Part shown: positions 1 to 64,000 of the stretch, piece by piece
Position numbering within the stretch: position 1 is the stretch's first letter
Layout of the letters: the number at the start of each line of letters is the position of its first letter
Assembly (NCBI GenBank): GCA_022340465.1
Contig: JAJDNW010000061.1
Location: 1-64,000, forward strand
Direction of reading: 5' to 3'
Origin: Deltaproteobacteria bacterium
GTDB taxonomy: Bacteria > Desulfobacterota > Desulfobacteria > Desulfobacterales > B30-G6
DNA length: 64,000 nt
Notes under the pieces: model-generated
The model's input: only the letters and a program-made list of their open reading frames with translations
Database searches by the model: none
What the model was told of the DNA's origin: nothing
Program-made: the position numbers and the translations under genes

Positions 1-597
1 TTCGACATTTGTCTCAGGATTGATCCACTGGGATGTCTGCGGTGGTTCAAGCGAAATTTTCACGTGAAAAGAATCCGTTGAAAAATCCTTTAAAACGCCT
101 TTGAAAATAACGCTGTTTTGTATGAGCTGGGCGGTTATTCCCTCACAGGGATGATGTGAAATCGCTTCATACTGCAATGGATAGTGCATCTCGGAAAAGG
201 CAAGCCTCAGACCGCACCCATCAATATGGACAACCGCCGGATACAAAACCAGCTTTTTAGCATCGTTGATCAAATTGACACTTTCGAAGGCATACCTGGC
301 CAGCTTGCGTTCAGCCTCCGACCGGTCGACCCACTCGCAAAAAACCTCATCACCTGCACATGGCTGTGGCTTGGCCTGCAATGAAATCAGATTGTCAAAA
401 CGGGTGTTTCTCAAATTGACGATTATGATTTCATCCTGAAAATTCAAATAGTTAAGCATGTTGATGATTTGCTTTTGACCGATTCTTTTCGCAGCACCTT
501 CGTCTTTGTTGCCAACAGACGGCTTAATGCTGCCGACAACTTTGGGATTAACGGTTGCTGTGTTGTTCGTGCCCGGTTGAATGATATGGTAGCTCAT
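1..597 (-). CDS. Hypothetical protein, N-terminal part (runs off the window)
   Basis: An open frame of 199 codons runs on the minus strand from an ATG at 597 to the window edge, so only the N-terminal part is visible. An AAGGAA motif lies about 10 bases before the ATG. The first 40 residues are polar and low in complexity. After that the sequence alternates beta-like stretches (IIIVNLRN; LVLYPAVVHIDGCGLRLAF; GVLKDFSTDSFHVKIS). The last of these has a vague resemblance to PilZ-type domains, but I do not see the full RxxxR and D/NxSxxG pair and do not assign the family. No signal peptide or membrane segment is visible. The gene stands alone upstream of the radical SAM gene on the same strand. 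Confidence 0.6.
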   Translation of the reverse strand, partial: MSYHIIQPGTNNTATVNPKVVGSIKPSVGNKDEGAAKRIGQKQIINMLNYLNFQDEIIIVNLRNTRFDNLISLQAKPQPCAGDEVFCEWVDRSEAERKLARYAFESVNLINDAKKLVLYPAVVHIDGCGLRLAFSEMHYPLQYEAISHHPCEGITAQLIQNSVIFKGVLKDFSTDSFHVKISLEPPQTSQWINPETNVE

Positions 598-898
598 CTG
601 GGGTATTCCTTGTTCGCCTAAGTAAAATTTGTGGTGCCCGGGATGTGGTCGTCAATCTGCGATTCCTTGAATTGGCAGGCATTGCGAAGCAGACAGGCCC
701 GCAACCAACTTGTTCAATAAATCTAAATACATTTAGCACAGATACCGGGTTTGTTCAAGTTGATTGCCCCCAAAAGAACCACCCTCTCAATTTGTCGGAT
801 ATGCCCGGGAAGAGCATGTTGCCTTTCCTGCGGAACATTTCCAAACCTGGAAGGCTACAAGCTCCTCTTGTACCAAACACGACCGCCGATACTGAAAT
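598..898. other. Intergenic region without a recognisable gene
   Basis: These 301 bases separate the 5' end of the partial minus-strand gene from the 3' end of the radical SAM gene. The short frames in it do not look like proteins. It should hold the promoter of the partial gene, but I could not pick out a convincing -35/-10 pair. Confidence 0.5.
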
Positions 899-2251
899 TT
901 AGCTGATCTTTTTTGGGTATTTTGAATAGTAGTGCGCATTCTCCCAGCTTAGCTTCAGCGCCTTGTTCAACATGTAGGCCGCGTAAAATTTTTTCAAATT
1001 TTTGAGCCTTGCTAGGGATTTAATCATGCGTATTGGATAGGTGGGAAACGCGTAAAGCCTCTTTTTTATGTAATTGTCAGCCACGTAGACCCTGTCGAGG
1101 TTCGTATTGTCAGATTTGTGCACAACGTAAGAAAACCTGTATTTATCCCAATCTGCTGGAAAATCGCTGTATATAAGGCGATTTTCTTTATTCATCTGGT
1201 CCATCAGATCGGTTCCCGGGAGTGGTGTAAGGATGCTTATCTGAAACATGTCGATCCCGGAGTCCACCATAAAATCGGCAAGATCTTTGTAATATCGATC
1301 AGATTCATGGTCATTACCGATGATAAAGGCACCGAACACGCCGATGCCGTATTTGTGAAAAGTCTCCACAACCCGCTTGTAATTATCCACGCCGGTTTTG
1401 ACATTAACGCCTTTTTTCATGCTCTGCAATGAATCCAGGCTGATTGTCTCAAATCCGATAAACACGAACATACAGCCTGCCTCGGCGGCAAGCCGGATAA
1501 CCTCGTCATCGTCGGCCGCATTAATCGACGTCTGCATCCACCACTTTTTATTCAGGGATTGTTGGATCATGCCTTTGAACAGTTCTTTGGCCCTTTGGAT
1601 ACTTTCCGGGCTGTAGCCGATCAGGTTGTCGTCCACAAAGGCGATATAAGGACTTTCGATCGCTTTCAATTCGTGCAGCACGTCATCCGGACGCCGGCAC
1701 CGATATTGCTTTCCCAGGTAGCGTGACACCGAGCAGAAATGGCAGTTGAAAGGACACCCTCTGGAGGTCTGGACCGAACTCCAAAGGTAATCAGGATGCA
1801 GCAAATCCCTCCGAGGCATAACGTCGAAGTTATCCAGATCGACACGCGGTCCGTCATAACGCCTGGCCAGGCAGCCGTTTTCAAAATCTCCAATGACTTT
1901 TCCCCAGATTCCCTCGACCTCTCCCACGATGATACTGTCTACGTGTCCCATCACCTCTTCAGGAATCATTGATGCGTGGATGCCGCCCATGACAACCGTT
2001 GTCCCCTGATTTCTATAGTGAGAAGCGATTTCGTAAGCGCGGTTTACGTTACTGGTAAAGGCCGTAATAGCGACCAGGTCCGCCGCCTCCGGCTGGAAAG
2101 CGTCGAAGTTCTCATCTGCAATCTTGACGTCCCATCCCGATGGTGTTACCGCCGCCACATAGGCAAGGCCCAAGGGTGAAAACGTCGAATATTTGCTCAT
2201 CAAATAGCCACTCTTGCGGCCGACGGGATTTATCAACAGAAGCTTTTTCAT
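899..2251 (-). CDS. B12-binding-domain radical SAM protein
   Basis: This 450-residue protein has an N-terminal cobalamin-binding-like Rossmann region (about 1-130, with MGGIHASMIPEE near 88-99, typical of B12-radical SAM enzymes). A radical SAM core follows, with the cluster motif C166-x3-C170-x2-C173 (GCPFNCHFC). The basic C-terminal 100 residues may bind a hydrophobic or membrane-linked substrate. Family members perform difficult methylations or rearrangements of lipids, cofactors or natural products; the substrate here cannot be told. The upstream methyltransferase stops with TAA directly against this ATG, so the two are surely co-translated. Confident on family, not on reaction. Confidence 0.88.
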   Translation of the reverse strand: MKKLLLINPVGRKSGYLMSKYSTFSPLGLAYVAAVTPSGWDVKIADENFDAFQPEAADLVAITAFTSNVNRAYEIASHYRNQGTTVVMGGIHASMIPEEVMGHVDSIIVGEVEGIWGKVIGDFENGCLARRYDGPRVDLDNFDVMPRRDLLHPDYLWSSVQTSRGCPFNCHFCSVSRYLGKQYRCRRPDDVLHELKAIESPYIAFVDDNLIGYSPESIQRAKELFKGMIQQSLNKKWWMQTSINAADDDEVIRLAAEAGCMFVFIGFETISLDSLQSMKKGVNVKTGVDNYKRVVETFHKYGIGVFGAFIIGNDHESDRYYKDLADFMVDSGIDMFQISILTPLPGTDLMDQMNKENRLIYSDFPADWDKYRFSYVVHKSDNTNLDRVYVADNYIKKRLYAFPTYPIRMIKSLARLKNLKKFYAAYMLNKALKLSWENAHYYSKYPKKIS

Positions 2252-3055
2252 TTAGGCCGGCCTTTTCCCCCTGCATAAAATAATGGGCGTGTAGGTAAAT
2301 CTTCGGGGGTCTGCAAAGGCCGTCTCGAATTCCCGGTAAAACTCCTCGTAGCCACCCTCGTATTGATCGAACGGGTAGGCCATAGCGCCATCCGATTTGA
2401 CTTTCATTGCCCAGTTAAAGGCGTCTATTTCATTCAACTCTCCGAAGATGAGGTGATGGGGTGCAAGGGAAACATCGATGTCTCTGTAACCCAGATCATA
2501 TAAAAACGAATACAGCTTTCTACCGATATACGGATCAAAATTGGCCTTCTTTTCCAGCATGCTTTTCATCCCAACAATGGCGGATTCAAGCCTCTCGGGA
2601 AGACCATAGTGGGTTAGGCAATTGTAATCCAGGTCTGCCAGGCACAATATACCCTCGGGTGCCAACATACTGGTAATTTTCTTGACAATTTCGAAACTGT
2701 TGGAGCGATAGTACTCCAAAACGAACCGCATCCACACAAAATCGAACCGTCCCAATTCACCCAGATCCTCACGAATGTCCCTCTGTACAAACGACAGGCC
2801 CTCATCCTGATAGTTTTTTTGGGCAAAACAGATGCGTTGAGCTGCATTGTCCACACCGATGGTTTCACCGGTCGGTTGCACAAGTTTGTTTAAATAAAAC
2901 GAGGTCTTTCCCGAACCGCACCCCAGGTCGGCCACCCGCATCCCCGCTTCGATACCCGCCCACCGAGCATGCTCCTGGACCGTTTTAGGATTTGTTTTTA
3001 TATCCAGTCGACGCGCTTCCTGATCGCTTTCCATTAGGTAACCGCTGGAACCCAT
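2252..3055 (-). CDS. Class I SAM-dependent methyltransferase
   Basis: The 267-residue protein carries the SAM-binding motif I VADLGCGSGKTSFYL at about 42-56, an acidic motif II region (IGVDNAA) and a motif III-like segment (FDFVWMRFVLEY). This is a standard Rossmann-fold small-molecule methyltransferase. The substrate is unknown. It is the first gene of a two-gene unit with the B12-radical SAM protein, with zero spacing, which suggests both act in one pathway. The ATG at 3055 has AGGGTGG just upstream; an ATG at 3034 is an alternative start. Promoter-like sequence lies at 3167-3195. Confidence 0.85.
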   Translation of the reverse strand: MGSSGYLMESDQEARRLDIKTNPKTVQEHARWAGIEAGMRVADLGCGSGKTSFYLNKLVQPTGETIGVDNAAQRICFAQKNYQDEGLSFVQRDIREDLGELGRFDFVWMRFVLEYYRSNSFEIVKKITSMLAPEGILCLADLDYNCLTHYGLPERLESAIVGMKSMLEKKANFDPYIGRKLYSFLYDLGYRDIDVSLAPHHLIFGELNEIDAFNWAMKVKSDGAMAYPFDQYEGGYEEFYREFETAFADPRRFTYTPIILCRGKRPA

Positions 3056-3166
3056 GTACCACCCTGACTTGCAATGTACTGTTTAAGATAATGCCTGTAT
3101 AATGCGCGCGTCAAAACATTCCCATTTTGTCAAGCCGCATGCAAAATAGCAATAATAGTCTTACGC

Positions 3167-3195
3167 GCATTAGTACAGGTTGCCATTTTTGTCAA
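3167..3195 (-). promoter_or_regulatory. Candidate promoter for the methyltransferase/radical SAM pair
   Basis: On the minus strand TTGACA (3195-3190) is followed after 17 bases by TAATGC (3172-3167). It lies about 110 bases before the methyltransferase start and just after the dodecin terminator. A second TTGACA and a TTGACG lie closer to the gene, so the exact start site is uncertain. Confidence 0.4.
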
Positions 3196-3234
3196 TATTG
3201 CAGTGTTTCAGATCCGGTCGTCAGGCATTGTCCA

Positions 3235-3260
3235 TAAAAAAGAGCCGCTAATTGCGGCTC
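3235..3260 (-). terminator. Rho-independent terminator of the dodecin gene
   Basis: Read on the minus strand, GAGCCGC, a 5-base loop and GCGGCTC (3260-3242) form a perfect 7-bp stem followed at once by a run of seven T. It lies about 40 bases beyond the dodecin stop codon. Confidence 0.88.
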
Positions 3261-3302
3261 ATGCTTTATTACATTTATCGTTTACCGAAAGGACAGAAAA
3301 AA

Positions 3303-3515
3303 TCAATCGGCTCCGTACTTGAAAGACAGGGCAACCCGTGCTCTGAAGGCGGTTACCTGTCCATCCTCCACCTTCATGTCGAGTTTGGTAATTTCTGCAA
3401 TTCTGAGTTCCCTGAGACTTTTAGACGCTTTCGCGACAGCATTTTTAGCCGCATCCTCCCAGGAATCACTGCTTGTTCCCACGAGTTCGATGATTTTGTA
3501 TACGCTATTAGTCAT
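3303..3515 (-). CDS. Dodecin family flavin-binding protein
   Basis: This 70-residue protein begins MTNSVYKIIELVGTSSDSWE and matches the dodecin family in length and pattern: SxDSWEDAAKNAV near 14-26, TKLDMKVEDGQVTAFRA near 41-57, and a final beta strand (RVALSFKYG). Dodecins assemble into hollow dodecamers that store or buffer flavins or CoA in the cytoplasm. The start at 3515 is chosen because GGAGG lies just upstream; the in-frame extension to 3539 lacks support. It is a single-gene unit with its own terminator. An 8-bp inverted repeat (GGAACAAT/ATTGTTCC, 3564-3584) lies upstream and may be regulatory. Confidence 0.9.
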   Translation of the reverse strand: MTNSVYKIIELVGTSSDSWEDAAKNAVAKASKSLRELRIAEITKLDMKVEDGQVTAFRARVALSFKYGAD

Positions 3516-3563
3516 TTTTTCCTCCTTTCCTGCAAACATATGGAATTTGCAGGCCTGTGGTTT

Positions 3564-3584
3564 GGAACAATTCTGGATTGTTCC
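3564..3584. repeat. Inverted repeat upstream of the dodecin gene
   Basis: GGAACAAT and ATTGTTCC are separated by 5 bases, about 50 bases upstream of the dodecin start. It could be an operator or an mRNA leader hairpin. Confidence 0.4.
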
Positions 3585-3771
3585 GTTTGGAATGGAAATC
3601 AGGCAACAATATGGCGGTGCAAACTAGATCGGAAGCAAAATGGGCTTGGGGATGTCAGCGATAATGCCCGAATGGATGCATGATAGGATATGTAGCCAGC
3701 GCAAGTCAACTAAAAACAGCCATTTCCCTTTATCCTGGCCTCAACGTTGCAACCTCGAGGTTAGGTCTGCA

Positions 3772-4164
3772 TCACCCACGGTCGATAAAACCGACGGCAT
3801 CAATTTCAACCCGCAGACCAAACGGAAGCTTGTCTACCTGAACACACGTGCGGGCGGGGTAATCTTTAAGGAAAAAGGTTTCGTAGACGTCGTTAAACCG
3901 CCCGTAATCCCTGATGTCTACAAGGTAAGCGGTCACCTGCATCAGATTGCTCATGGACGCTCCGGCCGCCGCCATGATGATGCGAATATTCTCCATGGCC
4001 AGTCTGGCCTCTTCCTCAATCGTCCCGGTTCTGACCCTGTTGGTAGATGGGTCGACGGCACCCTGGCCGGATAAAAAAATAAGCCCGTTGTGGGTGACCG
4101 CCTGCGAATATGGACCGCCCAGCTCAGCCGCCTCGGAAGTGCACACCATCACTTTATCTGTCAT
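3772..4164 (-). CDS. RidA family enamine/imine deaminase
   Basis: A protein of 130 residues from MTDKVMVCTSEAAELGGPYS. RidA proteins hydrolyse reactive enamine/imine intermediates made by PLP enzymes. Family marks are the GPYSQAV segment near 17-23, GQGAVDP, and the ligand-binding arginine in PARTCVQV followed by VEIDAVGF near the C terminus. The start at 4164 is preferred over 4194 because GGGAGG lies 5 bases upstream. The gene follows the RND efflux permease by 48 bases on the same strand and may be cotranscribed with it, but no functional link is evident. Confidence 0.9.
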   Translation of the reverse strand: MTDKVMVCTSEAAELGGPYSQAVTHNGLIFLSGQGAVDPSTNRVRTGTIEEEARLAMENIRIIMAAAGASMSNLMQVTAYLVDIRDYGRFNDVYETFFLKDYPARTCVQVDKLPFGLRVEIDAVGFIDRG

Positions 4165-4212
4165 AGCTACCTCCCGCCGATCGATGAAAACCAAAGGAAT
4201 GCCAGGCCGGTA

Positions 4213-7200
4213 TTACTCCTCATCCGGTTTGGTTCCCACCATGCGATAAAAAGGCGCCCAATATGCTCTGTGAACCGCCTTGGCCCCGCGCGACAAGGAA
4301 AGGCTCGTCGTGTATATGAGAGCATACAGCGTCGGTACGACGATGAGGGTCAGGATCGTCGCCAGTGCCAGACCAAAAATCACCGCGCTCGCCATCGAAC
4401 TCCACCACTGAGTGGACGCGCTGACCCAGGATATTTCCATTTTTTGAAAATTATAAGCCACCCCCGTTACCATGGGCAACAGGCCCAGGATGGTTGTGAT
4501 CGCCGTCAGCAAAACCGGTCTGAGCCGGGTGCAGCCTGCTGCAACGATGGCATCCCTGAAGCGGATGCCCCGCTCGTGAAGTCGGTTGGTGTAATCGATC
4601 AAAACAATGGCATTGTTCACCACGACCCCTGCCAGGGAAATGACGCCAACACCGGTCATGACAACCCCGAAGGAAAATTCCATGACTGAAAGCCCCAAAA
4701 ACACGCCGCCCAGAGAAAGAATGACCGAGGTCAAGATGATTAACGGCTGCAGGATGGAATTGAACTGTGTCACCAGGATTATCATAATTAAAAAAAGAGC
4801 AGCGGCAAATGCCTTGGTAAGAAACGCCTGGGCCTCATCCTGTTCCTGCTGCTCTCCGGTGAGGCTTAACTTGTATCCCGGGGGCAGCTTGATTTTGTCC
4901 AATATCTTTGCGGCCTGGGCCCTTACCACCGCACTGGGGACATGCTGTTCGTCGACATTGGCCGTGACCGTTACCACCCTTTGGTGATTGATGCGATTTA
5001 TCTCACCCAAACCGCCGGTAATTTCAAATTTGGCAATGGTGCTCAAGGGCACTAAGCCCTCTTCCGTGGGTATGAGCAGCTCCCTGAGAATGTCCGTCGC
5101 CCGACGATCTTTCTTGGACAACTGAACCGTAATGTCAAAATCCTCGTCACCCTCCCTAAAGGTCGACACCTTTATGCCGTTAAATGCCACCTTCAGGGCA
5201 AAACCGACAATTTCCGTGGACAACCCCAGCAGCGCAGCTTTCTGGCGGTCCACGCGCACCCTCACCGTTGGCGCGCCGGCCACATAATTGTCGCGGATAT
5301 CCTGCACAAAGGGTATTTTCTCGAGTGTGCCGCGGATCTCTTTGGCAATGCGCCCCAGAACCACAAAATTATCACCTGAAATCTCGATGCTGATGGGTGC
5401 ACCGGTTGGCGGCCCCTCCTTCTGCTCTGCTACGCTTACGCGCGCCCCGGGAATACCGGTAATCCGCTTGCGGATCTCTTCCGTCGTCGCCTTGGAGGAT
5501 ATGTTGCGATCTTCGAGATCATAAAACTGAATCCCGATGTGATTGGGGGAATTCCTTTCAAACTGGGAACTGCCGCCTATAACGGCAACTGTCCGGGAAT
5601 AGATGTCCTTGACGTTCTCCATGTCGGTAAGCCCAACCACCTGTTTGCCGTTTCTCAGGGAGTTGTGCTTCGACTCCAGATTTCCCTGGTAGCAATCCTT
5701 CGGGTCTTCATCGGGAGGGGCCAAGGGGGTGCCGGGTCCATTGCAGAGGGCCATCTCGACCTGGCGGGCAATTCTGTCCGAATACTCTATATCGGCGCCC
5801 TCGGGAACATCCAAATTGATGTAGACGCTATCCGGATCGACGCTGGGGAAAAACTCGACCGGTTTTTCGATACCAATTCGGTAAAACCATATCATTACCA
5901 TGGCTGCCACGGTTAAAAAGGATATGCAAAGCACCGCCACACGGTGATTCAGCGCGCTTTCCAGAATCCAGCGGTATGCTTTCAGCATCGGTCCCCGAAT
6001 AGTGATAGGGGACTCACCGGCCCTTTCGATCTCTTCCGCCGTGGCTGACGCCACGGTCGGTCGCTTGCCGAAAGGCAGTTTCAAAAAAATGGCCGCCATG
6101 GCTGGGTTAATCACCATGGCAACAAAAAGCGACGACGACAGGGTGATGATGACGGTCTTGGGCAAATAGGCCATAAATTCACCCATGATGCCCGGCCAGA
6201 AAATCAAGGGAAAAAAAGCCGCGACCGTTGTCAAGGTGGAAGCAATAACCGCTTGGGCCACCTCTCCCGTAGCCCGCATGGACGCTTGTACTCTGGGAAC
6301 CCCCTGTTCCATGTAGCGAAAAATATTTTCGACGATCACGATGGCATTGTCCACCAGCATGCCCAAGGCAAGGGTCAGGGAAAAGAGGACAACCATGTTA
6401 AGCGTAATACCGATAGCGTCCAACACAGCAAATGAAATCAACATGGAAAAGGGTATGGCCATGCTCACCAAAATGGCATTGCGCACACCCATGACAAAGA
6501 AAAGCACCACCACCACCAGAACCAGGCCGGTGATAATATTGTTTTCAAGATCGGAAACCATTACCCGGATCTCTTTTGCCTGATCCATCAGTTTGGTTAT
6601 TTTCGTTCCTGCAGGCCAGGTATGGCGTTTATTTTCGATGATCCGTGATACCGCGCTCATTATTTCCAGAATGTTTTCACCGGCCCGCTTTTTTATCTGT
6701 ATATTGATGGCCTTCTGGCCGTTCAGGCGTGACCGGCCCTCTTCATCCTTGAACCCGTCCACTACCCTGGCCACATCCTTGAGGTAGACCGGCTGACCAT
6801 TGTGCAACCCCACCACCAAACCATATATCTCGTCCGGTGTTCTGAACTCCCCCGGTACCCTAAGCTGGAAACGTCCATCTCCCATTTGAATGGCACCGCC
6901 GGAAACATTTTGATTTTCCTGGGCGATAACGTCCTGCAGCATCAAAATGGAAAGACCGAAATATGCCAGTTTGTCTGGGTAGGGTTCTACGCGCACTTCC
7001 CGTTCCAGTCCGCCGGTAACATCCACCTCCAGCACCCCCGGAATCGATTCAAAATCCTCTTCCAGGTCTTCGGCGATCTCTTTAAGTCGTTCAAGACCGG
7101 CCGGCCCGGACAGGGAAAAAACCACGATAGGCAATTCAGATATGTTGATCTCCCTGACATCCGGGTCGTCTTCAAGGTCCCGGGGCAGGTCGGGCTTGGC

Positions 7201-7542
7201 CATATCAACTTTGTCTTTGGTTTTGCTCAGGACGTCGTCGATGTTGGTTCCCGCCACAAATTCGACCACGATGGAACTCATTCCCTCGGTGCTGGACGAC
7301 TCTATGCGTTTGACCCCCTCTAGCCCCTTCAATTTTTTTTCGATGGGTATGGTGATCGAATTCTCGATGTCTTCAGGAGCGACGCCGGGGTAGCTGGTCA
7401 TAATGAAAATGTAGGGAATCGTGATGTCGGGTGCGGCTTCACGCGGCAGGTTGTTGTAGGAAACCACCCCGAAAATGAGAATCATCAAGGCCAGCACCAT
7501 AACACTGGTTCTTTTTTTTACGGCCATGTCGGAAACGATCAT
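4213..7542 (-). CDS. RND-family efflux pump inner-membrane permease
   Basis: The 1109-residue protein has the AcrB-type layout: an N-terminal membrane helix (about 10-30), a large periplasmic porter domain opening with PREAAPDITIPYIFI, a helix bundle at about 335-490, a second porter domain and a C-terminal bundle (about 900-1080). It should export a small molecule or drug using the proton gradient. The membrane motif GMLVDNAIVIVEN near residue 398 keeps one acidic residue where AcrB has two adjacent Asp. The later NNAIVLIDY lacks the AcrB relay lysine, so proton coupling probably differs from AcrB. The start codon overlaps the adaptor stop by 4 bases. No outer-membrane factor gene is adjacent; a TolC homologue is at 24325. 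Confidence 0.93.
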   Translation of the reverse strand: MIVSDMAVKKRTSVMVLALMILIFGVVSYNNLPREAAPDITIPYIFIMTSYPGVAPEDIENSITIPIEKKLKGLEGVKRIESSSTEGMSSIVVEFVAGTNIDDVLSKTKDKVDMAKPDLPRDLEDDPDVREINISELPIVVFSLSGPAGLERLKEIAEDLEEDFESIPGVLEVDVTGGLEREVRVEPYPDKLAYFGLSILMLQDVIAQENQNVSGGAIQMGDGRFQLRVPGEFRTPDEIYGLVVGLHNGQPVYLKDVARVVDGFKDEEGRSRLNGQKAINIQIKKRAGENILEIMSAVSRIIENKRHTWPAGTKITKLMDQAKEIRVMVSDLENNIITGLVLVVVVLFFVMGVRNAILVSMAIPFSMLISFAVLDAIGITLNMVVLFSLTLALGMLVDNAIVIVENIFRYMEQGVPRVQASMRATGEVAQAVIASTLTTVAAFFPLIFWPGIMGEFMAYLPKTVIITLSSSLFVAMVINPAMAAIFLKLPFGKRPTVASATAEEIERAGESPITIRGPMLKAYRWILESALNHRVAVLCISFLTVAAMVMIWFYRIGIEKPVEFFPSVDPDSVYINLDVPEGADIEYSDRIARQVEMALCNGPGTPLAPPDEDPKDCYQGNLESKHNSLRNGKQVVGLTDMENVKDIYSRTVAVIGGSSQFERNSPNHIGIQFYDLEDRNISSKATTEEIRKRITGIPGARVSVAEQKEGPPTGAPISIEISGDNFVVLGRIAKEIRGTLEKIPFVQDIRDNYVAGAPTVRVRVDRQKAALLGLSTEIVGFALKVAFNGIKVSTFREGDEDFDITVQLSKKDRRATDILRELLIPTEEGLVPLSTIAKFEITGGLGEINRINHQRVVTVTANVDEQHVPSAVVRAQAAKILDKIKLPPGYKLSLTGEQQEQDEAQAFLTKAFAAALFLIMIILVTQFNSILQPLIILTSVILSLGGVFLGLSVMEFSFGVVMTGVGVISLAGVVVNNAIVLIDYTNRLHERGIRFRDAIVAAGCTRLRPVLLTAITTILGLLPMVTGVAYNFQKMEISWVSASTQWWSSMASAVIFGLALATILTLIVVPTLYALIYTTSLSLSRGAKAVHRAYWAPFYRMVGTKPDEE

Positions 7543-8678
7543 TGTGCCAGGATCTCCTCTGGGCTGCTGACATTTTTCACGACATCGACCGCCTGCCCCT
7601 CTTCAAGCAGCCGGTGCCCCACCACCACCAGCCTGTCACCAGCTTCGAGTCCGGAAAGGATCTGAACCCGCCAGTCCACAAGAATGCCGGTATTGACCTG
7701 CCGTTTTTCGGCACGGCCTTTTTTCTCAACAAAGACATGGCTCTCGTCGCCCTGACTGATGACCGCATAAAGGGGTATGACCAGTGCGTTTTTATACACA
7801 TTTCTAACCAGTTCTACCCGTGCGAACATTCCAGGCAGGATCTTGCCGTCCGGGTTTGGAATCATGAGTTCCAGGTCGAAAAGACGTGCCAGGTTTCTTG
7901 GCTGCCGGGAGAGAAAAACTTTTTCTCCCGTTACCCGCCTGTTTCCCAGGGCTTCGATAACGACCTCGGACGTTTTGAGGCTAAAAAAGGATGTTACGTC
8001 GCTTTCGGGAATGCCCACCTTCACTTTTACCTTCCCAACCTGCAGAATCTGGGCGATCTGGGCTCCCACCAGAACCAGGTCACCCTGCTTGGCCGCTATT
8101 TCATTAATCCGCCCCTCGATGGGAGCCTCGATGCTGGTGCGTTCCAAGGCCAACCTGGCCTCATCCCTTTGGGCAGTGATGTCCTTAAGGTTGGCACTGG
8201 CCTCGTCCATACGGTTGGCGGCGGTGATCCCTTTCCTGTCCAGGGCTGCAATACGATCGTATTCCAGTTTGGCAAGCTTATACGCCGCTTCAATACGGGA
8301 AAGCCGCAAGCGATAATCCCTGTCATCCAGTTCGACCAGAATTTGCCCTTTTGTGACGGACTGCCCTTCCTTCACGGGAATATGCATGACCTGACCGCCA
8401 ACTTCGGCCTTGACCCAGAGTTCCTCATAGGGAGCCACATTTCCCGGCAAATTGATCTTATCCACCAAACGCATGGGTGACAGGGTAAGCGTAATCACAC
8501 TGACCGGTGCGTTGTCGATTTTTATTGCCGCCTGTTTTGCTTTTTCTAAGCGGATCTTTTCATCTTGAACCCGCCCACATAAAACAAAAATAAAGCCGCA
8601 AATGCAGGCCACAATCAACCATGGGATAAGCCCCCACACGAAACGCAACAGTTTGGTCCCGACACCATTTTTTTTCAT
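7539..8678 (-). CDS. RND efflux periplasmic adaptor (membrane fusion protein)
   Basis: This 379-residue protein bridges an RND permease and an outer-membrane channel. One N-terminal membrane helix (about 10-32) anchors it; there is no lipobox. Next come a lipoyl-like half (VGGQVMHIPVKEGQ), a helical hairpin (about 125-170), the second lipoyl half (IEAPIEGRINEIAAKQGDLV) and beta-barrel domains. It ends in the overlapping stop/start shared with the permease, so the two are translationally coupled. Transcription probably starts at the promoter near 8750-8778, which is flanked by two 9-bp direct repeats that could be regulator sites. Confidence 0.92.
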   Translation of the reverse strand: MKKNGVGTKLLRFVWGLIPWLIVACICGFIFVLCGRVQDEKIRLEKAKQAAIKIDNAPVSVITLTLSPMRLVDKINLPGNVAPYEELWVKAEVGGQVMHIPVKEGQSVTKGQILVELDDRDYRLRLSRIEAAYKLAKLEYDRIAALDRKGITAANRMDEASANLKDITAQRDEARLALERTSIEAPIEGRINEIAAKQGDLVLVGAQIAQILQVGKVKVKVGIPESDVTSFFSLKTSEVVIEALGNRRVTGEKVFLSRQPRNLARLFDLELMIPNPDGKILPGMFARVELVRNVYKNALVIPLYAVISQGDESHVFVEKKGRAEKRQVNTGILVDWRVQILSGLEAGDRLVVVGHRLLEEGQAVDVVKNVSSPEEILAQ

Positions 8679-8749
8679 TTTATCGTCTTTGGCTAGATGG
8701 ATTTATATCCGAGGAAGCATCAAGAGTCTATTCTGTGGTTAAGGTTGCC

Positions 8750-8778
8750 TGTTTATCTTTCTGGTTAAGGCTTGTCAA
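8750..8778 (-). promoter_or_regulatory. Candidate promoter of the efflux pump operon
   Basis: On the minus strand TTGACA (8778-8773) and TAAACA (8755-8750) are exactly 17 bases apart, about 70 bases before the adaptor start. The motif TGGTTAAGG occurs at 8762-8770 (inside the spacer) and again at 8736-8744 (around the expected start site), 26 bases apart on the same face. Confidence 0.5.
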
Positions 8779-8906
8779 TATTCATAAGCCTAAAATGAGC
8801 AAATATCGCCGGGCCATTTTTTCCAAACATATATTTTTCTTGCACCGGCATCGGATTCACACTATGGTTAATTTTCTATTTGCACCGTTCTGAAAGGCGA
8901 GAATTT

Positions 8907-9938
8907 ATGAATGCTTATGCTTTAAGAAAACTTCAGGAACTTTCCATCGACATCGAGGCCGTGGCCGGATTAATTGCCGATACCCAGAAGGAAAATGGTG
9001 AAATACCGTGGAGTCCGGGGGACAAAACAGATCCCTGGGATCACGTCGAAGCAGCCATGGGGCTTTGTATGGGCGGGCACCATGACCTGGCCAGAAAAGC
9101 CTACCGCTGGCTGGCTGACATACAGCTTGAAGATGGAAGCTGGTTTTCGTCCTACAGGAACGGAACCCCCGAAGACAAAACCCGTGACACCAACATGTCC
9201 AGCTATCTGGCTGTCGGCATGTTTCACTATTACCTGGTTACCGGCGATGTTGCCTTTCTGCATGAACTTTGGGAACCCATGGCAAAAGGTATCGCGTTCG
9301 CCCTGAGACTTCAGAGAACCGGCGGAGAAATCTACTGGGCCATCAGCCCGGAGGGTGTGGTTGATAATATGGCCCTCCTCACAGGTTCAAGCTCAATATA
9401 CATGAGCCTGAAGTGCGCCGTTGCGATCGCTAAAATTATAGGATACGACCATCTGCCCTGGAAGCAATCCATGCAGCGACTCGGCGATGCCATCCGGTAC
9501 AAAGGACACCTGTTCAACATGACCAAAGCGCGCTTTTCCATGGACTGGTTTTATCCGGTGCTCAGCGGCGCCGTGCAGGGGAAGGATGCCCGGAAACGCA
9601 TCGATCGTCATTGGAAAAAATTCATTGTCTCCGGACAGGGGGTGCGCTGTGTATCGGACGAACCCTGGGTCACGCTGGCCGAAACATCGGAACTCTCACT
9701 GGCGCTTTCCGCCATGGGCAATCGGGAGATGGCCGAAATCGTCTTTAACTGGATCATCCACCGTAAATTCGAAGACGGCTCCTACTGGTGTGGATATACC
9801 TATCCGGACATCATCGTGTGGCCCCAAGAAAAGATCACCTGGACCAATGCCGTCATCCTCATGGCAGCGGATGCCATCTATGGGCTCACACCGGCGAGTC
9901 AACTTTTCAGTCATCGCCTCTGGGCAACGATCGGCTGA
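8907..9938 (+). CDS. Alpha/alpha-toroid (prenyltransferase/six-hairpin-like) protein
   Basis: A protein of 343 residues from MNAYALRKLQELSID. It has repeated helix-hairpin units with motifs like GEIPWSPGDKTDPWDHVEAA near 30-50, QLEDGSWFSSY near 76-86, and KFEDGSYWCGY near 293-303. The xxDGSW-type repeats resemble those of terpene cyclase and prenyltransferase toroids and of six-hairpin glycosidases. Such proteins often occur beside sugar-modifying genes. The catalytic DxDD of squalene-hopene cyclases is not seen, so I do not assign a cyclase role. The start at 8907 is preferred over 8880 because AAAGGCGAG lies just before it. A hexapeptide acyltransferase follows 84 bases later. Confidence 0.75.
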   Translation: MNAYALRKLQELSIDIEAVAGLIADTQKENGEIPWSPGDKTDPWDHVEAAMGLCMGGHHDLARKAYRWLADIQLEDGSWFSSYRNGTPEDKTRDTNMSSYLAVGMFHYYLVTGDVAFLHELWEPMAKGIAFALRLQRTGGEIYWAISPEGVVDNMALLTGSSSIYMSLKCAVAIAKIIGYDHLPWKQSMQRLGDAIRYKGHLFNMTKARFSMDWFYPVLSGAVQGKDARKRIDRHWKKFIVSGQGVRCVSDEPWVTLAETSELSLALSAMGNREMAEIVFNWIIHRKFEDGSYWCGYTYPDIIVWPQEKITWTNAVILMAADAIYGLTPASQLFSHRLWATIG

Positions 9939-10022
9939 AGACAAGTCCCGGCGTCGCCGGATACACCTGGCGACGAAACGGTGTGATCGTCTTCCCCGCA
10001 ACCGAACAGACCGGGTAGAACA

Positions 10023-10742
10023 TTGCGCAAAGACCACAGACCCTACTATATAAAACAGCTCTATCTCCGCTTTCAGAAATTGTACGGCACCCACTTCATC
10101 AAACCCCAGCTCCAATCCCTTGGCCCGGGTGCCACCTTCATGAAGCCCTGGCACGTGGAGATATTCGGCGGCCCCATCCATATTGGCAAATATGCCACCA
10201 TCATCGCCTCTTCGGACAAAAAGGTCCGGATTTCAGTATGGCCCGGACAACCGGGAAAAGGCGCCATACAGATAGGCGATTACTGCATGCTGTGCCCCGG
10301 TGTCCGCATCAGTGCCGCCGATGGCATACATATCGGCGACAGTTGTATGTTCGCCAACAATGCCTTTGTCACCGATTCGGACTGGCACGGCATCTACAAC
10401 CGTGTCTCCACAGGAAAAGCGGATCCCATCACCATCGCCGACAATGTGTGGATAGGCGACAGCGCCATTATCTGCAAGGGTGTGTCCATCGGTAAAAACA
10501 GCATCGTGGGTGCCGGTGCGGTGGTAACCGGTGACATTCCGGCTGACGTCATCGCGGCCGGCAACCCCGCCAAGGTGGTCAAACGGCTCGATCCGGGCAA
10601 GCCTGTAACCACCAGGGCACACTGGCTCGGAGAGCCGCGGCGCCTTTTTAGGGACTTCGACCGTTATGACCGAGCAACACTGAAACATAACAGTCTGTTA
10701 ACTTGGATCAGACACCTGGTTTCGCCGTCGAACAACAGTTGA
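10023..10742 (+). CDS. Left-handed beta-helix (hexapeptide) acyltransferase
   Basis: The 239-residue protein is of the LbetaH acyltransferase type. Hexapeptide repeats run from about 45 to 190 (IHIGKYATI; IQIGDYCML; ITIADNVWIGDSAIICKGVSIGKNSIVGAGAVVTGDIP), ending in the typical AAGNPAKVVKRL. The family usually transfers acetyl or succinyl groups to sugars of surface polysaccharides or antibiotics; the probable catalytic His lies in DSDWHGIY near 120. The start codon is TTG, since a stop at 9984 limits the frame and no ATG occurs before residue 40. It is probably in one unit with the toroid gene, suggesting modification of the same glycan or lipid. Confidence 0.85.
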   Translation: MRKDHRPYYIKQLYLRFQKLYGTHFIKPQLQSLGPGATFMKPWHVEIFGGPIHIGKYATIIASSDKKVRISVWPGQPGKGAIQIGDYCMLCPGVRISAADGIHIGDSCMFANNAFVTDSDWHGIYNRVSTGKADPITIADNVWIGDSAIICKGVSIGKNSIVGAGAVVTGDIPADVIAAGNPAKVVKRLDPGKPVTTRAHWLGEPRRLFRDFDRYDRATLKHNSLLTWIRHLVSPSNNS

Positions 10743-10779
10743 AGCACCGCGCCCACATGCGACCTGCCATATGGGAACA

Positions 10780-11928
10780 TCAATCATTCGCTCGCACCTG
10801 CCGGCGGTGCACCAAACTGAATCCCGAAAAAACCGCGCCGCCGGTCAACGCAATCAGGGCACTCACCAAAAAACTGAACTGGGCTCCCGCGCGTTCATAC
10901 AGGAAACCGCTCACGAAAAAGCCGGTCATCAACCCCAGGCCGTAGGTCACCGCATTGTTGATGGATTGCCCCAGTGTCTTCGTCCCTTCGGGAGAAAGGT
11001 GGTCCATATACAAAATGCTGGCCATGTGGAACATACCGTAGGTGACCGCGTGAAGAATCTGAAGCAGCAGGATGGCAACCCCCGAGCGCAAGGTGCCCAA
11101 AAGTACCCAACGCAGCGCTGCCACGGGAAACGAGAAAGCCAGAATCCGTTCAAATGACAGGTGTTGAAAAAATTTTTTTGACTTTACCATCACTATGATT
11201 TCGGCAATGGACGCCGTTGCCCAGGCAAATCCGATAAAGCCGCTGTCAAAGCCTAGATGCTCCAGGTAGATCGATAAAAAGGCGTAATAAGCGCCATGGC
11301 TGACCAGCATCAGATAGGCGCAGAAAAGAAAGACCAGCACCCGTCGGTCGAAAAAGGTGTTTATGTTGGCCATGAAGGGGGGAGGTTCAGGTAGGGCGCT
11401 TTCCGGCGTTTTCAGCGAAACCAGCGTCAAAAAACCTCCGCCTGCCAAAATGAAAACCAATATGATCCTGATATCAAACCGCTTGAGAAGCCAACCGAGA
11501 AGGATCACGACGGAGATAAAAGCGATCGAGCCCCAGGCCCGAATAGCGCCGTAGGCACGCTTCTGCCCTGCCAGATGATCCATGGAAAAGGCCTCGAGAA
11601 ATGCGATGATGGGCGCGTAAAAAATCCCATAGAAGGCGGTAATTATGAACATTGACCAGAACGTGTCGAAAAAAAAGAAAAAACAAAAAACAAAGGTGCT
11701 AAAGAGATTACACAGGATATAAAGAAAGCGGCGTTTATGATACCGATCGGCCAAAGCAGCCCACGTCAGTGAGAAAAGAACCATGATCAGCGACCGCAGG
11801 GAGGACAGAACACCTATTTGGACACCGTCGAAACCCAAATGATAGCAATAGAGGTTAAAATAGGGCAGGAACACCCCCATGGTGCCAAAATACAACGCGT
11901 ATTGGATCGATATGTTCCACCTCGCCAT
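10780..11928 (-). CDS. MFS transporter, PPP/HcaT-like subfamily
   Basis: From MARWNISIQYALYFG the protein has 382 residues and about twelve hydrophobic helices. The loop LADRYHKRRF after helix 2 is the MFS motif A region. Length and sequence match the phenylpropionate-permease-like (MFS_1_like) group, which includes HcaT and sugar/nucleoside permease relatives. The ATG at 11928 has AGGA 7 bases upstream; longer frames from ATG 11958 or TTG 11985 are possible. It is convergent with the acyltransferase gene, with 37 bases between them. The substrate is unknown. Confidence 0.85.
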   Translation of the reverse strand: MARWNISIQYALYFGTMGVFLPYFNLYCYHLGFDGVQIGVLSSLRSLIMVLFSLTWAALADRYHKRRFLYILCNLFSTFVFCFFFFFDTFWSMFIITAFYGIFYAPIIAFLEAFSMDHLAGQKRAYGAIRAWGSIAFISVVILLGWLLKRFDIRIILVFILAGGGFLTLVSLKTPESALPEPPPFMANINTFFDRRVLVFLFCAYLMLVSHGAYYAFLSIYLEHLGFDSGFIGFAWATASIAEIIVMVKSKKFFQHLSFERILAFSFPVAALRWVLLGTLRSGVAILLLQILHAVTYGMFHMASILYMDHLSPEGTKTLGQSINNAVTYGLGLMTGFFVSGFLYERAGAQFSFLVSALIALTGGAVFSGFSLVHRRQVRAND

Positions 11929-12105
11929 CTGTTTGTCCTGGTCAATCACAACTCGCATCTTAGGGGAATTGCTTGAAAATCGCAATTTCTATCTTACCTT
12001 TACAAAAGTGGATGTTGATGTTAATTTTGCAAGGATTCGGAACCAGTTCCCCTGATCGATTTCAGCGGTCGGAAAAGCGTGATTGACATCATCCGAATTT
12101 TAAAT

Positions 12106-12131
12106 GCTCAACCCAAGATCATGCGTTGAGC
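12106..12131. repeat. Inverted repeat upstream of the small heat-shock gene
   Basis: GCTCAAC and GTTGAGC are separated by 12 bases, about 90 bases before the Hsp20 start. It may be an operator or leader hairpin; it is not a CIRCE element. Confidence 0.35.
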
Positions 12132-12222
12132 GCTCAAGATCGCCCGTCCACCAATAACCAGCGTCTGAGTGAATGCTTTTCATCGCTCAGGCGGCATGCA
12201 ACAATTATCCGGGAGCACGGAA

Positions 12223-12678
12223 ATGGACTATATCAAGATACGGTTCAGCAAAGAGTTTGAACGGGTGCAAGAAAAAGGTGAAAGCTCCATCGAAGATATT
12301 TTTCGATCCATCAATCCCATGTTCTCTCTTGAACAACGAACATGGAAACCATCCGTTGACATTTATGAAACCGCGGATGACATTATCATCCGCGCTGAAG
12401 TTGCCGGTGTGGATAAAGACAGGCTGGAAGTTGAAATATGCAGCAGGGCCCTAAAAATATTCGGTGTGCGCCGTGAGCTGCCGCGCAGCGGAAACGCGAC
12501 GTATCGGCTAGCGGAAATTCAGTACGGCAACTTCGAACGCACGCTTTATCTTCCCACGACTATCGATACCGATAATGTCTCGACATCTTACGTCAACGGC
12601 TTTCTCGAAATCAGACTGATCAAGAAACGATTCGATAAAACGTATAAAATACCTGTATCAGAGGGAAAAAGCATTTGA
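12223..12678 (+). CDS. Small heat-shock protein (Hsp20/alpha-crystallin family)
   Basis: From MDYIKIRFSKEFERV the protein has 151 residues. It contains an alpha-crystallin domain from WKPSVDIYETADDIIIRAEVAGV (about 42-64) through GNFERTLYLPTTIDTDNVSTSYVNGFLEIRL, and the C-terminal anchoring motif IPV near the end. It holds unfolding proteins in the cytoplasm. The ATG at 12223 has GGGAG 7 bases upstream; a GTG at 12169 is a less likely longer start. lon follows after 84 bases, with a 7-bp hairpin (12697-12718) but no terminator between them, so sHSP and Lon may be co-expressed in stress. Confidence 0.93.
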   Translation: MDYIKIRFSKEFERVQEKGESSIEDIFRSINPMFSLEQRTWKPSVDIYETADDIIIRAEVAGVDKDRLEVEICSRALKIFGVRRELPRSGNATYRLAEIQYGNFERTLYLPTTIDTDNVSTSYVNGFLEIRLIKKRFDKTYKIPVSEGKSI

Positions 12679-12762
12679 CCTAACAGAATATCACTCGATC
12701 CCCCTTGGCGGATCGATTGATGGAATACCGGGCGCTGCCCAATTTGAACAGCGGAGGAAATC

Positions 12763-15111
12763 ATGGCTGACCAGAATCCCAGCATGGACTTCGATCACAG
12801 CAAACTGCCGGAAGTGTTACCTATTTTGCCCCTGTATGATACCGTTCTTTTCCCCAAAATGGTCCTACCTTTGGTCGTCATGCAGCAGGAATCGGTTCAA
12901 CTGATCGACGATGCCATGTCCGGCGATCGTATCATTGGACTCGTGGTTTCTAAAAACCCGTCCGGCGAAAAGCAGTCTTCTCAGGATGAACTCTACAGCA
13001 TCGGCACCAGTGCGCTGATTTTGAAAATGGCCAAAACCGACGACAATAGATCGCAAATTTTGGTTCAGGGGCTTTCCAGGTTCGAGGTTTCGGAATTTGT
13101 CGGCGATAAATCGTACCTCATGGGAAAAACGAAATACATCGAAGAAAAGGAAGAAAAAAATACCGAAACCGAAGCGTTGATGTCCAACATCATTCACCTT
13201 TTTTCAATGGTTGTGGATCTGTCCCCCGTACTGCCGCCCGAAATCAGCGCCATGGCCAAGTCGATACAGGAGCCGGGCACGTTGGCCAACATGGTCGCTT
13301 CCAGCATCAGCGCGACCGCAGAGGAAAAACAAAAAGTTCTGGAAGCCGACAATGTAAAAAACCGACTCAAGGAGGTCATGCGGCTGGTCAATCACCAACT
13401 GAAGGTATTGGAACTGGGCAACAAAATTCAGTCTCAGGTCAAGGGAGACATGGACAAAAGCCAGCGCGAATACTATTTGCGTCAACAGCTGAAGGCGATA
13501 CAGGAAGAGCTCGGAGAAAAAGACGATACGGCGGTCGAAATCGAGGAATACCGCACCAAGATAAAAGAAAGCCGACTGCCGGAGGAAGCAGCCAAGGAAG
13601 CGGAAAGAGAGCTGAACCGCTTGTCCAAGATGCACCCGTCGTCTGCGGAATACACCGTCGCTTCCACCTATCTCGACTGGATGACATCCCTCCCGTGGGA
13701 AAAAAGCACGACCGACAACCTCGATATCAAAAAGGCCCGCAAGCTGCTGGATGAAGACCATTTCGGCCTGGATAAAGCCAAAAACAGAATTATCGAATAC
13801 CTGGCGGTAAGAAAACTGAAACCCGACTCAAAGGGGCCGATTCTTTGCTTTGCAGGCCCTCCCGGTACGGGAAAAACCTCTTTGGGAAACTCCATTGCCC
13901 GGGCCCTCGGTCGCGAGTTTATCAGAATTTCTCTGGGCGGTGTCAGGGATGAAGCTGAAATCCGTGGCCACAGACGCACGTACGTGGGAGCACTCCCCGG
14001 CCGGATCATCCAGGGGATAAGGCGGGCCGGATCAAACAACCCCGTATTCATGCTCGACGAAATCGACAAGGTCGGCAGCGATTTTCGGGGTGACCCGTCG
14101 TCCGCGCTTCTAGAGGTGCTGGACCCGGAACAAAATTTTTCCTTTTCCGACCACTACCTGGACGTTGCCTTCGATTTGTCCAAGGTTATGTTTATTACCA
14201 CGGCCAATGTTCTCGACACGATACCGCCCGCATTGCGTGACAGAATGGAAGTCCTGCAGCTTTTAGGGTATACCGCCGATGATAAGGTAAAAATTGCCAA
14301 CCGCTACCTGATTCCGCGCCAGCGAAAAGCGCACGGCCTGAAAGCGGACCAGATAAGATTCAGCAATGGGGCTGTAAAACGCATCATCACCGGATATACC
14401 CGGGAAGCCGGCTTGCGCAACTTGGAGAGGGACATCGCCACGATTTGTCGCGGTGTGGCCGCCGGCATTGCCGAAGGAAAAATGAAATCCGTCAATGTCA
14501 ACGTTGTCAACCTTTCAAAGTACCTGGGACCGGTGAAGATTGTTGCCGAAGCCAAGGCCAGAATCTCCACACCGGGCATCGCCATGGGGCTGGCCTGGAC
14601 CCCGACAGGCGGTGAACTTCTATTCATCGAAGCGACGGCGATGAAGGGCCAGAAAGGGCTGACGCTTACCGGACAACTTGGTGATGTCATGAAAGAATCA
14701 GCCACGACCGCCCTGAGCTATATCCGCGCCAACGCCAAATCGCTCGGAATCGCCGAGGACTTCTTCGACACCCATGATCTTCACATCCACGTACCGGCCG
14801 GCGCCATCCCCAAAGACGGACCCTCCGCCGGCGTTACCATGCTGACCGCCCTGGCGTCCCTGTTGACCAACAAAACCATAAAAAAGGACCTGGCCATGAC
14901 CGGCGAAATTACCCTGCGGGGACAGGTTCTGCCTGTGGGTGGAATCAAAGAAAAGGTCTTGGCGGCACACAGAGCCGGCATCAAAACCATTGTTCTGCCG
15001 CAATGGAACCAGCAGGACCTTGAAGAACTGCCCAAGAAAGTTCTAAAAGACGTCAAATTCCATCCCGTGGAAAAAATGGGTGATGTTTTGAAGATAGCCC
15101 TCGGCAAGTAA
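12763..15111 (+). CDS. lon: ATP-dependent Lon protease
   Basis: The 782-residue protein has the full LonA layout: an N-terminal substrate-binding domain (about 15-210) beginning EVLPILPLYDTVLFP, a coiled-coil linker, an AAA+ domain with Walker A GPPGTGKTS near 365-373 and Walker B VFMLDEIDK near 430, and a C-terminal protease domain. The catalytic dyad is Ser688 in PKDGPSAGVTM and Lys731 in GGIKEKVLAA. The length matches E. coli Lon (784). It degrades damaged and regulatory proteins in the cytoplasm. An SD-like GGAGG lies just before the ATG. Its place after a small heat-shock gene fits a proteostasis unit. Confidence 0.98.
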   Translation: MADQNPSMDFDHSKLPEVLPILPLYDTVLFPKMVLPLVVMQQESVQLIDDAMSGDRIIGLVVSKNPSGEKQSSQDELYSIGTSALILKMAKTDDNRSQILVQGLSRFEVSEFVGDKSYLMGKTKYIEEKEEKNTETEALMSNIIHLFSMVVDLSPVLPPEISAMAKSIQEPGTLANMVASSISATAEEKQKVLEADNVKNRLKEVMRLVNHQLKVLELGNKIQSQVKGDMDKSQREYYLRQQLKAIQEELGEKDDTAVEIEEYRTKIKESRLPEEAAKEAERELNRLSKMHPSSAEYTVASTYLDWMTSLPWEKSTTDNLDIKKARKLLDEDHFGLDKAKNRIIEYLAVRKLKPDSKGPILCFAGPPGTGKTSLGNSIARALGREFIRISLGGVRDEAEIRGHRRTYVGALPGRIIQGIRRAGSNNPVFMLDEIDKVGSDFRGDPSSALLEVLDPEQNFSFSDHYLDVAFDLSKVMFITTANVLDTIPPALRDRMEVLQLLGYTADDKVKIANRYLIPRQRKAHGLKADQIRFSNGAVKRIITGYTREAGLRNLERDIATICRGVAAGIAEGKMKSVNVNVVNLSKYLGPVKIVAEAKARISTPGIAMGLAWTPTGGELLFIEATAMKGQKGLTLTGQLGDVMKESATTALSYIRANAKSLGIAEDFFDTHDLHIHVPAGAIPKDGPSAGVTMLTALASLLTNKTIKKDLAMTGEITLRGQVLPVGGIKEKVLAAHRAGIKTIVLPQWNQQDLEELPKKVLKDVKFHPVEKMGDVLKIALGK

Positions 15112-15209
15112 AGACGCTGTCATTTTTAGCGTATTATTTATCGGTAATTGAATCGCCCATTTCTGGGTTGAGGCCCTGTCATCGGTATGCTTAAGACCGG
15201 AGTTTAATC

Positions 15210-15959
15210 GTGAGGAAAACGTTCAGCAACTGGATAATTTACATCGGCCTGATCTGCTTTTTGATGTCTGTTGCCAGCAGTTGCAGCTTACGCAGCCCCC
15301 AACCGGCAGCCACCCCCGGCAAGCCCAAACCATACCGTGTGGGAAAAACATGGTACTATCCTGTTTCCAATGCCACCAATTTCAGGCAGAAGGGAAATGC
15401 CTCCTGGTACGGCCAAAAATTCCACGGGAAAAAAACATCCAGCGGCGAAACGTATAACATGTATGCCATGACGGCGGCGCATAAAACGCTGCCCCTGGGA
15501 ACCTACGTTCGCGTGCACAACCTCAATAACAGCAAATCGATCGAGGTCCGCGTCAACGACCGCGGTCCGTTTGTACGCGGCAGAATCATCGATCTATCCT
15601 ATTCGGCGGCAAAAGAACTGGATATCGTTGGACCGGGCACGGCACCGGTGGAAATCGTCGCCCTGGGAAAACCCGGTTCATCGGGAAGCGGCAATAATAC
15701 CACGTATGAACCCGTCGATTTCTACTCAGGAAATTTTACGTTCCAGGTGGGCGCTTTCAGCCAGAAGGAAAATGCCGAGCGCCTCAAAAGAAAACTCGAA
15801 AAAAAATACATAAACGTTCATATCGTTCCCTATGATGACGGTAAGCGCATCATGCACCGGGTACGTGTCGGCAGGGCGTCTTCGTTGAAACAGGCGGAGG
15901 AATACGAAACGACTCTTATACAGCAGGGCTTTGAAGGAGCCTTCATCGTTGCCGAATAA
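15210..15959 (+). CDS. rlpA: RlpA-like septal lytic transglycosylase lipoprotein with SPOR domain
   Basis: This 249-residue protein starts at GTG. A signal peptide ends in the lipobox VASSC near residue 25. A double-psi beta-barrel follows (about 65-150: GNASWYG, HGKKTSSGE, VRVNDRGPFVRGRIIDLS), with the acidic and His residues of RlpA glycan-strand cleavage. A SPOR domain (about 172-249) should bind denuded peptidoglycan at the septum. Family members help daughter-cell separation. Its end overlaps the start of gmhB. Confidence 0.9.
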   Translation: MRKTFSNWIIYIGLICFLMSVASSCSLRSPQPAATPGKPKPYRVGKTWYYPVSNATNFRQKGNASWYGQKFHGKKTSSGETYNMYAMTAAHKTLPLGTYVRVHNLNNSKSIEVRVNDRGPFVRGRIIDLSYSAAKELDIVGPGTAPVEIVALGKPGSSGSGNNTTYEPVDFYSGNFTFQVGAFSQKENAERLKRKLEKKYINVHIVPYDDGKRIMHRVRVGRASSLKQAEEYETTLIQQGFEGAFIVAE

Positions 15960-16542
15960 CACTTCCGACCCGGTCGTTTTCCTGGACAGAGATGGTGTCA
16001 TCAACCGCGATTCGCCCGCCTATATTAAATCGCTCGCTGAATTCGAATTTTTACCCCGAAGCCTGGAAGCCCTTTGCAAGCTGACCGCCAACGGCTTCAA
16101 AATCATCCTCATCACCAACCAGTCTGCCATCCACCGGGGCATGCTGCCCATGGAAACGCTCGAGAACATGCATGCCGCCATGATGGATGAAATTCAGGCC
16201 AATGATGGAAAAATTGATGACATTTTTTTCTGCCCGCACACACCGCAGGAAGGGTGTGCATGCCGCAAGCCGAAACCCGGTATGATCCATCGGGCGAGGG
16301 ATAAGCACAACATCGATCTTTCCGCGGCCTGCATGGTGGGCGACAGTGCCAAGGACATTGTCTGCGCTCGGCGAGCCGGTGTTGGCTGTTCGATATTGGT
16401 GAAAACCGGTGATTTTGCCAGGGCGCAACAAGAGCTGAACAACCAAAAAATCGCTCCCGACACCATCGCCCGGGACCTGTTCGATGCCGCGGACTGGATC
16501 ATCGAACGATATCGAAAAAATCGGCAGTCGCCATCGGTATAA
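15949..16542 (+). CDS. gmhB: D-glycero-D-manno-heptose 1,7-bisphosphate 7-phosphatase
   Basis: A HAD-family phosphatase of the ADP-heptose pathway that supplies the LPS inner core. The catalytic motif FLDRDGVINRD lies near residues 11-21, the TNQSAIHRG motif near 55, and the metal loop CPHTPQEGCACRKPKPG near 97-113 is the Cys/His zinc knuckle typical of GmhB. The start is set at the TTG at 15949, with GAAGGAG ending 9 bases upstream inside rlpA; the in-frame TTG at 15931 would start on the SD itself. The product is about 197 residues, normal for the family. It overlaps rlpA by 11 bases. Confidence 0.88.
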   Translation: MPNNTSDPVVFLDRDGVINRDSPAYIKSLAEFEFLPRSLEALCKLTANGFKIILITNQSAIHRGMLPMETLENMHAAMMDEIQANDGKIDDIFFCPHTPQEGCACRKPKPGMIHRARDKHNIDLSAACMVGDSAKDIVCARRAGVGCSILVKTGDFARAQQELNNQKIAPDTIARDLFDAADWIIERYRKNRQSPSV

Positions 16543-16573
16543 GCGCTTTATGCAACTTTGAGGGTACCCCTGA

Positions 16574-18790
16574 ATGGCAGAGCAATCAACAACCCTGGAA
16601 GGCCAGCTGGTTCACATCACTTATTACAACCGTGCCAACCATTACCTGATTGCCAAGTTCAGGGAAAGCGACTCCAACAGCCAAATCAGCATACTGGGAT
16701 ATTTCCCGGATCCAAGCCTGGGAGAAAATCTGCGCATAACGGGTACGTGGCAAAACCATGCCAAATACGGAACCCAGTTTCGGATAGCGTATTATGAAAT
16801 AATGCTCCCTGAAACCCCGGACAGCATCCGCCAATATCTTCTTTCGGCACAAGTCAAGGGGCTTGGACCTAAAACGGTTGCGCGGATCATTCGCCATTTC
16901 GGAATGAAAACGCTGGAAGTCATTGACCGGACGCCACAACAACTGACCGCTGTCAGGGGCATCGGCCAACAGCGTTTGCAACAGATTTCCGATTCGTGGA
17001 AGGCGCATCATACCCTGCGAGACCTGCTGTCCTTTCTTCGCGGTAACGGGGTTGACCTGTCTTTCAGCACCAAAATATTCAGGGAATACGGCGCCGACGC
17101 CATCGATATCCTGCAAAAAGACCCTTTTAGAATTATCAATGACATTCCGGGAATCGGCTTTTATGTAGCCGATCAGATTATAAAAAACGCTGGCGAACCC
17201 ATCGACGAGCTCAAGCGGGCCAAGGCCTGTGCCGTTTACACCCTTAACCGGGCCGCCGATGAAGGGCATGTTTTCATTCAGGCAGGCGAGATCTTGAAAC
17301 GCTGCGCCAAGGGCTTCGGCATTAATGGCGACCTGATGTCCGACGCCCTCGATGATCTTGCTTACGAAGAAGAAATAAAGATTCGGGACGGCGGAACAGA
17401 TTCAAAGATCCCCAATGCCGTCGACAAAAGCGATACAGCCGTTTACCTGAAGGATTTGTTTCTTGCGGAGCAGGGCAGCGCAGAAAAATTGGCCGCAATG
17501 CTGTGCGTAAGGGACCATGCCCCCCTCTTGAATGCCGACAGAATCAATCGAGAAACCGTAAAGAAGCTGGCCATAAAACTCTCTGCAGAACAGCTTGACG
17601 TGGTGGGAGGCGTTTTGTCCGAACGCGTGGCCGTTATCACCGGCGGACCGGGGACCGGAAAAACCACCCTCATCCGAGCCATTGCCGCCGTTTTCGATGC
17701 CCTCGGGATGAAAACGGCACTGGCAGCGCCCACGGGCAGGGCAGCCCGACGCATTTCAGAGGTCACGCACAAAAAAGCCGCCACTATCCATAAACTGCTG
17801 CAGTACAACCCAATGGAAATGGTTTTCGAGAGGAACCGGGACACACCCCTAGACGCGGATGTCGTCGTTGTCGATGAAGCCTCGATGGTCGACATACATT
17901 TGATGCACAACCTGCTCGACGCCATTCCGGTTACGTCAAAACTGATTCTGGTCGGCGACACGTCTCAGCTGCCGTCGGTGGGTCCGGGAAATGTCCTGGC
18001 CGATTTGATCGACTCAAAACGCATCAAAACCTACACGCTCACCAATATTTTTCGGCAAGCCCGGCAGAGCAAAATCATCATCAACGCCCATCAGGTGTGC
18101 CGGGGCCGACTGCCCGCACTCGAGGAAACTGAACCGGGAGAACAGTTCAGCGAATTCAACTTCATCGAAGAAAACAACCCGGAACGGGCTGCCAAAAAGA
18201 TTGTTCAGTTGTGCAGCAAGACGATCCCCCGAACACTAAAACTCCATCCCGTTCAAGATATCCAGGTGATCACGCCGATGCACAAGGGTGTCGTCGGCAC
18301 ACTCCAACTGAACAAGCTGCTGCAAAAAAGCATGAATCCGAACCCTGCGCCCAGGTCATCAACCGGCATACGTTTCAAGTCTGGTGACAAGGTTATGCAC
18401 TTGAAAAACAACTACCAAAAGGAAGTCTTTAACGGTGATATCGGTGTGGTGGCATCGGTGAATACAACCAAAGCGGCTATGGAGATAGACTACGACGGAC
18501 GCATCGTGCCATATGAATTATCCGAAACCAATGAGTTGACCCTGGCCTACGCCATATCCGTCCACAAATCTCAAGGATCCGAATATCCCGTCGTGGTTTT
18601 GCCGCTCTTGACCCAGCACTACATGCTTTTACAGCGAAATCTATTGTACACGGCCATAACACGGGGAAAACAGTTGGTGGTGATCATCGGCAGCCGCAAG
18701 GCCGTCAACATCGCCCTAAAAAATGACAAGCCGCGTCTGCGTTCTTCCCGGCTGGCGCAACGGATCGCGGTATCAAAAGACAGCTCATGA
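16574..18790 (+). CDS. recD2: RecD2-type SF1B DNA helicase
   Basis: The 738-residue 5'-3' helicase has the RecD2 (YrrC) layout. The N-terminal OB-like region (about 1-85) is followed by tandem helix-hairpin-helix motifs (GLGPKTVARII, AVRGIGQQRLQQI and IPGIGFYVADQI). The motor has Walker A GGPGTGKTTLI near 357, Walker B VVVDEASMVD near 430, and the C-terminal motif VHKSQGSEYPVVVLPL. It is the RecBC-independent RecD paralogue implicated in DNA repair. It overlaps the convergent DUF1178 gene by 6 bases at the 3' ends. Confidence 0.93.
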   Translation: MAEQSTTLEGQLVHITYYNRANHYLIAKFRESDSNSQISILGYFPDPSLGENLRITGTWQNHAKYGTQFRIAYYEIMLPETPDSIRQYLLSAQVKGLGPKTVARIIRHFGMKTLEVIDRTPQQLTAVRGIGQQRLQQISDSWKAHHTLRDLLSFLRGNGVDLSFSTKIFREYGADAIDILQKDPFRIINDIPGIGFYVADQIIKNAGEPIDELKRAKACAVYTLNRAADEGHVFIQAGEILKRCAKGFGINGDLMSDALDDLAYEEEIKIRDGGTDSKIPNAVDKSDTAVYLKDLFLAEQGSAEKLAAMLCVRDHAPLLNADRINRETVKKLAIKLSAEQLDVVGGVLSERVAVITGGPGTGKTTLIRAIAAVFDALGMKTALAAPTGRAARRISEVTHKKAATIHKLLQYNPMEMVFERNRDTPLDADVVVVDEASMVDIHLMHNLLDAIPVTSKLILVGDTSQLPSVGPGNVLADLIDSKRIKTYTLTNIFRQARQSKIIINAHQVCRGRLPALEETEPGEQFSEFNFIEENNPERAAKKIVQLCSKTIPRTLKLHPVQDIQVITPMHKGVVGTLQLNKLLQKSMNPNPAPRSSTGIRFKSGDKVMHLKNNYQKEVFNGDIGVVASVNTTKAAMEIDYDGRIVPYELSETNELTLAYAISVHKSQGSEYPVVVLPLLTQHYMLLQRNLLYTAITRGKQLVVIIGSRKAVNIALKNDKPRLRSSRLAQRIAVSKDSS

Positions 18791-19204
18791 GTCAGAATCC
18801 GAAGAAGCAGGCAGAGGAACCTTGAAAAAGGGAATGCCCTCCTCCTTCAGGGTTTTTTCTTCTTCCTTGGTGCTGACGCCCCTGATATTGCGTGGTTCCT
18901 CGACACCATAGTGAATCTTCAAGGCCTCTTTCGCAAAGTCGCATCCGACGTTATCGAAATTTTTTTCAACATATTCCCTCAATTCCCGGCCGACGCTTTG
19001 CAAATCCGGCTGCTGCCGGATTTTGTCCGGCAGAGTGGGCGAACCCTTTATGGCAAAAGATGAAGGCTTTTTCGTCACAGAGGTTACGTTGCAGACGGGG
19101 CAGGCCACCATCTGCTTTTTATTCTGGCGTTCGAAGGCCTTGTTGTCCGCAAACCAACCCTCGAACGTGTGTCCATTGGTACATTCAAGATCGAATACTA
19201 TCAT
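18785..19204 (-). CDS. DUF1178 family protein
   Basis: This 139-residue protein starts MIVFDLECTNGHTFEGWFAD and has a zinc-ribbon-like set of cysteines: CTNGH near 8-12 and CPVC near 35-38. The pattern fits the DUF1178 family, whose function is unknown. The C-terminal half is charged and contains a helical segment (LRELREYVEKNFDNVG-like). It is a lone minus-strand gene between two plus-strand genes, convergent with recD2. The upstream 294 bases to the next gene show no other gene. Confidence 0.85.
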   Translation of the reverse strand: MIVFDLECTNGHTFEGWFADNKAFERQNKKQMVACPVCNVTSVTKKPSSFAIKGSPTLPDKIRQQPDLQSVGRELREYVEKNFDNVGCDFAKEALKIHYGVEEPRNIRGVSTKEEEKTLKEEGIPFFKVPLPASSDSDS

Positions 19205-19498
19205 CGGTCAATTCCCGCTCAGACGCCTTGACTCTTGGACCCTCAGGTTTTTGCAACACTGGGGTTTGTTCCTCCGGAAAATTCGGATAATTCACTATTT
19301 TAATACGTAAAAGTAGCATAATTCGTCGCAGATTAAAAGAAATTATTGACAGCATCCTCGTTTTCAACACAAAATACAGACGTGGTCAAAGGTATGCGTC
19401 TTAGCGCTTTTTCTGCCTAAAAGATGGCGGCGACGCCTGAACGTCTCAACGAAATTTTTTCAACATAGGAGTCAAGAATCTTAGGGGAACGAAACGAT

Positions 19499-20161
19499 AT
19501 GCGTTGTAAAATCAAACCTGTTGGCATTTTCTGCTTCTGCATCCTCATGCTCGCCGTTTCCGTAAATGCTGAAACACAATATGTCAGCGACGAAATGCAT
19601 ATAACTTTCAGATCAGGACCCGGGAACGACAGGAAAATCATCAAGCTGCTGGTTTCAGACCAGGCCGTTGAGGTAATGAAAAAAGAAAATGAATGGGCCC
19701 TGGTCCGCTTGCCCGATGGTAGGGAAGGTTGGGTGCTGCACCGCTACCTGACCACGAAAGAGCCCTGTGACACGGTATTGGCACGCCTGCAGTCCGAACA
19801 TGCGACCATGCTTTCTCGCGCGGATACCCTTGAGGAGGAAAATGATGCGCTGAAAAAAAAGAATGCGACGCTTACGGCCAACCTGCAGGCCACCCGGGAG
19901 GAAAGGGATAAAACCAACAAAGCGTTTGGAGATCTGAAAAAGGAATCCGCTGCCTACCTGGAACTGAAATCCAAATACGAAAAGACCGCCGCCAGTTTAT
20001 CCAAACAAAACAAGCGCGCCGATGCCCTGGAGGATGAACTGACCACCCTCTCGAACAATCACAGCATAAAATGGTTCCTCAGCGGAGCCGGCATACTGAT
20101 ACTGGGCGTTGTCATGGGGCTAATCTCAAGACCGAAAAAGCAAAGGTCTTCACTGCTATGA
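19499..20161 (+). CDS. SH3-domain, coiled-coil membrane protein (TIGR04211/YgiM type)
   Basis: The 220-residue protein has a signal peptide (1-24, cleaved near SVNA), a bacterial SH3 domain (about 28-85, MHITFRSGPGNDRKIIKLL) and a long coiled coil (about 95-185). A single C-terminal membrane helix (about 193-212, WFLSGAGILILGVVMGLIS) is followed by a basic tail. This is the layout of the YgiM/TIGR04211 group, which is probably anchored in the inner membrane with the SH3 domain in the periplasm, perhaps binding peptidoglycan. The stop codon overlaps the nadB start by 4 bases, although no functional link is known. Confidence 0.88.
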   Translation: MRCKIKPVGIFCFCILMLAVSVNAETQYVSDEMHITFRSGPGNDRKIIKLLVSDQAVEVMKKENEWALVRLPDGREGWVLHRYLTTKEPCDTVLARLQSEHATMLSRADTLEEENDALKKKNATLTANLQATREERDKTNKAFGDLKKESAAYLELKSKYEKTAASLSKQNKRADALEDELTTLSNNHSIKWFLSGAGILILGVVMGLISRPKKQRSSLL

Positions 20162-21798
20162 AAGATAATTGGGACTTCCTCGTTATAGGCAGCGGTGTTG
20201 CCGGGCTGACCTTTGCCCTTAAAGTGGCCGAGTTCGGCAGCGTTGCTGTCATCACCAAAGAAGGCGTGATGGACAGCAACACCAGTCTAGCCCAGGGAGG
20301 TATTGCATCCGTCTTCGGCGAGCTCGATTCTTTTGACCTTCACATTCAGGACACCCTGGCATCTGGAGATGGTTTGTGCAACCGAGAAGTTGTTGAAATG
20401 GTTGTAAAAAACGGCCCTGAAAGGATCCGTGACCTTATCCAGCTCGGCGTCCATTTCAACCTGGAGGATGAGGAGGCTCCGGCTGGCACCCCCCTCCGCC
20501 TGGACCTGGGCCGGGAAGGCGGTCATTCCAAAAAGCGGATTGTGCATGCCGAGGACATGACCGGCAGGGAACTCGAACGCGTGCTGGTGGAACATGTCAA
20601 AAAGCACCCCAATATCGTCTTGTTCGAAAACCATATTGCCATCGACCTGATTACACGCTCCACGCGTATGCAACGGGGGATGGTCACGACCGCCCACGAG
20701 GATATATGTTGCGGCGTATACGTTCTCGACCAAAAAAACAATCAGGTAAAAACCCTGCGCGGTCAGATCACCCTGCTCGCCACCGGCGGGACCGGAAAGG
20801 TATACCTCTATACCAGCAACCCGGATATCGCCACCGGAGACGGCATTGCCATGGGCTACAGGGCCGGCGCCACCCTGGCCAACCTTGAGTTCGTGCAGTT
20901 TCATCCCACCTGCCTCTATCATCCGAATGCAAAAAATTTTTTGATCTCGGAAGCCGTCAGGGGCGACGGCGGCATACTCGTGGATAATGCCGGCATCCCG
21001 TTCATGCACAAATACGACCCGCAAAAAGACCTGGCCTGCCGGGATGTGGTCGCCCGGGCCATCGATACCGAACTGAAAAAAAGCGGGGCCGACTCGGTAT
21101 TTTTAGACATATCCCATAAGCATTCGTCGTTTATAAAAAAACGCTTTCCAAACATTTACCGCCGTTGCCTGAAACTCGGCATCGACATGACTGTCGAACC
21201 GATTCCCGTCGTCCCGGCCGCCCATTACATGTGCGGCGGCATTGCAACCGACACGGAGGGTAGAACCGACATTAAACGGCTGTATGCCTTGGGTGAAACG
21301 GCCTGCACCGGACTGCACGGGGCCAACCGGTTGGCCAGCAACTCACTGATCGAAGCGCTTGTGTACGCTCACAATGCCGCACGACAAGCGGTTAGGGAAT
21401 TGAAGCGCGAAGACACTGAATTGATTTCGCCCCTGCCGGAATGGGACGAGGTGGGGACAACCGACAGCGACGAAGGGATTATGGTGGCCCATAACTGGGA
21501 TGAAATCCGCCGTCTGATGTGGAACTATGTAGGCATCGTTCGCTCCAACAAGCGTCTGGCAAGAGCGAGCAGGCGCATCGATATCATTCAGAAGGAGATC
21601 CAGGAGTATTACTGGAACTTCAAGGTAGCGCCCGACCTGATTGAACTGCGCAACATCGCGACCGTTGCAGAACTGATCATCAAGTGTGCCACTTACCGCA
21701 AAGAAAGCCGGGGGTTGCACTACAATATCGAATATCCGCAAAAACACGACTCGCGATGGCTCAAGGACACCCTTACCCGCAGATCCTTTCTCGACTGA
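20158..21798 (+). CDS. nadB: L-aspartate oxidase
   Basis: The 546-residue flavoprotein oxidises L-aspartate to iminoaspartate, the first step of NAD synthesis; in anaerobes fumarate is the likely acceptor. The FAD-binding motif VIGSGVAGLTFALKVA lies near 8-23. Family marks include SNTSLAQGGIASV-type sequence near 40, the active-site HCxH-like region GREGGHSKKRIVHAEDMTG, FHPTCLYHP, and SEAVRGDGGILV. The C-terminal helical domain matches the succinate dehydrogenase/fumarate reductase flavoprotein family. ATG at 20158 overlaps the preceding stop as ATGA; upstream in-frame codons read into the preceding gene. nadA and nadC are not nearby. Confidence 0.94.
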   Translation: MKDNWDFLVIGSGVAGLTFALKVAEFGSVAVITKEGVMDSNTSLAQGGIASVFGELDSFDLHIQDTLASGDGLCNREVVEMVVKNGPERIRDLIQLGVHFNLEDEEAPAGTPLRLDLGREGGHSKKRIVHAEDMTGRELERVLVEHVKKHPNIVLFENHIAIDLITRSTRMQRGMVTTAHEDICCGVYVLDQKNNQVKTLRGQITLLATGGTGKVYLYTSNPDIATGDGIAMGYRAGATLANLEFVQFHPTCLYHPNAKNFLISEAVRGDGGILVDNAGIPFMHKYDPQKDLACRDVVARAIDTELKKSGADSVFLDISHKHSSFIKKRFPNIYRRCLKLGIDMTVEPIPVVPAAHYMCGGIATDTEGRTDIKRLYALGETACTGLHGANRLASNSLIEALVYAHNAARQAVRELKREDTELISPLPEWDEVGTTDSDEGIMVAHNWDEIRRLMWNYVGIVRSNKRLARASRRIDIIQKEIQEYYWNFKVAPDLIELRNIATVAELIIKCATYRKESRGLHYNIEYPQKHDSRWLKDTLTRRSFLD

Positions 21799-21820
21799 TC
21801 CAATCTTGTTCCGGGATGAA

Positions 21821-21848
21821 TTGACAACCCTGTTTTTTGCATTATTTT
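21821..21848 (+). promoter_or_regulatory. Candidate promoter of dnaJ
   Basis: TTGACA (21821-21826) and TATTTT (21843-21848) are 16 bases apart, about 108 bases before the dnaJ start. A GTTCCG/CGGAAC hairpin (near 21920) lies in the leader. Confidence 0.45.
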
Positions 21849-21955
21849 AGTTAATTAATTGGACAGGCCCGGAGCCCTCTCAACGTCGTTCTCGCTGACA
21901 AAGGCGAACAACCCCGTTCCGTTCATTAAAGCGGAACACGATATGTGACAATTCA

Positions 21956-23074
21956 ATGCCATCTAAAAGAGATTACTATGAAATCCTGGGTGTGGATCGT
22001 TCGGCATCCGACACCGAAATAAAAAAGGCCTACCGCCGACTCGCCCTCAAGTTTCATCCCGACAAGAATCCCGGTAATCAGGATGCCGAAGAAAAGTTCA
22101 AGGAGGCCGCAGAGGCCTATGAAGTGCTCCGGGATGGAAAAAAACGCAGCATCTATGACCAGTATGGCCATCAAGGCCTGGAAGGTGCCGGCTTTTCAGG
22201 ATTTGGCGGGTTCGAAGATATTTTCTCCAGTTTCGGGGATATCTTCGAAGATTTCTTCGGTTTTGGGTCCGGTGGCCGTTCCGGCCGCACCCGAGGTCAC
22301 AGAGGGTCTGACTTGCGGTATGATCTTTCCATTTCTTTCATGGACGCCGCCTTCGGTACGGAAACTGAAATCGACGTGGAAAAAATGGAGACCTGCCCGA
22401 CATGCGAGGGCAGCGGATGCGAACCCGGAACCTATCCGGAAACCTGCAGCAGCTGCAATGGACAAGGTCAGGTTTCAAGAAGCCAGGGATTCTTCACGGT
22501 TCGCACCACCTGCCCCACTTGCCGTGGCGCCGGCCAAACCATCGCCAGTCCGTGCCAGTCATGTCGGGGTTCCGGTCAGGTGCGGACCAGCAAGAAAGTC
22601 TCTGTTAAAATACCGGGAGGGGTGGACACAGGTTCCCGGCTGCGCCTTTCGGGAGAAGGGGAAGCAGGGCAGCATGGCGGGGGACCGGGAGATCTTTATA
22701 TCTTTATTCATGTTCAGCAGCATGAATTTTTCGCCAGAAACAATACGGACATAATCTGTGAAATACCCATATCCTTTGTCCAGGCAACCCTGGGAGATGA
22801 AATCAGCGTTCCCACGTTGAATGGGGAAAAATCGCTTAAAATTCCCAAGGGTACCCAACCCGGCGCCACCTTCCGACTTCGGTCCGAAGGCCTCCCCTCT
22901 TTAAGGACAGGACGCCGCGGGGACCAGATCATACAGGTGGCCGTAAAGACCCCGACCCATATATCCAAAAAGCAGGAAACACTTTTAAGGGAATTTGCCC
23001 GGCTGGAAAGCAACAGCTTGTCCGACAAGCTGAAAAATATCTTTAAAAACGGTAACGAACGCGTCGCCCAATAA
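21956..23074 (+). CDS. dnaJ: Chaperone DnaJ (type I Hsp40)
   Basis: The 372-residue co-chaperone stimulates the DnaK ATPase. It contains a J domain with the HPD triad (KFHPDKNPG near 33-41) and a Gly/Phe-rich linker ([12 protein letters not shown]). The zinc centre has four CxxCxGxG-type repeats ([32 protein letters not shown], about 143-210), followed by the C-terminal peptide-binding domains. Length and order are those of full DnaJ. It stands alone with its own promoter-like sequence; dnaK and grpE are not in the window. Confidence 0.97.
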
Positions 23075-23123
23075 CCACCCGGCCGCATCAGGCGGGCCAT
23101 TCGTCAAAGGACAATTTATCAGA

Positions 23124-23495
23124 ATGTTCGAACTAAAAGTCACCAGCCATTTTGCAGCGGCTCACCAGCTCACGATGGTTGCCAAAAAATGCGAAAATCT
23201 GCACGGGCACAACTGGAAAATAGAGGTGCGTATTGCCGGCAACCGGCTGAACAGCGCCGGCGTTGTGATGGATTTCGGTGAAATCAAACAGCAAGTCCGT
23301 GCCATCATGAAAACGTTGGACCATAAGTTCCTCAACGATCTCGAATACTTTCACGATGGAAACCCGTCATCTGAAAATATAGCCAAGTATATCGCCGAAA
23401 CGCTTCAGATAAAAATTACCAATCCGGACGTATGGGTTGCCAGCGTCACCTCATGGGAATCGGAGGACGCCTGCGCCACTTACTTTCCCGAATAA
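23124..23495 (+). CDS. queD: 6-carboxytetrahydropterin synthase
   Basis: The 123-residue protein converts dihydroneopterin triphosphate to 6-carboxytetrahydropterin, the second step of queuosine and 7-deazaguanine synthesis. It has the PTPS-fold marks: zinc His in FAAAHQL near 10-16 and in LHGHNW near 28-33, the catalytic Cys in KKCENLHGH, DHKFLND near 71-77, and an SWES-type C-terminal Glu. It starts 50 bases after dnaJ and is convergent with pyrE, with only 9 bases between. Other queuosine genes are not nearby. Confidence 0.93.
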   Translation: MFELKVTSHFAAAHQLTMVAKKCENLHGHNWKIEVRIAGNRLNSAGVVMDFGEIKQQVRAIMKTLDHKFLNDLEYFHDGNPSSENIAKYIAETLQIKITNPDVWVASVTSWESEDACATYFPE

Positions 23496-23504
23496 AATCG
23501 TGTG

Positions 23505-24071
23505 TCACGATTTATGGAGGCTTTTCCAGTATGCCACCAATTCATCCCGGGTAATAATTGCGGAGATATCCGGAACATGCTCGCGGATGTTGTCAACCCC
23601 GCCTTCCTGCCGGTCCACCAGGATAACCGCCTTAACCACCACCAGGCCTTCGGATGTGGCCCGCTCAATCGCCTTGATGGTTGATCCCCCCGTGGTGGCG
23701 ACATCGTCGATGATCACCACTCGGGACCCCGCTTCCAGGTCGCCCTCGATCCAGCGAATATCGCCGTGATCCTTTTTCTCTTTCCGTATGGAAAAGGCCT
23801 GAAGCGGCTTTTCTTTCAACGCCGACGTGTAAGCCGTTGCCACCGCGATGGGATCGGCTCCAAAGGTAAGCCCCCCAATGCCGCAGACATCCAATGTTTT
23901 CACCGCATTATAAACCAGGTTTCCCACAAGGAACATGCCCCTCGGACTCATGGTGGTCGGTTTGCAATTGACATAGAAGCGGCTCATTTTTCCTGAAACC
24001 AGCTTAAAAGTTGGTTCTTCGCTGAAGCGGAACGATTTGTCGCACAGGGTTTTAATCAGTTCTTCCTTCAT
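23505..24071 (-). CDS. pyrE: Orotate phosphoribosyltransferase
   Basis: This 188-residue enzyme joins orotate to PRPP in de novo UMP synthesis. The PRPP-binding motif [19 protein letters not shown] lies near 118-136 and a flexible-loop region ([16 protein letters not shown]) precedes it. The start at 24071 is preferred because AAAGGA lies upstream; a frame from 24116 would lengthen it by 15 unsupported residues. A strong promoter-like pair at 24249-24277 and a large terminator-like hairpin at 24149-24204 precede the gene, so its transcription may be controlled by attenuation. Confidence 0.93.
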
Positions 24072-24148
24072 TCCCGACCGTCCTTTATCTCCTGTCCAGG
24101 ACAGCGTCCAAAACAAGAAATGGTTGATTTAATTGCATTCATCAGGTA

Positions 24149-24204
24149 ATAAAAAGCCTCCACCGAATGGAAGAAGCGGGTATAATGGGCTTCAGTGGAG
24201 GCTT
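24149..24204 (-). terminator. Terminator-like hairpin in the pyrE leader (possible attenuator)
   Basis: On the minus strand AAGCCTCCAC (24204-24195) pairs with GTGGAGGCTT (24163-24154). The 31-base apex contains an inner GAAGC/GCTTC pairing, and the stem runs into TTTTT. It lies between the pyrE promoter-like sequence and the gene, about 80 bases before the start codon. No minus-strand gene ends upstream of it, so it is best read as a leader attenuator. Confidence 0.65.
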
Positions 24205-24248
24205 CTGAGAAAGGAAAACTGATGACAGCACTCCTCGATCTCGATAGA

Positions 24249-24277
24249 AATTTAACAACTATTGCCAAACAGGTCAA
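24249..24277 (-). promoter_or_regulatory. Candidate pyrE promoter
   Basis: TTGACC (24277-24272) and TAAATT (24254-24249) on the minus strand are 17 bases apart. Transcription would start near 24242 and give a leader of about 170 bases that includes the hairpin. Confidence 0.6.
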
Positions 24278-24324
24278 ACCAAAATCCATCTACAGGATCA
24301 CACCCCGGATAGGATACTAACCCC

Positions 24325-25629
24325 ATGAAAGTCGATCGAACAATTGCCCTTACGCTAATCCTGGTCGCCTGCATGTGTCTCATAACGCCCATCGATGGTT
24401 TCGGCCAGACCGATACAAGCGCCCCCTTGACGCTGCAGCAGGTCATTGACATGGCCGTCCAGGCCAATATCAGCATCAAGTCGTCCAGAGAAGAAACCAA
24501 CGCCGCTGTAGCCACCAAAAAACAGAGCCGCACCGGCTTTTTTCCGACATTCAACGCAACCTATCAGTATACGCGTAACGACGAGGATACCGCCAGGAAG
24601 AGTCTCTTTACAAATTTAGATGAGTATTCTTTTTCAGCATCGGTCACCCAACCGCTGTTCGCCGGTTTTTCCATTGTAAATCGGTACGAAATGGCCGGTT
24701 ACGGCGTCGAAATCGCCCAGGCCAACGAACAGTTCGTACGGCAGAATGTCGTTCTGCAGGCCAGAACGGTGTACTTTACGCTGTTGAAGGCCGAAAAACT
24801 CTTGAAAGTGGCCCAGGAAACCGAAAAGCAGATTGAAGCCCAGAAGAACGTGGCCAAGAATTTCTATGAAGTGGGGATGTCGCCCCTGAACGACCTGCTC
24901 CAGGCGCAGGTCGAACTGGCCAATGCGACCCAGAATGTTATCCTGGCCCAAAACGATCTTGAAAAAGCCCGATCCGACCTCAACATCCTGTTGCGCCGAC
25001 CGATCAATACACCTGTCGAGATCGAGGATATGCTCGATTTTGAGCCCTTTGGCCTGGTACTGGAAAATTGCCTCCAAAGTGCCGAGGAAAACAGGGTTGA
25101 AATAAAAATCGCCAACATGGAAATCGTCCTGGCGGAAAAGGATGTCAAGCTGGCCAAAAAAGATTACTATCCATCGATTAACCTCATCGGCAGCTATTAC
25201 CAGCTCGGTGAGGAGTGGGATGTGGAAGACGACACCTTGTGGGATATTCGTGCCGTGGCCTCCTGGGATTTCTGGGAATGGGGCCGAACGAGTTACGGCG
25301 TCAAGGAAAAAAGCAGCCGTTTGTCACAAGCGGCGCTCAACAAAGACAAAATTTTGGAAGACATCAGCGCCGAGGTAAAACAGGCCTATCTAAGAACCCA
25401 GGCCGCGGAAAGGTATATTGCCACGGTGGAAACCTCCATCCAACAAGCCGAGGAAAATTTCCGCATCAACGAGGAGCGCTACAAGGAGCAGGTGGCAACG
25501 GCCACCGATGTTCTCATTGCCCAAACGCTTCTTTCCCGTACCATGACCAATTACTACAGCGCCCTGTATGAATATAAAATTGCCAAAGCGACCCTCTACA
25601 AAGCCATGGGGCAGGAACTTATGGAATGA
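24325..25629 (+). CDS. TolC-family outer-membrane channel protein
   Basis: The 434-residue protein has a signal peptide (1-28, cut near GFG-QTD) and two tandem OEP repeats of long helices with beta-barrel strands between (about 40-225 and 240-430). Motifs include ARTVYFTLLKAEKLL and VKQAYLRTQAAERY. It would form the outer-membrane duct of a tripartite export system. It is the first gene of a unit with ftsE, its stop overlapping the ftsE start by 4 bases. That is unusual, since FtsEX is not a known exporter. It might alternatively serve the RND pump at 4.2-8.7 kb. Confidence 0.9.
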   Translation: MKVDRTIALTLILVACMCLITPIDGFGQTDTSAPLTLQQVIDMAVQANISIKSSREETNAAVATKKQSRTGFFPTFNATYQYTRNDEDTARKSLFTNLDEYSFSASVTQPLFAGFSIVNRYEMAGYGVEIAQANEQFVRQNVVLQARTVYFTLLKAEKLLKVAQETEKQIEAQKNVAKNFYEVGMSPLNDLLQAQVELANATQNVILAQNDLEKARSDLNILLRRPINTPVEIEDMLDFEPFGLVLENCLQSAEENRVEIKIANMEIVLAEKDVKLAKKDYYPSINLIGSYYQLGEEWDVEDDTLWDIRAVASWDFWEWGRTSYGVKEKSSRLSQAALNKDKILEDISAEVKQAYLRTQAAERYIATVETSIQQAEENFRINEERYKEQVATATDVLIAQTLLSRTMTNYYSALYEYKIAKATLYKAMGQELME

Positions 25630-26297
25630 AAGCCCATGACGATGCCTTGTTACGGCTGTTTCATGTAACCAAACGCTACGGCGTGAAGAATGCCTTGCTG
25701 GATATTTCCCTGGACATCTTTAAAAACGAGTTCCTGTTTCTGACGGGTCCCAGTGGCGCCGGGAAATCAACGCTGCTCAAGCTTCTCTACCTCGGTGAAT
25801 CGCTCTCCGAAGGCCAGATCTTGATCGACAAAATGAACCTCTCCAGGATTTCCCGTAACCGTGCGCCGGAGCTGAGAAGAAAACTGGGTATCATTTTTCA
25901 GGATTACAAGCTCATCCCCACCAAAACCGTATTTGAAAATGTCTCTCTGGTATTGGAAGCCCGGGGAATGGGCCGTAAATTCATCCGGAAGAAAGTTGAC
26001 AGCGTGTTGCGAACGGTGGGCATGGAAGCAAGGAAAATGTCCTTTCCGCCTAGCCTTTCCGGCGGAGAACAGCAAAAGGTGGCTGTTGCCAGAGCTGTTG
26101 TGGGCGATCCAAAAATCATCCTGGCGGACGAACCTACCGGAAGCCTCGATGCCGACTCAGCCGAGACCATCATGGACCTGTTGATCAATATTCATGCCCG
26201 CGGCGCAACCGTGTTGGTGGCGACACATGACACGGAGCTGGTTCGCAGCATAAAGGCTAGGGTAATACAGCTCAAAGAGGGCAGGGTCGTACCATAA
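25626..26297 (+). CDS. ftsE: Cell-division ABC ATPase FtsE
   Basis: The 223-residue ABC ATPase has Walker A GPSGAGKSTLL near 40-50, a Q-loop in IIFQDYKLIP, the signature LSGGEQQKVAVARAV near 138-152 and Walker B IILADEPTGSLD. The sequence is of the FtsE type, which pairs with FtsX at the septum and transmits ATP hydrolysis to periplasmic hydrolase activators. It overlaps the TolC-family gene upstream by 4 bases and ftsX downstream by 1 base, so the three should be coupled. Confidence 0.94.
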   Translation: MKAHDDALLRLFHVTKRYGVKNALLDISLDIFKNEFLFLTGPSGAGKSTLLKLLYLGESLSEGQILIDKMNLSRISRNRAPELRRKLGIIFQDYKLIPTKTVFENVSLVLEARGMGRKFIRKKVDSVLRTVGMEARKMSFPPSLSGGEQQKVAVARAVVGDPKIILADEPTGSLDADSAETIMDLLINIHARGATVLVATHDTELVRSIKARVIQLKEGRVVP

Positions 26298-27178
26298 TGC
26301 AATCTTTTTTTTTCAAACGGGCCTTGCAGGACATTCGCAACAACCGCTTCCTTAACACTATCACGGTGATTACCATTGCCCTGTCCGTTCTTATCGTCAG
26401 CACCTTCACCCTTTTTTTCACGAATGCCAACGAACTATTAGATACTTGGAAAAGAGGCATTCGTGCCCTGGTCTACCTCCAGCCGAACACCGACGACGCC
26501 AATCGCCTCGATCTGAAATACAACCTTCAGCAACTCAAGGGTGTCAGCGAAGCCCGCTTCATATCCCGAAAGGAAGCCCTGGCCCAAATGAAGTCACGGC
26601 TGGGGCGTCAATCCTCTTTGCTGAATGGCCTGGAACCAAACCCTCTACCGGACGCTTTCGAAGTGCATCTGCTTCCCGAATCACAAACAATGGCGGAAAT
26701 CGAAAGGCTCGCCAAAACCATCGAAGCCCTGCCCCACGTGGATGAAGTTGAATACGGACAGGAGTGGATTGGAAAATTCACTAACATCATCAATATATTC
26801 AAGTTTGTCGGCTATGGCATGGGCGGCCTGTTCATTGTTGCAACCCTGTTCATCATTGCCAATACCATTCGTTTGGTTCTTTATTCCCGCCAGGAAGAGA
26901 TCGCCATCATGCGCCTCGTGGGTGCCACCGACCGGTTCATAAAACTGCCGTTTTACATTCAAGGCATCTCGCTGGGCGCCCTGGGCGGCATGATTGGAAT
27001 GTGCGGTCTTTACGCCGCCTTCTGGTTTTTGTCCGGAAAGTTTGGCCGGGGCTTGACGGCCGAGCTGCTGGAGGTGCATTTTCTCGCCCTCGACATATGC
27101 GTCGCAATCATTGCCGGCAGCATGTTGATTGGATGGGTCGGTTGCTATCTTTCATTGAAACAATTTTTAAAAGCCTAG
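26297..27178 (+). CDS. ftsX: Cell-division protein FtsX
   Basis: The 293-residue membrane partner of FtsE has an N-terminal cytoplasmic/helix region (first membrane segment about 22-42) and a periplasmic domain (about 45-165, the part that contacts EnvC in E. coli). Three further helices follow, near 172-195, 220-245 and 262-285. The RQEEIAIMRLVGATDRFIKLPF motif between helices 2 and 3 is the FtsX/MacB-type coupling element. The envC-like gene follows 7 bases later, completing the FtsEX-EnvC module. Confidence 0.93.
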   Translation: MQSFFFKRALQDIRNNRFLNTITVITIALSVLIVSTFTLFFTNANELLDTWKRGIRALVYLQPNTDDANRLDLKYNLQQLKGVSEARFISRKEALAQMKSRLGRQSSLLNGLEPNPLPDAFEVHLLPESQTMAEIERLAKTIEALPHVDEVEYGQEWIGKFTNIINIFKFVGYGMGGLFIVATLFIIANTIRLVLYSRQEEIAIMRLVGATDRFIKLPFYIQGISLGALGGMIGMCGLYAAFWFLSGKFGRGLTAELLEVHFLALDICVAIIAGSMLIGWVGCYLSLKQFLKA

Positions 27179-27185
27179 TTGATAT

Positions 27186-28358
27186 ATGCTGCACGACCGC
27201 AAACATATTGCCAGTATCGACGCCCGGCGATTGCATGCAACGTGCTACTTTTTAGCGCTGTATCTTTTTTTATGTACGGCGCCCGTTCCTCTTTTTGCGG
27301 GCACCGAAGATGTAAAAACGCATGAAAAAAATGTCGCCGCCATGGAAAAAAGAGAAGCGGCCGTCCTTAACGAATTAAACGACATCGACTACGCCCTGAA
27401 TGTAAAAAAGAAGGAAGTTGCGGCGCTCAAAAGTGCCGCCGCGGATATTGACGCAAGGATCGCTCTGAACACAGAACGCTCAATGGACCTGGCTGAAATG
27501 CTCGATGAAAAAAAGAACTATGCCGCCAAGAGGCTTGTGGCCCTGTATAAACTGAATCAATTGGGGAGGCTGCACTACCTGGCAACAGCCGATTCCATGT
27601 ATCAGTTCTTCTACCGCCGGACCCTTCTCGAAAAAGTTCTGGAGCAAGACCAAAAACTACTGAAGGACCTGACCGACGCCACCCTTGACCTGGAGCGGAT
27701 TTCAACGAATCTTAAAAGCCAGAAACAGAAAAAGCATGCCCTGCAAAACGACCTCACCCGCCAAATTAACAATATGTTGGCGGCAAAGGAAAAACGTGCC
27801 GAACTGTTGAATAAAATTCGAAACGAAAAGTCGCTTGAGCTGGCTGCCATTCAGTCATTGGAACATTCGGCCAAGGCACTCAACGAAAAAATCAACCGGC
27901 TGCAGGTTGACGTCGAACCAACCGAAGAGGACCAGGTCGCGCACGCTAAAATATTCAGCGACCTAAAAGGCTTGCTAAAAATGCCGGTAAAGGGTAAAAT
28001 CACTCATTTTTTCGGTACATATACCGATACGCGCTTCAATCTAATCAATTTCAGAAGCGGCATTAACATAAAAGCGGACCGGGGGGAACCCGTGCATGCC
28101 GTGTTCGGGGGAACCACCCTTTATGCCAGCTGGTTCAAGGGATATGGCAACATGATCATCATCGATCATGGAGACCACTACTACACCGTCTACGCCCATG
28201 CCGAAGAACTTTTTAAAAAGAAGGGTGATCCTGTTAAGGCGGGTGAAGTCATTGCCACAGTAGGCGACAGCGGATCCATGAGCGGCCCCGGTCTTCACTT
28301 TGAAGTTCGATACCACGGAAAGCCGGTTGACCCCATGCAATGGATTCGAAAATCCTAA
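27186..28358 (+). CDS. envC: EnvC-type murein hydrolase activator (degenerate LytM domain)
   Basis: The 390-residue protein starts with a hydrophobic export signal (about 18-38). A long coiled coil (about 42-245) follows, then a C-terminal LytM/M23 domain (about 265-388). The zinc-ligand His and Asp of active M23 peptidases are not kept: the HxGxD-type motif reads RSGINIKA here. A YAHAEEL and a GLHFEVR segment remain. Loss of the metal site is typical of EnvC, which activates amidases rather than cutting peptidoglycan itself. Position directly after ftsX supports the assignment. Confidence 0.88.
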   Translation: MLHDRKHIASIDARRLHATCYFLALYLFLCTAPVPLFAGTEDVKTHEKNVAAMEKREAAVLNELNDIDYALNVKKKEVAALKSAAADIDARIALNTERSMDLAEMLDEKKNYAAKRLVALYKLNQLGRLHYLATADSMYQFFYRRTLLEKVLEQDQKLLKDLTDATLDLERISTNLKSQKQKKHALQNDLTRQINNMLAAKEKRAELLNKIRNEKSLELAAIQSLEHSAKALNEKINRLQVDVEPTEEDQVAHAKIFSDLKGLLKMPVKGKITHFFGTYTDTRFNLINFRSGINIKADRGEPVHAVFGGTTLYASWFKGYGNMIIIDHGDHYYTVYAHAEELFKKKGDPVKAGEVIATVGDSGSMSGPGLHFEVRYHGKPVDPMQWIRKS

Positions 28359-28369
28359 AAGGAGAAATA

Positions 28370-29725
28370 ATGCCCATAAATCGTCATAATAGCCATCGGC
28401 CGTGGCTGATCATTGGTATCGTCATCATTCTATGCACTGTTGGAAGCGGCTTCTACCAAAACCTTTCCGCGGAGGACGAAGAAACCTACAAGGGCCTGAA
28501 AGTTTTTTCTGATGTCATTGAACTGATTCAGAAAAATTATGTCGATCCCGTCGATACACAGAAACTGATCGAAAAGGCCATTCAGGGAATGGTAAGCAGC
28601 CTTGATCCGCATTCGGCTTTGTTGCCGCCGGATGACTTTGAAGAACTGCGCATCGACACCAAGGGGAAGTTTACCGGTATCGGCATCCACATTACCATGC
28701 GCAACGGGTATGTAACCGTCGTATCGCCCATCGAGGGAACTCCCGCTTACAAGGCCGGCATCAAGGCCATGGACAAGATCGTTAAAGTGGACAATATGGA
28801 GACTACCGATCTGAGGGATGCCGTCAACCGGATGAGGGGCCCGAAGGGAACGACGGTCGTTGTCACGGTTGTCAGGGACGGCACCCCGGATCCCATCGAA
28901 TTCACCCTTGTGCGCGATGTCATTCCCATTGAAAGCGTGAAAAAAGTAACGCTCAAACCAGGATATGGCTATGTCTGGATCACCAATTTCAGGGACAAGA
29001 CCTCCGACGATCTAATTGATGCCCTGGATAATCTGGAAGCCGAAAATCCTTCCATGAAGGGTCTCGTGCTTGACCTGCGCAACAACCCCGGCGGCATTTT
29101 AAACCAGGCCATAAAGGTTTCCGACATCTTCCTGGAAGATGGCACAATCCTCACCATCAAAGGCCGGGAAGGCAAGCATTCCAAAACATTTAAAGCCACT
29201 CCAAACGACAAAAAACGGAATTACCCGCTCGTCGTGCTCATCAACGGAGGCAGCGCAAGTGCTTCGGAAATCGTTGCCGGTGCCCTTCAGGACCAAAAGC
29301 GCGCCCTTATTCTCGGCACGACCTCTTTCGGCAAAGGCTCCGTTCAGACCGTAGAAACCCTGCGGGATGGCTACGGCCTCAAGTTTACCATTGCCCGCTA
29401 TTATACACCCAGCGGCAGGTCGATTCAGGCCAAGGGCGTTGTACCTGACATCTCCGTTGACTACGAGCGTCTGGAAAAGAACGGTGAAAAAAATGACCGA
29501 GAGGATGTTTTGAAGGAAAAAGACCTGAAAAATCACCTCGACGCCAAACCGCTGAAAGGCAAGCAAGATACCGATTTGCAGAAGAAAAAGAAACTGGAAG
29601 AAAAAGAAACGCCGCAGTCGCCCGATGCGCTCATGCGTACAAGGCTTATGGAAGACAACCAGGTTTTGCGCGCGCTCGAAATTCTGATCAGCTACGATAT
29701 TTTTAAAGAAAGTCAGAATGGCTAA
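28370..29725 (+). CDS. ctpA: C-terminal processing peptidase (S41 family)
   Basis: From MPINRHNSHRPW the protein has 451 residues. It has an N-terminal membrane anchor/signal (about 9-27), a helical segment (SSLDPHSALLPPDDF), a PDZ domain (about 90-165) and an S41 protease core. The catalytic Ser lies in GGSASASEIVAGAL and the Lys in SFGKGSVQTV. These proteases trim periplasmic proteins, including cell-wall enzymes. AGGAG lies 6 bases before the start at 28370; the longer frame overlaps the envC end. The last 75 residues are Lys/Glu rich. It overlaps the next gene by 8 bases. Confidence 0.94.
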   Translation: MPINRHNSHRPWLIIGIVIILCTVGSGFYQNLSAEDEETYKGLKVFSDVIELIQKNYVDPVDTQKLIEKAIQGMVSSLDPHSALLPPDDFEELRIDTKGKFTGIGIHITMRNGYVTVVSPIEGTPAYKAGIKAMDKIVKVDNMETTDLRDAVNRMRGPKGTTVVVTVVRDGTPDPIEFTLVRDVIPIESVKKVTLKPGYGYVWITNFRDKTSDDLIDALDNLEAENPSMKGLVLDLRNNPGGILNQAIKVSDIFLEDGTILTIKGREGKHSKTFKATPNDKKRNYPLVVLINGGSASASEIVAGALQDQKRALILGTTSFGKGSVQTVETLRDGYGLKFTIARYYTPSGRSIQAKGVVPDISVDYERLEKNGEKNDREDVLKEKDLKNHLDAKPLKGKQDTDLQKKKKLEEKETPQSPDALMRTRLMEDNQVLRALEILISYDIFKESQNG

Positions 29726-30704
29726 CGCGAAGGCGAAAAAGACCCAGAGGCAAAAAAAGAAGCCGCGCAACAACAAGCCGCCAAAAAGAAAAGCCGCGCG
29801 CAAGCGAGCCACCGCCACCTCGCAACTGCTAAGGATCATTGCCGGACTCGCCATCCTGACCCTCTTCGTGGTTGCCGCCGGCGTTCTTTTGCATTACCTG
29901 CTTCAAAGAGGCAATCCACCCCTTGGGGTTACGCCGCAGATCGATTCGCAGACCACCCGGCCGTTTGAAATCTATCCATCTGTCGATCATCCGCCTAAAA
30001 AGACGGTTACATCCGCCCCGCCGGTACATCCAGAGCTTCCCAGGGTCGCGATCATCATCGACGATGTCGGCTACGACCGCAAGGTCGCAGCAAAATTCAT
30101 ACGTCTCGACAAGGCCTTCACCATTTCCATTCTTCCACAGAGCCCTTTTACGAAGCGAATCGCCAAAGATGCCCGTAAAAACGGCCTGGAAATCATGCTG
30201 CACCAGCCCATGGAACCCAACGAATACCCTCGTGTAAACCCCGGCCCTGGCGTTCTGCTCACCTCCATGTCTCCGGATGAAATCATCGAGCAGTTGAACG
30301 CAAACCTGAACGCCGTTCCGGGGGTCATCGGCGTGAACAATCACATGGGCTCAAAAATGACCAGCGACGCACCCCAAATGCGCCAGATATTCTCCGTTTT
30401 AAAGCGAAGAAAGCTCTTTTTCATCGACAGCCGGACAACCGGTGATTCCAAATGCAGGCTTTCCGCCAGTCTCCTTCAGGTTCCCTTTGCCGAGCGGGAT
30501 GTATTCATCGACCATCGGCAAAATTCCGCCTTCATCCACAAACAGCTAAAGGAACTGGTACGCATCGCCAAAAAACATGGCACGGCAATCGGCATCGCTC
30601 ATCCGCATGCGTCCACTTACGATGTTTTGCAGGAGGTGTTGCCTGAAATGAAGAAAGAGGTTGAAATTGTGCCTGTGTCCCGACTCGTGAAAACCGTTTC
30701 GTAA
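29718..30704 (+). CDS. Divergent polysaccharide deacetylase family protein
   Basis: The 328-residue protein has a very basic N terminus (about 1-35), one membrane helix (about 38-62), a Pro-rich linker and a C-terminal domain of the divergent polysaccharide deacetylase (YibQ) family. Marks are VAIIIDDVGYDRKVAAKF near 112-129, the EIMLHQPMEPNEYPR segment, NNHMGSKMT near 210, and IAHPHA near 293. These proteins are periplasmic and often sit next to envC and ctpA homologues, as here; their substrate is unproven. It converges on prmA with 17 bases between. Confidence 0.88.
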   Translation: MANAKAKKTQRQKKKPRNNKPPKRKAARKRATATSQLLRIIAGLAILTLFVVAAGVLLHYLLQRGNPPLGVTPQIDSQTTRPFEIYPSVDHPPKKTVTSAPPVHPELPRVAIIIDDVGYDRKVAAKFIRLDKAFTISILPQSPFTKRIAKDARKNGLEIMLHQPMEPNEYPRVNPGPGVLLTSMSPDEIIEQLNANLNAVPGVIGVNNHMGSKMTSDAPQMRQIFSVLKRRKLFFIDSRTTGDSKCRLSASLLQVPFAERDVFIDHRQNSAFIHKQLKELVRIAKKHGTAIGIAHPHASTYDVLQEVLPEMKKEVEIVPVSRLVKTVS

Positions 30705-30721
30705 AGCAACCCGGCGATCTG

Positions 30722-31660
30722 TCACACTTTCGGGTTTCGGACCGCATACCTGCCCGCAACGGCGATCCACTCTTCGCGCCGTAAGATCTCCAGAATCTCG
30801 TAACCCGTTGACCGCATGTTATCCGTCAACGCTTGTTCATGACGGCGGATAATGCCCGAGCAGACCAGGATGCCGTTCTTTTCCAGGCGGCTGTGGATGT
30901 TGCCCAGCAGTTCCTGAATGACATCAAAAAGAATGTTGGCGGCGATGAATCCAAAACGCCCGCGAATCCCCTTTGCCAAGTGGCCCACGCGCATATGGTA
31001 TATCCGGCGGTCGATGCGATTGAGCCGCATGTTTGCATCCGCAACCCGGACGGCAATTTCATCGTTGTCGATACCCAGAAGTTTTTCCGCCCCCGACTTG
31101 GCGGCGGCCAGCATCAAAATGCCCGACCCGGTGCCCACGTCGAGAAAAGAGGTACCCTTTTTCAAATACCGTTCGATCAGGCGGACGCACATGGCTGTCG
31201 TTGGATGGGTGCCCGTACCAAAGGCCATGCCGGGATCGATTTCCAGAACCACCTCGCCCGGTGCCCGTCTGTACTCCCGCCAGGTCGGCTTCACCACAAT
31301 GCGCTCCGTTATGTGCTCCGGGTGGAAAAAGGCCTTCCAGGATTCGGCCCACGCTTCTTCATCGATGCGGCGCACCTGAAGGTCGTAAGAAAAGCCCTCC
31401 TGCCGGCTGAGCTTGGCGACGCCTTCTTCCAGAATGCGGCTTGCTTCTGCACACCGCTTTGTTTGGGCAATGTATCCGGTCACACCGTTGCGTGCCGGCG
31501 GGCCGACGGCATCCCGGCCCCACCCCTCGTCGGGCGCAAGATCGGGGTCGTCGATCACCACGCCTTTCAGCCCGAGGCCGTAAAACAGGTCCGCAATGAG
31601 GTCCGTGACCAACTGTGCCTCGTCACTGTCGAACAATACTCTAATTTCAAGCCAATCCAT
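30722..31660 (-). CDS. prmA: Ribosomal protein L11 methyltransferase
   Basis: The 312-residue enzyme has the PrmA two-domain layout. The N-terminal L11-recognition domain (about 1-105, beginning MDWLEIRVLFDSDEAQLVTD) is followed by the catalytic domain with PGMAFGTGTHPTTAMCVRL near 163-181, SAM motif I FLDVGTGSGILMLAAAKSG near 195-213 and a NILFDV motif near 258-263. It trimethylates ribosomal protein L11. The window also holds a second PrmA-like gene at 47506 with a different N terminus; this copy is the orthodox one. Confidence 0.92.
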   Translation of the reverse strand: MDWLEIRVLFDSDEAQLVTDLIADLFYGLGLKGVVIDDPDLAPDEGWGRDAVGPPARNGVTGYIAQTKRCAEASRILEEGVAKLSRQEGFSYDLQVRRIDEEAWAESWKAFFHPEHITERIVVKPTWREYRRAPGEVVLEIDPGMAFGTGTHPTTAMCVRLIERYLKKGTSFLDVGTGSGILMLAAAKSGAEKLLGIDNDEIAVRVADANMRLNRIDRRIYHMRVGHLAKGIRGRFGFIAANILFDVIQELLGNIHSRLEKNGILVCSGIIRRHEQALTDNMRSTGYEILEILRREEWIAVAGRYAVRNPKV

Positions 31661-31791
31661 TATAAAAATATTCTAACTGTCTATTCTTTTATCCCGATGT
31701 CTTTCCGTAAAAGCAACGGTTGGTCATGCCTGCCGATCAAAAATTCACGGACGGATGTGAACATTCACAAATCTGCGGCGAAGCCGCCGGT

Positions 31792-31840
31792 CAACATAAC
31801 TGGTTTTTATTTTTTCTAAAATGCAAAACCAGTTATGTTG
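31792..31840. repeat. 16-bp perfect inverted repeat overlapping the radical SAM stop codon
   Basis: CAACATAACTGGTTTT (31792-31807) and AAAACCAGTTATGTTG (31825-31840) are perfect inverted arms with a 17-base spacer. The right arm contains the stop codon of the radical SAM gene. A second small hairpin, GCGGC-TTC-GCCGC on the minus strand, lies near 31775-31788. There is no T-run directly after the stem on the minus strand, so it is not a classic terminator. Confidence 0.7.
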
Positions 31841-33107
31841 GGGGATTGAAGTAGCCATGCCTGACATCGGGAAACCGGCACCGAACGGCCTCGATCGCCG
31901 CCTGCATGCCCAGGGCCGGCTCGAGCGGGCACACCCGGTCCATAGCCTCCCAGTAATGCAGGGGATCGAAGTTGAGATTGCGCCATTGAATCATGTGGAT
32001 CGGATAGTCCGCCAAAAAGGCGGCCAGACTTTCCATCTCACCCGGCGTATCGGTGAACCCGGGCAGGTTCAGATAATTGATGGCCACATGCCTGCCGTGC
32101 TGCAAGGCCGTATCGATACTTTTTTTAACATCATCGAACGTATACTTGGGGTTGAAATAGGCCCGGTAGCAAGGCTCGCGGACGCTGTTCAAACTGATGC
32201 GCACGCTGTCCAACCCCGCTTCGACAAGTGTTTTCAGCGCATCCGGCAATCCGCCGTTGGTGTTCATGTTGATAGTTCCCCGGTTTGTCGCGGAACGAAT
32301 CAGGCCAATCGCCGGACCGATCACCCCTGCTGCCGTAAGCGGGTCTCCCTCACAACCCTGGCCGAAACTGACAACGCAATTTTCCACCCGGCCGATGTGT
32401 TCGAGGGCCACAGCGGCGATCTCTTCCGGCTTGGGCGTAAAATCGATGCGCTCCTGGCTGCAATGAATTTCCGTCCCCTGCTGGAGGGACAGACACCCCA
32501 GGCAGGCCGCGTTGCAGGCCTTCGCGGCTGGTAGAGGCGCTTCATATCGTCCTAGAAAAAAGTTCTTACCGGCTGGACAACCGTATTCCAGCGCACAGGT
32601 TTCTAGGTGCTTTCTGAGCCGATTGCCCGGCAATTTTTTACGCATTGCCTCGACGCCGCGGAGCACATCCGCTTGTTTCATGAACCGTAAATCCTGCCGC
32701 GGTTCAGCATCGACCAGGATGGCCGCCGATCGAAACCCTTCCTTGCCCCAACCCACGGCGCCATAGGAAAACAGGGGCAGAACGCACGCATCCCGCCTTT
32801 GCCTGTATGCACTCACGGCGGAAATGACATGTCCGGGAGAATTGAATGCCGCCACAGGAAACACATCCTCTTCCGGCGCGTAGGGATTCTTTTCAACGGC
32901 CTTGAACGATCCGCTTTCCAGGTCATACAATACCGGTGCCCGGTCCGGCAGGCGCATCAACTCGCTGCCGAAAGGCAGCTCGATGGTGCCCGTGTCCGTC
33001 AGAGGAAACAGGCTGTCACCGGCCATCCCTGCGGCAGCGTATCCCTCGAGGTCGAAAATGTCGCCCTCTTCGTTGGACACGATCGCTGTAATCAATGCGT
33101 CCGTCAT
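31833..33107 (-). CDS. Radical SAM protein of unknown substrate
   Basis: From MTDALITAIVSNEEGDIFDL the protein has 424 residues. An N-terminal region of about 190 residues of unknown fold precedes the radical SAM core, whose cluster motif is CNAACLGC (C-x3-C-x2-C). GQGCEGDPL, NTNGGLPDAL and AINYLNLPGFTDTPGE follow, as in AdoMet radical enzymes related to pyruvate-formate-lyase activases. The start at 33107 is chosen because GAGG lies 8 bases upstream and ATGA overlaps the nitrilase stop; the longer frame to 33164 has no such support. As last gene of the transporter unit it may act on an imported compound. Confidence 0.85.
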   Translation of the reverse strand: MTDALITAIVSNEEGDIFDLEGYAAAGMAGDSLFPLTDTGTIELPFGSELMRLPDRAPVLYDLESGSFKAVEKNPYAPEEDVFPVAAFNSPGHVISAVSAYRQRRDACVLPLFSYGAVGWGKEGFRSAAILVDAEPRQDLRFMKQADVLRGVEAMRKKLPGNRLRKHLETCALEYGCPAGKNFFLGRYEAPLPAAKACNAACLGCLSLQQGTEIHCSQERIDFTPKPEEIAAVALEHIGRVENCVVSFGQGCEGDPLTAAGVIGPAIGLIRSATNRGTINMNTNGGLPDALKTLVEAGLDSVRISLNSVREPCYRAYFNPKYTFDDVKKSIDTALQHGRHVAINYLNLPGFTDTPGEMESLAAFLADYPIHMIQWRNLNFDPLHYWEAMDRVCPLEPALGMQAAIEAVRCRFPDVRHGYFNPPT

Positions 33108-33979
33108 GTCCCGGACCTCAAATCGTCTCCTTGAAACCCAGCCACTGAGATTGCCGCCGGACACGCATCATAGGCCTGGGTTTGATACTCAAACCGGTGG
33201 GCTTCATGAAAAAAACTGCTCATCACCCGGCTGACGCCACAGGTTCCGTATCTTCGGGCCTGGTCCACCTGGTCCAAATCCAGCATGCTCATCAGATTCT
33301 CTGGGAGTTGGCCGGCTTCCTGCATGATCCGGCCTTCCGGATCGATGATCACGCTGCGGCCCACCCCTCCCGGCCTGGTCCCGTTGACGCTGACAACATA
33401 GCACTGATTGGCGGCTGCCGCCGCCTGGCAGAGAATGAGTTCTTGGCGCCGGTCCTGGGTGACCGTTAATGTGGGTATCAGCACGATCTCGGCACCCTTC
33501 CAGACCAGGTCTCTGATCACCTCCGGAAACCAGAGGTCATAACAGATGCATAAACCGACAATGCCGACACCCGCCACCTCGAAGGTGATGGTACGATTGC
33601 CGGCAGCGGTTTTCTCATGGGGGCGCCAGGGATACATTTTTCGGTAAACCGCTACCAGGCTGCCAGATGGGTCGAAAACCGGGGCGGTGTTGAAGATGCG
33701 ATCTTCCGCTTTTTCATAAATTGACCCGGGAACCAGGTAAATTCCCTGCTCCCTTGCCAGTTTTGAACAAAATGCCGTAATCGGGCCCGGGATCGCTTCG
33801 GCCGTATCCGCCATGGGCCCCACACCCGAAATAATCAGCTCGGGAGCACAAATCAATTGGACCCATGAACAACACGACTTGATGGCCTCGACTTTTTTAG
33901 CCAGGGCGTCGAGATTGGCCTCAACATCCGCATGACACGTTTCCATTTGGCAGGCGCCAATGCCTAAAAGTCGGCTCAT
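33104..33979 (-). CDS. Carbon-nitrogen hydrolase (nitrilase superfamily)
   Basis: The 291-residue enzyme shows the Glu-Lys-Cys triad of the superfamily: Glu in ICAPELIISG near 46, Lys in VYRKMYPW near 115, and Cys in IVGLCICYDLWFPE near 146-152. Members hydrolyse amides, carbamoyl groups or nitriles. AAAGGAAAG lies just before the start. It sits between the ATPase gene of an oligopeptide-type transporter and a radical SAM gene, with a 4-base overlap to the latter. The likely substrate is an imported amide or peptide-like compound, but this is inference. Confidence 0.9.
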   Translation of the reverse strand: MSRLLGIGACQMETCHADVEANLDALAKKVEAIKSCCSWVQLICAPELIISGVGPMADTAEAIPGPITAFCSKLAREQGIYLVPGSIYEKAEDRIFNTAPVFDPSGSLVAVYRKMYPWRPHEKTAAGNRTITFEVAGVGIVGLCICYDLWFPEVIRDLVWKGAEIVLIPTLTVTQDRRQELILCQAAAAANQCYVVSVNGTRPGGVGRSVIIDPEGRIMQEAGQLPENLMSMLDLDQVDQARRYGTCGVSRVMSSFFHEAHRFEYQTQAYDACPAAISVAGFQGDDLRSGT

Positions 33980-34009
33980 TTGCTTTCCTTTCGGGATGTT
34001 TTTCTGATA

Positions 34010-35008
34010 TCAGCGATACTGGTCTGCTTGATGCTGCAATTGTTGGTGATAATGGCAACGAACCCAATTGCCCGGCTTGATCTTATCCTCCCGCGGGGCC
34101 TCTTTTCTACAGCGCACAGTGGCATGCTTGCACCGTGGATGAAAGCGGCATCCTTCTGGCGGTTGCAGCAGACTCGGCACTTCTCCCCCCAGGATGGCCA
34201 TCTGACCGCGCCGGGTAGGGTCTGCCACCGGTACGGCGTCCCGCAACGCTTTGGTATACGGATGCCGTGGAGATGCAAACAACGCGTTTGAGTCCTGAAT
34301 CTCCATTATTCTGCCGGCATACATCACGGCAACCCGATGACAAATGTGTTCCATGATGCTCAGATCATGACTGATGAACAGGTAGGTCAGTTTCAACTGT
34401 TCCTGCAAGTTCGTCATGAGGTTGATGATCTGGGCTTGAACCGAAACATCGAGAGCAGATGTCGCTTCATCAAAAACGATGAATTCGGGTCTAGTAGCCA
34501 GGGCACGAGCGATACAGATACGCTGCTGCTGTCCACCGCTGAATTCATGGGGGTATCGAAAGAGATGTTCCGGGCGCAGGTCAACCATATTCAACAGCTC
34601 GGTAGCCCGCTGTACATATTCCTTTACACCGATACTAGGGCATATAGCCAGTGCCTCACTGATAATCTGCAAAACCGTCATCTTGGGGTTGAGCGATGCC
34701 CGAGGGTCCTGGAACACCATCTGCATTTTTGGCCTGAAAAGCTGAAAGCCGTTATCCGCCAGGTGTTGAATTTCTGTTCCATCATAACAAATTTTTCCCG
34801 ATGTCAACGGAGCCAGTTTCAATAACGTCCGACCCAGGGTGCTCTTGCCGCAGCCCGACTCCCCCACCAGCCCGAGGCACTCACCGCGAAAGACATTCAG
34901 GCTTACATCGTCGACCGCTTTCACCCATGCGCGCACCCTGCCCATCAGCGATTTTTTTTGCGGAAAATAGGTTTTAATTTGATAGAGTTCGATCAACCGT
35001 TCCGCCAT
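34010..35008 (-). CDS. Oligopeptide/dipeptide ABC transporter ATPase (OppF/DppF type)
   Basis: The 332-residue ATPase has Walker A GESGCGKSTLGRTLL near 48-62, signature SGGQQQRICIARALA, Walker B FIVFDEATSALDVS and H-loop LFISHDLSI. The C-terminal extension has the oligopeptide-family cysteine segment (CRFHPRCKHATVRC), which in relatives binds an Fe-S cluster. It starts 1 base after the stop of the companion ATPase gene. Confidence 0.92.
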   Translation of the reverse strand: MAERLIELYQIKTYFPQKKSLMGRVRAWVKAVDDVSLNVFRGECLGLVGESGCGKSTLGRTLLKLAPLTSGKICYDGTEIQHLADNGFQLFRPKMQMVFQDPRASLNPKMTVLQIISEALAICPSIGVKEYVQRATELLNMVDLRPEHLFRYPHEFSGGQQQRICIARALATRPEFIVFDEATSALDVSVQAQIINLMTNLQEQLKLTYLFISHDLSIMEHICHRVAVMYAGRIMEIQDSNALFASPRHPYTKALRDAVPVADPTRRGQMAILGGEVPSLLQPPEGCRFHPRCKHATVRCRKEAPREDKIKPGNWVRCHYHQQLQHQADQYR

Positions 35009-35009
35009 A

Positions 35010-36050
35010 TCATTTTCTCGACAACGAGGTACCGTACATATGGCACGCTACCAAGTGGCCCTCCCCCTTTTCTATGTTTTCCGGCTTTTTCAGACGACAA
35101 ACTGCCATAGCGTGCCGGCACCTTGGATGAAATCTACACCCGGCCGGTGGGTTGGCCAGATCGGGAATCATCCCCGCCACATATTTCAACGGTTCTACAT
35201 TGCCCAGCCTCGGAACCGCATCGAGCAACCCCCGGGTATAGGGATGTAAGGGCTTTTGAAAAATGTCCAGGGTAGCCCCAATTTCCACGATGCGCCCGCT
35301 GTACATCACGGCCACCCGTTCACAAATCTGGGCCGCTATCCCCATATCGTGGGTGATAAATAAAATAGCCGTCCTCTTTTTCAGAGACAGTTCCTTTAAT
35401 AATTTCAAAATATGGGCCTGAACGGTCACATCGAGTGCCGACGTAGCCTCGTCGGCAATCAGGATCTCCGGTGAGCTTAAAAGCGCCTGTGCAATTTTGT
35501 AGCGCTGGGCCATACCGCCGCTAATTTCATGGGCATATGCCTTCAGCAGACGCCCGGCATCGATCAAGCCTACCTCGGCCAGTTTATCCCGCGCGATTCT
35601 GCGTATGGCGGCATTTGCCTTCATGTTCCGCCGCCGGCACAACGTGTCGATTTCATCCTGCAAGTACATACGGATCAACCTGAATATTTGTTCGCCCAGG
35701 GTAAACACCGGATTGATGCTGGACTGGGGGTTCTGGAAGATCATCGTGATGGATTTACCCCGCATCCGGCCGAGCGACTTGTTGGAGAGCTTAAGCAGGT
35801 TTTTTCCGTCAAACCTTACCACCCCTTTGCGTTGCTGGGAAAGCCGGGGTATCAAATTCAGGATGGTTTTAGCGGTCACGCTTTTTCCGCAGCCGGTCTC
35901 ACCAACCAAGGCCAGTACTTCTCCGGGATATAGTGAAAAATCGACCCCCTCCAGTATTCTATAGGTTCCCCGGGAGCCCCTGAAGTCCACCTCCAGGCCC
36001 TCGACACGGAGCACGGGGCCCCTCTGCAGGTCTTTGTTCCTTGTCATCAC
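35010..36050 (-). CDS. Oligopeptide/dipeptide ABC transporter ATPase (OppD/DppD type)
   Basis: The 346-residue ATPase has Walker A GETGCGKSVTAKTIL near 52-66, signature SGGMAQRYKIAQALL, Walker B ILIADEATSALDVT, H-loop LFITHDMGI and a C-terminal CRFHPRCRHAMAVC segment. The frame opens with GTG at 36050 followed at once by ATG at 36047; either may be used. It starts 2 bases after the oppC-type stop, so it is tightly packed in the transporter unit. Confidence 0.92.
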   Translation of the reverse strand: MMTRNKDLQRGPVLRVEGLEVDFRGSRGTYRILEGVDFSLYPGEVLALVGETGCGKSVTAKTILNLIPRLSQQRKGVVRFDGKNLLKLSNKSLGRMRGKSITMIFQNPQSSINPVFTLGEQIFRLIRMYLQDEIDTLCRRRNMKANAAIRRIARDKLAEVGLIDAGRLLKAYAHEISGGMAQRYKIAQALLSSPEILIADEATSALDVTVQAHILKLLKELSLKKRTAILFITHDMGIAAQICERVAVMYSGRIVEIGATLDIFQKPLHPYTRGLLDAVPRLGNVEPLKYVAGMIPDLANPPAGCRFHPRCRHAMAVCRLKKPENIEKGEGHLVACHMYGTSLSRK

Positions 36051-36052
36051 GG

Positions 36053-36943
36053 TTAATTCGGGTCCAGAATATCCTTCAAGGTATCACCGAAAATATTGAA
36101 AGCGGTTACCAGCAAAAACATGGCAAACCCGGGCACGATCGCGATCCACCATTCACCCAGAATATTGGGGGCTCCTTCCCAAACCATGAGTCCCCAGTCG
36201 GCACTGGGAGCCTGGGTTCCCAGCCCAAGAAAACTCAGAACACCGATGGCGATGATGGCCGGTCCTATGTCCAGCATCATCATGACAATCACCGGTGTCA
36301 AAATGTTGGGCAGCAGATGGCGAAACAGGATATAGATCCTCCCATAACCAAGCATCTGGGCGGCTTCGACGTAAAGCATGTTTTTTATGGATAGTACCTC
36401 GCCTTGGACCAGCCGTGTGTACCAGGGCCACCAGGGGATGATCAGGGCCACCAGAGCTGTAATGGATCCGGCACCGACGACGATGGATACCCCCATAGCC
36501 ACCAGGACCGACGGAAACGAGAGGACGAGTTCCGCCGTACGCATGATGACAGCGCCGGATACTCCCTCCCGGTAACCGGCCCACAAACCCAGGGGCACCC
36601 CGATGAGCGCTGCCATCAGCACGATGAAAAAGCCTCCGAACACGGAGATGCGTCCGCCGTAGATAGCCCGGCTCAAAAGATCGCGTCCGTAGGTGTCGGT
36701 TCCTAAAAGGTGTTTCCTGGAAAACGGCTGCAGTCGGTCCTCAAGGTTCACCGATCCCTTGCCCTGATCCGGATAGGGGGCTACCCAAGGGGCGAACACA
36801 GCGGCCAGCATGATACTCACGAGCACGAATGCCGAAAATACCGCCAGCTTTTTCTTCAAGAAAAGCCGAAAGAGGTAAACCCTTTCGTTGCGATGGTCTT
36901 GAATGGCTTTTCGGGCTATCTTGTTAAAATCAAGGGTTTCCAT
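36053..36943 (-). CDS. Oligopeptide/dipeptide ABC transporter permease (OppC/DppC type)
   Basis: The 296-residue permease has an N-terminal membrane helix (about 31-52), the LLGTDTYGRDLLSRAIYGGR segment near 78-97 typical of OppC/DppC, and five further helices. The EAA loop (EAAQMLGYGRIYILFRHLLP) near 190-210 contacts the ATPase subunits. It lies 16 bases after the oppB-type gene. It forms the heteromeric membrane channel with that protein. Confidence 0.92.
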   Translation of the reverse strand: METLDFNKIARKAIQDHRNERVYLFRLFLKKKLAVFSAFVLVSIMLAAVFAPWVAPYPDQGKGSVNLEDRLQPFSRKHLLGTDTYGRDLLSRAIYGGRISVFGGFFIVLMAALIGVPLGLWAGYREGVSGAVIMRTAELVLSFPSVLVAMGVSIVVGAGSITALVALIIPWWPWYTRLVQGEVLSIKNMLYVEAAQMLGYGRIYILFRHLLPNILTPVIVMMMLDIGPAIIAIGVLSFLGLGTQAPSADWGLMVWEGAPNILGEWWIAIVPGFAMFLLVTAFNIFGDTLKDILDPN

Positions 36944-36959
36944 AAATAGCCATTTAGAA

Positions 36960-37982
36960 TTATTGAATCCGCGGATCCACCAGGCGCCTCACGATATCGG
37001 CGGCCGTGTTGGCCAGCACATAGGTGGATCCGATGGTAAACGACACGCCCATCAAGGCCGGAAAATCCAGGCTGACGATAGCCATTAGCGCGTAATAGCC
37101 GATCCCCGGCCAGTTGAAAATAACTTCCACGAAAAAGGTGTTCAGCATTAGCAGTGCCACCGAAAGCCCAATCACCGTCAGGATTGGAGACAGAGCATTG
37201 CGCAGCCCGTATCTGAAATAGAGGGTTTGCTCACTGACCCCTGATGCCCGTGCAGCCAGAATGTAATCCTGGCTCATCACATCCAACAGGGAAGAGCGGG
37301 TCAGGCGGGAAATGAACCCCAAAGGACCCATGGTAAGGGCCGCCACCGGAAGCACCATGTGCCATATTACATTGAAAAGGGCCCTGTAATTACCCGTTAC
37401 CACGGTGTCAACCACACTGAATCCCGTAATCAGTTCTATGGGGTTGGTAAACTCCAGCATGCTGTCCAGGCGGCCCTGCAGGGGAAACCACCCGAGCAGA
37501 TTGAAAAAAATCAGCTGCAGCAAAAGGGCCAGGAAAAAAATGGGGATGCTCACCGCCGCCGCTGTGAACCACTTGACAGCTTCGTCCAGCCATGTCCCCT
37601 GATATACAGCAGCGACAACCCCCAGGGGGATGCCCAAAAGGCTAGTCAGGAACAGGGCCAGCAACACCAGCTCCATCGACATGGGTATTTTTTCCGATAG
37701 ATCCTTGAGTACCGGCCGGTGGGTCCGCAGGGACAGACCGAGGTCGCCCTGGAACAGTTTTCCCATGTAGCGCAGGTACTGGGTGTAGATCGGTTTGTCC
37801 AACCCCAGCTCAACGCGGGCCATTTCGATTTGCTCAGGCTTGGCGTTGCCCCCCACATACAGTGCCGCCACATCACCGGGGATGGCCCGAGTAAAGAAAA
37901 AAACCAGCATGCTGAGAACCAGCAGCAGCATGACGAGCCCAGCGAGGCGTTTCAATGTGAAAAGAGCCAGGGACATGAGCAT
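36960..37982 (-). CDS. Oligopeptide/dipeptide ABC transporter permease (OppB/DppB type)
   Basis: The 340-residue permease begins with a membrane helix (about 7-32) followed by a periplasmic loop (PGDVAALYVGGNAKPEQIE) and five more helices. The EAA-type loop (LAARASGVSEQTLYFRYGLRNAL) lies near 245-267. An alternative start two codons downstream (ATG at 37976) is possible. A very stable 13-bp hairpin sits in the 58-base gap after the binding-protein gene and probably tunes mRNA stability, making the binding protein more abundant than the membrane subunits. Confidence 0.92.
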   Translation of the reverse strand: MLMSLALFTLKRLAGLVMLLLVLSMLVFFFTRAIPGDVAALYVGGNAKPEQIEMARVELGLDKPIYTQYLRYMGKLFQGDLGLSLRTHRPVLKDLSEKIPMSMELVLLALFLTSLLGIPLGVVAAVYQGTWLDEAVKWFTAAAVSIPIFFLALLLQLIFFNLLGWFPLQGRLDSMLEFTNPIELITGFSVVDTVVTGNYRALFNVIWHMVLPVAALTMGPLGFISRLTRSSLLDVMSQDYILAARASGVSEQTLYFRYGLRNALSPILTVIGLSVALLMLNTFFVEVIFNWPGIGYYALMAIVSLDFPALMGVSFTIGSTYVLANTAADIVRRLVDPRIQ

Positions 37983-37993
37983 CCAGTGTAATT

Positions 37994-38025
37994 TACAGGC
38001 CCCGGCTGCATCGCCGGGGCCTGTA
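37994..38025. other. Intercistronic hairpin between binding protein and permease genes
   Basis: TACAGGCCCCGGC (37994-38006) and GCCGGGGCCTGTA (38013-38025) form a perfect 13-bp GC-rich stem with a 6-base loop. No T-run follows on the minus strand, so it looks like an RNA-stabilising element rather than a terminator. Confidence 0.7.
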
Positions 38026-38040
38026 CGACGTTTTGGGCGT

Positions 38041-39588
38041 TTATTCTATGGACAAACCATAAAAGAAGGGCACATTGGGATAGGCGGGATTGATCGTAAA
38101 TCCCTGCAGCTTTTTGTTCATGGGCCAGTTCCCCTGGACATCCACTAGCCAGGCCACCGGCGCATCCTTCTGCACCAGGTTCTGGGCCTCGACGTACAAA
38201 TCCAGGGCTTTTTCGGGATCACTGCCGGTCACTTCATAGGCCTCACGGATCAGCTTGTCGTAGGCGGGATTGACATAGTACGCCAGGTTCCAAACCGGTT
38301 TGCCCTTCTCGTTGTGCAGCAAAGAATAGAGGGTTTCATAGGGGTCGCTGTACGTCGGCCACCACAGCAGTAGGAAAATGTCCTGAGCCTCCTTGGGGTC
38401 CCCTTTGGCCATAGCCCATTGCTGCGACCAGGCGATTCCCTTGATCTCCACCTCGACACCCAGTTTCTTGAATTCATTCTGAATCAAGGGAGCGAAACGC
38501 TTTTCCTGCACATTTTCTGCGGCATAGGTCAGGGTCAGCTTGAAGCCGCCATTGGGAAATCCGGCCTGGGCCAGCAACTTCTTGGCTTTTTCCAGATCAT
38601 AGTCATACTGGAAGACCCTTTCCGAATAGCCGAACTGGCCCTGCGGTACGGGGCCCCTTGCCTGCGTGGCCTTGCCGTCAAAACCAACCTCGATAATGGC
38701 ATCATAAGGCATGGCATGGGCCAGAGCCTTCCTGACTTTCTGGTTGTCCAGGGGCGAACGCGTGGTATTGAAAAAGGCCATGTAGTTGGAATAACTCGGT
38801 CCGTCCACCACCTTTGTGTTGCTGTCTTGCCTTACCTTGGCATAGCTGTCGATGGGAATTCTGCCCACCAGCATGGCCTCGTTGGACTGTAGCATCTGCA
38901 GTTGCACCAGTGCATCTTTGGTGTATTTTACAAGAACATTCTCCACATGGTTGCCGCTCCAGCCGCCCCAGTAGCCGTCAAATTTTTTCAGGATCCAGCT
39001 TTCGCCGTCTTTGTAGTTTGCCAGGGTGTAGGGACCTGTTCCTGCGTCATTGCCCTGGTTGAACCACTCCGCGCCCTTTTCGCCCACCGCGGGGCTCATG
39101 ATGTAGGAGGCATAGGCGGACGCGGCTATCGCTGGCAGCGGTGCCGGCGCATCCAAAATCATCTTTACGGTGTAGTCATCGACAATCTGGATCTCTTTCA
39201 GGTCACCCCAGATAAAAGCAGCTCCTTTTCCTATTTTCCTGGTGCGTTCGATGGAAAACTTGACCGCCTCGGCCTTAAACGGGGTACCATCATGAAATTT
39301 AACCCCTTTTCTTAAATTAAAGGTGTATTGCATCCCATCGTTGGACACGGAGTATCCGGTTGCCAGAACATAACTGAACATTTCCTTACTGCCCGGCGGA
39401 TTGACCCTGAGCAGGGTCTCGTAAATGTTGGCCATGTAGGTCAGCTCCGTTGAATAGGAAACACTGGGATCCAGGGTTGTAATCCCATAGGGCGAAGAAA
39501 ATACCATGTTCTTCTCTGCAGCGCCCGCCGGCACAACCAAGAAGCTGAAGGCGAGAACAAGAACCATACACTTCATCATCTGTTTCAT
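38041..39588 (-). CDS. ABC transporter substrate-binding protein, family 5 (OppA/DppA type)
   Basis: The 515-residue periplasmic protein has a cleaved signal peptide (1-23, AGA-AEK) and the solute-binding family 5 pattern: SSPYGITTLDPSVSYSTE near 31-48, YTFNLRKGVKFHDGTPFKAEAVKF near 88-111, and NYMAFFNTTRSPLDNQKVRKALA. It captures peptides, nickel chelates or similar solutes and feeds the permease pair. AAAGGAG lies just before the ATG. It is the first structural gene, 71 bases after the GntR regulator on the same strand. Confidence 0.92.
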   Translation of the reverse strand: MKQMMKCMVLVLAFSFLVVPAGAAEKNMVFSSPYGITTLDPSVSYSTELTYMANIYETLLRVNPPGSKEMFSYVLATGYSVSNDGMQYTFNLRKGVKFHDGTPFKAEAVKFSIERTRKIGKGAAFIWGDLKEIQIVDDYTVKMILDAPAPLPAIAASAYASYIMSPAVGEKGAEWFNQGNDAGTGPYTLANYKDGESWILKKFDGYWGGWSGNHVENVLVKYTKDALVQLQMLQSNEAMLVGRIPIDSYAKVRQDSNTKVVDGPSYSNYMAFFNTTRSPLDNQKVRKALAHAMPYDAIIEVGFDGKATQARGPVPQGQFGYSERVFQYDYDLEKAKKLLAQAGFPNGGFKLTLTYAAENVQEKRFAPLIQNEFKKLGVEVEIKGIAWSQQWAMAKGDPKEAQDIFLLLWWPTYSDPYETLYSLLHNEKGKPVWNLAYYVNPAYDKLIREAYEVTGSDPEKALDLYVEAQNLVQKDAPVAWLVDVQGNWPMNKKLQGFTINPAYPNVPFFYGLSIE

Positions 39589-39625
39589 CTCCTTTCCTCC
39601 TTTTTCTGATGGGTTTCGTCTCTTC

Positions 39626-39655
39626 TTAATTTTTCATCGACTATTGAAAAATTAA
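39626..39655. repeat. AT-rich 11-bp inverted repeat between regulator and binding-protein genes
   Basis: TTAATTTTTCA (39626-39636) and TGAAAAATTAA (39645-39655) are perfect inverted arms with an 8-base spacer. The repeat lies 5 bases after the gntR stop and 38 bases before the binding-protein start. It could be an operator for the GntR protein or a weak hairpin. Confidence 0.5.
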
Positions 39656-39659
39656 AAAC

Positions 39660-40304
39660 TTACCAGTTCATGGAGCAATGCACGTCACGCATGAAGTCAG
39701 CCGCGCCCCTGTAATTTTTCTTTTCGATCAGATCAATCATGGTCAGGTGTTCGGTATAGTTAGGCTGCAATACTTTTCTGCGCCATTCACCCCTGTCTCC
39801 GAATTCGAACAACCGCTGTCTCAAAATATTGACCTGATTGAGAAGCGGGCCGTTGTCCGAAAAATCCAGGTATACATTGTGAAAATCCCGATTCAACTTG
39901 AAATAGCGATTGTAGTGCTGTTCATCGATAACCTCAAGCATGCGTTCGTTGATCTTTTTCATCCGGGCGATCTCCATGGCACCCACTTTATGACCGATCG
40001 ACATCAGTACCCTTGAATCCAGGGCTCCTAGCATTTCATAAATATCCTCCAGATCTTTTTCAGTCAGCGCATTGATGCGAATGCCACGCTGGGGCAGGAA
40101 GGTGACAAACCCCTCGGTCTGCAGCTGAAGCAGGGCATCTCTCAAGGGTGTCCGGCTCATGTCCAATTCTTTGACCATCTGGTTGATGCTGATGAACATA
40201 CCAGGCCTTATGCTGCCCGTACGCAGCGCCTCGCGCAGGTACTCGTAAATCTGAGTCCTTAACAACTGATGGTGGTTAAGAGCGGCTTGACGATTCGTGT
40301 TCAT
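39660..40304 (-). CDS. GntR-family transcriptional regulator (FCD domain)
   Basis: The 214-residue regulator has an N-terminal winged helix (about 10-80) with QIYEYLREALRTGSIRPGMFISINQMVKELDMSRTPLRDALLQLQTEGFV-type order, and a C-terminal helical FCD ligand domain (about 95-205) with conserved Asp/His candidates in RDFHNVYL. FCD members sense small organic acids or amino acids, often with a metal. It is immediately upstream of the transporter genes on the same strand and probably controls them and itself. A 10-bp palindrome overlaps its own promoter. Confidence 0.92.
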   Translation of the reverse strand: MNTNRQAALNHHQLLRTQIYEYLREALRTGSIRPGMFISINQMVKELDMSRTPLRDALLQLQTEGFVTFLPQRGIRINALTEKDLEDIYEMLGALDSRVLMSIGHKVGAMEIARMKKINERMLEVIDEQHYNRYFKLNRDFHNVYLDFSDNGPLLNQVNILRQRLFEFGDRGEWRRKVLQPNYTEHLTMIDLIEKKNYRGAADFMRDVHCSMNW

Positions 40305-40395
40305 AGGTCTCTTTCAACAAGATGCTGTAAATCACGGCCGTTAAAAGTTAGATTTGTAAATTTGGTAGAGCGATGGGTGGCTTGAAACGCTGACT

Positions 40396-40425
40396 AATAT
40401 ACTAGTATTCTAATATATTTGTCAA
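40396..40425 (-). promoter_or_regulatory. gntR promoter with overlapping palindromic operator
   Basis: TTGACA (40425-40420) and TATATT (40401-40396, 18-base spacing; GTATAT at 17) lie on the minus strand about 95 bases before gntR. The perfect palindrome ATACTAGTAT (40399-40408) overlaps the -10 side, and CTAATATA occurs twice (40394-40401 and 40410-40417). This fits autorepression by the GntR protein. Confidence 0.6.
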
Positions 40426-40461
40426 CAAAAAAACGAAACCGCACTGAATAAGGGTGCGGTT
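40426..40461 (-). terminator. Rho-independent terminator of mogA
   Basis: On the minus strand AACCGCAC (40461-40454) and GTGCGGTT (40444-40437) form an 8-bp stem with a 9-base loop, followed by TCG and a run of seven T. The T-run directly precedes the TTGACA of the gntR promoter. Confidence 0.85.
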
Positions 40462-40477
40462 CAACTTCTATTTTAGT

Positions 40478-40984
40478 TTATCCAATGTATACGTGCCTGA
40501 CGATGTGGCCCAACTCGGGAAAAATCAGGGCGTTGCAGGCAAGCTTGCAGGCTTTGAGGCTCCCGGGCATGCAGAAAATCGCCGTTTTTCCCACCGTTCC
40601 GGCGACGGCGCGCGACATGATGGCTGCCGAGTCGATTTCCTCGTAGCTGAGCTGGGCGAACAAAGCGGCAAACGCCGTCAATTCCTTGTCTAAAAGGGGT
40701 CTGACAGCTTCGATGGTGACATCTTTTTCACTGATCCCGGTACCACCTGTTACCAGAATGGCGTGGACCGCCCCCGATTCATTCCATTTATTGACAACGT
40801 CTGCGATCACATAACTTTTATCCGGAACCACCTGGTGGTGGACCACATCATGGCCCTCCTTAGCGGATTGTTTCGCGATCCAGTGGCCGCTTTTATCTTC
40901 CTTCAATGTGCGCGTGGATGATACGGACAAGATGCCGACCTTCAACTTTTTAGGTGCGGTGGCTTTATGTTCAGCCGTGCTCAT
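40478..40984 (-). CDS. MogA/MoaB-family molybdenum cofactor protein
   Basis: The 168-residue protein of the MogA/MoaB family adenylates molybdopterin before metal insertion, or is the related MoaB. It has LKVGILSVSSTRTLKEDKSG near 17-36 and the nucleotide-binding loop ILVTGGTGISEKDVTIEAV near 76-94, with a GKTAIFCMPGS motif near 132. GGGAGG lies just before the ATG. It is divergent from mobA-moaE-moaC across about 220 bases, so the window holds a small Moco locus serving formate dehydrogenase or similar enzymes. Confidence 0.9.
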   Translation of the reverse strand: MSTAEHKATAPKKLKVGILSVSSTRTLKEDKSGHWIAKQSAKEGHDVVHHQVVPDKSYVIADVVNKWNESGAVHAILVTGGTGISEKDVTIEAVRPLLDKELTAFAALFAQLSYEEIDSAAIMSRAVAGTVGKTAIFCMPGSLKACKLACNALIFPELGHIVRHVYIG

Positions 40985-41207
40985 GGTTCCTCCCGTTTTT
41001 CATGATCGAAGCCGATAGCGTCCTTTGAAAAAATTACTGATTCAATCTTCCGAAACCCACATTGAGCGGTAACGCTTGAAACGCTCGACTCGGGTGAAAA
41101 TGTAATGTACCAACTGGGATATTAACCACAAAGTCATTCAGGACGCAAAGAAATAGTGCTGCCGAATTGCCTTGATTTTACACCCCGGTTTTTTTATTCT
41201 GCACGCC

Positions 41208-41840
41208 ATGTTGAATAGCGAATGCACCGGGATTATCCTGGCAGGCGGTGAAAACAAACGCTTCGCCGGTACGGAAAAAACCTTTGAGCGTGTGGGAAAA
41301 CTGGCGATATTTGAACACGTCTTCGGCATTTTCAAGGAGATGTTCGACCATATCCTGCTAATCACCAACCACCCGGAAAAATTCATGGCCTGGGATATTG
41401 TCATGGCCGCCGACCTGTTTGACGTTCGCAGCTCCCTCACCGGCCTGCACACAGGGTTGTATTACACGGCCACACCCTATGCTTTTTTTACTGCCTGTGA
41501 TACACCCTTTATAAAAAGGGAAATGATCCAGACCGTTCTCGATGCCGTAGAACCCGATGTGGATATTGTCGTACCGCAGACATCACTGGGATATGAACCG
41601 CTGTGTGCCGTTTACAGCCAAAGATGCCTGAAGCCGGTCCAGGTTCAGCTCGAAAACCGGCAACTGCAGATTCAGCGTCTTTTCAAAAGCATGCGTACCA
41701 AAAAAATCCCTGAATCGACGCTGAGGACGATTGACCCGGATCTGGATTCATTCTTTAACGTCAACACCCCTGAGGACCTTGAAAAAGCACTCCGAATAAA
41801 TGAAGGACGTAAGCGCGATGAACATGCATCAATTGATTGA
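41208..41840 (+). CDS. mobA: Molybdenum cofactor guanylyltransferase
   Basis: From MLNSECTGIILAGGENKRF the protein has 210 residues. The GTP-binding signature LAGGENKRFAGTEK near 10-23 and the FFTACDTPFI motif (Mg-binding Asp) near 94-103 define the family, which attaches GMP to molybdopterin to make MGD. The frame can be extended to a TTG at 41172, but the family starts just before the signature, so ATG at 41208 is chosen. It overlaps the following moaE-like gene by 23 bases. Confidence 0.9.
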   Translation: MLNSECTGIILAGGENKRFAGTEKTFERVGKLAIFEHVFGIFKEMFDHILLITNHPEKFMAWDIVMAADLFDVRSSLTGLHTGLYYTATPYAFFTACDTPFIKREMIQTVLDAVEPDVDIVVPQTSLGYEPLCAVYSQRCLKPVQVQLENRQLQIQRLFKSMRTKKIPESTLRTIDPDLDSFFNVNTPEDLEKALRINEGRKRDEHASID

Positions 41841-42180
41841 AAAGATCAAACAACACCCCGATTACCATCGGGCCGGTATGATTCTGGCGCACAATGGGGT
41901 GGTGCGTCAAACCTCCCGTGACGGTCGGCCGGTAGCCGGCCTGCGGGTATCCGTGGACCATGGCAAATTGGAACGCCTGATCGAGCAGAAAAAAAGGACG
42001 GCCGGCATCATTGAAATTTTGGTCGAAATTTTCGATGAAAAAGACCTTGGTGTGGGCGACGATGTGATGCTGCTGGTGGTGGCGGGCGATATCCGGGAAA
42101 CGGTTATCGCCGTTTTGAGCGACACCCTGAATGCGATCAAAACCATGGTCACGCAAAAAACTGAAACCTTTCAGGAGTAA
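41818..42180 (+). CDS. moaE: MoaE-like molybdopterin synthase catalytic subunit
   Basis: A 120-residue protein from MNMHQLIEKIKQHPDYHRAG. It resembles the short MoaE-like proteins found beside moaC in Desulfobacterota (HNGVVRQTSRDGRPVAGL near 24-41; VEIFDEKDLGVGDDVMLLVVAGDIRE near 70-95). MoaE transfers sulfur to cyclic pyranopterin with MoaD. It is shorter than E. coli MoaE (150) and I cannot place every catalytic residue, so activity is inferred from family and context. Start alternatives at 41800 or 41824 exist. moaC follows after 2 bases. Confidence 0.78.
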   Translation: MNMHQLIEKIKQHPDYHRAGMILAHNGVVRQTSRDGRPVAGLRVSVDHGKLERLIEQKKRTAGIIEILVEIFDEKDLGVGDDVMLLVVAGDIRETVIAVLSDTLNAIKTMVTQKTETFQE

Positions 42181-42182
42181 TC

Positions 42183-42668
42183 ATGTCCGAGTTTTCTCAC
42201 ATCGACGGAAACGGGCGGGTGAGGATGGTGGATGTTACCCCCAAGGCTTCCACGGACCGTACGGCTGTTGCCCAGGGTTTTGTCTCCATGACCGTCGAAA
42301 CGTTTCGTGCCATCCGGGATCAGCAGGTTAAAAAGGGCAATGTGTTGGAGACGGCCCGGATTGCCGGCATCATGGCCGCCAAAAAAACAGCCGAATTGAT
42401 TCCGATGTGCCACCCGCTCAACATCACCCACGCACAGATCGATTTTTTTTGGGATCAGGACGAGCCTGTGATTCGCATCGAAAGCCGTGTCCGCATTCAT
42501 CACCAGACAGGCGTGGAAATGGAAGCGCTGACGGCTGTCTCCATCGCCGCCTTGACGATTTATGACATGTGCAAATCTTTCGACAAACAGATGACCATTT
42601 CGGGAATATCCCTCCTGAAAAAAACGGGTGGAAAAAGCGGAACCTTCATTCGTACCACACCGGAATAA
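42183..42668 (+). CDS. moaC: Cyclic pyranopterin monophosphate synthase
   Basis: The 161-residue enzyme converts the MoaA product to cPMP in Moco synthesis. Family marks are FSHIDGNGRVRMVDVTPK near 4-21, RIAGIMAAKKTAELIPMCHPL near 60-80 (with catalytic Lys and His), VEMEALTAVSIAALTIYDMCK near 110-130 and LLKKTGGKSG near the end. AGGAG lies just before the ATG. It is the third gene of the mobA-moaE-moaC unit. Confidence 0.95.
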   Translation: MSEFSHIDGNGRVRMVDVTPKASTDRTAVAQGFVSMTVETFRAIRDQQVKKGNVLETARIAGIMAAKKTAELIPMCHPLNITHAQIDFFWDQDEPVIRIESRVRIHHQTGVEMEALTAVSIAALTIYDMCKSFDKQMTISGISLLKKTGGKSGTFIRTTPE

Positions 42669-42672
42669 TCCA

Positions 42673-44211
42673 ATGTCTCAACTGCACTTAGCCGGTTACC
42701 ACATTGATTATATTACACTTTTTATTGTCGGAGGCCTCCTTGGCATGGCACTGGGCTGGCTGCTGGTTCGTCACCGATGCCTTCCCCGCCTGACGGCTTT
42801 ACAGGTCGAAAACACGGCTTTGAGCGAGCAGAACCGCCTCAACGCCAACGATATTGAGGAGCAAAAGGCCATCGTCAATACCCTCCGGACCGAATTGACC
42901 CGCCTGTGGGATGAATTTCTGGACATAACGCGGCAGAATGCCGCGGCAACCGGCCGGCTGGACCGACTGGCCAGCCTCGAGTCCGCACTGGCAGACAGGG
43001 ACAGCAAGATCGAAAGCCTGCAAACCCTCATTGCCGACCTCAAAACGCGCCAGGCCGAATTGACAGTCAACCTGGAAAACCAGCGGCAAGTCTTCGATGA
43101 AAAAACAGCCCTGCTGAAAGACCTTCGCAACGGACTTTCCGAAACCCATAAAGCCCTCTCCACTGACGCCCTCCGGCAGAACAATCAAGCCTTTCTCGAA
43201 TTGGCCCAGGCCACATTTTCCAAGTATCTGGAAACAGCCAAGACCGATTTCAGCTCGCGCGAAAAGGCGGTCAAGGATACGATCCAACCCATCAAAGAAG
43301 CCCTCGATCGTTATGACCGGCAGATTCAGGAGATGGAAAGATCTCGTGAAAATGCCTATGGCGGCCTTGCGCGACAGGTCGAATCCCTGATTCAGACGCA
43401 GGAAATCCTGCAGAAAGAAACCGGAAAACTGGTCAACGCCCTGCGGGTCCCCCACGTGCGCGGCCGCTGGGGCGAAATCACATTGAAACGGGTGGCCGAA
43501 ATGGCCGGTATGCAGAACCACTGCGATTTCTTCGAACAAACATCCACCCAAACGGATAACGGGCTCCTGCGACCGGATATGATTGTCCACCTGCCCGGAA
43601 AGCGTAACATCATCATCGATGCCAAGGTGCCCCTGTCCGCCTATTTGGAGGCCATCGAAGCAGAAACCGAATCAGAAAAAGAAATAAAACTGAACAACCA
43701 TGCCCGCCAGGTGGCCGTCCACATCAAGAAACTGTCCCAGAAGGCGTATTGGGCTCAGTTCGAAGCCACCCCCGAGTTCGTGGTTCTGTTCATTCCCGGT
43801 GAAAACTTCTTTGCCGCCGCCCTTGCCCACAACCCGCAGCTCATCGAGTGGGGGGTCAGGGACGGGGTTGTCCTGGCGACGCCGACGACGTTGATATCGC
43901 TATTAAAAACGGTTGCCTACGGCTGGCAGCAGGAAAAAATGGCTGAAAATGCCCGCAAGATCAGCGTACTCGGCACGGAGTTGTTTGAGCGTCTGTCCAC
44001 CATGAGCCGCCATATCAACAACCTGGGTCGTGACATCGAACGCAGTGCCAAAAGCTACAACCAGGTTGTCGGGTCACTGGAAAGGCGCGTTTTCTCATCT
44101 GCACGCAAATTCAAAGCCTTGGGGGTGTCATCCCGGGACGACCACCCTCCCATAATTGCAACGCCTGTGGACTCAAACACACGCAGGATCCAACTGGACG
44201 ACGACAAATGA
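42673..44211 (+). CDS. rmuC: RmuC-family DNA recombination protein
   Basis: From MSQLHLAGYHIDYITLF the protein has 512 residues. An N-terminal membrane helix (about 10-30) is followed by a coiled coil (about 45-230) and a C-terminal domain of the restriction-nuclease-like RmuC fold, with LRVPHVRGRWGEITLKRVAEMAGM near 255-278 and the PD-(D/E)xK-like IIDAKVPLSAY near 315. RmuC limits recombination at inverted repeats in E. coli. It starts 4 bases after moaC and overlaps mltA by 4 bases. Confidence 0.9.
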   Translation: MSQLHLAGYHIDYITLFIVGGLLGMALGWLLVRHRCLPRLTALQVENTALSEQNRLNANDIEEQKAIVNTLRTELTRLWDEFLDITRQNAAATGRLDRLASLESALADRDSKIESLQTLIADLKTRQAELTVNLENQRQVFDEKTALLKDLRNGLSETHKALSTDALRQNNQAFLELAQATFSKYLETAKTDFSSREKAVKDTIQPIKEALDRYDRQIQEMERSRENAYGGLARQVESLIQTQEILQKETGKLVNALRVPHVRGRWGEITLKRVAEMAGMQNHCDFFEQTSTQTDNGLLRPDMIVHLPGKRNIIIDAKVPLSAYLEAIEAETESEKEIKLNNHARQVAVHIKKLSQKAYWAQFEATPEFVVLFIPGENFFAAALAHNPQLIEWGVRDGVVLATPTTLISLLKTVAYGWQQEKMAENARKISVLGTELFERLSTMSRHINNLGRDIERSAKSYNQVVGSLERRVFSSARKFKALGVSSRDDHPPIIATPVDSNTRRIQLDDDK

Positions 44212-45443
44212 ACCCGACCGCCACACGCACTCGAACCCACATGCGGGTTGCTTCCCTCATAATCATGCTGATGACGCTTTTTCTTGCAACCGGCTGCGGG
44301 CTTCTGAAAAAGCCTGAAATCACAGGAAAAACATCTCTTGAAAGGCTGAGAATCACCCAGTATCCTCAATTTGACGACAGCCTTGATTACAGTGGGCTGA
44401 TCGACGGCATCGACGGGAGTCTCGAATATTTGAACAGGGTTCCGGAAACCAGGGAATTTTATGTCGGCAGGGACATATACACGGCCGCACACCTTAAAAA
44501 ATCCCTGCAGCATTTCCGGGATCGACTCGCCGATTCCCCTGGCCGAGAGACCTTGAATCGATTCATCAGGGATGATTACATCGTGTACCAATCCGTCGGC
44601 CGTGACGGCCGGGGAGAGATGCTGTTTACCGGTTACTATGAACCCACTATCGCCGGCAGTCTCACCAAGCTACCTGAGTATCCTTACCCGGTTTATGCCC
44701 GGCCTAAAGACCTCACGACCATCGACCTTTCCCTGTTCGGAGACGAATTCAAAGGAAAACAAATTGTCGGCCGTTATACCGGGGAGTCCGTCGTGCCCTA
44801 CTACCCGCGCAGCGAGATAGACCATACCGGCATTCTCGACGACCGCTGTGATATTCTGGCCTGGGTCAGGGATCCTGTCGACCTGTTTTTTCTGCAGATA
44901 CAAGGCTCCGGAAAAATAATGCTGGCACAGGGGGGCCACCTGAACGTTCACTATCACGTGGTAAACGGACACCCCTACCGCAGCATCGGCAGGATGCTGA
45001 TCGATGAAGGCAAAATTACCAAAGAAGAGATGTCCATGCAGAAGATCCGGTCCTACCTCAAAGAACACCCAGGGGAAGTGGACCGGGTGCTCAACTACAA
45101 TCCGAGCTACGTCTTTTTCAAACTGGAAGAGGAGGGGCCCGTCGGGTTTCTGCAGGTGAAATTGACGCCTGTGCGTTCCATCGCCCTGGACCGAAGACTG
45201 TTCCCCCCTGCGGCCCTGGCCTTCATCGAAACCGAAAGACCCGAACTTGACCACTACGGCGAAATCTTCGAGTGGCGGGACCTGAAGGCTTTCGTCCTCA
45301 ACCAGGATACCGGCGGCGCCATCAGAGGGCCCGGACGGGCGGATCTCTTCTGGGGCAACGGTCATTATGCCGAAGTGGCGGCCGGTTACATGCAGCACCC
45401 CGGCAGACTATATTTCCTCGTTTTGAAGCCGGACATCGAATGA
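44208..45443 (+). CDS. mltA: MltA-type membrane-bound lytic murein transglycosylase
   Basis: The 411-residue lipoprotein has a signal peptide ending in the lipobox LATGC near 25-30. The MltA double-psi barrel domain follows (FTGYYEPTIAGSLT near 144-157; QIQGSGKIMLAQGGHLNVHYH near 230-250), and then a C-terminal 3D domain (LNQDTGGAIRGPGRADLFWG near 364-383) with the catalytic Asp. It cleaves peptidoglycan with 1,6-anhydro product formation at the outer membrane. It is translationally coupled to rmuC. Confidence 0.92.
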   Translation: MNPTATRTRTHMRVASLIIMLMTLFLATGCGLLKKPEITGKTSLERLRITQYPQFDDSLDYSGLIDGIDGSLEYLNRVPETREFYVGRDIYTAAHLKKSLQHFRDRLADSPGRETLNRFIRDDYIVYQSVGRDGRGEMLFTGYYEPTIAGSLTKLPEYPYPVYARPKDLTTIDLSLFGDEFKGKQIVGRYTGESVVPYYPRSEIDHTGILDDRCDILAWVRDPVDLFFLQIQGSGKIMLAQGGHLNVHYHVVNGHPYRSIGRMLIDEGKITKEEMSMQKIRSYLKEHPGEVDRVLNYNPSYVFFKLEEEGPVGFLQVKLTPVRSIALDRRLFPPAALAFIETERPELDHYGEIFEWRDLKAFVLNQDTGGAIRGPGRADLFWGNGHYAEVAAGYMQHPGRLYFLVLKPDIE

Positions 45444-45561
45444 CCAGGCACAACCAAGGAAACTTTGTTTCGGAACGGTTTGTTGCCAAACGCTATAATA
45501 GGTTGACACCACAATCGAAATTAATGTATTTCGGTTCAAATTAAACATGAAGGAGCCAACT

Positions 45562-46092
45562 ATGTTCGGTATCGGTATGCCGGAAATGATATTGATTCTA
45601 GCGGTGGCCCTGATCGTGATCGGTCCTAAAAAACTGCCGGATCTTGCCAAATCCTTGGGGCGCGCCATGGGGGAGTTCAAGAAGGCCACCAATGACCTCA
45701 AACAATCCATGGAGGCTGATACGGGACTGTCAGACGTCAAGGAAACCATAGACGACATCAACAAAGACATCAAAGAATCCGTAAGCTTTGACAAGATAGA
45801 AGACGACCGGCCGTCATCACCGCCTTTCCATCACTCCGCCATAGACCAGGACGACAACGCCGACGCCGATGGGCATCCTGCCGATGCCAAAACGGCTGAA
45901 GGTCCGGCGAACGGTGAGGGGTTCAAGGAAAGAAAAAGCACGCCCGAAGCGATGGCCGATCTGAAGAATGCCTTCGATGGCATGAATGCAGCCAGCGACG
46001 AGGCGCCCCCTTCTGGCGGAACCGATCACACCAACGCAGAGCCGGCATCTGAAAAAACGGAAGAGGGGACATCCTACGATGAAAGAGGATGA
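45562..46092 (+). CDS. tatB: Twin-arginine translocase subunit TatA/TatB type
   Basis: From MFGIGMPEMILILAVALIVIG the protein has 176 residues: one membrane helix (about 4-20), the GPKKLPDLAKSLGRAMGEFKKAT amphipathic helix, and a long acidic, low-complexity tail. Glu8 (GMPEM) and the long tail favour TatB, but Desulfobacterota subunits mix TatA and TatB traits. AGGAG lies just before the ATG at 45562, favoured over 45547. It overlaps tatC by 14 bases. It is part of the folded-protein export channel. Confidence 0.88.
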   Translation: MFGIGMPEMILILAVALIVIGPKKLPDLAKSLGRAMGEFKKATNDLKQSMEADTGLSDVKETIDDINKDIKESVSFDKIEDDRPSSPPFHHSAIDQDDNADADGHPADAKTAEGPANGEGFKERKSTPEAMADLKNAFDGMNAASDEAPPSGGTDHTNAEPASEKTEEGTSYDERG

Positions 46093-46828
46093 AAAGCTCC
46101 CTTTTACCGTACATCTGGAGGAACTGAGACGCCGGCTTATCACCTGTTTCATCGCGGTCGCCATCGGTTTTGTGGGCTCGTACGCTTTCAAGGAAAAACT
46201 GTTCGACATTCTCACCGCTCCGCTGATCTCGGTGATGAAGCCCGGTGAAACCCTGATTTACACCAACTTACCCGAAGCCTTTTTCACCTTTTTAAAAGCG
46301 GCCCTGATATCGGGCATCATGCTTGCGTCCCCCATCATCATCTATGAGTTCTGGATGTTCATCGCCCCGGGACTCTATAACAAAGAAAAGCGCATGCTGA
46401 TACCGGTGGTCATCCTTTCCACCTTTTTTTTCGTGGGCGGCTCCCTGTTCGGCTATTTTATCGTTTTCCCCTTCGGATTTAAATTCTTTCTGGGTTTTGC
46501 CTCGGAAACGATCCGCCCGTTGCCCTCCATGAAAGAGTATCTCAGTTTTTCCTCCAAGCTCCTTCTGGCCTTCGGCCTGGTTTTTGAACTACCGCTGGTA
46601 ATCACCTTCCTGGCAAAACTGGGAATTGTGTCTGTTGACTTTTTAAAGAAAAATCGAAAATATGCCATCCTTCTGTTCTTCGCAGGGGCCGCCATCCTGA
46701 CCCCACCCGATGTGGTAACCCAGGTCATGATGGCCATGCCCATGATGCTGCTCTACGAAATCAGCATCGTCGGCGCCAGGATTTTCGGTAAAAAGAAACC
46801 TGTTCCGGAGACCGAAGAGGAGACCTGA
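46079..46828 (+). CDS. tatC: Twin-arginine translocase subunit TatC
   Basis: From MKEDEKLPFTVHLEELRRRL the protein has 249 residues and six membrane helices. The N-terminal FTVHLEELRRRL is the classic signal-recognition motif of TatC, and the first periplasmic loop carries LIYTNLPEAFFTFLKAAL. It binds twin-arginine signal peptides. A start at 45986 would only add out-of-family residues. One possible client, the Tat-signal binding protein at 62384, lies in the window; many sulfate-reducer oxidoreductases also depend on it. Confidence 0.94.
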   Translation: MKEDEKLPFTVHLEELRRRLITCFIAVAIGFVGSYAFKEKLFDILTAPLISVMKPGETLIYTNLPEAFFTFLKAALISGIMLASPIIIYEFWMFIAPGLYNKEKRMLIPVVILSTFFFVGGSLFGYFIVFPFGFKFFLGFASETIRPLPSMKEYLSFSSKLLLAFGLVFELPLVITFLAKLGIVSVDFLKKNRKYAILLFFAGAAILTPPDVVTQVMMAMPMMLLYEISIVGARIFGKKKPVPETEEET

Positions 46829-46853
46829 GGCAAGACGGATATGGGCTTTGCCA

Positions 46854-46882
46854 TTGACTTGTAGGTGAGAACTTGATAATCA
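46854..46882 (+). promoter_or_regulatory. Candidate promoter of the cytochrome c gene
   Basis: TTGACT (46854-46859) and TAATCA (46877-46882) are 17 bases apart, about 70 bases before the cytochrome start. Confidence 0.5.
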
Positions 46883-46952
46883 TCCGGGGTATTTGTTTCA
46901 GCTATCCGGAGCATCTAACCAGAGACCGTTAGAAAGGAGGCACAAGGACACC

Positions 46953-47423
46953 ATGTTGAAAAAGGGCTTACTGGCAACAGCGGTTCTCGCTTTCATCACC
47001 GTGTTTACCGTCGGGGGACTCCAGGCCGGTACGGAGGTCGCCGACACCTTCATGATGAAAAGCGACTATCCACACAAGAAGGGCATTGTCGAATTCTCGC
47101 ATAAAAAACACAACGCAGAGTACGGGATCGCTTGTGGGGAATGTCACCACGATGCCGACCACAAACCGCTCAACGATCTGAAAATGGGCGACCATGTTAA
47201 AAAATGCATCGAGTGCCATAAAAAGCCCGGTGAAGTCCCCAGGGAAGTGAAAAAGGAGTGGAAGGCCAAAAAGATCAAAAAGAAGGAAAAAGACCGCCTG
47301 TCCCTCGAGTATCACGCCGAGGCCGTGCACGAAAATTGCCGAACCTGTCACAAAGAGTACAACAAGAAGACCAAGACCAAAGACGCGCCCACCACGTGCT
47401 CCAAATGCCATCCTAAACAATAG
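46953..47423 (+). CDS. Tetrahaem class III cytochrome c (cytochrome c3 family)
   Basis: From MLKKGLLATAVLAF the protein has 156 residues. A signal peptide (1-24, LQA-GTE) directs it to the periplasm. Four CxxCH haem sites are present (CGECH, CIECH, CRTCH, CSKCH), with extra His for bis-His ligation (EFSHKKHNAE; CHHDADH). Such cytochromes carry electrons from periplasmic hydrogenases or formate dehydrogenases to membrane complexes. A Lys-rich insert (KKIKKKEKDR) lies between the second and third haem sites. AGGAGG precedes the ATG at 46953. It has its own promoter-like sequence and terminator. Confidence 0.93.
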   Translation: MLKKGLLATAVLAFITVFTVGGLQAGTEVADTFMMKSDYPHKKGIVEFSHKKHNAEYGIACGECHHDADHKPLNDLKMGDHVKKCIECHKKPGEVPREVKKEWKAKKIKKKEKDRLSLEYHAEAVHENCRTCHKEYNKKTKTKDAPTTCSKCHPKQ

Positions 47424-47440
47424 CGGAACATCCTCAAGAA

Positions 47441-47475
47441 AAGGGCCGCATACAACCTGTGCGGCCCTTCTCTTG
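47441..47475. terminator. Bidirectional terminator between the cytochrome gene and the dsr operon end
   Basis: AAGGGCCGCA (47441-47450) and TGCGGCCCTT (47460-47469) form a 10-bp stem with a 9-base loop and T-rich flanks on both strands. It can end both the plus-strand cytochrome transcript and the minus-strand dsr transcript. Confidence 0.85.
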
Positions 47476-47505
47476 TCGAAGATTTCTGTCCATCGGAGGG
47501 TGCTG

Positions 47506-48405
47506 CTATCCAGATGGTAGCGGTCGGCAGCCCCTCCCTCCGTGGTCCTTCTCATGACCATTTTCCACCAGTGCCAGTGCTCCCCATCCCCGCTCGATGC
47601 CCTGCCAGCACATGTTGACCTCATAATTTTCGGAAATACGTTGCAGTAGACCGATTTCATTCGATTTTATCCCCGACAAAACCATACATCCACCCGGCGC
47701 CATAAGACCGATCATCTTTTCAAAATAGACTTTCAGGGTGGGCAGGCGCAGGTTGGCGACCACCAGCTGGAAGTGTTCCTTGATGGCATCAAGCGCCCGA
47801 TTGGAAATTTCGGCCTGCCCCAGGAGGTTGTTCAGGGCGACATTTTCCCGGGCTTCCACCCGCGCGCAGGGATCGATATCCAGGCCGATGCCTCTATCCA
47901 TGCCCATCTTCAAGGCGGCAATCATCAGAACCCCCGATCCGGTGCCGATGTCCAGAACGGCACCGCCTCGGTCGTTTTCGCATGCGGGCAGGCCGGCACA
48001 AACTGTTTCAAGGCCTTTCAGGCACAGCCGCGTGGTGGGATGAAAGCCATTGCCGAACGCCGCACCGGGCCTGATAGTGATCACGATGTCGCCGGGTAAG
48101 GGGCGATAGTCGTACACCGGTGGTTTAAGTATGAAGAATTTAGCGACACGCACGGGTTTGTCAAAGGAGGGCTCCAAAAAGGAGTTGCCGAACTGGTAGG
48201 TGTAGATGAGCGCTTTCTTCCCTATGAGACGCTTTATCGCCGATCCGAACTGCCCGCGTTTCAAGGGCAGCTCTTTTTGAACCCTTTTTCTCAATTCATG
48301 CGGGGTCAGGCGTTCCCAGGCATCCAGCACCATCCCGAGGATCAGCTCGTCAACCCGGGTGCCCATGTCATGCGGATCCGTCCCCTGAAATAGTGTGGAG
48401 TTCAT
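47506..48405 (-). CDS. PrmA-like methyltransferase with winged-helix-like N terminus
   Basis: The 299-residue protein has a PrmA-type catalytic half: PGAAFGNGFHPTTRLCLKG near 113-131, SAM motif I VLDIGTGSGVLMIAA near 150-164 and VVANLRLPTLKVYF near 220. Its N-terminal 90 residues are not the L11-binding domain of PrmA. They read like a winged helix (LTPHELRKRVQKELPLKRGQ, then SAIKRLIGKKALIYTYQFGN), recalling DsrD, encoded two genes upstream. It overlaps dsrN by 4 bases and ends at the shared terminator, so it is the last gene of the dsr operon. The target is unknown; an orthodox PrmA is at 30722. Confidence 0.85.
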   Translation of the reverse strand: MNSTLFQGTDPHDMGTRVDELILGMVLDAWERLTPHELRKRVQKELPLKRGQFGSAIKRLIGKKALIYTYQFGNSFLEPSFDKPVRVAKFFILKPPVYDYRPLPGDIVITIRPGAAFGNGFHPTTRLCLKGLETVCAGLPACENDRGGAVLDIGTGSGVLMIAALKMGMDRGIGLDIDPCARVEARENVALNNLLGQAEISNRALDAIKEHFQLVVANLRLPTLKVYFEKMIGLMAPGGCMVLSGIKSNEIGLLQRISENYEVNMCWQGIERGWGALALVENGHEKDHGGRGCRPLPSG

Positions 48406-49871
48406 GAACCCGTTATACCACCGGATCGCCCTTTAAACGCCCGCGCTTTGTCGACAAGTGCTCCTGCCCATTCCGGGGTGCCCAAGGCATGAATATGGGT
48501 GTAGGTCGCCAGCACGTTTTTATAAACGATGCCGTCTTGGCCGTCCCTTAAACCGACGCCACGCTGCATCTTAAAAGCGAAGCTGTCTCTGTCGCCAGTG
48601 AATGCGATCGCCTTGGAATAATGGAACTCATGTCCCTTGATCTGATTCCCAACCGGAAAAAACGGGTTTTCGGCGGCCACCGACACAATGGTATACCCAT
48701 GTCCCTGCGGCTTTAAATGGAAATCGAATTCAATGGGAAAAACATCTGCCATCGGGTAGGTTTTTCCCTTGAGAAGCAGTGATTTTCCCAGATACATCAG
48801 TCCGCCACACTCGGCGTAAATGGGCAGCCCTTCGTCAGCCAACGCCCTGATCTTTTCCCGATAGGTCCTGTTTTCAGTCAGTTCGCCCGCATGGGTCTCC
48901 GGAAAACCGCCACCGATGTAAAGCGCGTCGACATCCGGCGGTGTTGTCTCCTCCAGCGGGCTCGTAAAAACCAGCCGCGCACCGGCCCGTTTGAGGGCTT
49001 CCAGGTTTTCCGGATAATAAAACTGAAACGCCGAATCCCGCAGCACGCCGATCCGAGGTCCTTCGTCGACATCCGGCTGCGCTTTGATTTCAAAAGGGCC
49101 ACTGGTTGCATCCGAGCCCTCCCCGGCAGCTACAGAGACATCGACCGGACCCGATCCATCGATGGCTATTTTTTCAATGGCCTTAAGATCCAGATAGTCC
49201 GATGCAATCCCGGAAATTGTTTGGATGGATTCGACCGCCCAGCCATGCTCGGGTGTGGGGACCAGCCCCATGTGCCTTTCCGGGAAGGCCTGCTCTTTGA
49301 GTTTGGGAACGGCGCCTACGACAGGGATGTCGCAATAGTGCTCGATGCAGTCCCTGAGGTTGTTGCGGTGCCTCTTGCCGGCAACCCGGTTTAGGATGAC
49401 CCCGCCGATTTTCACCCGCGGATCGAAATGCATACATCCCAGTACCACGGCCGCCATGGTGCGCGTGGTTTTGGTACCGTCAATACACAGGATGACCGGC
49501 AGATCGAGCCACTTGGCCAGTTCGGCCGTACTCGTATTGCTGTTGCGGTCGATGGCATCATACAGACCGCGGTTGCCTTCGATAACGGAAAGGTTGGCCA
49601 TCCGGATAGAACGGCGGTATGAATCGATAAGAACGGGTTTTTCGATCAGGTAGGTGTCCAGATTGTAGCAGGGCCGGCCGGCCGCCAGGGACAGCCAGCC
49701 GGCATCGATATAGTCGGGACCCTTTTTAAAGGGGGCAATGGTTCTGCCGACTGCCCTCAAGGCGGCAATAATGCCGACAGAAAAAATGGTTTTCCCGGAA
49801 CCGCCGCGTAACGCCGCTACAACAATCCCCGGAGTACCTTTCTTCCCTTGCACTTTATGGATGGCATTCAA
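48402..49871 (-). CDS. dsrN: DsrN/CbiA-type sirohaem (cobyrinate) a,c-diamide synthase
   Basis: The 489-residue amidotransferase has an N-terminal P-loop-like domain (VVAALRGGSGKTIFSVGI near 17-34) and a C-terminal class I glutaminase domain (about 275-480) with the nucleophile Cys in YAECGGLMYLGKS and GHEFHYSKA near 430. CbiA amidates the a and c acetate groups of cobyrinate; in the dsr cluster the homologue DsrN is thought to make siroamide for sulfite reductase. The frame starts with TTG, and no better start with an SD is visible. It lies 47 bases after dsrD. Confidence 0.9.
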   Translation of the reverse strand: MNAIHKVQGKKGTPGIVVAALRGGSGKTIFSVGIIAALRAVGRTIAPFKKGPDYIDAGWLSLAAGRPCYNLDTYLIEKPVLIDSYRRSIRMANLSVIEGNRGLYDAIDRNSNTSTAELAKWLDLPVILCIDGTKTTRTMAAVVLGCMHFDPRVKIGGVILNRVAGKRHRNNLRDCIEHYCDIPVVGAVPKLKEQAFPERHMGLVPTPEHGWAVESIQTISGIASDYLDLKAIEKIAIDGSGPVDVSVAAGEGSDATSGPFEIKAQPDVDEGPRIGVLRDSAFQFYYPENLEALKRAGARLVFTSPLEETTPPDVDALYIGGGFPETHAGELTENRTYREKIRALADEGLPIYAECGGLMYLGKSLLLKGKTYPMADVFPIEFDFHLKPQGHGYTIVSVAAENPFFPVGNQIKGHEFHYSKAIAFTGDRDSFAFKMQRGVGLRDGQDGIVYKNVLATYTHIHALGTPEWAGALVDKARAFKGRSGGITGS

Positions 49872-49918
49872 ATTTTACGTTGACAAGGAAAACAAGACGG
49901 TTCACGAAACACAAGAAA

Positions 49919-50158
49919 TTAATCTTCGTGCTCGGCGCCTGCCTGTTTGCCGGTTCCGGGCAGCCCGTACATAGAGGTGCTGCCGCTGGACCAGTATTCC
50001 AGCACGCCTTCGGTCACCATCTGGTTGACCAGCTTTTTGGCCAGCCGCGGCTTCATGTCCAGAATCTTGGCCAGGTCGTTAAAGTAAAATTTGGATTTCA
50101 TCTTTTGCTTTTTTGTCAGACCTTCGACAATCTTTTCTTTTGCCTCTTCGTATTCCAT
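49919..50158 (-). CDS. dsrD: Dissimilatory sulfite reductase-associated protein DsrD
   Basis: From MEYEEAKEKIVEGLTKKQKM the protein has 79 residues, the usual DsrD size. It is a winged-helix fold of helices plus a wing (FNDLAKILDMKPRLAKKLV; VLEYWSSGSTSMYGLP). DsrD is found in reductive, not oxidative, Dsr systems and has been reported to stimulate DsrAB activity. A start at 50206 is possible but would run into the dsrB-dsrD gap; AGGGG lies before 50158. It is 60 bases after dsrB. Confidence 0.95.
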   Translation of the reverse strand: MEYEEAKEKIVEGLTKKQKMKSKFYFNDLAKILDMKPRLAKKLVNQMVTEGVLEYWSSGSTSMYGLPGTGKQAGAEHED

Positions 50159-50218
50159 GAATACACCCCTTTTTTTAAAAGGCGGGAGGCACAGCGTGCC
50201 TCCCACCGGTAGGTAGAA

Positions 50219-51364
50219 CTAGAACTTGAACTGCGAGGTCTGGCGCCAGGTGTAATAGGCCGGATCCCGGAAGTCATCAATCAGATGATGGGTGAATTCA
50301 AGCTCGCATTTTTCAAAGAAGCGCTCCCAGCCGATCCTCTCTGCCCAGTCACCCACGCGCTCATACTTGTTGGCCCCGGCAGCGTAGGCTTCGACAATCC
50401 GCTTGATGGTGTCGGTCATGGTCGGCCAGCGCGGCATTTCATTGGGGATGAACGCCACGACCACCTTGGAGAACTTGGGTGCGCTGATGCGGTTGGAGAC
50501 TTTACCACCCGCCATCAGGACGATGCCGTCGCCCTCCGTGTCAGCCAGCGGCATGGACGGGCACATGGTGTAGCAATTCCCACAGAACATGCAGCGTGAT
50601 TCGTTAACGGCCACACTGTTCACTTTTGTTCCGTTGATCTCCATCTTGGCCGGCTTGATGGCCGCGGTCGGACAGGCGGCGATGGCCAGCGGAATTTCGC
50701 ACATCTTGTCCAGGTATTCATGGTCCAGCATGGGTGGTTTGCGGTGATAGCCCAGGATGGCGATGTCGGAGCAGTGGACCGCGCCGCACATGTTCAGGCA
50801 GCAGGCCATGGAGATGCGGACCTGGGCCGGCATTCTCATCTTTCCGAAATCGTCGAACAGGGCATCCATGGTCGCTTTGACCGTGCCGGAGGCGTCCGTG
50901 GCCGGTGTGTGGCAGTGAATCCATCCCTGGGTGTGAACGATATTGGTGACGCCTGCACCGGTGCCGCCGATCGGGAATTTCTGGCTGCCGGCGTCGAACT
51001 TGCGGCTTTCCAGATCCTTGATCAGGGGGTCCACCTTGTCCTTGGAATCGACCATGAACTCGATGTTGTTACGGGTGGTGAAACGCAGGTGTCCGTCACA
51101 GTGTTTGTCCGCAATCTCACAAATTTCACGGATATGGGTCACGGTCATCAAACGGCAGCCGCCGACACGGACCGTATAGACCTCGTCGCCGCTTTCCGCC
51201 ACATGGACCAGCACGCCCGGCTTCAAAATTTCATGATACAGCCATTTACCCTTATTCTTTGCTATGACCGGAGGGTAAAATTCATCATATTTTCGAGGCC
51301 CGATGTCCGTAATGCGGTTTTCCATCGGTTTGTCTGGATTGTAACCTGAAGATATAAATGCCAT
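50219..51364 (-). CDS. dsrB: Dissimilatory sulfite reductase beta subunit
   Basis: From [20 protein letters not shown] the protein has 381 residues, the standard DsrB length. It shows the sulfite reductase repeats, the sirohaem/[4Fe-4S] region [23 protein letters not shown] near 205-227 and an inserted ferredoxin domain (CRMFCGN-type: [11 protein letters not shown] near 265-275; [10 protein letters not shown]). GGAGGGG precedes the ATG at 51364, 13 bases after dsrA; longer frames overlap dsrA. With DsrA it reduces sulfite bound to DsrC in the cytoplasm. Confidence 0.98.
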
Positions 51365-51377
51365 GGTGATTCCCCTC

Positions 51378-52694
51378 CTATCTCTGATGGTGTTTTCTGA
51401 ATTCGTTAATGTCGCGCTCCCAACCGCCTTCAACCTCATCTTCTTTCCAGAAAATGTACGGGTTGGTACGCGGTTCCTGCACCATTCGCGGATCCGCATC
51501 GAACCCGGTGACTTCGAGCAGTTTCTGGAAGCCCTGGCGTTTCATCAGCTCGCCGAGGCGCTCGCGGTTCTTACCTTCTTCCATCCACCAATCCCAGATG
51601 GGTTCGATGACATTTTCCTTGATCTCGTCGAAGTCATCTTCAACCTTGATAAACGGCACGATGAGGGAACCCATTTGGGCACCGTCGAGGATCGGGGCCT
51701 TGGCGCCGGCAAAAATGGAACATCCGCGATCATTACCGATGCGCAAGGCTCGCGGCATGACATTGATGCAGTGCATGCAGCGAGTGCACTCCCTGTTGTC
51801 GATTTTAAGGGTCTTGCCGTCCATCCACATACAGTTGGTGGGGCACAGGTCGATGACCTCCTTATGGATGTCGAAAGCACCCCAGTCGCGGTCCGCATGG
51901 GCGCCGCCATTGGGGGGAATCTCTCCGCCCACGTAGGCTTGGACAGCTTCCTGATCGATACGGATATCATCCCGCCAGGTGCCGATAAAGGACAAATCCG
52001 CCCGAGCGATGGAGGCCACACAGCAGTTGGGGCAGCCGTCGAATTTGAACTTGAATTTATAGGGGAATGCCGGACGATGCAGTTCGTCCTGATAGTAATT
52101 GGTCAGTTCATGGCAAATGGCCTGGGTGTCATAACAGGCATACTCACAGCGTGCTGCACCGACACAGTCGGAGGGAGTCCGCAGGTTGGACCCGGAGCCG
52201 CCCAGATCTTGATTCAGGTTATGGGTCAGTTCGAAAAAGACTTCTTCCAACTGGGGGGTGGTGGTACCCAGAAAAATGATATCGCCGGTGGAGCCGTGCA
52301 TGTTGGTAACACCGCTGCCCCGCCGTTCCCACAGGTCGACAATGTCACGCAGGTACTTGGTCGTGTAAAATTTACCGGCCGGCTGGCTGACCCGCATGGT
52401 GTGAAAGTGGGCCACCCCCGGAAAGGTTTGCGGCTGGTCACAGTAACGGCCGATAACACCGCCGCCATACCCGAAAACCCCCACGATGCCGCCGTGTTTC
52501 CAGTGGGTTCGACCATGTTTGTAGGAAAGCTCAAGCACTCCGAGGAGATCATCTACGCAATCCTCTGGAACCTGGTACTCGACGTTGTTTTCATTCTTAG
52601 CCCTTGATGCTGCTTCTTGCTTGAGGTCGGAAACAAAACTCGGCCAAGGCCCGCTCTCAAGCTGGTCCAACAAAGGGGTTTCATGCTTTGCCAT
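51378..52694 (-). CDS. dsrA: Dissimilatory sulfite reductase alpha subunit
   Basis: The 438-residue subunit, standard DsrA length, has the sirohaem-[4Fe-4S] ligands in [11 protein letters not shown] near 177-187 and [13 protein letters not shown] near 220, and a ferredoxin domain with [10 protein letters not shown] and [12 protein letters not shown] near 290-310. With DsrB it carries out the six-electron reduction of sulfite, the terminal step of sulfate respiration. AATGGAGGTAAAGAG precedes the ATG, giving a strong SD. It leads the unit dsrA-dsrB-dsrD-dsrN-methyltransferase and is preceded by a consensus promoter-like sequence and a leader of about 150 bases with odd features. Confidence 0.98.
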
Positions 52695-53005
52695 CTCTTT
52701 ACCTCCATTTTCATTAAAATTAGCCTAACAAAACTAAAAATGTCCGATTTACCCCTAAGGGTATGATAACGTCACCTCCTTCCAAATCACCTATTTGCTT
52801 TTTAAATATTCGCATACACGATTGAAGTCGATTTTATAACCAAGTGGGAGATATAGAATTATTATTTAGCATTGTCAATAAAAATCCCCGGTTTCATACG
52901 GTCGGAAAACGGTTAATTCCGGGAAGGGGGCAAGATCTCTACATGCGGAGATACAACCGGGCAGCCATACACCATATAGTGCTGTGCCGCCGATTTGAAA
53001 GTAAG
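52695..53005 (-). promoter_or_regulatory. dsrA upstream and leader region
   Basis: This gene-free stretch of 311 bases holds a strong promoter-like pair (52850-52878) and a leader with a 10-base perfect Shine-Dalgarno complement at 52772-52781 that has no usual start codon near it. It also holds a 14-base element TACCC-CTAA-GGGTA (52750-52763). I see no terminator between the kinase-like gene and this promoter. Confidence 0.6.
52850..52878 (-). promoter_or_regulatory. dsrA: Candidate dsrA promoter
   Basis: TTGACA (52878-52873) and TATATC (52855-52850) on the minus strand are exactly 17 bases apart. Transcription would begin near 52843, giving a 5' leader of about 150 bases. Confidence 0.65.
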
Positions 53006-54133
53006 CTAGTCGACTGTCCGGACGGCGTTGAAAAAGGCCTCGGCATGCCTTTCGGCATGGGAGGCGACGAGCGGCGTGTCCGGTGAATCCGGCGGTTGTC
53101 GGGCGGCCATGGAAGCAAACAGATCCAGCATATCACCGGCAGTCATTTTGGCCAGGTAGGATCTAAAATAGCCGGCGAATTTTTCAGGAATGCGCCTGTT
53201 CAAGTGCTGCAACGCAAGCCCCTTGTAAAAGCCTTCCAATGTGGCAGGTACAACGAAGTCGTCAATCCAGCACAGCTCCCCGACCCCGTCCAAGCGGTCA
53301 ATGCGCATATGCATCGACATGTTGAAAAGGAACAGCAGAAGAGCGTCTAACATTGCCTCGCTGTCATCGTTCGCCGCGACAACCAGGGGCGCGTATCGGC
53401 GTACTGTCACCAGCTTTACCAGCGGTTCGCGGTTTGCGCTCAGGTTGACCACGAAGTCACCAGCCGCGTGGTGCCACGCAAAAACCTGTTCAAAAGTTTC
53501 AACGTCGTAGCAGGCGGTCAGAATCATGGCCGCCTGCCTAAAAGCCGATCGCGCCTCATCTATAGACAGAAAACAATGGTCATTGGCTGGATCCCAGAGT
53601 CGGATACCGCTTGAACCGGTCTGCTTTATTTTCGAAACATGAAATTCATGGTGGGATTCGAACCATTCGCCTAAAAACAGACTTACCGATCTTGATTCAC
53701 TGATCGCCGTCTCCCGACAGGCAAACACCCTGGGTAAAAAGGGGTAGGCATATTTTTTTTCCAGCATTTGCAGAATTCTGAATTCGTTTCTCAGATACGC
53801 TTTTCCAATCGTGGAAGCCGCAACATTGAGGACATACTGGGCCTTACGATTTTCATTTGGCTCGACGATTCGACTGGGGTGATAAAAGGCACCGTGCTTT
53901 TCAAGATGCACCTCCAGCTGCTCTGTTGAGGCAATCCGCGCAGAAACTGTCTTGTCCACGTTGTCGACTAAAAAGGACTCGACCACCTCGAAATACTCCC
54001 CATAGGTCAGGCTGTCCGGGGCGGGCTGTCTAGCGGATGACGGCCCGCTGTGGCGTGTCATGGGAAGGTGTGTGTTCCAAAGGGGATGGCCAGGTCTAAT
54101 GGCATGGTCTTGGTCGGAAAGGTAGAACTGCAT
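53006..54133 (-). CDS. Kinase-fold-like hypothetical protein upstream of dsrA
   Basis: I do not recognise a named family for this 375-residue protein. Its order is kinase-like: a strand AQYVLNVAAS (98-107) where the ATP-binding Lys would be Asn103, a following helix LRNEFRILQML with Glu117 in the alphaC position, a hinge-like stretch SLFLGEWFESHHEFHVS (151-167), and a segment FAWHHAAGDFVV (218-229) like a degenerate catalytic loop. No clear DFG follows. This suggests an APH or protein-kinase-like fold, perhaps without catalysis. AGGA lies 5 bases before the ATG, 13 bases after the TPR gene. No signal peptide is seen. Confidence 0.75.
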   Translation of the reverse strand: MQFYLSDQDHAIRPGHPLWNTHLPMTRHSGPSSARQPAPDSLTYGEYFEVVESFLVDNVDKTVSARIASTEQLEVHLEKHGAFYHPSRIVEPNENRKAQYVLNVAASTIGKAYLRNEFRILQMLEKKYAYPFLPRVFACRETAISESRSVSLFLGEWFESHHEFHVSKIKQTGSSGIRLWDPANDHCFLSIDEARSAFRQAAMILTACYDVETFEQVFAWHHAAGDFVVNLSANREPLVKLVTVRRYAPLVVAANDDSEAMLDALLLFLFNMSMHMRIDRLDGVGELCWIDDFVVPATLEGFYKGLALQHLNRRIPEKFAGYFRSYLAKMTAGDMLDLFASMAARQPPDSPDTPLVASHAERHAEAFFNAVRTVD

Positions 54134-54146
54134 GTCGTCCTGACAT

Positions 54147-54767
54147 TCAACGGTGTTCCTCGAGTTCCTTTAAAATTTCGGGAGCAATCTCGTAGCCCAT
54201 CGACGCGGCCTTGTCAGCATTTTCAATGGCCAACTCAAATTCACCCTTTTCCATGTAGGCGATGGCCAGATTGTTATAGGCCACCTGAAAGGATGGCTCC
54301 AGCTCAATCACCTTCAGGTTGGTTGCGATGCTCTCGTCGATCTGCCCCTTCATCAGATAGGCATTGGCCAGGGTGGCATAGGCCTGCAGGAAATTAGGGT
54401 TCCAGCGCACGGCTTTCTCCAGCGAAGGGATAGCGTCATCGACTTTCCCCATTTGCATGTACACAAATCCGATGTTTCCATGACCTTCGGCAAATCCTGC
54501 CCTGGAATGGACAGCACGTTTGTTCCAGTCCAGACACCCCTCCAGATCGCCCCGCCGAAGGTGGATTGCACCGAGCTGAACGTAGGCCTCGGCCAAGGTG
54601 GGACTGCATGAGATGGCCTCCTGGAATTCCCCTTCAGCCTCTTCGTATTGCTTTAATCCCATCAAGGCTATGCCCAAATTATAATGTGAGGTTCCGCATT
54701 CCGGATTGGAAGCGATGGCCTGTCTTTGGGTGGCGATATATTCCTGTGCATTTTGAAATTTTGTCAT
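54147..54767 (-). CDS. Tetratricopeptide-repeat protein upstream of the dsr operon
   Basis: The 206-residue cytoplasmic protein consists of about five TPR units (for example NPECGTSHYNLGIALMGLKQYEEAE near 18-42; PTLAEAYVQLGAIHLRRGDLEG; NPNFLQAYATLANAYLMKGQIDES; PSFQVAYNNLAIAYMEKGEFELA). TPR arrays bind partner proteins. There is no signal peptide. It is the first gene of a short unit with the kinase-like gene, 13 bases downstream, and has its own consensus promoter. Conservation next to dsrAB would suggest a role in sulfite reductase assembly or regulation, but that is inference. Confidence 0.9.
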   Translation of the reverse strand: MTKFQNAQEYIATQRQAIASNPECGTSHYNLGIALMGLKQYEEAEGEFQEAISCSPTLAEAYVQLGAIHLRRGDLEGCLDWNKRAVHSRAGFAEGHGNIGFVYMQMGKVDDAIPSLEKAVRWNPNFLQAYATLANAYLMKGQIDESIATNLKVIELEPSFQVAYNNLAIAYMEKGEFELAIENADKAASMGYEIAPEILKELEEHR

Positions 54768-54822
54768 AATGTTGTCCGTCTGTTTTTAAATATTTTCGAT
54801 ATACGCAAGTGAGCCAGCACAA

Positions 54823-54851
54823 AATCTAGAGCGCAGCCAACCGATTGTCAA
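54823..54851 (-). promoter_or_regulatory. Candidate promoter of the TPR/kinase-like unit
   Basis: TTGACA (54851-54846) and TAGATT (54828-54823) on the minus strand are 17 bases apart, about 55 bases before the TPR start. Confidence 0.6.
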
Positions 54852-54893
54852 GTAAAAACACCTGTGGCCGCAGGCGCCTGCCCGAGAAGCTTC

Positions 54894-54922
54894 TTGACAT
54901 GAATTTAATTTCTATCTATAAA
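54894..54922 (+). promoter_or_regulatory. Candidate promoter of the 110-residue protein and dapA-like gene
   Basis: TTGACA (54894-54899) and TATAAA (54917-54922) are 17 bases apart, about 60 bases before the 54985 start. Together with the divergent TPR promoter it fills this 217-base gap. Confidence 0.7.
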
Positions 54923-54984
54923 ATCCGGGATATTCTGCAAACTGTTACTGGTGACTTGAATCGTTATCAAAAGGAGGACATGTT

Positions 54985-55317
54985 ATGGCCGATTGTTTTG
55001 TAAACATCATCTTAGACGACGACAAGATCAAGCAACTCGAAGGGGTCGGATTGGGAAATGAAGTCAAAGATATAGATGGTAAAAAGGTGCTTCAGATTAC
55101 CATGACCAAAAAAGATCAGAAAAAATTGAAAAAAGGGTTTAAAGATCTGACCATCGCCGATGACGACACCTGCTCGCTGCCGGAAGACGGGGAAAAGACC
55201 CTTTTTGACATCGTTCTGGAAATGCAATCCGTTGATGTAATGAAATTTGCTATTACCAAACTTTATAACCCCCTCGCCGGTAGGGATGTGTTCGGTCGCG
55301 GCACCGGCATGCGCTAA
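54985..55317 (+). CDS. Conserved-looking small protein of unknown function
   Basis: The 110-residue protein starts MADCFVNIILDDDKIKQLEG after a strong SD (AAAGGAGGACATGTT). It is charged and mixed alpha/beta, with no signal peptide or membrane segment and one Cys in DDDTCSLPEDGEK near 60-72. The end, YNPLAGRDVFGRGTGMR, is Gly/Arg rich. I do not recognise a family. It has a near-consensus promoter, so it may be well expressed. The dapA-like gene begins 13 bases after its stop, so the two should be cotranscribed. Confidence 0.82.
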   Translation: MADCFVNIILDDDKIKQLEGVGLGNEVKDIDGKKVLQITMTKKDQKKLKKGFKDLTIADDDTCSLPEDGEKTLFDIVLEMQSVDVMKFAITKLYNPLAGRDVFGRGTGMR

Positions 55318-55330
55318 AGGAGAAATGACA

Positions 55331-56371
55331 ATGAAACCGGGATGTTATACCGCCATTGTCACGCCTTTCGAAAACAATGGCTCGGATGTCGACTTCGAGG
55401 GGCTGGCGAAGCTTGTGGACTATCAGATCCAAAACGGCATCACTGGCATTCTCGCCGCGGGTACAACCGGAGAAAGCCCCACCCTGGTGTGGAAAGAACA
55501 CCACCTGGTAACCGAAAAAGTGCTCGATCAGACCCGGGGCAAGTGTCTGGCCATCGCCGGCACCGGCAGCAACAACACCAGCGAGTGCCTTGCGGCCACG
55601 GAACATGCCGCCAAAGCGGGGGCCGATGCGGTCCTTTTGGTGGACCCCTATTACAATGGGCCGAGTTCCCTGGAAATCCGCAGGGAATACGTGGCCCCAG
55701 TGGCCGGAGCGTTCCCGGACCTCACCGTTATCCCCTACGTCATCCCGGGGCGTACCGGCGCCCAGCTGTTTCCGGAGGACCTGGCCCTTTTATTCAGGGA
55801 GTTCGGCAACGTGAACACGGTGAAGGAAGCCACCGGCAACCTGGACAACATGAGGCGCACGAGGGAATGCTGCGGTGAGGACTACGTGATCCTGTCCGGC
55901 GACGACGGTATCACCTTCGACATGATGACCGATACAGCCATTGCGGCCGCCGGGGTGATTTCGGTGATCACCAACGTCGCCCCCAAAGGGGTGGTGGACA
56001 TGGTGCGGCTGCTCATGGAGGGCAGGGTGGAAGCGGCCGGACAGCTGAAAGAGGCCCTGGATCCGCTTTTTGGCCTGGTGACGGTATCCACCCAGGAAAC
56101 GAGCCCCTACGGTGACGTGCTCTGCCGGGCCCGGAACCCCCTGGCCATCAAAGCCCTGATGTCCATCCTGGGGATGCCGTCCGGAGGCTGCCGCCGGCCC
56201 CTGGGCAAAATGTCACGAAACGGACTGAACAAGGTGCTGGAGGCGGCCAGAACGGTTCAGGCGCGTAATCCGGAAATTTTAGCACCCATAGCCGAATTTT
56301 TTAAGGTCGACATAGAAGAGCGGCTCGGCAACCCCGATTTCGCGGAAGGGCTGTGCTACGATTCCTACTGA
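55331..56371 (+). CDS. dapA: DapA-family (dihydrodipicolinate synthase/NAL) aldolase
   Basis: A 346-residue class I aldolase of the DHDPS/N-acetylneuraminate lyase family, from MKPGCYTAIVTPFENNGSDV. It keeps AAGTTGESPTL near 41-51, the Tyr in VIPYVIPGRTG near 136-146 and the Schiff-base Lys in NTVKEATGN near 168-176, as in 4-hydroxy-tetrahydrodipicolinate synthase. The usual YN pair reads YV here. At 346 residues it is about 50 longer than most DapA, through a C-terminal extension. The start at 55331 has AGGAG 8 bases upstream. Lysine/diaminopimelate synthesis is likely but another keto-acid aldolase is possible. Confidence 0.85.
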   Translation: MKPGCYTAIVTPFENNGSDVDFEGLAKLVDYQIQNGITGILAAGTTGESPTLVWKEHHLVTEKVLDQTRGKCLAIAGTGSNNTSECLAATEHAAKAGADAVLLVDPYYNGPSSLEIRREYVAPVAGAFPDLTVIPYVIPGRTGAQLFPEDLALLFREFGNVNTVKEATGNLDNMRRTRECCGEDYVILSGDDGITFDMMTDTAIAAAGVISVITNVAPKGVVDMVRLLMEGRVEAAGQLKEALDPLFGLVTVSTQETSPYGDVLCRARNPLAIKALMSILGMPSGGCRRPLGKMSRNGLNKVLEAARTVQARNPEILAPIAEFFKVDIEERLGNPDFAEGLCYDSY

Positions 56372-56386
56372 ACCTCGAGGTTGCAA
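56371..56386. repeat. Copy of a 16-bp motif just after a stop codon
   Basis: AACCTCGAGGTTGCAA directly follows the dapA-like stop. The reverse complement occurs at 3748-3763, just after the stop of the minus-strand RidA gene, so both copies have the same orientation relative to the gene they follow. Confidence 0.4.
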
Positions 56387-56398
56387 TTTTAAAATAAA

Positions 56399-56433
56399 AA
56401 CCGGCCCGTGCGTTTAAAACGCCTGGGCCGGTT
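56399..56433 (+). terminator. Terminator after the dapA-like gene
   Basis: AACCGGCCC (56399-56407) and GGGCCGGTT (56425-56433) form a 9-bp stem with an inner GCG/CGC pairing. AT-rich sequence follows on the plus strand and an A-run precedes the stem, so it may also end minus-strand transcripts from the YkgJ gene. Confidence 0.75.
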
Positions 56434-56468
56434 AATTTATTCCTCCGGCGGTTACATACCTCAAATCC

Positions 56469-56556
56469 GTCATTCCTGCGAAGGCAGGACACGCAGTGAA
56501 TCGTCAGTGCTGTCCAGAAACAGATACTGTATACCGGATCAAGTCCAGCATGACAG
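56469..56556. repeat. Degenerate copy of a dispersed palindromic intergenic repeat
   Basis: The stretch begins GTCATTCCTGCGAAGGCAGG and ends CAAGTCCAGCATGAC, with ATGAC/GTCAT at the tips. This is the form of widespread intergenic repeats of the GTCATTCCCGCGAAGGCGGGAATC type known from many Proteobacteria. The middle is diverged. No other copy was seen in the window. Confidence 0.5.
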
Positions 56557-56666
56557 GTTAGGCTATTGGCTTGCCAGGTTAATATCTAAATGCGATAACG
56601 CGTCATATCTATCGATGGTCATCCGATGGATGCAAACGTACGCGCCCCGGGAAGAACCATATTTTC

Positions 56667-57458
56667 TCATTTCTTCTTTGCCGACGCCCGGGCCTGCTCC
56701 TCCGGCGACGATTGTTTGAAAAAAATATCCTTGAGCCAGTTGATCCCGAAGTTGAGCAACTCGATATCGTCGTTTCTGATCTTTTCCAGGGTTTGCGCAT
56801 CGACCTCGAAACGCTGAAGGAAGGTGCTTTCAAAGACAAACTCCCGGAACTTGTCGACGTTGTAGCTGACCATGAAAAACATCTCTTTGGCCTTGTCTGT
56901 CAGCTTGATGTTGGGCGGGAACGAACGCTTTCTGACCACTAAGTCGGTCCAGTTGCGGTTGATCTCGTCGTGGATGTCCACGCCCTGGTCCTTTCGCCAT
57001 TCCTTGACCGTCCATTGCCGGTCCTCTTCAAAACCGAGACAGTGGGACTCGTTGACGAAAAAGTAAAACCCCTCCTCATCCGCGCCCTCTTTATGACTCA
57101 GCGTGGCCACCCCCAAAGGGTAATAGCGGCAGGTTGTCGGTCGGTCCTCGTACAGAATGCAGCCGTCCTCCCTCAAAAAAGGACAGGATTCCTTTTCACC
57201 GTCCACCATTTTCAGCGTTACGATCGGCAGGTCGGTTTTTTCTAAAAGATGCGGCTCGGTGTAGATGGCCAGAAACTCCTGCGACGAAAGCTGCAGTCTC
57301 TTCTTCAGCCGGATGATGTCATAGGGTGTCAGGGTGATGCGAATGCCGCTGCAGCACTTGGTAAAACATTTCACGCCTTTGTGGCACTCAAATCTAAACT
57401 TGCTGTCGGGGCCGAGTCGAACCGGTTCGATGTTGGCCGCTTTTTCCGGAGTATCCAT
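56667..57458 (-). CDS. YkgJ-type cysteine-cluster protein
   Basis: From MDTPEKAANIEPVRLGPDS the protein has 263 residues. It carries the zinc/iron-chelator cluster CHKGVKCFTKCCSG near 21-34, then SCPFLREDGCILYEDRPTTCRYYP near 95-118, the YkgJ (CxxxCxxCC) pattern. The role of the family is not settled; metal or Fe-S binding is likely. The start at 57458 has AAAGGAAG upstream. The C terminus is Ala/Lys rich (EEQARASAKKK). It stands alone, convergent with the dapA-like gene. Confidence 0.88.
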   Translation of the reverse strand: MDTPEKAANIEPVRLGPDSKFRFECHKGVKCFTKCCSGIRITLTPYDIIRLKKRLQLSSQEFLAIYTEPHLLEKTDLPIVTLKMVDGEKESCPFLREDGCILYEDRPTTCRYYPLGVATLSHKEGADEEGFYFFVNESHCLGFEEDRQWTVKEWRKDQGVDIHDEINRNWTDLVVRKRSFPPNIKLTDKAKEMFFMVSYNVDKFREFVFESTFLQRFEVDAQTLEKIRNDDIELLNFGINWLKDIFFKQSSPEEQARASAKKK

Positions 57459-57756
57459 GATGCTTCCTTTCAATAAAGAAATCCCGGTTGCCGGCAATTG
57501 AAGACCCCTGCGGCAAGCTGCAGAGAACGCGCCCGCAATCTCCGTTCAAGACAACCGGTATCAGAACATATTCATTTTACCTGATTTTGCAACCGGACCA
57601 ACCCAATTTCCCGTTGAATCCGGGTGCCCCGACGGTTTTCGCTTTCTAAACCCCGTAACAATATGCTATAATTTCACTATCATCTAATCCAGGCGTTTCA
57701 ATTTTAAGAATTCAAACGGATAGAATTCATTGTAACCTACGAGACACCGATATCAC

Positions 57757-59352
57757 ATGCAGGCGGCATCGAAAAAATCATCGCGCAGGACACCACCGGT
57801 TTCCGGTGCGCTGCAAACCGAGGTACTTGTCATCGGCGGCGGTATCACCGGAGCGGGTGTGGCTCGCGATCTTGCTCTGAGAGGGATCGACTGCATTCTC
57901 GTGGAACGCTACGATATCAATGCCGGCGCCTCCGGGGCCAACCATGGCTTGCTGCACAGCGGCGCCAGGTATGTTTCCAAGGATGCCTCGGCGGCGGCAG
58001 AGTGCCGCAAGGAGGGCGCCCTTCTGAAAAAGTTGGCGTCGGACTGCATAGAGGACACCGGCGGACTGTTCGTGGCCATCGAAGGCGACGATGAACGCTT
58101 CGTGGCCGACTTTCCCCGATTGTGCGCCCGGTCCGGCATCGACGCCCGATCCTTACCCGTCGAGGATGCCCGCGAAATGGAGCCCCTGCTTTCCGACAAG
58201 CTCATCGCAGCTTACCGGGTGCCCGATGCCTCCGTCGACCCCTTCAAGCTCACCCTTGAAAATGTTCACCAGGCCCGCGCCCTGGGCGGCTCGCTGCTGC
58301 GTCACTCCGAAGTGACCGGTTTCGAAATCGATCGACACCGCATCGTCCGCACCAGGCTTAAAAATCTCCTGACCGGCGAGACCTTTTTCATCCAAGCCGA
58401 CCAGGTGCTGAACGCTGCCGGCGCCTGGGCCAAAGAAATTGCGGCCCTGGCGGGGTGTTCTCTGAACCTGCTCTATTCCAAAGGAACCCTGCTGGTTACC
58501 CACAACCGCCTCACCCGGCAGGTGATCAACCGGCTGCGTCCCTCAAGCAATGCGGATATCCTCGTCCCCGGAGGCACCGTCTCCATCCTGGGGACCACCT
58601 CCATCCGGATCGACAATCTCGATGCCATTTATCCCACGGTGGAGGAGACCGACTTCATTCTCGAGGAAGGCGCATCCATGATCCCCGCCCTGGAAAAAAC
58701 GCGCTTTATCCGCGCCTATGCCGGTGTACGGCCGCTTCTGGGTTCCTCGACGGAAGGGGACGACCGCAAGGTAAGCCGTGGATTTGCCCTTATCGACCAC
58801 GCGGAAAGCGGCCTGAATAATTTTGCCACCATCACCGGTGGAAAGTTGACGACCTACCGTTTAATGGCTGAAAAAGCGGCGGATTTGATCAGCCAGCGAC
58901 TGGGCGTCTCCACACCCTGTCAGACACGCACGGAGCCATTGCCTTCCGCAGCGGGTGCCAAGTGGACCAAACCGGGCCTTGCGCCCAGGATGTGGATAAA
59001 AGAGCATGCCCCCGACGACATCCTGCTCTGCGAGTGTGAGATGGTGCCCAAAAGCGTCGTCGACAACCTGATAAGCTCCATCCGCCAACAAAACGGCACA
59101 CCGGACCTGAAGGCCCTGGGGGTGCGCAGTCGCATCGGCAAAGGCGCCTGCCAGGGGACCTTTTGCGCCCTGCGCACCGGGGCCTATCTTTACGACAAGG
59201 GTGAAGTGAAAGAAGAAGAGGGTCTGGACGGCATCCGGGCTTTCATTTCAGAGAGATGGCGTGGCATCCGCCCTCTTTTGTGGGACACCCCGCTCATCCA
59301 GGCGGAGCTTCAGGAAGCGATCTATTGCGGCATGTACGGACTGGAGCTATAG
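57757..59352 (+). CDS. glpA: Anaerobic glycerol-3-phosphate dehydrogenase subunit A
   Basis: The 531-residue flavoprotein oxidises glycerol-3-phosphate to dihydroxyacetone phosphate. The FAD motif VIGGGITGAGVARDLALRG lies near 26-44. SGANHGLLHSGARYV and the C-terminal BFD-like [2Fe-2S] domain with CECEMVPKSVV and GKGACQGTFCALR (about 428-475) are as in GlpA. The TATAAT at 57667-57672 is a possible -10 element with a poor -35. glpB follows after 3 bases; no glpC is present. Confidence 0.93.
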   Translation: MQAASKKSSRRTPPVSGALQTEVLVIGGGITGAGVARDLALRGIDCILVERYDINAGASGANHGLLHSGARYVSKDASAAAECRKEGALLKKLASDCIEDTGGLFVAIEGDDERFVADFPRLCARSGIDARSLPVEDAREMEPLLSDKLIAAYRVPDASVDPFKLTLENVHQARALGGSLLRHSEVTGFEIDRHRIVRTRLKNLLTGETFFIQADQVLNAAGAWAKEIAALAGCSLNLLYSKGTLLVTHNRLTRQVINRLRPSSNADILVPGGTVSILGTTSIRIDNLDAIYPTVEETDFILEEGASMIPALEKTRFIRAYAGVRPLLGSSTEGDDRKVSRGFALIDHAESGLNNFATITGGKLTTYRLMAEKAADLISQRLGVSTPCQTRTEPLPSAAGAKWTKPGLAPRMWIKEHAPDDILLCECEMVPKSVVDNLISSIRQQNGTPDLKALGVRSRIGKGACQGTFCALRTGAYLYDKGEVKEEEGLDGIRAFISERWRGIRPLLWDTPLIQAELQEAIYCGMYGLEL

Positions 59353-59355
59353 CAT

Positions 59356-60684
59356 TTGACAGAAGAAATCGAGAGGCTGCAATTCCTGTTGGATACAAGT
59401 GCAGACAAAAAAGTCATTACGTGCGACCTCGCCGTTATCGGGGCCGGCATGAGCGGCATGGCGGCATCGCTCTTTGCGGCCGACCGTGGTGTGGATACCG
59501 TTCAGATAGGCATCGCCAGCCAGATCATCTTTTCGAGCGGCCTTCTGGACCTGCTGGGAGTCCACCCCGTGGAAACGGCCCAAACCTGGAAGGACCCGTG
59601 GAAAGCCATCGATCGGCTCGTGTCGGACCAGAGCGACCACCCCTTTGCGCGCATCGAAAAAAAACACATCCGTGAAGCTTTTGCGGAGGTGACCGCCTTT
59701 TTGGGCGATGCAGGGCTGACATATCGTTCCGACCAGGAAAGCAACCGTTTTGTGATAACCTCCCTGGGCACGCTGAAACCCACCTATTGCGCACCCGCAA
59801 CCATGTGGAACGGCATCGACGCATTGCAGACAACTCCCCCCGGTTTAATTGTCGACATCCGGGGACTGCGGGGATTCAGCGCACGGCAGATAACCGAAAC
59901 CCTCAAGCCCGTATGGCCGGGCCTGCGCCATGCAACGATCGCTTTTCCCGGCATGCACAAGGCCCAGGAGCTCTACACCGAACCCATGGCCAGGTCCCTG
60001 GCAGTGGCCCAAAACAGGCAGGCGTTGGCCGGGCTTCTCAGGCCGCTGGTGGAGGATGCCCGGGTTCTGGGAGTGCCCGCGATCCTCGGCATGCAGAATT
60101 CCCGGGATGTCCAGACGGATATGGAGGCGATGATCGGCATTCCCGTTTTTGAAATACCCACCATGCCCCCATCCATACCGGGCCTGCGCATCAGGGAAGC
60201 CTTCGAGACGAAGCTTCCCGAAAAGGGGGTCCGGGTTCTATACCAACAGCGCGTTTCCCGAATCGAAAAGACGGAAGACGGGTTTCTGCTCGAGGTCGGA
60301 AGCGACAAACCGATGGCGACCATCAAAACAAAGGGGGTCGTTCTGGCCACCGGCCGCTTCCTGGGCAAAGGCCTCAACGCCGATCGCAAAGTGATCCGGG
60401 AACCGCTTTTAGGCCTGCCGGTATATCAGCCCGGTGCCCGTCTGGACTGGCATCGGTTCGACTTTCTGGACCGCCGGGGACACCTGATCAACCGCTCCGG
60501 ACTCGAAATCGACGGCCGCTTCAGGCCGGTGGATGCATCCGGAAAACCTATTTACAACAACCTGTATGCCACCGGCTCCATCCTGGCCCACCAGGACTGG
60601 ATGCGTCAGAAGTGCGGTTCCGGACTTGCCATTGCCACGGCCTATGCCGCGGTAAAGGCCTTTTTAGAATCAGCCCTTGTTTGA
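59356..60684 (+). CDS. glpB: Anaerobic glycerol-3-phosphate dehydrogenase subunit B
   Basis: The 442-residue partner flavoprotein starts at TTG with GGAG 9 bases upstream. It has a dinucleotide-binding motif LAVIGAGMSGMAASLFAADRG near 24-44, HIREAFAEVTAFL, VLATGRFLGKGL near 333-344 and a C-terminal GSGLAIATAYAAVKAFLES. In E. coli GlpB docks with GlpA and the membrane subunit GlpC. The two subunits here are coupled, but glpC is absent downstream, so electrons must leave by another protein, perhaps one encoded elsewhere. Confidence 0.9.
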   Translation: MTEEIERLQFLLDTSADKKVITCDLAVIGAGMSGMAASLFAADRGVDTVQIGIASQIIFSSGLLDLLGVHPVETAQTWKDPWKAIDRLVSDQSDHPFARIEKKHIREAFAEVTAFLGDAGLTYRSDQESNRFVITSLGTLKPTYCAPATMWNGIDALQTTPPGLIVDIRGLRGFSARQITETLKPVWPGLRHATIAFPGMHKAQELYTEPMARSLAVAQNRQALAGLLRPLVEDARVLGVPAILGMQNSRDVQTDMEAMIGIPVFEIPTMPPSIPGLRIREAFETKLPEKGVRVLYQQRVSRIEKTEDGFLLEVGSDKPMATIKTKGVVLATGRFLGKGLNADRKVIREPLLGLPVYQPGARLDWHRFDFLDRRGHLINRSGLEIDGRFRPVDASGKPIYNNLYATGSILAHQDWMRQKCGSGLAIATAYAAVKAFLESALV

Positions 60685-60701
60685 ACCGTCCTCATCGCTT
60701 C

Positions 60702-61144
60702 TCACATGACATGCAGGACATAGACGATGTGGCTCGTAATGTCACCTGGAAAGGTCTGATCGATCGTGTGGCCACCCTCGGCCGGTATCTGAAATTGCGA
60801 AGATTCCCCACCGACGAGAAATGGATTGATAATCGGCTCCTGATCCGGGCAGTAGGTCGTTTTCGTCATAGAAAAATTGGGCGACTGGGTCAGGTCGAGC
60901 GTCTCCCCCTTGGCCGGATGGTACGAGTTTTCCCGAAAAGGTAAAAACCGACCCTTTGGTAACCCCCGTCTGCAGCCAAACCTGCGAAGCTGCGTTCCAA
61001 TAAAGCAACGGGAAGCGGCTGCCAGGACTCATTGCGCTGGACAAAGGAACCGTTATCGTCGCCGGCTTGAAAAAGGTGAAGCGGCAGGGGAGGGTGTGCC
61101 TGCAACTTTTCCGTATAGTTACAACTTGCGAATTGAATTCTCAA
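60702..61144 (-). pseudogene. Frameshifted remnant of an unknown protein gene
   Basis: On the minus strand three reading frames in succession give protein-like text. The first includes LFQAGDDNGSFVQRN, the second PLLYWNAASQVWLQTG and VTKGSVFTFSGK (near 61020-60935), and the third YHPAKGETLDLTQSPN, FSMTKTTYCPDQEPIINPF, VGGESSQFQIPAEGGHT and DITSHIVYVLHVM, ending in a stop at 60702. No single frame spans it: the third frame is open only from about 61030 and has no ATG before FSMTK. This is what an old frameshifted gene end looks like. The family is not recognised; the text suggests an extracellular or surface protein. Confidence 0.5.
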
Positions 61145-61217
61145 TTTGTAAATTCTATTTTGTTGACCAATATCTTCAGCGCTGCCAGCATCCTTGCAAT
61201 TTCCAGCCTAAACCGGT

Positions 61218-61235
61218 ATGTCGCTGAAGCGACAT
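61218..61235. promoter_or_regulatory. Palindromic element upstream of the binding-protein gene
   Basis: ATGTCGC and GCGACAT are perfect inverted arms around TGAA, about 40 bases before the start codon. It could be an operator or a small mRNA hairpin. Confidence 0.4.
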
Positions 61236-61276
61236 TTCAAGTGGATTATATTAACATCTATTAAAGGAGAAACCTG

Positions 61277-62080
61277 ATGAAAAAGACTCTAATGTTCAAC
61301 ACCATTCTATCGATGGTTCTGCTCGTGTTCATCACCACCGCATCGGCAGGCCCCGTCATAGAGCGCATTGTCAAAAACGGCAAGCTCGTTGTCGGCACCT
61401 CCGGCGCCCAGCCGCCCCTGAGCGCCACGGACAAAAACGGTGAAATCATCGGCATGGACGCGGATATCGCCCAACTGATCGCCCACAACATGGGCGTGAA
61501 AATCGAATTCAAAACCATGCCCTTTGCCGACCTTTTGCCGGCCCTTTCAACAGGCAGCGTCGACCTGGTGATCTCAGGCATGACCATCACGCCCAAACGG
61601 AACATGGAGGTGGCTTTCGTCGGACCCTACTACATCTCCGGAAAAGGCATCCTGACGAAAAAAAAGCATCTCGACGCCCTGCAGGGGGCAGCCGGACTGA
61701 ACCAGGCCCAATTCCGGGTGACCGCCCTGAAGGATTCGACCAGCCAGCGGTTTGTGGAAAAGGAAGCGCCCAAGGCCAAGCTGATCCCGGCCACGTCCTA
61801 CGATCAGGCCATCCAGTGGCTTTTCGATGACAACGTCGATGTGCTGATCGCCGACGCCCCCTTCTGTGCGCTTACGGCCTTCCGGTTTCCGGAAAAAGGC
61901 CTCACCGCGGGCCAGGACCGTCTGACATTCGAACCGTTGGGGATCGCCGTCAAGGAAGATGCGCTCATGATCAACTGGCTGCAAAACTTCATGCTCGCCT
62001 TGAATGGCAGCGGCGAACTGAAACACCTGACGCAAAAATGGCTGCAGGACGGGTCGTGGATCTCGCAGCTGCCAGAGTAG
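61277..62080 (+). CDS. Amino-acid-type ABC substrate-binding protein (family 3)
   Basis: The 267-residue periplasmic protein has a signal peptide (1-23, ASA-GPV). It shows the family 3 pattern: IVKNGKLVVGTSGAQPPLS near 30-48, GEIIGMDADIAQLIAHNMG, VDLVISGMTITPKRNMEVAF near 94-113 and a C-terminal IAVKEDALMINWLQNF. It likely binds a polar amino acid or similar acid. AAAGGAG lies just before the ATG. It is followed by its own terminator, without permease or ATPase genes, so the partners are elsewhere or it is an orphan receptor. Confidence 0.9.
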   Translation: MKKTLMFNTILSMVLLVFITTASAGPVIERIVKNGKLVVGTSGAQPPLSATDKNGEIIGMDADIAQLIAHNMGVKIEFKTMPFADLLPALSTGSVDLVISGMTITPKRNMEVAFVGPYYISGKGILTKKKHLDALQGAAGLNQAQFRVTALKDSTSQRFVEKEAPKAKLIPATSYDQAIQWLFDDNVDVLIADAPFCALTAFRFPEKGLTAGQDRLTFEPLGIAVKEDALMINWLQNFMLALNGSGELKHLTQKWLQDGSWISQLPE

Positions 62081-62147
62081 GGGATCGCAACCCGTTTAAA
62101 GTACAACATTTCCTGCTGAAAACAGCTCTGCCAGCAGAACCCAAGTG

Positions 62148-62180
62148 AAGGGTGGCATCTTTCGGATGCCACCCTTCTTT
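62148..62180 (+). terminator. Rho-independent terminator after the family 3 binding protein
   Basis: AAGGGTGGCATC (62148-62159) and GATGCCACCCTT (62165-62176) form a perfect 12-bp stem with a 5-base loop, followed by CTTTG. The remaining gene-free bases up to 62383 hold the next promoter. Confidence 0.88.
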
Positions 62181-62190
62181 GTATGAAAAC

Positions 62191-62219
62191 TTGACAAAGT
62201 TTTAACACGACTCTAATAA
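62191..62219 (+). promoter_or_regulatory. Candidate promoter of the polyamine-type transporter unit
   Basis: TTGACA (62191-62196) and TAATAA (62214-62219) are 17 bases apart, just after the preceding terminator and about 165 bases before the binding-protein start. Confidence 0.65.
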
Positions 62220-62383
62220 TTAGATTATATGTAGGTCACTTTCCCTGCACCCATTAAAGCGCCTTCAGTTAAACGTATTGCCGGTGGAACACATAAAGGC
62301 ATGCCTTGTGACGCTGTTATACAAGACGGTTGCTTGCCTTTCATTCTGTTCACCATTGACCTCAACCAAAGGAGGATACAGAC

Positions 62384-63538
62384 ATGAGCAAACCCAACAA
62401 CCCCAAAAAAGGCATCAGCCGCCGTGATTTCGTCAAGGGAAGCATGGCTGCGACAGCCGCCATGGCGACCGTCGGACCGTGGGTTATCAGTTCAAAGGCC
62501 CTGGCCTCATCCGGAGAACTGAATGTTTTGATGTGGTCCGATTATCTGCCCCCTGACTGGATAGCGGCTTTCACCAAAAAAACCGGTATAAAGCTCAACT
62601 ATACCGGCATTGGGTCGAATGAAGAGATCATCAACAAGATGAAGGCCACCAAAGGGGAGGGCATCGACATCTGTTCTCCGACCAATGTGCGCTCCGGACA
62701 ATGGGTCGATCTGGAGCTGCTGCAGCCTTGGGATTACAGCCGCATCACCAATATTAAAAATGTTAACCCTTCAATGCTCAAAGTCGGCGACACCGAGTGG
62801 AACTTCGGCGGCAAGGGATCCCACTGGCTGCCGCACATCTGGGGAACGGAAGCCATCGGCTGGCGGACGGACCTGTGGTCGCCCCAGGGCGGCATCCCCA
62901 GCTATGGAGATGTTTGGTCCGATGAAAACAAGGGCAAAACCATGATCCGCCCCCATTCCGGCATGCTGGGAGCCGGACTCTACATGGAAACCATCGGCGA
63001 GCTGGAACCCGGAAGCATGTGGAAAGCTTACAGTGGTGAAGACGTAATGCGAAAAATCTGGAAAAAGGTGACTGACTGGTGCATCGCCCATAAAAGCCAC
63101 ATCAAGCTGTTCTGGAATGATGCCGACAGCCAGAAAAACGGCTTCATGAATGACGGCGTGGTGGTCGGCCAGACCTGGGACGGCCCCCCGCTGGCGCTGA
63201 AAAGTGCCGGCGAACCGGTTACCTATCAGGCTCCCAAAGAGGGGGCTCTGGCCTGGGTGGACGGCATGGCCCTTTCCAAAGCCGCCAAGAACGTCGACCA
63301 GGCCTACGAATTTGTAAAGTTCTGTTACATGCCGGAACCTGCCGGCAAGGCCATTGACAAGCACGGCTACAACTCCGCCGTCATGGGTGCGGATAAATAT
63401 GCCAGCGCTCAATACAAGAAAAATTTCTCGGAAGCATATCCCGGCGATGCCTTGTCCAACCTGAACCCATGGCCGGCAGAACCGCAGTGGTATGCGGATG
63501 TCAGAACCGAATTCCGCAATAAATTCGTTAACGCTTAA
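62384..63538 (+). CDS. PotD/PotF-like extracellular binding protein with Tat signal
   Basis: The 384-residue protein has a twin-arginine signal: ISRRDFVKG near 11-19, then a hydrophobic stretch and cleavage near KALA-SSG, so it should leave the cell folded through TatABC. The mature part shows the spermidine/putrescine-binding family pattern: LNVLMWSDYLPPDWIAAFTKK near 46-66, IGSNEEIINKMKATKG, GTEAIGWRTDL and ALAWVDGMALSKAAKNVDQAYEF near 286-308. A strong SD (AAAGGAGG) precedes the ATG. The ATPase gene follows after a terminator-like hairpin. The ligand may be a polyamine or other small cation. Confidence 0.9.
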   Translation: MSKPNNPKKGISRRDFVKGSMAATAAMATVGPWVISSKALASSGELNVLMWSDYLPPDWIAAFTKKTGIKLNYTGIGSNEEIINKMKATKGEGIDICSPTNVRSGQWVDLELLQPWDYSRITNIKNVNPSMLKVGDTEWNFGGKGSHWLPHIWGTEAIGWRTDLWSPQGGIPSYGDVWSDENKGKTMIRPHSGMLGAGLYMETIGELEPGSMWKAYSGEDVMRKIWKKVTDWCIAHKSHIKLFWNDADSQKNGFMNDGVVVGQTWDGPPLALKSAGEPVTYQAPKEGALAWVDGMALSKAAKNVDQAYEFVKFCYMPEPAGKAIDKHGYNSAVMGADKYASAQYKKNFSEAYPGDALSNLNPWPAEPQWYADVRTEFRNKFVNA

Positions 63539-63548
63539 CCTGGACCCC

Positions 63549-63586
63549 AAGAGAGGTTTCCACCGGAAACCTCTCTTGTTTTTTCC
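63549..63586 (+). terminator. Terminator-like hairpin between binding-protein and ATPase genes
   Basis: AAGAGAGGTTTCC (63549-63561) and GGAAACCTCTCTT (63565-63577) form a perfect 13-bp stem with a 3-base loop, followed by GTTTTTT. Because the ATPase starts only 13 bases further on, it probably acts as a partial terminator that lowers expression of the following genes. Confidence 0.8.
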
Positions 63587-63598
63587 GAAGGAAAAGAA

Positions 63599-64000
63599 AT
63601 GAGCGCCGATGTCAAGTTCGATAACATCTGGGTAAAATTCGGCAGTTTCGTTGCCGCCCGGAAAGTCAATCTACACATTCAACAGGGAGAGTTTTTCACC
63701 ATATTGGGCCCTTCCGGATGTGGTAAAACAACCCTTTTACGCTGTGTATCGGGATTTCAGACCCCTTCTGAAGGCCGTATCTACATTGGAGGCAAGGATA
63801 TGGCTGGCATCGGTCCCAACAAAAGGCCCACCGCCTTGATCTTTCAGAACCTCGCTCTCTTTCCCCTGATGAGCGTCAGAGACAACATCACCTTTGCCCT
63901 TGAGGTAAGAGGCGTCAGCAAGGCCAAGCGGCTTAAAAAGGGTGAAGAGCTGCTGGATCTCATTGCCCTCCCCGATGAAGGCGACAAATTCGTCAACGAA
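63599..64000 (+). CDS. Polyamine-type ABC transporter ATPase, N-terminal part (runs off the window)
   Basis: The first 134 codons are visible, from MSADVKFDNIWVKFGSFVAA. Walker A GPSGCGKTTLLRCVSG lies near 37-52 and the Q-loop is in ALIFQNLALFPLMSV near 78-92. The sequence is of the PotA/FbpC/UgpC-type CUT1 ATPase family. AAGGAAAAGAA lies just before the ATG. It follows the Tat-signal binding protein and should energise the same transporter; the permease genes would lie beyond the window. Confidence 0.92.
   Translation, partial: MSADVKFDNIWVKFGSFVAARKVNLHIQQGEFFTILGPSGCGKTTLLRCVSGFQTPSEGRIYIGGKDMAGIGPNKRPTALIFQNLALFPLMSVRDNITFALEVRGVSKAKRLKKGEELLDLIALPDEGDKFVNE

Follow-up and report, generated by a model that had tools for sequence, protein, structure and literature searches.

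A kinase-fold protein with a conserved non-canonical cleft, encoded with a TPR protein next to dsrAB

Dissimilatory sulfite reduction worldwide depends on DsrAB. To our knowledge, little has been learned about how this enzyme is assembled and tuned beyond the contributions of DsrC and DsrD. The window analyzed here, a 64,000-nucleotide stretch of contig JAJDNW010000061.1 from a member of the Desulfobacterales, carries a gene immediately before dsrA that had been predicted from its letters to encode a kinase-like protein without catalytic residues. This locus therefore raises the question of whether the protein truly has a kinase fold, what has become of its active site, and whether its position beside the dsr genes has any significance.

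The locus and the gene family

The genes relevant to this question are listed below, with the kinase-fold protein gene and its product hereafter called PK.

54985-55317, divergent from the TPR-PK unit: DUF6955 protein gene
54147..54767, minus strand: TPR protein gene, 206 aa (TPR_1, E 3.5e-32), ending 13 nt before the PK start
53006..54133, minus strand: PK, 375 aa, an open reading frame with 138 distinct homologous loci and a kinase fold in an AlphaFold2 model
51378..52694, minus strand: dsrA (TIGR02064, 617.5 bits), 311 bp downstream of PK
50219..51364, minus strand: dsrB, with its start probably at 51364 rather than 51499, as judged from a 381-aa homologue in a related locus (L002)
49919..50206, minus strand: presumably dsrD, named from the known dsrABD order; its position agrees with this name, as do homologues in related dsr clusters that are 73-86% identical
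48402..49871, minus strand: cobB/dsrN-type gene, named from gene order and sequence

The minus strand thus reads TPR gene, PK, dsrA, dsrB, dsrD, and cobB/dsrN-type gene, which agrees with the original prediction that PK lies directly upstream of dsrA in the same direction and is coupled to a TPR gene; that prediction named no strand. The DUF6955 gene is kept divergent from the TPR-PK unit in several related loci (L002, L093, L101, and L103) and is sometimes found elsewhere within the dsr region (L156).

There is one PK copy in the source assembly (4.39 Mb, 162 contigs). Homologues are present in 49 of 58 related genomes, mostly at 32-54% identity, and on this basis we consider PK to be a real gene. 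Another 80 loci were added, and the residue counts given below refer to the 138 distinct homologous loci (137 at some columns).

Sequence searches did not place this family. PK has no match in Pfam or NCBIfam and no relevant match among the PADLOC HMMs, and its sequence and profile comparisons with the PDB returned chance matches only. The Pfam APH model (PF01636) is matched neither by PK nor by 70 homologues. When PK was aligned by hhalign with 14 APH-type proteins from related genomes, the probability was 2% and only the alpha-C/beta-4 stretch aligned; local and global modes gave nothing usable. PK does not match the SelO HMM at E 10, nor does SelO appear in the list of families for 71 members at E 1, and no relative was found on viral contigs. 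A PADLOC hit to SAVED (E 0.011) was dismissed as chance, and hints of dihydroneopterin aldolase and Ras-like proteins in a few homologues are weak and not shared by the family.

Fold and cleft residues

Profile-profile comparison, one of the checks proposed for this protein, reached no kinase family, and structure prediction gave a kinase fold. An AlphaFold2 model computed from an alignment of 71 homologues has a pLDDT of 91.9 and a pTM of 0.92. As assigned by DSSP, its elements follow the order of a kinase, beginning with beta-1 (74-77), a KHGAFY loop, beta-2 (85-91), beta-3 (98-105), and alpha-C (108-128). These elements are followed by beta-4 (136-143), beta-5 (149-156), a hinge, alpha-E (191-207), a catalytic loop (218-226), beta-7 (227-231), beta-8 (237-241), and then a helical C-lobe. 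The best PDB matches of the model found with Foldseek are protein kinases (E 4e-5). The VIA-align ranking puts small-molecule kinases first, including 5-methylthioribose (MTR) kinase (2pun_B; Z 13.7, 259 residues, rmsd 4.8) and NahK (4ocv; Z 13.2, 250 residues, rmsd 4.2), and also AmiN and APH(2''). A model was also made of the homologue from Desulfotomaculum copahuensis, which is 28% identical to PK. This second model has a pLDDT of 92.1 and matches NahK with a Z of 14.0 over 254 residues (rmsd 4.4). Among the matches listed, the top PDB structures for both models all have the kinase fold, and the matches in a viral fold library are mainly kinases of large viruses.

As modeled, PK has a bilobal protein-kinase fold that is closest to the APH/sugar-kinase branch. 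Because sequence profiles reach no kinase family, it is the fold alone that establishes this kinship. Members of the APH/choline kinase/MTR kinase/NahK branch (PF01636 and its kin), which provide the best structural matches (Z 13-14), share with PK the bilobal architecture, the alpha-C Glu, and a similar size. Unlike them, PK gives no Pfam HMM or profile-profile match, and its catalytic Lys, HxD Asp, and DxD/DFG Asp have been replaced.

Since hhalign against APH-type proteins yielded no usable alignment, the residue equivalences in PK were placed by the DSSP strand boundaries of the AlphaFold2 model, as follows.

53879..53899, minus strand: K79-H80-G81-A82-F83-Y84-H85, the glycine-loop place plus the first beta-2 residue, between strands 74-77 and 85-91
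53825..53827, minus strand: N103, the VAIK-Lys position in beta-3
53783..53785, minus strand: E117, the equivalent of the alpha-C glutamate, in helix 108-128
53453..53476, minus strand: W220-H-H-A-A-G-D226-F227, the equivalent of the catalytic loop, in which D226 directly precedes beta-7
53399..53407, minus strand: T243-V-R245, the equivalent of DFG, after beta-8

The kinase-like order that had been read from the sequence is borne out by both models and the PDB structure searches. The segment SLFLGEWFE, described as hinge-like, is beta-5 plus the hinge; WHHAAGDFVV covers the catalytic loop and beta-7; and the Glu of NEF is E117 in alpha-C.

At the glycine-loop place, the canonical GxGxxG is replaced by KHGAFY with a single conserved Gly (G81, 137/137). 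The residues around it are nearly fixed, with K79 in 136 of 137 loci (one has Arg), H80 in 133/137, Y84 in 136/137, and H85 in 134/137. Asn103 had been proposed to sit where the ATP Lys is expected, and its place in beta-3 agrees with this. Among the 138 loci, this position holds Asn (115), Ser (11), Thr (8), or a single Ile, Leu, Ala, or Val, and never the Lys that some homologues might have carried. The alpha-C glutamate is kept, with Glu in 123 loci and Asp in the other 15. The Asp of HRD/HxD is missing, and H221, located five residues before D226, is found there (132 His, 3 Ser, 2 Arg, 1 Gln). H222 is present in 131/138 loci, and W220, G225, and D226 are present in all 138. The place of the Mg-binding Asn is thus occupied by the invariant D226, which could serve as a metal ligand. 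Consistent with the earlier statement that no DFG follows, the DFG/DxD Asp is replaced by T243 (129 Thr, 4 Ser, 3 Ala, 2 Met), and R245 two positions on is invariant (138/138).

Further positions are fixed throughout the family: W157, E163, H165, and W180 in 138 homologues and A105, D279, G283, and G301 in 137. Conservation of at least 97% is found for K79, H80, G81, Y84, H85, W157, E163, H165, W220, D226, R245, D279, and others. The near-invariant set as a whole, made up of polar and aromatic residues, comprises K79, H80, G81, Y84, and H85; N103; E117; W157, E163, and H165; W180; W220, H221, and D226; R245; and R277 and D279. Overall identity within the family is about 30-35%. Most of the positions that are conserved map to the glycine loop, hinge, catalytic loop, and DFG place, and the rest of the protein diverges.

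The canonical catalytic residues have therefore been lost family-wide, and the alignment indicates that the substitute set is kept as strictly as an active or binding site would be. Such strictness at the kinase elements speaks against both simple decay and a scaffold with no use for a cleft. The description of PK as lacking catalytic residues thus holds for the canonical ones and fails for the cleft as a whole, which has another, almost invariant set, so that a dead scaffold is not the sole reading. Among the PK copies encoded away from dsr, the most divergent (L143) carries K79R, H80T, H85Q, H221S, and H222N and looks as if it has been released from the usual constraint.

Kinase folds with altered active sites can acquire other chemistries, and one source (PMC10870513) lists the AMPylase SelO, the glutamylase SidJ, and NiRAN among the repurposed PKL-fold pseudokinases. 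PK resembles these proteins in combining a kinase fold and non-canonical residues with a conserved cleft, but it has a different residue set, no Pfam SelO match, and a TPR partner from the dsr cluster. SelO, UbiB, and WNK were weighed on their known features and on the missing Pfam matches. In WNK kinases, the Lys has migrated from beta-3 to the glycine-loop region, where it would be comparable to K79, but these kinases keep the HRD and DFG Asp residues and PK has neither.

The WNK precedent is relevant to the proposal that PK is an active non-canonical transferase, in which K79 would be a migrated Lys paired with E117, and H221, D226, and R245 would perform the chemistry on a small molecule or a Dsr protein. 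We regard this as unlikely, though it deserves to be weighed. The near-fixed K79 (136/137), the acidic residue at position 117 in all 138 loci, and the invariant D226 and R245 represent conservation typical of catalysis, and the closest folds are small-molecule kinases. However, both catalytic Asp equivalents are gone (H221 and T243), making canonical two-metal phosphotransfer unlikely. Furthermore, H221 itself varies (Ser, Arg, or Gln in 6/138), and the GxGxxG loop is missing. The best reading of the protein is an undescribed PKL family with pseudokinase character, for which new chemistry is a possibility.

The original prediction had also known of no description of a pseudokinase with a TPR protein beside dsr, and our literature search likewise found no text that joins a kinase-fold protein or pseudokinase with dsr, although Mussmann et al. 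2005 (dsr-fosmid) could mention the ORF. Term searches of three dsr papers (PMC10504309, PMC10591310, and PMC13293266) returned no TPR or kinase neighbor, and the same kind of search in a paper on a PKL family database and in a review on families of bacterial pseudokinases returned no sulfur genes.

Linkage to dsr genes and the TPR partner

Gene order was surveyed by tblastn of the genes in the window across 110 loci. Most of these have the TPR gene and PK followed by dsrA, with PK and dsrA on the same strand in 76 loci and on opposite strands in 9. Other arrangements include PK convergent with dsrA-dsrB-dsrD-TPR (e.g., L021, L028, L044, L050, L055, and L078), PK directly after cobB in the order dsrABD-cobB-PK (L141 and L142), and PK divergent from dsrA with cobB following PK (L151). 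The linkage is thus seen in at least four gene orders, and the PK tree (83 rows) requires seven changes of arrangement. In several lineages, PK is distant from dsr (L143, L145-L149, and L158).

Co-occurrence was assessed in 296 genomes of the phylum Desulfobacterota by using a PK profile and counting dsrA where TIGR02064 scored in full. PK was found in 48 of these genomes and dsrA in 146. All but one of the PK genomes (47/48) carry dsrA (Fisher p 1.2e-15, with related genomes not being independent), and the genome that does not (G141) belongs to a genus in which a relative has both genes. In 35 genomes the two lie on one contig, and in 32 of these they are within 10 kb of each other. The expected co-occurrence with dsrAB therefore holds in one direction, in that dsrA is present in nearly every PK genome, whereas PK is present in only about a third of the genomes with dsrA. 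Its absence from 99 of the 146 (about two thirds) indicates that PK is not essential to the pathway and that DsrAB can be produced and can function in its absence. One Bacillota genome with PK was found, that of Desulfotomaculum copahuensis (L055), and its copy is located beside TPR-dsrDBA. Within the order of this species, 49 of 60 genomes have dsrA and a single one has PK, leaving 48 of the 49 dsrA genomes without it, which suggests a possible lateral gain.

These distributions bear on whether PK is simply a neighbor carried along with the dsr cluster, with a function unrelated to sulfite reduction. Some copies are indeed far from dsr, and the phylum average largely reflects related genomes. 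However, dsrA accompanies PK almost without exception, the sole Bacillota copy found is also beside dsr, and the neighborhood has been kept over different gene orders. The linkage to dsr is genuine and has persisted through rearrangement, and we therefore judge this explanation to be very improbable.

DsrD offers a precedent for dsr-linked modulators, being described as a small accessory protein of the dsr cluster of reducers (2022 work cited in PMC10591310). PK has a different fold, and its presence in about a third of dsrA genomes differs from that of DsrD, which is typical of reducers generally.

The TPR protein paired with PK matches generic TPR models. Its ortholog adjoins PK in nearly all loci, and the two frames overlap or lie within 30 nt of each other in 43 of 89 loci, touching or overlapping (gap of 0 or less) in 25. 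The pair also stays together in genomes whose dsrA lies at a distance of 31-229 kb or on a different contig (G235, G092, G048, and G125). In the phylum sample, the TPR ortholog is present in 92 of 296 genomes, 87 of them with dsrA. It accompanies PK in 42 of the 47 genomes with both dsrA and PK and near dsrA without PK in 25 sampled genomes. When compared with the PK counts, these numbers identify the TPR protein as the wider dsr companion, with PK present in a subset of genomes. For a protein of its class, the dsr-linked TPR protein shows high conservation (mean column identity of 57%), and its Cys24 is nearly invariant within an N-terminal 'NPECG' motif.

The gap between PK and dsrA, which ranges from 142 to 442 bp across loci (median 291), holds a further feature that was identified by alignment of nine intergenic regions.

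52878-52850, minus strand: predicted dsrA promoter, TTGACA-17-TATATC

Among the nine aligned regions, TTTTATTGACA and TTCTATAT are conserved. Given this conserved promoter, dsrAB probably has its own transcription start, and TPR-PK is probably transcribed as a unit apart from the adjacent dsrAB.

The 5' leader of dsrA (52694-52880, minus strand) is conserved, with counterparts ahead of dsrA in about 40 related loci. It includes a second perfect Shine-Dalgarno-like element, GGAAGGAGGTGAC (52783-52771), which is usually GAGAGGAGGTGAC and is positioned about 73-97 nt before the dsrA start. A small hairpin, TACCCCTAAGGGTA (52750-52763), often comes next, and the true SD lies beyond it. No ORF was noticed within the leader, and Rfam gave no match over 52500-55100. 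We take the leader to resemble STAB-SD mRNA stabilizers. Leaders of the Desulfobacula/Desulfotignum type (e.g., L024, L031, and L045) lack the extra SD-like element and share a different hairpin, TGAATGAAAAGTTTGGAAAACTTTTCATT, ahead of TTAACTATTAACGGAGGTAAGTAA.

The promoter is also relevant to the idea that PK is a regulatory pseudokinase, a scaffold that would sense a ligand or protein together with the TPR protein and would control dsr expression or report energy state but would not help to build DsrAB. Its TPR partner, the family-wide loss of canonical residues, and an occurrence in only some sulfate reducers, as fits an optional regulator, all speak for this idea. PK has no DNA-binding or output domain, though, and a scaffold would not need a near-invariant cleft. 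Moreover, dsrA has its own sigma-70-like promoter with no regulator site shown. This reading, too, seems to us improbable but worth retaining.

A proposed accessory role for DsrAB

We favor the view, to which we give an even chance of being right, that PK represents an undescribed PKL family with a rewired cleft and that, jointly with the TPR protein, it assists reductive DsrAB as an accessory factor. In this proposal, the TPR protein would hold a client, either DsrAB or an assembly intermediate, and the Lys/His/Arg set of the PK cleft would engage one particular small ligand, probably an anion. The pair would then serve DsrAB or its supply by means of assembly, cofactor handling, or activity control. 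We infer this ligand, this client, and this role from the fold, the cleft, and the gene neighborhood described above. Because several loci place PK against cobB/dsrN, our favored hypothesis for the ligand is a sirohaem/siroamide-type cofactor or a nucleotide signal; the cofactor would be an attractive guess, prompted by gene neighborhood. Less probably, the kinase fold of PK may have been turned to the enzymatic handling of a cofactor or ligand; such an enzyme would work with its own TPR partner and be required for DsrAB to function fully. It might, for example, load sirohaem/siroamide or carry out new group-transfer chemistry, and it would be specific to some of the sulfate reducers.

The motif set KHGxFYH, WHHAAGD, and R-x-D-R-x-D-G provides simple targets for mutation. 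Through its unusual residues, PK would join the few pseudokinases that may perform new chemistry, and its near-invariant non-canonical set suggests an overlooked helper of DsrAB in many sulfate reducers. A conserved kinase-fold/TPR pair beside dsrAB would thus add a missing component of DsrAB biology.
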